A DNA stretch of 10,765 nt from Dehalococcoidales bacterium. GTDB lineage: Bacteria; Chloroflexota; Dehalococcoidia; Dehalococcoidales; UBA5760. The stretch spans positions 1-10,765 of the forward strand of contig JAGYOC010000325.1 of the NCBI GenBank assembly GCA_018399795.1, given 5' to 3'. The position numbers and the translations under genes are program-made. The notes under the pieces were generated by a model, which was not told the DNA's origin, ran no database searches, and saw nothing but the letters and a program-made list of their open reading frames with translations. Positions 1 through 10,765 of this stretch are shown here, one piece after another (position 1 is the first letter of the stretch; the number at the start of each line of letters is the position of its first letter).

Positions 1-14
1 CAGCGAGTAAACCG

Positions 15-2726
15 CTATTTCAGGGTAGCACGGGCGTCGACCACCCAGTATCCCTTGCCCTGTGCCATAACCTTTACCGGGTTGAGGTCCATTTCGGCAA
101 GCTCCGGGATATCCTCGACCAGTGCTGAGATACGGAGCAGGAGTTCTTCCAGGGATTGCGTGTCGCTGGGAGGAGTGCCCCTTAATCCGGAAAAAAGCTT
201 GGCCATCCTGACCGACCCGACTAAATCTCTGGCATCACGATCGGTCAGAGGGTGAAGTTTTACCACAACGTCGTTGAGCAGTTCAGCATGTATCCCCCCC
301 ACGCCGAACATTATGAGGGGGCCGAAAAGCGGGTCCTGTGTTACCCCTACGATGGCCTCAATCCCCCCCTTGACCATTTTCTGTACCACAACACCCTTCA
401 TCTCATCTTCACGGCCGATATCGACCAGTTTGGACTTTATATCGGAAAACGCATGCTCCACATCCTCGGCCGACTTGAGGTTGAGCACCACACCGCCAAC
501 ATCGGTTTTATGGGTAATCGTATCCGAAGCCAGCTTCACAACAACCGGAAAACCTATTTTCGAAGCCAGGTCGCCCGCCTCCGACTCTGTAGCGGCCACC
601 CCGGACTCGGCAACACGGATTCCGTAGCAGGAGAGCAATTCCCTCATATCACCCGAAGACATCCAGAGCGGCCTTCTGGTGGTACTGGTTAAAGCGGACT
701 CGACTATCTTCCTTGCCCGCCTCCGTTTCAAACCGGTAAAGCTGACCAGCTTGCCCTTGGGGCGCTTTACCCATTCGCCATATTCAATCGACCTGGACAG
801 AGCGAGCACGGCATCTTCAGGAAAAGAATAGCGGGGTACGAAAAAATCATCGGAACCCAGCTTCTCCTTAACCCCCTGCTGTCTCATGGCGCAGACGAGT
901 AGCGGTTTACCCTTTTTCCGAAATAGTGACAGTACTTTTTTAACCGCATTTTCCATCTCGTTGGGATCAATAAATATGGGAGGCATAAATATGGCGATGA
1001 CCGCGTCGTTTTCCTTATCTCGAGCCAGTGTTTCCAGAATACCCTCAAATTCTTTGCCTGTAGCCCCGGCGGTGGTATCGAGAGGATTGTTGAGGGGAAT
1101 ATCCCTTCTCAAAACGGTTCTCAATTTTTTCTTTGTGTCTTCACCGAGCGGAGGCAGTTTCAGACCATATTGCTCACAGGCATCGGCAGCCAGAATACCC
1201 GGACCACCACCATTGGTAACTACAAAGACCCTGCGGCCCTTGGCCACCGGCTGTCCGGAAAGCAGAGTGGCCACGTCGAAAAGCTCTCCCATGGTATTGA
1301 CACGTATAATACCAGCCTGCCGGAAAAGCGCCTCAGAGGCCACATCCGAGGAAGCCATAGCCCCGGTATGGGAGGAAGCAGCCCTGGAACCGGCAGCAGA
1401 ACGTCCACTCTTAACCGCGGCTATCGGCTTGGAAGCGGAAACTCTGCGGGCTATGCGTCCAAAACTCCGCGGATTACCGAAGGACTCCAGATAGAGCAAT
1501 AGAACCCTGGTTGAGCAGTCCTGCTCCCAGTAATGGAGGAAATCATTGGCTGATATATCGGCGCGGTTACCGACACTGGCAAAGCCCGAAATTCCCATAT
1601 CTATGCTCCGCGCATAGTCCAGAATGGCCAGCCCCATTGCTCCACTCTGAGAGAGAAAAGCCACATTGCCATGCGTTGGAAATATCGGTGAAAAGCTGGC
1701 GTTCATACTTACCTCGGGGTCGGTATTGATCACGCCCATACAGTTGGGCCCTACCAGGCGCATCCCGTACCCCAGGGTCACCGAGCGGAGTTCACGCTCG
1801 CGGGTTTTCCCCTCTGATCCGCTTTCACTGAAGCCATCCGATATAACGATTACCGCACGCACCCCTTTATGACCGCATTCATCGACGACCTTTATTACCA
1901 GTTCTGCCGGAACAGCTACTATCGCCAGGTCAATGTTGCCGGGAACATCGAGAACCGAGGGATAGGCCTTCACCGACATCACAGACTCCGCCTTGGGATT
2001 AATCGGATAAACCACACCGGAGAAACGGTTCTGCATAACACACTCGAAGAGAAGCTGCCCGATGGTACCCGGTCTCCTCGAAGCCCCGATTACCGCAATG
2101 GAACGGGGGGAAAGGACATAGCGCATGGAAGCCAGCGTTGAAATACGGGCCCTTTCTTCCTCCTTCCTGGCTACCATTCTGGTTCTGGCGATGGGAAAGC
2201 TGATGTGGTAAACACCTTCCTCAAGGTAACTGGTGATATGGAAACCGTAATCACGGAAAACCGTCATCATCTCGTCGTTTTCCATCAGAACATCCGCTTC
2301 AAAATCAGTGATACCGTTGTCACGAGCCACATTGGCAAGCCATTCCACAAGCCTGGTTCCAATACCAAGGCCATGGTAGCTATCTTCAATAACAAAGGCT
2401 ACCTCGGCAGATGTTTTATTCGGCAAACGATAGTACCGCCCGATAGCTATGATCTCCTTGCGGTTTCGCTGTACTTTCTCGGCAACAAAAGCAAAGGTAT
2501 TTTGGTAATCAACCGTACAGAAACGAACGGCGTCCTCTCTCCCCAGCGTAGGCACATGATGAAAACGAAGATACTTGGTCCGGTCACTGAGCCGGGAAAT
2601 AAAGGAAAGCCACTCCTCGACATCATCCCTCCGTATCGGCCTGAGCATCAGGCGCATTCCGTCCCTGAGCAAAACCTCGGCTTCATACTGGGCTGGATAC
2701 TTTACATCCTGGTTATCTGTCGCCAT
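15..2726 (-). CDS. GNAT domain fused to ADP-forming acyl/acetyl-CoA synthetase
   Basis: The product is 903 residues. Residues about 20-180 form a GNAT acetyltransferase domain with the acetyl-CoA loop HGLGIG near 118-123. Residues about 205-300 are a CoA-binding Rossmann domain (SIAVIGASRRPGTIG). Residues about 330-490 are a succinyl-CoA-ligase-like domain with the motif SSHTG; its His (about 453) is the expected phospho-histidine. Residues about 680-903 are an ATP-grasp domain with HKTDVGG near 740. Family knowledge: ADP-forming synthetases interconvert acyl-CoA + ADP + Pi with acid + ATP + CoA; PatZ/SlPat-type fusions acetylate lysines of metabolic enzymes. GNAT here is N-terminal, as in actinobacterial SlPat, and not C-terminal as in E. 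coli PatZ. Retention of the His suggests a live synthetase, which is inference. I chose ATG at 2726 because AGGA lies 7 bases upstream; an in-frame GTG at 2732 is too close to it. Cytoplasmic. Subfamily and substrate are uncertain. Confidence 0.9.
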   Translation of the reverse strand: MATDNQDVKYPAQYEAEVLLRDGMRLMLRPIRRDDVEEWLSFISRLSDRTKYLRFHHVPTLGREDAVRFCTVDYQNTFAFVAEKVQRNRKEIIAIGRYYRLPNKTSAEVAFVIEDSYHGLGIGTRLVEWLANVARDNGITDFEADVLMENDEMMTVFRDYGFHITSYLEEGVYHISFPIARTRMVARKEEERARISTLASMRYVLSPRSIAVIGASRRPGTIGQLLFECVMQNRFSGVVYPINPKAESVMSVKAYPSVLDVPGNIDLAIVAVPAELVIKVVDECGHKGVRAVIVISDGFSESGSEGKTRERELRSVTLGYGMRLVGPNCMGVINTDPEVSMNASFSPIFPTHGNVAFLSQSGAMGLAILDYARSIDMGISGFASVGNRADISANDFLHYWEQDCSTRVLLLYLESFGNPRSFGRIARRVSASKPIAAVKSGRSAAGSRAASSHTGAMASSDVASEALFRQAGIIRVNTMGELFDVATLLSGQPVAKGRRVFVVTNGGGPGILAADACEQYGLKLPPLGEDTKKKLRTVLRRDIPLNNPLDTTAGATGKEFEGILETLARDKENDAVIAIFMPPIFIDPNEMENAVKKVLSLFRKKGKPLLVCAMRQQGVKEKLGSDDFFVPRYSFPEDAVLALSRSIEYGEWVKRPKGKLVSFTGLKRRRARKIVESALTSTTRRPLWMSSGDMRELLSCYGIRVAESGVAATESEAGDLASKIGFPVVVKLASDTITHKTDVGGVVLNLKSAEDVEHAFSDIKSKLVDIGREDEMKGVVVQKMVKGGIEAIVGVTQDPLFGPLIMFGVGGIHAELLNDVVVKLHPLTDRDARDLVGSVRMAKLFSGLRGTPPSDTQSLEELLLRISALVEDIPELAEMDLNPVKVMAQGKGYWVVDARATLK

Positions 2727-2936
2727 TATCACATCCTGAAGATATTTTCTAAATACAAAAGAACAGTTGAATCAAGCTGCGCTACTCAAGTCAAGACCAT
2801 ACAGGTCTTTAAATGTTCTGTATAATAAGCTTCACCAAACTCAAGATTCTCATCGGCGATAATATGAAGATACCGAAATTTTAACACGGAACCGGAGGCG
2901 AAACCTTACAACACTCATTAAAGTATACCCGCCGGC
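2727..2936 (-). promoter_or_regulatory. long 5' leader of the GNAT-acyl-CoA synthetase gene
   Basis: If transcription starts just below the promoter at 2943-2971, the messenger has about 210 untranslated bases before the ATG. I see no recognised riboswitch class. It contains a small hairpin (AAGACC, 5-base loop, GGTCTT, around 2793-2809) without a following T run. It also has a 22-codon arginine-rich open frame at 2850-2918 (ATG start, TGA stop) that lacks a convincing ribosome binding site. The non-coding stretch 2727-3010 otherwise holds nothing I can name. Confidence 0.35.
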
Positions 2937-2942
2937 ATTTTT

Positions 2943-2971
2943 ATGATAGGTTAATCATCATTGCCTGTCAA
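2943..2971 (-). promoter_or_regulatory. sigma70-type promoter for the acyl-CoA synthetase gene
   Basis: On the minus strand the -35 box is TTGACA (2971-2966), an exact consensus match. A 17-base spacer follows, then the -10 box TATCAT (2948-2943), five of six consensus bases. It lies downstream of the thiamine-binding family gene stop and points at the synthetase gene, so that gene is probably transcribed on its own. Predicted from sequence only. Confidence 0.65.
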
Positions 2972-3010
2972 CAAGATGTAATACTATCGGGCTGTCCGAG
3001 ACTACGGAAG

Positions 3011-3313
3011 TCATCCCATCTTCTTCGATACAGCCTGAATCTTACCCTCGGCAGAAGAATTTCTATCGCGGCGGTCATCAATTCTAATGGTGGTTACCAC
3101 TCTTTGCACCCCCTCACCGAAAACCGATTCATGCATCTCTCTGCAGGCGTCCATCACATCCTTGAGTTCGCCCTCAATTATGGTCCCCATTCCGGTAAGG
3201 GTATAATTCAACTCAGGCCTCCGTTCAAGAACACCTACCGCCCTGACCACATACTGGCTTACGGAGGGCGTAACCGTGCCCACAGGCACCACGGATATCT
3301 CAGCAATGACCAT
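3011..3313 (-). CDS. MTH1187/UPF0045 family thiamine-binding protein
   Basis: A 100-residue protein beginning MVIAEISVVPVGT with the conserved SVSQYV segment, the Y-x-L-T-G-M-G-T-I-I-E-G strand and the helix with RVVTTIRIDDRRD. This matches the small alpha/beta ferredoxin-like MTH1187/YqgV (DUF77) family in length and layout. Members bind thiamine or related pyrimidines in the cytoplasm; the exact role is unsettled. The ATG at 3313 has AGGAGG seven bases upstream, a strong start. It is divergent from the formate dehydrogenase gene and lies 284 bases upstream of the synthetase gene on the same strand, with a separate promoter between them. I see no good promoter of its own, and no terminator after its stop beyond a 4-bp stem. 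Confidence 0.88.
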   Translation of the reverse strand: MVIAEISVVPVGTVTPSVSQYVVRAVGVLERRPELNYTLTGMGTIIEGELKDVMDACREMHESVFGEGVQRVVTTIRIDDRRDRNSSAEGKIQAVSKKMG

Positions 3314-3524
3314 CAGCGAACCTCCTACTGCACCTTTTTACTCACGCTTTTTGCCGGAAATTTTTAAGGACTCCTACCATAATGGATGGCCTCTGGTGTT
3401 TGCATATTGGCCGATCAGCAATTATAATGGGCTAACTTTTTAAACGACTTCCAGTTTAGAGACCGGTTAAGATAGCACCATTACACTACAAGCCATCATT
3501 TATTATCTTTTTTGAGGTGATGTT
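3314..3524. other. divergent intergenic region between thiamine-binding gene and fdhA
   Basis: These 211 bases separate two divergently transcribed genes. They hold the plus-strand promoter at 3400-3428 and the ribosome binding sites of both genes. The -10 box overlaps a short palindrome (ATTATAAT, 3421-3428), so a TATAAT can also be read on the minus strand at 3426-3421, but no acceptable -35 box accompanies it there. No operator palindrome or riboswitch was recognised. Confidence 0.5.
3400..3428 (+). promoter_or_regulatory. sigma70-type promoter for the formate dehydrogenase gene
   Basis: The -35 box TTGCAT (3400-3405), a 17-base spacer and a perfect -10 box TATAAT (3423-3428) form a near-consensus promoter. 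It would start transcription near 3435 and leave a leader of about 90 bases before the ATG at 3525. Predicted from sequence only. Confidence 0.65.
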
Positions 3525-6500
3525 ATGGGTACAATAAACCTTAGCATAAATGGTAAAAATGTCAAGGTAGAAGAGGGGCAAAGCATTCTGGAAGCGGCCA
3601 AAAGCTGCGGTGTCTATATCCCAAGCCTGTGTTATTATCCAAGTCTGAGACCTCTACCGGAAGTAGTGCCCGATATGGCCTGCCAGCTCTGTGCCGTCGA
3701 GGCAAATGGAGAAATAGCCCTTTCCTGTACCACCCGCGTAGCCGAGGGGATGAAGGTCGAAACAGAGACTCCGAAGGTACGGAAGTTAAGAAAAAAGAAG
3801 CTTACCGATATTCTGTACCGTTATCCGGAAGCCTGCCGTGAATATCAGGAGCAGGATAAATCCGGGCCACCTGATATCCAGCTGAGTGATGCCATAGCGG
3901 AGCGCTGTAATCTCTTCCCGAGTAATGGAATCTGCGAATTACAGAATGTGATTAACCACGTCGGTGTGGAGGAACTACCGAACCCCCTTACCAAAAAGCT
4001 GGCCGTTACAGAAGATGGCCCTTTCTTCAACCGTGACAACAACAAGTGCATTCTCTGCGAAAGATGCGTACGTGTCTGCGATGATATCAGGGGCAGGCGA
4101 GCGATTGAATTCGCCTTTCCCTGTCATCGCGCCTGCCCGGCAGGTATCGATATACCCCGTTACATCCGCCTTATCGGGAGAGGAAGATTCGGGGCTGCTC
4201 TGGCAGTGATACGGGAGAAGGTGCCATTCCCGGGTGTCCTGGGTAGAGTCTGCATCCATCCCTGCGAGCAATCCTGCCAGAGGGGAACCGAGGTGGACGA
4301 CCCCTTACAGATACGCATGCTAAAGCGCTTTGCCGCCGATAACGGCAACGATTCGTGGAAAAAACAGTCCTGGAAACTTTCCCCGAGCGGGAAGAGCGTG
4401 GCGATAGTCGGTTCGGGGCCAGCCGGCCTGACGGCGGCCTTTTATCTCGCCAAGCTCGGGCACCGGGCCACTGTTTTCGAAGCTCTGCCCAAACCGGGGG
4501 GAATGATGCTGGCCGGTATCCCGGAGTACCGTCTGCCCCGCGATGTCCTCGATAAGGAAATAGACGAAATAAAGAACACCGGTGTCGAAATCAGGTTGAA
4601 CCAGCCGGTGGAATCAATCGACTCGCTCTTCGGACAGGGATATGATGCCATCTTCCTCGGGATCGGTGCCCATCAGGAAATTCAGCTGGGCATCGATGGC
4701 GAGGACCTGGAAGGTATTATCGGAGCGGTGGAATTTCTGCGCCGTGGCAATCTGGGAGAACGGGTCGAAGTCGGCGAGCAGGTAGGTATTGTCGGCGGGG
4801 GAAACGTTGCCATAGATGCAGCACGGATGTCTCTCCGCTTCGGTGCCAGGAAGGTTACCATCTTCTACCGGCGTACCCGTAACGAGATGCCCGCATCCCC
4901 TGAAGAGGTTGATGCCGCCATCCAAGAAGGTGTGGAGGTTGATTACCTGGTTGCCCCATCGAGGGTTATCCAGAATAACGGAAAACTAAGCCTGGAGTGC
5001 CGCCGCATGAAATTGGGAGAGCCGGATGCCAGCGGAAGGGCTCGCCCCGTTCCTATTGAAGGTAGCGAATTCAGTACCGATCTGGACACCCTTATCGTTG
5101 CCATCGGCCAGCGGCCCGAGGTCCCCCCCCAAATAAAGGTCGAACAGGGAAAGGGGAATGTATTGACGGTATCCGCCGAAATGATGACCAGCCGGGAGGG
5201 AGTTTTTTCGGCAGGTGATTGCGTAAGCGGTCCCGCATCCGTGATAGAGGCAATAGATTCAGCTCGAAGAGCAGCCAAGGCAATCGATCGGTACCTCGGT
5301 GGCAGCGGCGATATCGCCGAATCACTGGTCCCGCCCGAAGAAGCCAACTCCCTACCGGGAGACAACGTCCCCGAAGCCAAAAAGGCGGTAACATCTTTCC
5401 TTTCTCCCAAAGCCAGCATTAAGGGGTTCGATGAGGTCGAGCAGCCCTGGAACAGGGACGACGCTGTTGCCGAGGCACAACGCTGTATGCGCTGCTACGT
5501 CATCTCCGCACCCAATGAAAAGACACTGGAAGAAGCTGAATGTCAGTTCTGTGGAGCCTGTGTGGACTCCTGTCCTACCGGAGCACTGGTAGAGAGGTCC
5601 ATATCACAAAAGGTGGTACCAGATCGGACGGTGACCACCATCTGCCCCTACTGTGGAGTCGGCTGCCAGCTAAATCTCGAGATTCAAGGCGACAGAATTA
5701 CCCGGGTGGTACCAGACCCGGAGGGGCCTTCGAATCATGGACAGGCCTGTGTCAAGGGCAAATTCGGCCTTGACTTCACCCATCACCCAAATCGTCTTAC
5801 CGAACCCCTGGTGAAAAGGCATGGTCATTTTGTCCCGGTTGAATGGGATGAGGCGCTGGATATCGTCGCCCACAAGCTGAGCAGCTATAAGAGTGACGAA
5901 ATGGCAGTTTTTTCCTCAGCCAAGTGCACCAATGAGGAGAATTACCTCGTCCAGAAAATGGCCCGGGCCGTACTGGGCACCAATAATGTTGACCACTGCG
6001 CGCGTCTATGCCATGCCCCCACTGTTGCCGGCCTGGTACAGAGCTTCGGCAGCGGTGCTATGACCAATTCAATAGGCGAGATAGGTGACGCCGCCTCAAT
6101 CCTGGCCATCGGTACCAATACCACTTCAGCCCACCCGGTAATCGCTCTCGAAGTCATAAAGGCCATACGTAAGGGAGGAAGGCTGATTGTAGCCAACCCA
6201 CGGGAAATCGACCTCTGCCGTTATGCCGAAATATGGCTGCAGCACCAGCCCGGTACCGATGTCGCTCTTCTTATGGGGATGATGAGAGTAATAGTCGATG
6301 AAAAACTGGAGGACGGCGGCTTCATCGCAGAAAGGTGCGAGGGTTTCGAGGATTTCAGGCGTTCGCTGGATAATTTCAGCCCCGATACCGTGGCAGACAT
6401 TACCGGCGTACCCGCGGAAAAAATAGCGGCTGCAGCTAGAATATTCGCCCAGGACAGGCCTTCAACCATCCTTTATGCGATGGGTATCACCCAGCATTCT

Positions 6501-7652
6501 CACGGTACAGATAATGTAATCGCCACGGCCAATCTGGCCATGCTCACGGGAAATGTGGGCAAGCCCTCTACCGGGGTAAACCCGCTCCGCGGGCAGAACA
6601 ATGTTCAGGGCGCCTGTGACTTGGGCGCACTGCCCAATGTCTATCCTGGCTATCAGTCGGTAACGATACCTGCCATACGAGAAAAATTCGAGAATGCCTG
6701 GGGTGTTCCCCTTTCCCCGGAGCCGGGCCTCAAAATCACCGAGATGATTCCTGCAGCCGACCAGAAAAAGATAAAGGCAGCATACATTATGGGCGAGAAC
6801 CCCGCTTTAAGTGAGCCCGACATAGACCATGCCAGAGAAGCCCTGTCCAAGCTGGAATTTCTAGTGGTACAGGACATATTTTTCACCGAGACAGCAGAGC
6901 TTGCCGACGTAATTCTGCCGGCGGCGAGCTTTGCCGAAAAGGACGGCACTTTTACCAATTCAGAAAGAAGGGTGCAGCGACTGAGAAAGGCTATAACCAA
7001 ACCCACCGGCAAAGCCAAGCCGGATTGGCTGATTACCTGCCAGATTGCACAAAAGATGGGAGCCCGGGGATTTGACTTCATTCACCCCGGCCAGATTATG
7101 GAGGAAATAGCATCGCTTACACCGATTTACGGAGGCATCAGCTACGAGCGTCTAGGAACGACCGGTTTGCAATGGCCCTGTCCAACCGAAGACCACCCGG
7201 GAACTCCCTACCTCCACAGCCAGGTATTCAGCCGCGGCAAGGGTCAGTTCCTGCCCCTTGAATACAAACCGCCCATGGAGCTCCCCGACCAGAAATATCC
7301 ACTGATTCTTACCACCGGAAGAAGCCTCTATCACTGGCACACGGGGACCGTCAGTCGCAGGGTATCGGGGCTCAACGATTTAATGGGTGAAGAACTGGTG
7401 GAGATAAACCCCAATGACGCCCTCAGGCTGGGTATCGAAGAAGGTGATATGGTCAAGGTTACCTCGAGAAGAGGCAAGGTATCGGCCAGAGCCAGGGTAA
7501 CCAGGGTATCGCCGCCGGGTGTTGTTTTTATGACCTTCCATTTTGCCGAGAGCCCGGGCAACCGGCTCACCAACCCGGTTTTGGACCCGGTAGCAAAGAT
7601 ACCGGAATATAAGGTATGTGCGGTGAGAGTGGAGAGGAACGGGAAACACTAA
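3525..7652 (+). CDS. fdhA: formate dehydrogenase alpha subunit with nested GltD/NfnB-like FAD/NAD(P)H oxidoreductase module
   Basis: The product is 1375 residues, against roughly 700-900 for usual FdhA. Order: [2Fe-2S] domain (C36, C53, C56, C68); a degenerate NuoG-type cluster region (C104, C128, C137); first ferredoxin motif C175/C178/C181/C185; GltD/NfnB-like module about 196-660 with cysteines C200/C204/C243/C247/C251, FAD loop GSGPAG (296-301), NAD(P)H loop GGGNVA (424-429) and FAD-closing GVFSAGDC (559-566); CMRC (654-657); second ferredoxin motif C673/C676/C679/C683; molybdopterin catalytic part from about 704 with CPYCGVGC (707-714), C742 and K744; catalytic Cys829-His830; and a dinucleotide-binding domain from about 1258. 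It should interconvert CO2 and formate at Mo/W-bis-pyranopterin. The GltD-like part suggests direct NAD(P)H coupling (inference). No NuoE/NuoF-like partner is next to it. There is no signal peptide or Tat motif, so it is cytoplasmic. GAGGTG sits five bases before the ATG. Confidence 0.93.
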   Translation: MGTINLSINGKNVKVEEGQSILEAAKSCGVYIPSLCYYPSLRPLPEVVPDMACQLCAVEANGEIALSCTTRVAEGMKVETETPKVRKLRKKKLTDILYRYPEACREYQEQDKSGPPDIQLSDAIAERCNLFPSNGICELQNVINHVGVEELPNPLTKKLAVTEDGPFFNRDNNKCILCERCVRVCDDIRGRRAIEFAFPCHRACPAGIDIPRYIRLIGRGRFGAALAVIREKVPFPGVLGRVCIHPCEQSCQRGTEVDDPLQIRMLKRFAADNGNDSWKKQSWKLSPSGKSVAIVGSGPAGLTAAFYLAKLGHRATVFEALPKPGGMMLAGIPEYRLPRDVLDKEIDEIKNTGVEIRLNQPVESIDSLFGQGYDAIFLGIGAHQEIQLGIDGEDLEGIIGAVEFLRRGNLGERVEVGEQVGIVGGGNVAIDAARMSLRFGARKVTIFYRRTRNEMPASPEEVDAAIQEGVEVDYLVAPSRVIQNNGKLSLECRRMKLGEPDASGRARPVPIEGSEFSTDLDTLIVAIGQRPEVPPQIKVEQGKGNVLTVSAEMMTSREGVFSAGDCVSGPASVIEAIDSARRAAKAIDRYLGGSGDIAESLVPPEEANSLPGDNVPEAKKAVTSFLSPKASIKGFDEVEQPWNRDDAVAEAQRCMRCYVISAPNEKTLEEAECQFCGACVDSCPTGALVERSISQKVVPDRTVTTICPYCGVGCQLNLEIQGDRITRVVPDPEGPSNHGQACVKGKFGLDFTHHPNRLTEPLVKRHGHFVPVEWDEALDIVAHKLSSYKSDEMAVFSSAKCTNEENYLVQKMARAVLGTNNVDHCARLCHAPTVAGLVQSFGSGAMTNSIGEIGDAASILAIGTNTTSAHPVIALEVIKAIRKGGRLIVANPREIDLCRYAEIWLQHQPGTDVALLMGMMRVIVDEKLEDGGFIAERCEGFEDFRRSLDNFSPDTVADITGVPAEKIAAAARIFAQDRPSTILYAMGITQHSHGTDNVIATANLAMLTGNVGKPSTGVNPLRGQNNVQGACDLGALPNVYPGYQSVTIPAIREKFENAWGVPLSPEPGLKITEMIPAADQKKIKAAYIMGENPALSEPDIDHAREALSKLEFLVVQDIFFTETAELADVILPAASFAEKDGTFTNSERRVQRLRKAITKPTGKAKPDWLITCQIAQKMGARGFDFIHPGQIMEEIASLTPIYGGISYERLGTTGLQWPCPTEDHPGTPYLHSQVFSRGKGQFLPLEYKPPMELPDQKYPLILTTGRSLYHWHTGTVSRRVSGLNDLMGEELVEINPNDALRLGIEEGDMVKVTSRRGKVSARARVTRVSPPGVVFMTFHFAESPGNRLTNPVLDPVAKIPEYKVCAVRVERNGKH

Positions 7653-7674
7653 ACTATCGTAAATGCCGTAAATG

Positions 7675-8328
7675 CTACTGGTTACTCGAGTATCTGACCA
7701 GCTTCCATACCACGGTCTCACAGAGAACCACAATATCTTCAGTGGTCAGATAGCGGGTAATGCTGGCATCGAAGAGTATATTCGCTGATGGGGTGAACTC
7801 TTCATCACCCCCCCATACTATCAGAGTCGGTTTCACAAAAGGGAAGGCTCTGATGTTCACCGCTACATCCCCGTATTCCACCTTTTTCCCACCCATGTTG
7901 GCAGCCGCATCTAACAGACGTGACGGCGACGGGCCAAAATAGTCCTGAACCGGCTCTATAGCTCTTTTGGAAAAGGTAGGATAATAGATATTGCCTTCCG
8001 GTATTTCTTTGAATGCTATCATCTTTCCTTCGGTCGGAGCCCCCCTGGCCCCGGTCAAGTAGTGGAGTATAAGCACCTGTTCTCTGATTGGCACCGGTTC
8101 TTCGCTGCCCAAAAGGGCTATCTCGGCACACGGAAGTTTTATCTGGTGCGGCCGGTTGAGGTAGTCAAGCAGTATCAGGTTATCCCCTTCCATATATCGA
8201 GCGCCACTGTTAACGCAGAGACGGGGAATATCGCTTCTGCTCAGTTTATCCGCCGCAATCTTATAGGCGGCTTCATAACCGTACTCATAGTTTCTTTGTG
8301 ATGGTATATCTAAGTTACTGCTTTCCAT
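7675..8328 (-). CDS. DUF3786 domain-containing protein
   Basis: A 217-residue protein (from ATG 8328) that I recognise as DUF3786. It has an N-terminal helix (GYEAAYKIAADKL), RLCVNSGARYME, the core LHYL followed by GARGAP, the YPTFSKRAIEPV segment, FG-x-SPSRLLDAA, and the C-terminal GGDEEFTPSANILFD with ITRYLTTEDIVVL. The function is unknown. To my knowledge the family occurs mainly in anaerobes, often near corrinoid or CODH/ACS genes, which agrees with this neighbourhood. It is soluble, with no membrane segment or Cys cluster. An in-frame GTG at 8382 would add 18 residues, but these are encoded by the terminator hairpin, so I prefer ATG 8328 despite its weak ribosome binding site. It converges on fdhA with 22 bases between the stops; no terminator is evident there, only a tandem 9-base repeat (CGTAAATGC, 7658-7675). 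Confidence 0.85.
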   Translation of the reverse strand: MESSNLDIPSQRNYEYGYEAAYKIAADKLSRSDIPRLCVNSGARYMEGDNLILLDYLNRPHQIKLPCAEIALLGSEEPVPIREQVLILHYLTGARGAPTEGKMIAFKEIPEGNIYYPTFSKRAIEPVQDYFGPSPSRLLDAAANMGGKKVEYGDVAVNIRAFPFVKPTLIVWGGDEEFTPSANILFDASITRYLTTEDIVVLCETVVWKLVRYSSNQ

Positions 8329-8378
8329 TCCCAAAAAGAGTGGAAGGTACCCACCTCGTATGGCAACCTTCCACTCAT
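8310..8378 (-). other. possible 22-codon leader ORF through the terminator hairpin
   Basis: An ATG at 8378 preceded by AAGGA at proper spacing opens a 22-codon frame ending with TAG at 8312-8310. The peptide would begin MSGRLPYEVG and end WEWKAVT. The frame runs through the whole hairpin and T run and overlaps the first 19 bases of the DUF3786 gene in another reading frame. Translation of it could unfold the hairpin or deliver ribosomes to the DUF3786 start. It is too short for coding statistics, so this is speculative. Confidence 0.25.
8333..8376 (-). terminator. intrinsic terminator (or attenuator) after metF
   Basis: Read on the minus strand, GAGTGGAAGGT (8376-8366) and ACCTTCCACTC (8348-8338) form a perfect 11-bp stem with a 17-base loop. 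Five Ts follow directly (8337-8333). It stands 38 bases after the metF stop and ends five bases before the DUF3786 ATG. It therefore closes the acsC-acsE-metF unit and may gate read-through into DUF3786. Confidence 0.75.
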
Positions 8379-8413
8379 ACACGGTCCTTAAATAGTATGA
8401 GGATACAAATTGT

Positions 8414-9301
8414 TTACATTCCGGATGCTTCCAGAATTGCTGGAATGTACTTATCCCAGCCCAGTGTCATCAGGTGAGCCCCCTGACACATATCCTTCAT
8501 ATCTTTCATCAGTTCTCCGGTTATCTCTATCGATGTTTTGGGTTTATCATCAGTATTTTTCATGCGGTCAATAATATCCTGAGGGACAAAAACACCGGAG
8601 ACATTCTTGTTCATAAACTTGGCCATACCAGCATTCTTAAGTGGTATCAAGCCTACCAGAACCGGGACCTTGATTCCCTCCTTATCCAGTCTCTTCATAA
8701 ACCTTTCAAACATGCTGGCATCAAAGACAGCCTGGGTTTGAAAGAATTTAGCCCCCGCCTCAATCTTCTTGATCATCTTGATAATCTGCATCTCATAGGA
8801 CGGCTCGGTATCAGAACAGGGAGTAACCACAGCTCCGGCATACAGGTTTGGTACGCCCTTAAGCTCGTTGCCCACCATATCGTGGCCGCCGTTCAGGGTC
8901 TTTATCATCTCAAGGAGTTGAACCGAATCCACATCATAGACCAGTTTTGCCTGCGGGTGGTCACCCAACGCCGGCAGGTCACCAGTAATCGCCAGAACAT
9001 TCTCCAGACCAAGAACAGATGCACTCAGCAAATCCGATTCCAGTGCTATCCTGTTCCTGTCACGGGTAACAACCTGGTATATGGTTTCCAAACCCGCATC
9101 CAGCGCCAGATGGCAGGTAGCAAGCGCGCCGAGCCTCATCACGGCACTCTGCTGGTCAGTAACATTGGCAGCAGCCACGCTGGTATCCTTAAGAATCTCT
9201 GCTACTTCCCATATCTCACTGGTATCAGTCCCCTTCAATGGACCTATTTCGGCAGTAACCGTGAATTTACCTGCCTCCAGCTGCGACCTCAATACACTCA
9301 A
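8414..9301 (-). CDS. metF: methylenetetrahydrofolate reductase
   Basis: A 295-residue protein of the usual length for the short bacterial MetF (TIM barrel, FAD). The N-terminal TAEIGPLKG carries the expected catalytic Glu18. AANVTDQ (44-50), AITGDLPALGDHP (104-116), FFQTQAVFD (186-194) and LVGLIPLKN (215-223) match flavin- and folate-site segments of the family. It reduces 5,10-methylene-THF to 5-methyl-THF in the cytoplasm, the last step of the methyl branch before AcsE. The start is a TTG at 9301: GGAGG lies eight bases upstream, whereas the nearby ATG at 9308 is out of frame and stops after 13 codons. No metV, the usual zinc/Fe-S partner in acetogens, is next to it in this window. Alternative: a MetF used only for methionine synthesis, which the acs neighbours make less likely. 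Confidence 0.92.
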   Translation of the reverse strand: MSVLRSQLEAGKFTVTAEIGPLKGTDTSEIWEVAEILKDTSVAAANVTDQQSAVMRLGALATCHLALDAGLETIYQVVTRDRNRIALESDLLSASVLGLENVLAITGDLPALGDHPQAKLVYDVDSVQLLEMIKTLNGGHDMVGNELKGVPNLYAGAVVTPCSDTEPSYEMQIIKMIKKIEAGAKFFQTQAVFDASMFERFMKRLDKEGIKVPVLVGLIPLKNAGMAKFMNKNVSGVFVPQDIIDRMKNTDDKPKTSIEITGELMKDMKDMCQGAHLMTLGWDKYIPAILEASGM

Positions 9302-9496
9302 TTTTCATTCCTCCTTATATATGTTTTTTGAATTTCTACGCGAATTTAGGTCATTCAATTAAAATGGCCACTACTATAATAACACAGACACACCCGGAGA
9401 AGATACCCCAGGGTTAGATTCCCGCCATCATCCTTATTTACCACCGGTTATTGAGGCTATTGATTTAGAACAGGCTATTCCAAACCAAACCGGTGG
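9302..9496. other. acsE-metF intergenic region with possible metF promoter
   Basis: These 195 bases hold the metF ribosome binding site (around 9310-9315, minus strand) and a possible extended -10 box on the minus strand (TGT then TATTAT, 9381-9376). The -35 region about 17 bases above that box is poor. The long inverted repeat is listed separately. I see no gene and no T-tailed terminator. metF could therefore be co-transcribed with acsE, have its own weak promoter, or both. Confidence 0.35.
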
Positions 9497-9497
9497 T
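9440..9497. repeat. 10-bp inverted repeat enclosing an 8-bp direct repeat
   Basis: ACCACCGGTT (9440-9449) and its exact complement AACCGGTGGT (9488-9497) flank a 38-base loop. Inside the loop AGGCTATT occurs twice (9454-9461 and 9472-9479). It begins at the acsE stop codon. Neither strand shows a T run after it, so it is not a classic terminator. It may be an RNA-stabilising or processing hairpin at the acsE 3' end, or a protein-binding site. Confidence 0.45.
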
Positions 9498-10375
9498 TAA
9501 AGATTCAGCCAGGAATGGGAATACAGCGATTCCCCTTTTAGAACCCTGACCGTTTTTACATATTTGGCATCTTCTTTATCTAAGGAACCGGGGGCAGGAT
9601 TTTCACCGTCCATAACGCGGTGTACCAGATCGACCAGCTCCGGCCGCTTGCCCCTGGCAATATTGACCAGTTCTGAGTCAAAGGCATCCACTATTGCCGA
9701 ATCCAGTCCGTATTTCATCAACATCATCAAATAGGTCCTGTTGAGATAGGGTCTGAGCTCATTGGGTGTACCATTGGATATATTGGATAAACCCACCGTG
9801 GACTTACATCCCGGGGCAATATCCTGAAGCATGCTCATAAACTCCAGACAGGGCTGTACCTGGTTGGTATCGACATTACTTACCGGCGTTACAATAGGAT
9901 CAAACCAGATTCTCTCGTTGGGTATGCCCATTTCGTTCGCCTGATAAACAAGCTCCGCCGCAATCATCCCTCGCTCAGCAGAATCACGGGGCATTCCATC
10001 TCTCCCCCATAAAAGGCCTATCATATCACAGCCATATTTCTTTACCAGTGGTAACCCTTCCGCCATACGATCGAGGGATACCGAATTTATCAGGGCCCTG
10101 CCTTCGCCGTGATTTTTCAACCCGGCTTCAAGCGCCGCCAGATTTGTCGTATCCAGAGAAAGTGGTTTATCGGTGACTTCACGGACAGTTCGCACCACCC
10201 ACTCCATGAGTTCATCACCTGCCTTGCGGGCAGGGCCGATATTGAGGTCCAGGTAATCCATACCCGCCTCGATTTCCGCCCGGGCCATATCCAGCACCGG
10301 CCCAGCATCTCTTGACTTGAATGCCGGGCCAAAAGTCTTCGATATGACATTGATATTTTCGCCGATAAGAATCAC
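9497..10375 (-). CDS. acsE: methyltetrahydrofolate:corrinoid/iron-sulfur protein methyltransferase
   Basis: A 292-residue pterin-binding TIM-barrel enzyme. It opens MILIGENINVISK and keeps the family folate-site residues: YLDLNIGPA (41-49), Asp75 in SLDTTN, Asn97 in LINS, Asp159 in WFDP and Asn198 in VGLSNIS. These correspond to Asp75, Asn96, Asp160 and Asn199 of the Moorella enzyme. It transfers the methyl group of 5-methyl-THF to Co(I) of the corrinoid protein AcsC/AcsD in the cytoplasm. About 30 residues extend past the Moorella enzyme's C-terminus (ending SHSWLNL). I chose GTG 10375, not the in-frame GTG at 10393, because AGGAGG lies six bases before 10375 and would fall inside the coding region with the longer start. 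It follows acsC by 14 bases, so the two are one operon. Confidence 0.93.
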   Translation of the reverse strand: MILIGENINVISKTFGPAFKSRDAGPVLDMARAEIEAGMDYLDLNIGPARKAGDELMEWVVRTVREVTDKPLSLDTTNLAALEAGLKNHGEGRALINSVSLDRMAEGLPLVKKYGCDMIGLLWGRDGMPRDSAERGMIAAELVYQANEMGIPNERIWFDPIVTPVSNVDTNQVQPCLEFMSMLQDIAPGCKSTVGLSNISNGTPNELRPYLNRTYLMMLMKYGLDSAIVDAFDSELVNIARGKRPELVDLVHRVMDGENPAPGSLDKEDAKYVKTVRVLKGESLYSHSWLNL

Positions 10376-10389
10376 TGTTTCCCTCCTTA

Positions 10390-10765
10390 TCACTGCCAGC
10401 CCTTGAGATAGGCCGGAATATGAGCCCCTTCACGTGGACCGATCTGTATTTCCCACCCGGGTAGTTCCTCTTCCAGACCACCGCTCTCAATGGCGATATA
10501 GCCGGGTATAATCAACTTCTTGTGTTTTACCCGGTCACCAATACCGCATTTCTTGACAAACGCCCCGATAACATCGGCACTGAACTTTCCTGCCGCCCAA
10601 GCCGTGAGAACGGAGAGGCCTTCGGTATCCATCACCAAAAGATAGCTAGGCACCCGGCTGTTCTCTATCTCACCGGAAACAATAAAATAGGTCAGGGAGA
10701 AATTGCAGGTAAGAACAACAGGGGAATTCTCATCAGGTCCACCAACCTCATAGATACCCTCCGTA
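10390..10765 (-). CDS. acsC: corrinoid iron-sulfur protein large (gamma) subunit, C-terminal part
   Basis: The frame is open to the window edge. The visible 124 residues are the C-terminus, so the real start lies beyond 10765. The diagnostic segments are EGIYEVGGPDENSPVV, NFSLTYFIVSGEIE, SYLLVMDTEGLSVLTAWA, KKLIIPGYIA, SGGLEEELPGW and IGPREGAHIP, which match the cobamide-binding C-terminal domain of AcsC/CdhE. With AcsD (not in the window) it carries the methyl group from AcsE to the acetyl-CoA synthase cluster. The N-terminal [4Fe-4S] domain and the barrel are outside the window. Its TGA stop is 14 bases before the acsE start. Confidence 0.93.
   Translation of the reverse strand, partial: TEGIYEVGGPDENSPVVLTCNFSLTYFIVSGEIENSRVPSYLLVMDTEGLSVLTAWAAGKFSADVIGAFVKKCGIGDRVKHKKLIIPGYIAIESGGLEEELPGWEIQIGPREGAHIPAYLKGWQ

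What the first reader, a model, noticed from the sequence alone, without database searches (positions are those of the whole stretch)
4047..5590. A complete GltD/NfnB-like oxidoreductase module nested inside the ferredoxin domain of a formate dehydrogenase
In ordinary FdhA chains the two cysteine motifs of the 2x[4Fe-4S] ferredoxin domain lie about 30-40 residues apart. Here motif one (C175-C185) and motif two (C673-C683) are separated by almost 490 residues that hold a full GltD-like unit: N-terminal cysteines, FAD loop GSGPAG, NAD(P)H loop GGGNVA and FAD-closing SAGDC. The sequences either side (RRAIEF before, LEEAECQFCGAC after) are what one expects of a split ferredoxin domain. The flavin would sit next to the [4Fe-4S] wire, so one polypeptide could take electrons from NAD(P)H to the Mo/W site. 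Related fusions may exist in databases; I cannot say it is undescribed.
Basis: partly seen in the sequence, partly recalled or inferred. Interest (0 to 1): 0.72.

Follow-up and report, generated by a model that had tools for sequence, protein, structure and literature searches.

The report
Formate dehydrogenase with nested NADPH module
A bacterial enzyme that likely turns CO2 into formate carries an NADPH-reading flavin unit, with its ends rearranged, inside the small iron-sulfur domain that feeds its active site, so one protein chain could do what usually takes several.

Summary
ORF 3525-7652 (1375 aa) is an FdhA-type formate dehydrogenase whose two ferredoxin motifs (C175-C185, C673-C683) flank a GltD/NfnB-like module. 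Both motifs are found 497-499 residues apart in 119 of 120 listed relatives, and the junction-spanning region in 15 of 245 sampled genomes of one Chloroflexota class. A confident model (pLDDT 83.5) puts both motifs in one ferredoxin fold with the module looped out.

(1) The insert is a circular permutant: the NfnB N-terminal segment with its RCxxC now lies at the insert's C-terminal end. (2) All 10 distinct unpermuted modules examined carry Glu at one column; all 116 distinct nested ones carry Lys there, the cluster ligand of the StnC flavin reported as non-bifurcating. (3) The His-Cys3 motif of ordinary FdhA is missing in 114 of 120 nested proteins, and no NuoF gene is adjacent. (4) The modules form one clade, the catalytic cores do not, so halves were swapped.

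Best reading: a single-chain, non-bifurcating NADPH:CO2 oxidoreductase of the Wood-Ljungdahl methyl branch. Function is inferred, not shown. Precedents: NfnB inside the ferredoxin of ANME-1 HdrA, and GltD in StnC. A new variant of a known kind.

The parts
3525..7652 (+). whole gene: FdhA-type formate dehydrogenase with nested NADPH module, 1375 aa
   Evidence: NCBIfam TIGR01591 Fdh-alpha 863.9 bits, cut-off 666.25
3525..3770 (+). [2Fe-2S] Fer2 domain, residues 1-82 (C36, C53, C56, C68)
   Evidence: PF13510; four Cys invariant in A1
3771..3974 (+). remnant of the His-Cys3 [4Fe-4S] region, residues 83-150; ligand motif lost
   Evidence: motif H...C..C.....C absent here and in 114 of 120 nested relatives, present in 58 of 60 insert-free FdhA; pLDDT under 50 at 103-134
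4002..4115 (+). first half of the 2x[4Fe-4S] ferredoxin, residues 160-197; motif C175-C185 at 4047-4079
4116..5498 (+). nested, circularly permuted GltD/NfnB-like module, residues 198-658
4119..4346 (+). two-cluster domain of the module (C200, C204, C243, C247, C251; K267 at 4323-4325), residues 199-274
   Evidence: PF14691 from profile position 31; Lys at this column in all 116 distinct nested modules
4395..5264 (+). FAD and NAD(P)H Rossmann domains, residues 291-580
5397..5495 (+). permuted NfnB N-terminal segment ending in RCMRC (C654, C657), residues 625-657
   Evidence: hhalign of the segment families: Prob 99.4, E 1.3e-21, 34 of 34 columns; control without match
5499..5600 (+). second half of the ferredoxin, residues 659-692; motif C673-C683 at 5541-5573
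5625..7637 (+). molybdopterin catalytic part, residues 701-1371; proximal [4Fe-4S] C707, C710, C714, C742; active-site Cys829 at 6009-6011
   Evidence: PF04879, PF00384, PF01568; TIGR01591; active-site assignment from family knowledge
7675..8382 (-). DUF3786 protein, convergent neighbour
   Evidence: PF12654; a relative lies directly upstream of the nested FDH gene in L001, L002, L003, L008
8414..9301 (-). MetF-like methylenetetrahydrofolate reductase
   Evidence: PF02219
9497..10393 (-). AcsE-like methyltransferase (Pterin_bind)
   Evidence: PF00809; the AcsE name is from knowledge
10390..10764 (-). CdhD, CODH/ACS delta subunit, runs off the window
   Evidence: PF03599

Best explanation
[quoted passage not shown] NADPH passes a hydride to FAD in the nested module. 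Electrons then step one by one through the module's inner cluster (C204, C243, C247, predicted fourth ligand K267) and outer cluster (C200, C251, C654, C657) into the host ferredoxin, whose two halves grip the module, then to the [4Fe-4S] cluster at C707-C742 and the Mo/W site at Cys829. The permutation brings both ends of the module and its outer cluster next to the host wire, which would let it sit inside a ferredoxin loop. With electrons entering there, the His-Cys3 cluster and a NuoF-type partner became dispensable. Shown by sequence or model: domain order, nesting, permutation, Lys/Glu dichotomy, loss of the His-Cys3 motif, no adjacent NuoF gene. Inferred: cluster ligation (from known GltD/NfnB/DPD/StnC structures, partly recalled), NADPH use, direction, non-bifurcation.
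For: Same architecture in relatives: (15 of 245 genomes). Ferredoxin closed with the module looped out. FDH core above the equivalog cut-off. Permutation. Lys at position 267 in all 116 distinct nested modules, Glu in all 10 distinct unpermuted standalone modules; Lys is the cluster ligand (K170) of StnC, whose FAD is reported as non-bifurcating (PMC10482914 passages). Y448, R449 and R450 kept in all 131 nested rows; that this pair reads the NADPH phosphate is recalled. His-Cys3 motif in 6 of 120 nested against 58 of 60 insert-free FdhA; its state changed at least three times on the module tree, most simply by repeated loss. A NuoF gene ends within 700 nt upstream of 38 of 47 insert-free FdhA, but of 0 of 6 nested loci (L001, L002, L003, L004, L006, L008). 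Wood-Ljungdahl neighbours in the window and MetF-like genes near the nested gene in L001-L003 and L008. In L006 the nested gene is followed by an NfnA-like gene (named by eye) and an unpermuted NfnB-like gene, a possible NADPH source.
Against: No activity, cofactor or structure measured. A Fer2 cysteine pattern is kept in 118 of 120 nested proteins, which a pure NADPH-to-Mo wire does not explain. NADPH to CO2 is slightly uphill under standard conditions (general knowledge), so the enzyme could run as formate oxidase. Only 3.5 kb upstream is visible and no genome is held, so a distant partner gene cannot be excluded; L001-L003 carry a NuoF-like gene about 6-7 kb upstream. 44 insert-free rows in the model's alignment may have helped to close the ferredoxin; the model made without them was too poor there to judge.
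Confidence: 0.7

Rival explanations
1. The chain is one subunit of a bifurcating or confurcating complex: a NuoEF/StnAB-like partner docks at the kept [2Fe-2S] domain and couples NADH, ferredoxin and NADPH to formate, as StnAB does in Stn.
For: Fer2 pattern kept in 118 of 120; StnC-type chains are the best structural matches of the N-terminal half; NuoF-like genes about 6-7 kb upstream in L001-L003.
Against: A NuoF gene lies within 700 nt upstream in 0 of 6 nested loci, and none of the 7 window ORFs scanned against Pfam is NuoF-like; the His-Cys3 motif that would bridge Fer2 to the ferredoxin is missing in 114 of 120.
Confidence: 0.15
2. The nested flavin itself bifurcates, as in NfnB: NADPH sends one electron to CO2 and one to a second acceptor.
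For: The Arg matching NfnB R201/StnC R239 is kept in all 131 nested rows; fold within 1.8 A of NfnI-L.
Against: Lys replaces the Glu ligand in all 116 distinct nested modules, and StnC, which shares Lys and Arg, is reported not to bifurcate at this flavin; no NfnA-like domain was found in the chain.
Confidence: 0.08
3. Origin (not function): the gene arose by fusion of an upstream Fer2-HC3-Fd-GltD gene with fdhA, losing the redundant second ferredoxin half of the first and the N-terminal part of the second; the ferredoxin is then stitched from two ancestors. The alternative is insertion of the module into an existing FdhA ferredoxin loop.
For: The separate protein exists and lies directly upstream of fdhA in L039 and L028; the nearest outgroup of the nested modules is the L039 one (97/95); nested N-terminal parts fall on one side of a 96/95 branch with 23 of 31 rows of the separate type and 1 of 23 FdhA rows.
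Against: 8 of 31 rows of the separate type fall on the other side. An AU test does not reject nested N-terminal parts grouping with FdhA (p 0.22). In a crude profile test motif one looked closer to FdhA in 119 of 120 nested rows and motif two in 120 of 120 (biased by the narrower comparison set).
Confidence: 0.4
4. Artefact: assembly join, or two separate ferredoxin domains.
For: None found.
Against: Same motif spacing in 119 of 120 relatives, junction-spanning matches in 15 of 245 genomes; one closed ferredoxin in the model.
Confidence: 0.01

Closest known systems
Cytoplasmic FdhA with NuoF/FdhB partner (TIGR01591; e.g. PDB 6tg9_A, 7vw6_A, 9wxb_B)
   Same: Fer2, 2x[4Fe-4S] ferredoxin, Molybdop_Fe4S4 and catalytic domains in the same order
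   Different: A 461-residue NADPH module sits inside the ferredoxin; His-Cys3 motif lost; no NuoF gene beside it
StnC / NfnABC large subunit (PDB 8oh5_C, 9bov_A, 9n5u_A)
   Same: GltD module with Lys at the ligand column and the RCxxC segment behind it, fused into a NuoG/Fdh-like chain
   Different: There the module lies after Fer2 and before both ferredoxin motifs; in StnC the Fdh domain is inactive and the chain works with StnAB (PMC10482914, PMC7483475 passages). Separate branch of the module tree
ANME-1 HdrA9-11 with NfnB-like insertion in the ferredoxin domain (PMC9012536)
   Same: A 500-residue NfnB-like insert interrupting a ferredoxin domain (passages); HdrA-like relatives with this layout are in L091, L092, L093
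   Different: Host is HdrA (heterodisulfide reductase), not a molybdoenzyme
NfnB/GltD family (PDB 5jca_L, 4ylf_B, 2vdc_G)
   Same: Two-cluster domain, FAD and NADPH Rossmann folds, 43% identity over 394 residues to 5jca_L
   Different: N-terminal RCxxC segment moved to the C-terminal end; Glu ligand replaced by Lys
fdhF2 next to nfnB in Seep-SRB1g (PMC10553843)
   Same: Pairs an FDH with an NfnB-type NADPH module (passage)
   Different: Separate adjacent genes, not one nested chain

Membership tests
FdhA formate dehydrogenase alpha | Catalytic domains above the curated cut-off | tested here: met
   TIGR01591 863.9 against 666.25 bits
FdhA formate dehydrogenase alpha | Active-site Cys or Sec followed by His | tested here: met
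   VDHCARLCH, C829-H830; the reading frame breaks at this point in relatives L004, L006, L010, as expected of TGA/Sec (inference)
FdhA formate dehydrogenase alpha | His-Cys3 cluster motif between Fer2 and ferredoxin | tested here: not met
   absent in window; 6 of 120 nested, 58 of 60 insert-free FdhA have it
FdhA formate dehydrogenase alpha | Formate/CO2 turnover | not testable with these tools
   needs protein
GltD/NfnB module | FAD and NAD(P)H Rossmann loops and the NfnB fold | tested here: met
GltD/NfnB module | N-terminal RCxxC ligand pair before the PC..CP motif | tested here: not met
   lies at 653-657, C-terminal to the Rossmann domains
GltD/NfnB module | Glu (or Gln) ligand on the FAD-proximal cluster | tested here: not met
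   K267; Lys in all 116 distinct nested modules, Glu in all 10 distinct unpermuted ones
StnC | Permuted Lys-type GltD module in a NuoG/Fdh-like chain | tested here: met
StnC | Module between Fer2 and the His-Cys3/ferredoxin region | tested here: not met
   module lies between the ferredoxin motifs
StnC | StnAB-like (NuoE/NuoF) partner genes | tested here: inconclusive
   none among the 7 window ORFs scanned and 0 of 6 nested loci within 700 nt upstream, but no genome is held for the window and L001-L003 have a NuoF-like gene 6-7 kb upstream
HdrA with NfnB insertion | NfnB-like insert within a ferredoxin domain | tested here: met
   precedent seen in passages
HdrA with NfnB insertion | HdrA host domains | tested here: not met
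   no HdrA family among the best 25 shown of 49 NCBIfam matches of the window protein

The most novel reading that the evidence does not exclude
A circularly permuted NfnB with a Glu-to-Lys cluster ligand is a portable NADPH electron-entry cassette. The permutation lets it be spliced into the Fe-S wire of unrelated host enzymes, and the Lys change makes its flavin a plain, non-bifurcating entry. It has been plugged into FdhA (in the ferredoxin and, separately, near the His-Cys3 site), NuoF, a Fer2-HC3-ferredoxin protein, HdrA and an FlpD/MvhD fusion. In Dehalococcoidia-type Chloroflexota it turned multi-subunit FDH into a one-chain NADPH:CO2 reductase whose NADPH half was traded between different catalytic cores.
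Probability: 0.45. Interest if true: 0.75.

Novelty: new variant of a known kind. Interest (0 to 1): 0.55.

Why it matters
CO2 reduction to formate is the entry step of the acetyl-CoA pathway, and the electron carrier that drives it shapes the energy budget of acetogens (general knowledge). A one-chain NADPH-driven enzyme would simplify the picture for uncultured sediment Chloroflexota and be an attractive biocatalyst. The permutation with the Glu/Lys switch suggests a sequence rule, testable by mutation, for telling bifurcating NfnB flavins from plain electron-entry flavins. It may also explain why an earlier study found only 5 of 8 cluster ligands of related modules conserved in StnC (PMC7483475 passage): the missing CxxC sits at the other end.

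Tried and rejected
First AlphaFold job (residues 1-1200, 73 nested relatives): pLDDT 68.2, ferredoxin region under 50; not used. Alignment A2, which added GltD-only rows, pulled the second ferredoxin motif of insert-free FdhA onto C654/C657; dropped, 92-row A3 built without those rows.

Fusion origin: tree partly in favour, AU test undecided, motif profiles against; left open. In the N-terminal trees the nested rows were not one clade (2 changes), but one clade is not rejected (p 0.37). One search used 73 of the 150 rows. Catalytic-core tree: 6 nested rows could not be sliced by my pattern and were left out; of the 92 rows, 44 went into the careful tree. One clade of its 16 nested rows is rejected (p 1.0e-8); the six nested rows of the L001-L003/L008 group tested against seven insert-free rows are not (p 0.28).

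Module tally: one search counted 131 nested and 11 unpermuted rows, but some loci had been fetched twice; one search gives 116 and 10 distinct modules, 303 in all. The one nested row with an RCxxC in front (P0005) has it from ferredoxin motif one and also has one behind. The rows of the separate type without RCxxC end 0-10 residues after the module; one NuoF row (L095) lacks it with 60 residues left; three HdrA-like rows have only a CxxC further on, with the R-C start altered.

The 80 loci are the best 80 of 583. (0 of 100) had no positive control within it.

Literature: ten searches. Neither the listings nor the passages I saw in seven papers describe GltD nested in an FDH ferredoxin or call the module circularly permuted ('permut' 0 times in the main text of PMC10482914). 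Subscription papers and preprints are not held, so priority is not settled.

Full report
What is there. The open reading frame 3525-7652 on the + strand encodes 1375 residues. Pfam gives, in order, a [2Fe-2S] domain (3-82), a two-cluster GltD-type domain (199-274), FAD/NAD(P)H Rossmann domains (291-580), the molybdopterin Fe4S4 domain (701-753) and two catalytic domains (757-1176, 1260-1366). The catalytic part exceeds the curated cut-off for formate dehydrogenase alpha (863.9 against 666.25 bits).

Is it real and general? A search of about 5.8 billion proteins listed the best 120 of 7865 matches, at 61-93% identity. In 119 of these 120 both ferredoxin motifs are found 497-499 residues apart; in one the pattern found only the first. 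In 59 of 60 insert-free FdhA ORFs from related loci the motifs start 41-44 residues apart. A query of residues 150-720, spanning both junctions, matched at or almost at full length in 15 of 245 sampled genomes of the class of one host genome and in 3 of 251 of its phylum (six more matches there were shorter: five cover about the module only, one reaches from residue 174 to 688 in a 646-residue frame and was not examined). It matched in 0 of 100 genomes of another class, a call without a positive control. Few candidates per genome were scored (up to 5, 5 and 13), so these are lower bounds. The eight nested loci among the 80 (L001-L006, L008, L010; two of them partial) all carry Chloroflexota, Chloroflexi or Dehalococcoidia titles.

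The insert is circularly permuted. The alignments placed residues 625-657 on the N-terminus of NfnB 4ylf_B (weakly on its own, i-Evalue 15). I then compared the 34 residues ending in RCxxC from 11 unpermuted standalone modules (10 distinct) with the 34 residues ending in the C-terminal RCxxC of 66 fused modules: hhalign probability 99.4, E 1.3e-21, 34 of 34 columns. The stretch in front of the fused modules (58 rows) gave no match. Over 303 distinct modules, 10 of 11 standalone-length ones have RCxxC in front and all 10 have Glu at the column of K267; the eleventh (L077) starts at a contig end, is permuted and has Lys. The other 292 have it behind, apart from four without RCxxC (three end within 10 residues of the module), three HdrA-like ones with only a later CxxC, and one counted in front because of a motif-one match. 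Of these 292, 289 carry Lys and 3 HdrA-like ones His. In the tree of 63 modules the permuted set is separated from the unpermuted one at 100/100. Permutation and the Glu/Lys change are thus one shared split, not many independent events.

Why this matters for mechanism. In StnC the residue at this position, K170, is a ligand of the FAD-proximal cluster; NfnB has Glu there, and the StnC flavin is reported not to bifurcate (PMC10482914, passages). I therefore expect the window's flavin to be a plain two-electron-to-one-electron switch. Y448-R449-R450, kept in all 131 nested rows, suggests NADPH rather than NADH; that is recalled family knowledge, not a test.

What changed in the host. The His-Cys3 motif that links Fer2 to the ferredoxin is found in 58 of 60 insert-free FdhA and in 119 of 120 proteins listed by a search with the separate Fer2-HC3-Fd-GltD type, but in only 6 of 120 nested ones. 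On the module tree its state needs 4 changes, of which 3 are forced by well-supported branches; repeated loss is the simplest reading, though the count cannot tell loss from regain. A NuoF gene ends within 700 nt upstream of 38 of 47 insert-free FdhA, but of 0 of 6 nested loci and is not among the 7 window ORFs scanned. A Fer2 cysteine pattern remains in 118 of 120; this is not explained.

History. Nested modules form one clade (19 rows, 100/98, 100% of 200 bootstrap trees). Their catalytic cores do not: holding 16 nested cores together costs 204 log-likelihood units, p-AU 1.0e-8, and the insert-free cores of L018, L026, L027 and L031 fall inside the L001-L003/L008 group (100/100), although that last mixing taken alone is not significant (p 0.28). 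The two row sets overlap but are not identical. The NADPH half and the catalytic half have therefore been recombined. The first fusion may have joined neighbouring Fer2-HC3-Fd-GltD and fdhA genes, which are adjacent in that order in L039 and L028; the N-terminal tree partly agrees (96/95) but an AU test does not decide (p 0.22) and motif profiles point the other way.

Context and other hosts. The window also encodes, convergently, DUF3786, MetF-like, pterin methyltransferase and CdhD proteins, i.e. Wood-Ljungdahl genes. In L001-L003 and L008 the nested gene directly follows a DUF3786-like gene, with a MetF-like gene before it (L003 has one short gene between these two) and a hydrogenase further upstream (hydrogenase and MetV named by eye). 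Permuted modules also occur near the His-Cys3 site of FdhA (12 ORFs; exact site judged by eye), at the end of NuoF, in the separate Fer2-HC3-Fd-GltD protein, in HdrA-like proteins inside their ferredoxin (L091, L092, L093; several-piece NCBIfam HdrA2 matches below its curated cut-off) and before an Fd-FlpD region (L100). A search with the separate type found strong module matches in 63 of 100 genomes of the class of the L032 genome (E up to 1e-100).

Known and new. NfnB inside the ferredoxin domain of ANME-1 HdrA is published (PMC9012536, passages), as is the GltD-NuoG fusion StnC (PMC7483475, PMC10482914, passages). PMC5736913 (passages and section 16) describes a two-gene NAD-FDH in related Chloroflexi; in what I saw it does not describe this fusion. 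In ten searches I found no description of a GltD module nested in an FDH ferredoxin nor of the permutation; the library holds only open papers. Verdict: a real, recurrent, new variant of a known kind, with a likely but untested role as single-chain NADPH:CO2 reductase.

Noticed in passing
window:7675-8382(-); L001, L002, L003, L008 directly upstream of the nested FDH gene: A DUF3786 protein accompanies the MetF-like gene and the nested FDH; relatives (over 100 bits) were found in 7 of the 80 loci. It may serve the methyl branch or a cofactor; function unknown.
   Followed up: partly
L091, L092, L093 (and L096, L098, L102): HdrA-like proteins carry the same permuted module inside a ferredoxin domain (motif spacing 512-523), in Chloroflexota genomes, not only ANME-1; three of the 11 modules of this layout have His instead of Lys at the ligand column.
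   Followed up: partly
L007, L009, L011-L017, L030, L042, L058: A second, separate FDH fusion: the permuted module sits after Fer2, near the His-Cys3 site, of a chain with FDH-type catalytic domains, in several phyla including Shewanella frigidimarina.
   Followed up: partly
L004, L006, L010: Nested FDH genes whose reading frame breaks at the active-site position, consistent with TGA-encoded selenocysteine; the window has Cys829.
   Followed up: no
window:15-2732(-) and 3011-3313(-): A CoA-ligase protein (CoA-binding, Succ_CoA_lig, ATP-grasp) with an N-terminal GNAT domain, and a thiamine-binding (PF01910) protein, upstream of the FDH gene.
   Followed up: no
residues 1-82 of the window protein, 3525-3770: The [2Fe-2S] domain is conserved although the His-Cys3 motif that would connect it is lost; its role is unexplained.
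   Followed up: partly
Genome contigs phylum sample, G174:C2: A 646-residue frame matches window residues 174-688 at 48% identity, i.e. both ferredoxin motifs and the module, apparently in another host protein.
   Followed up: no
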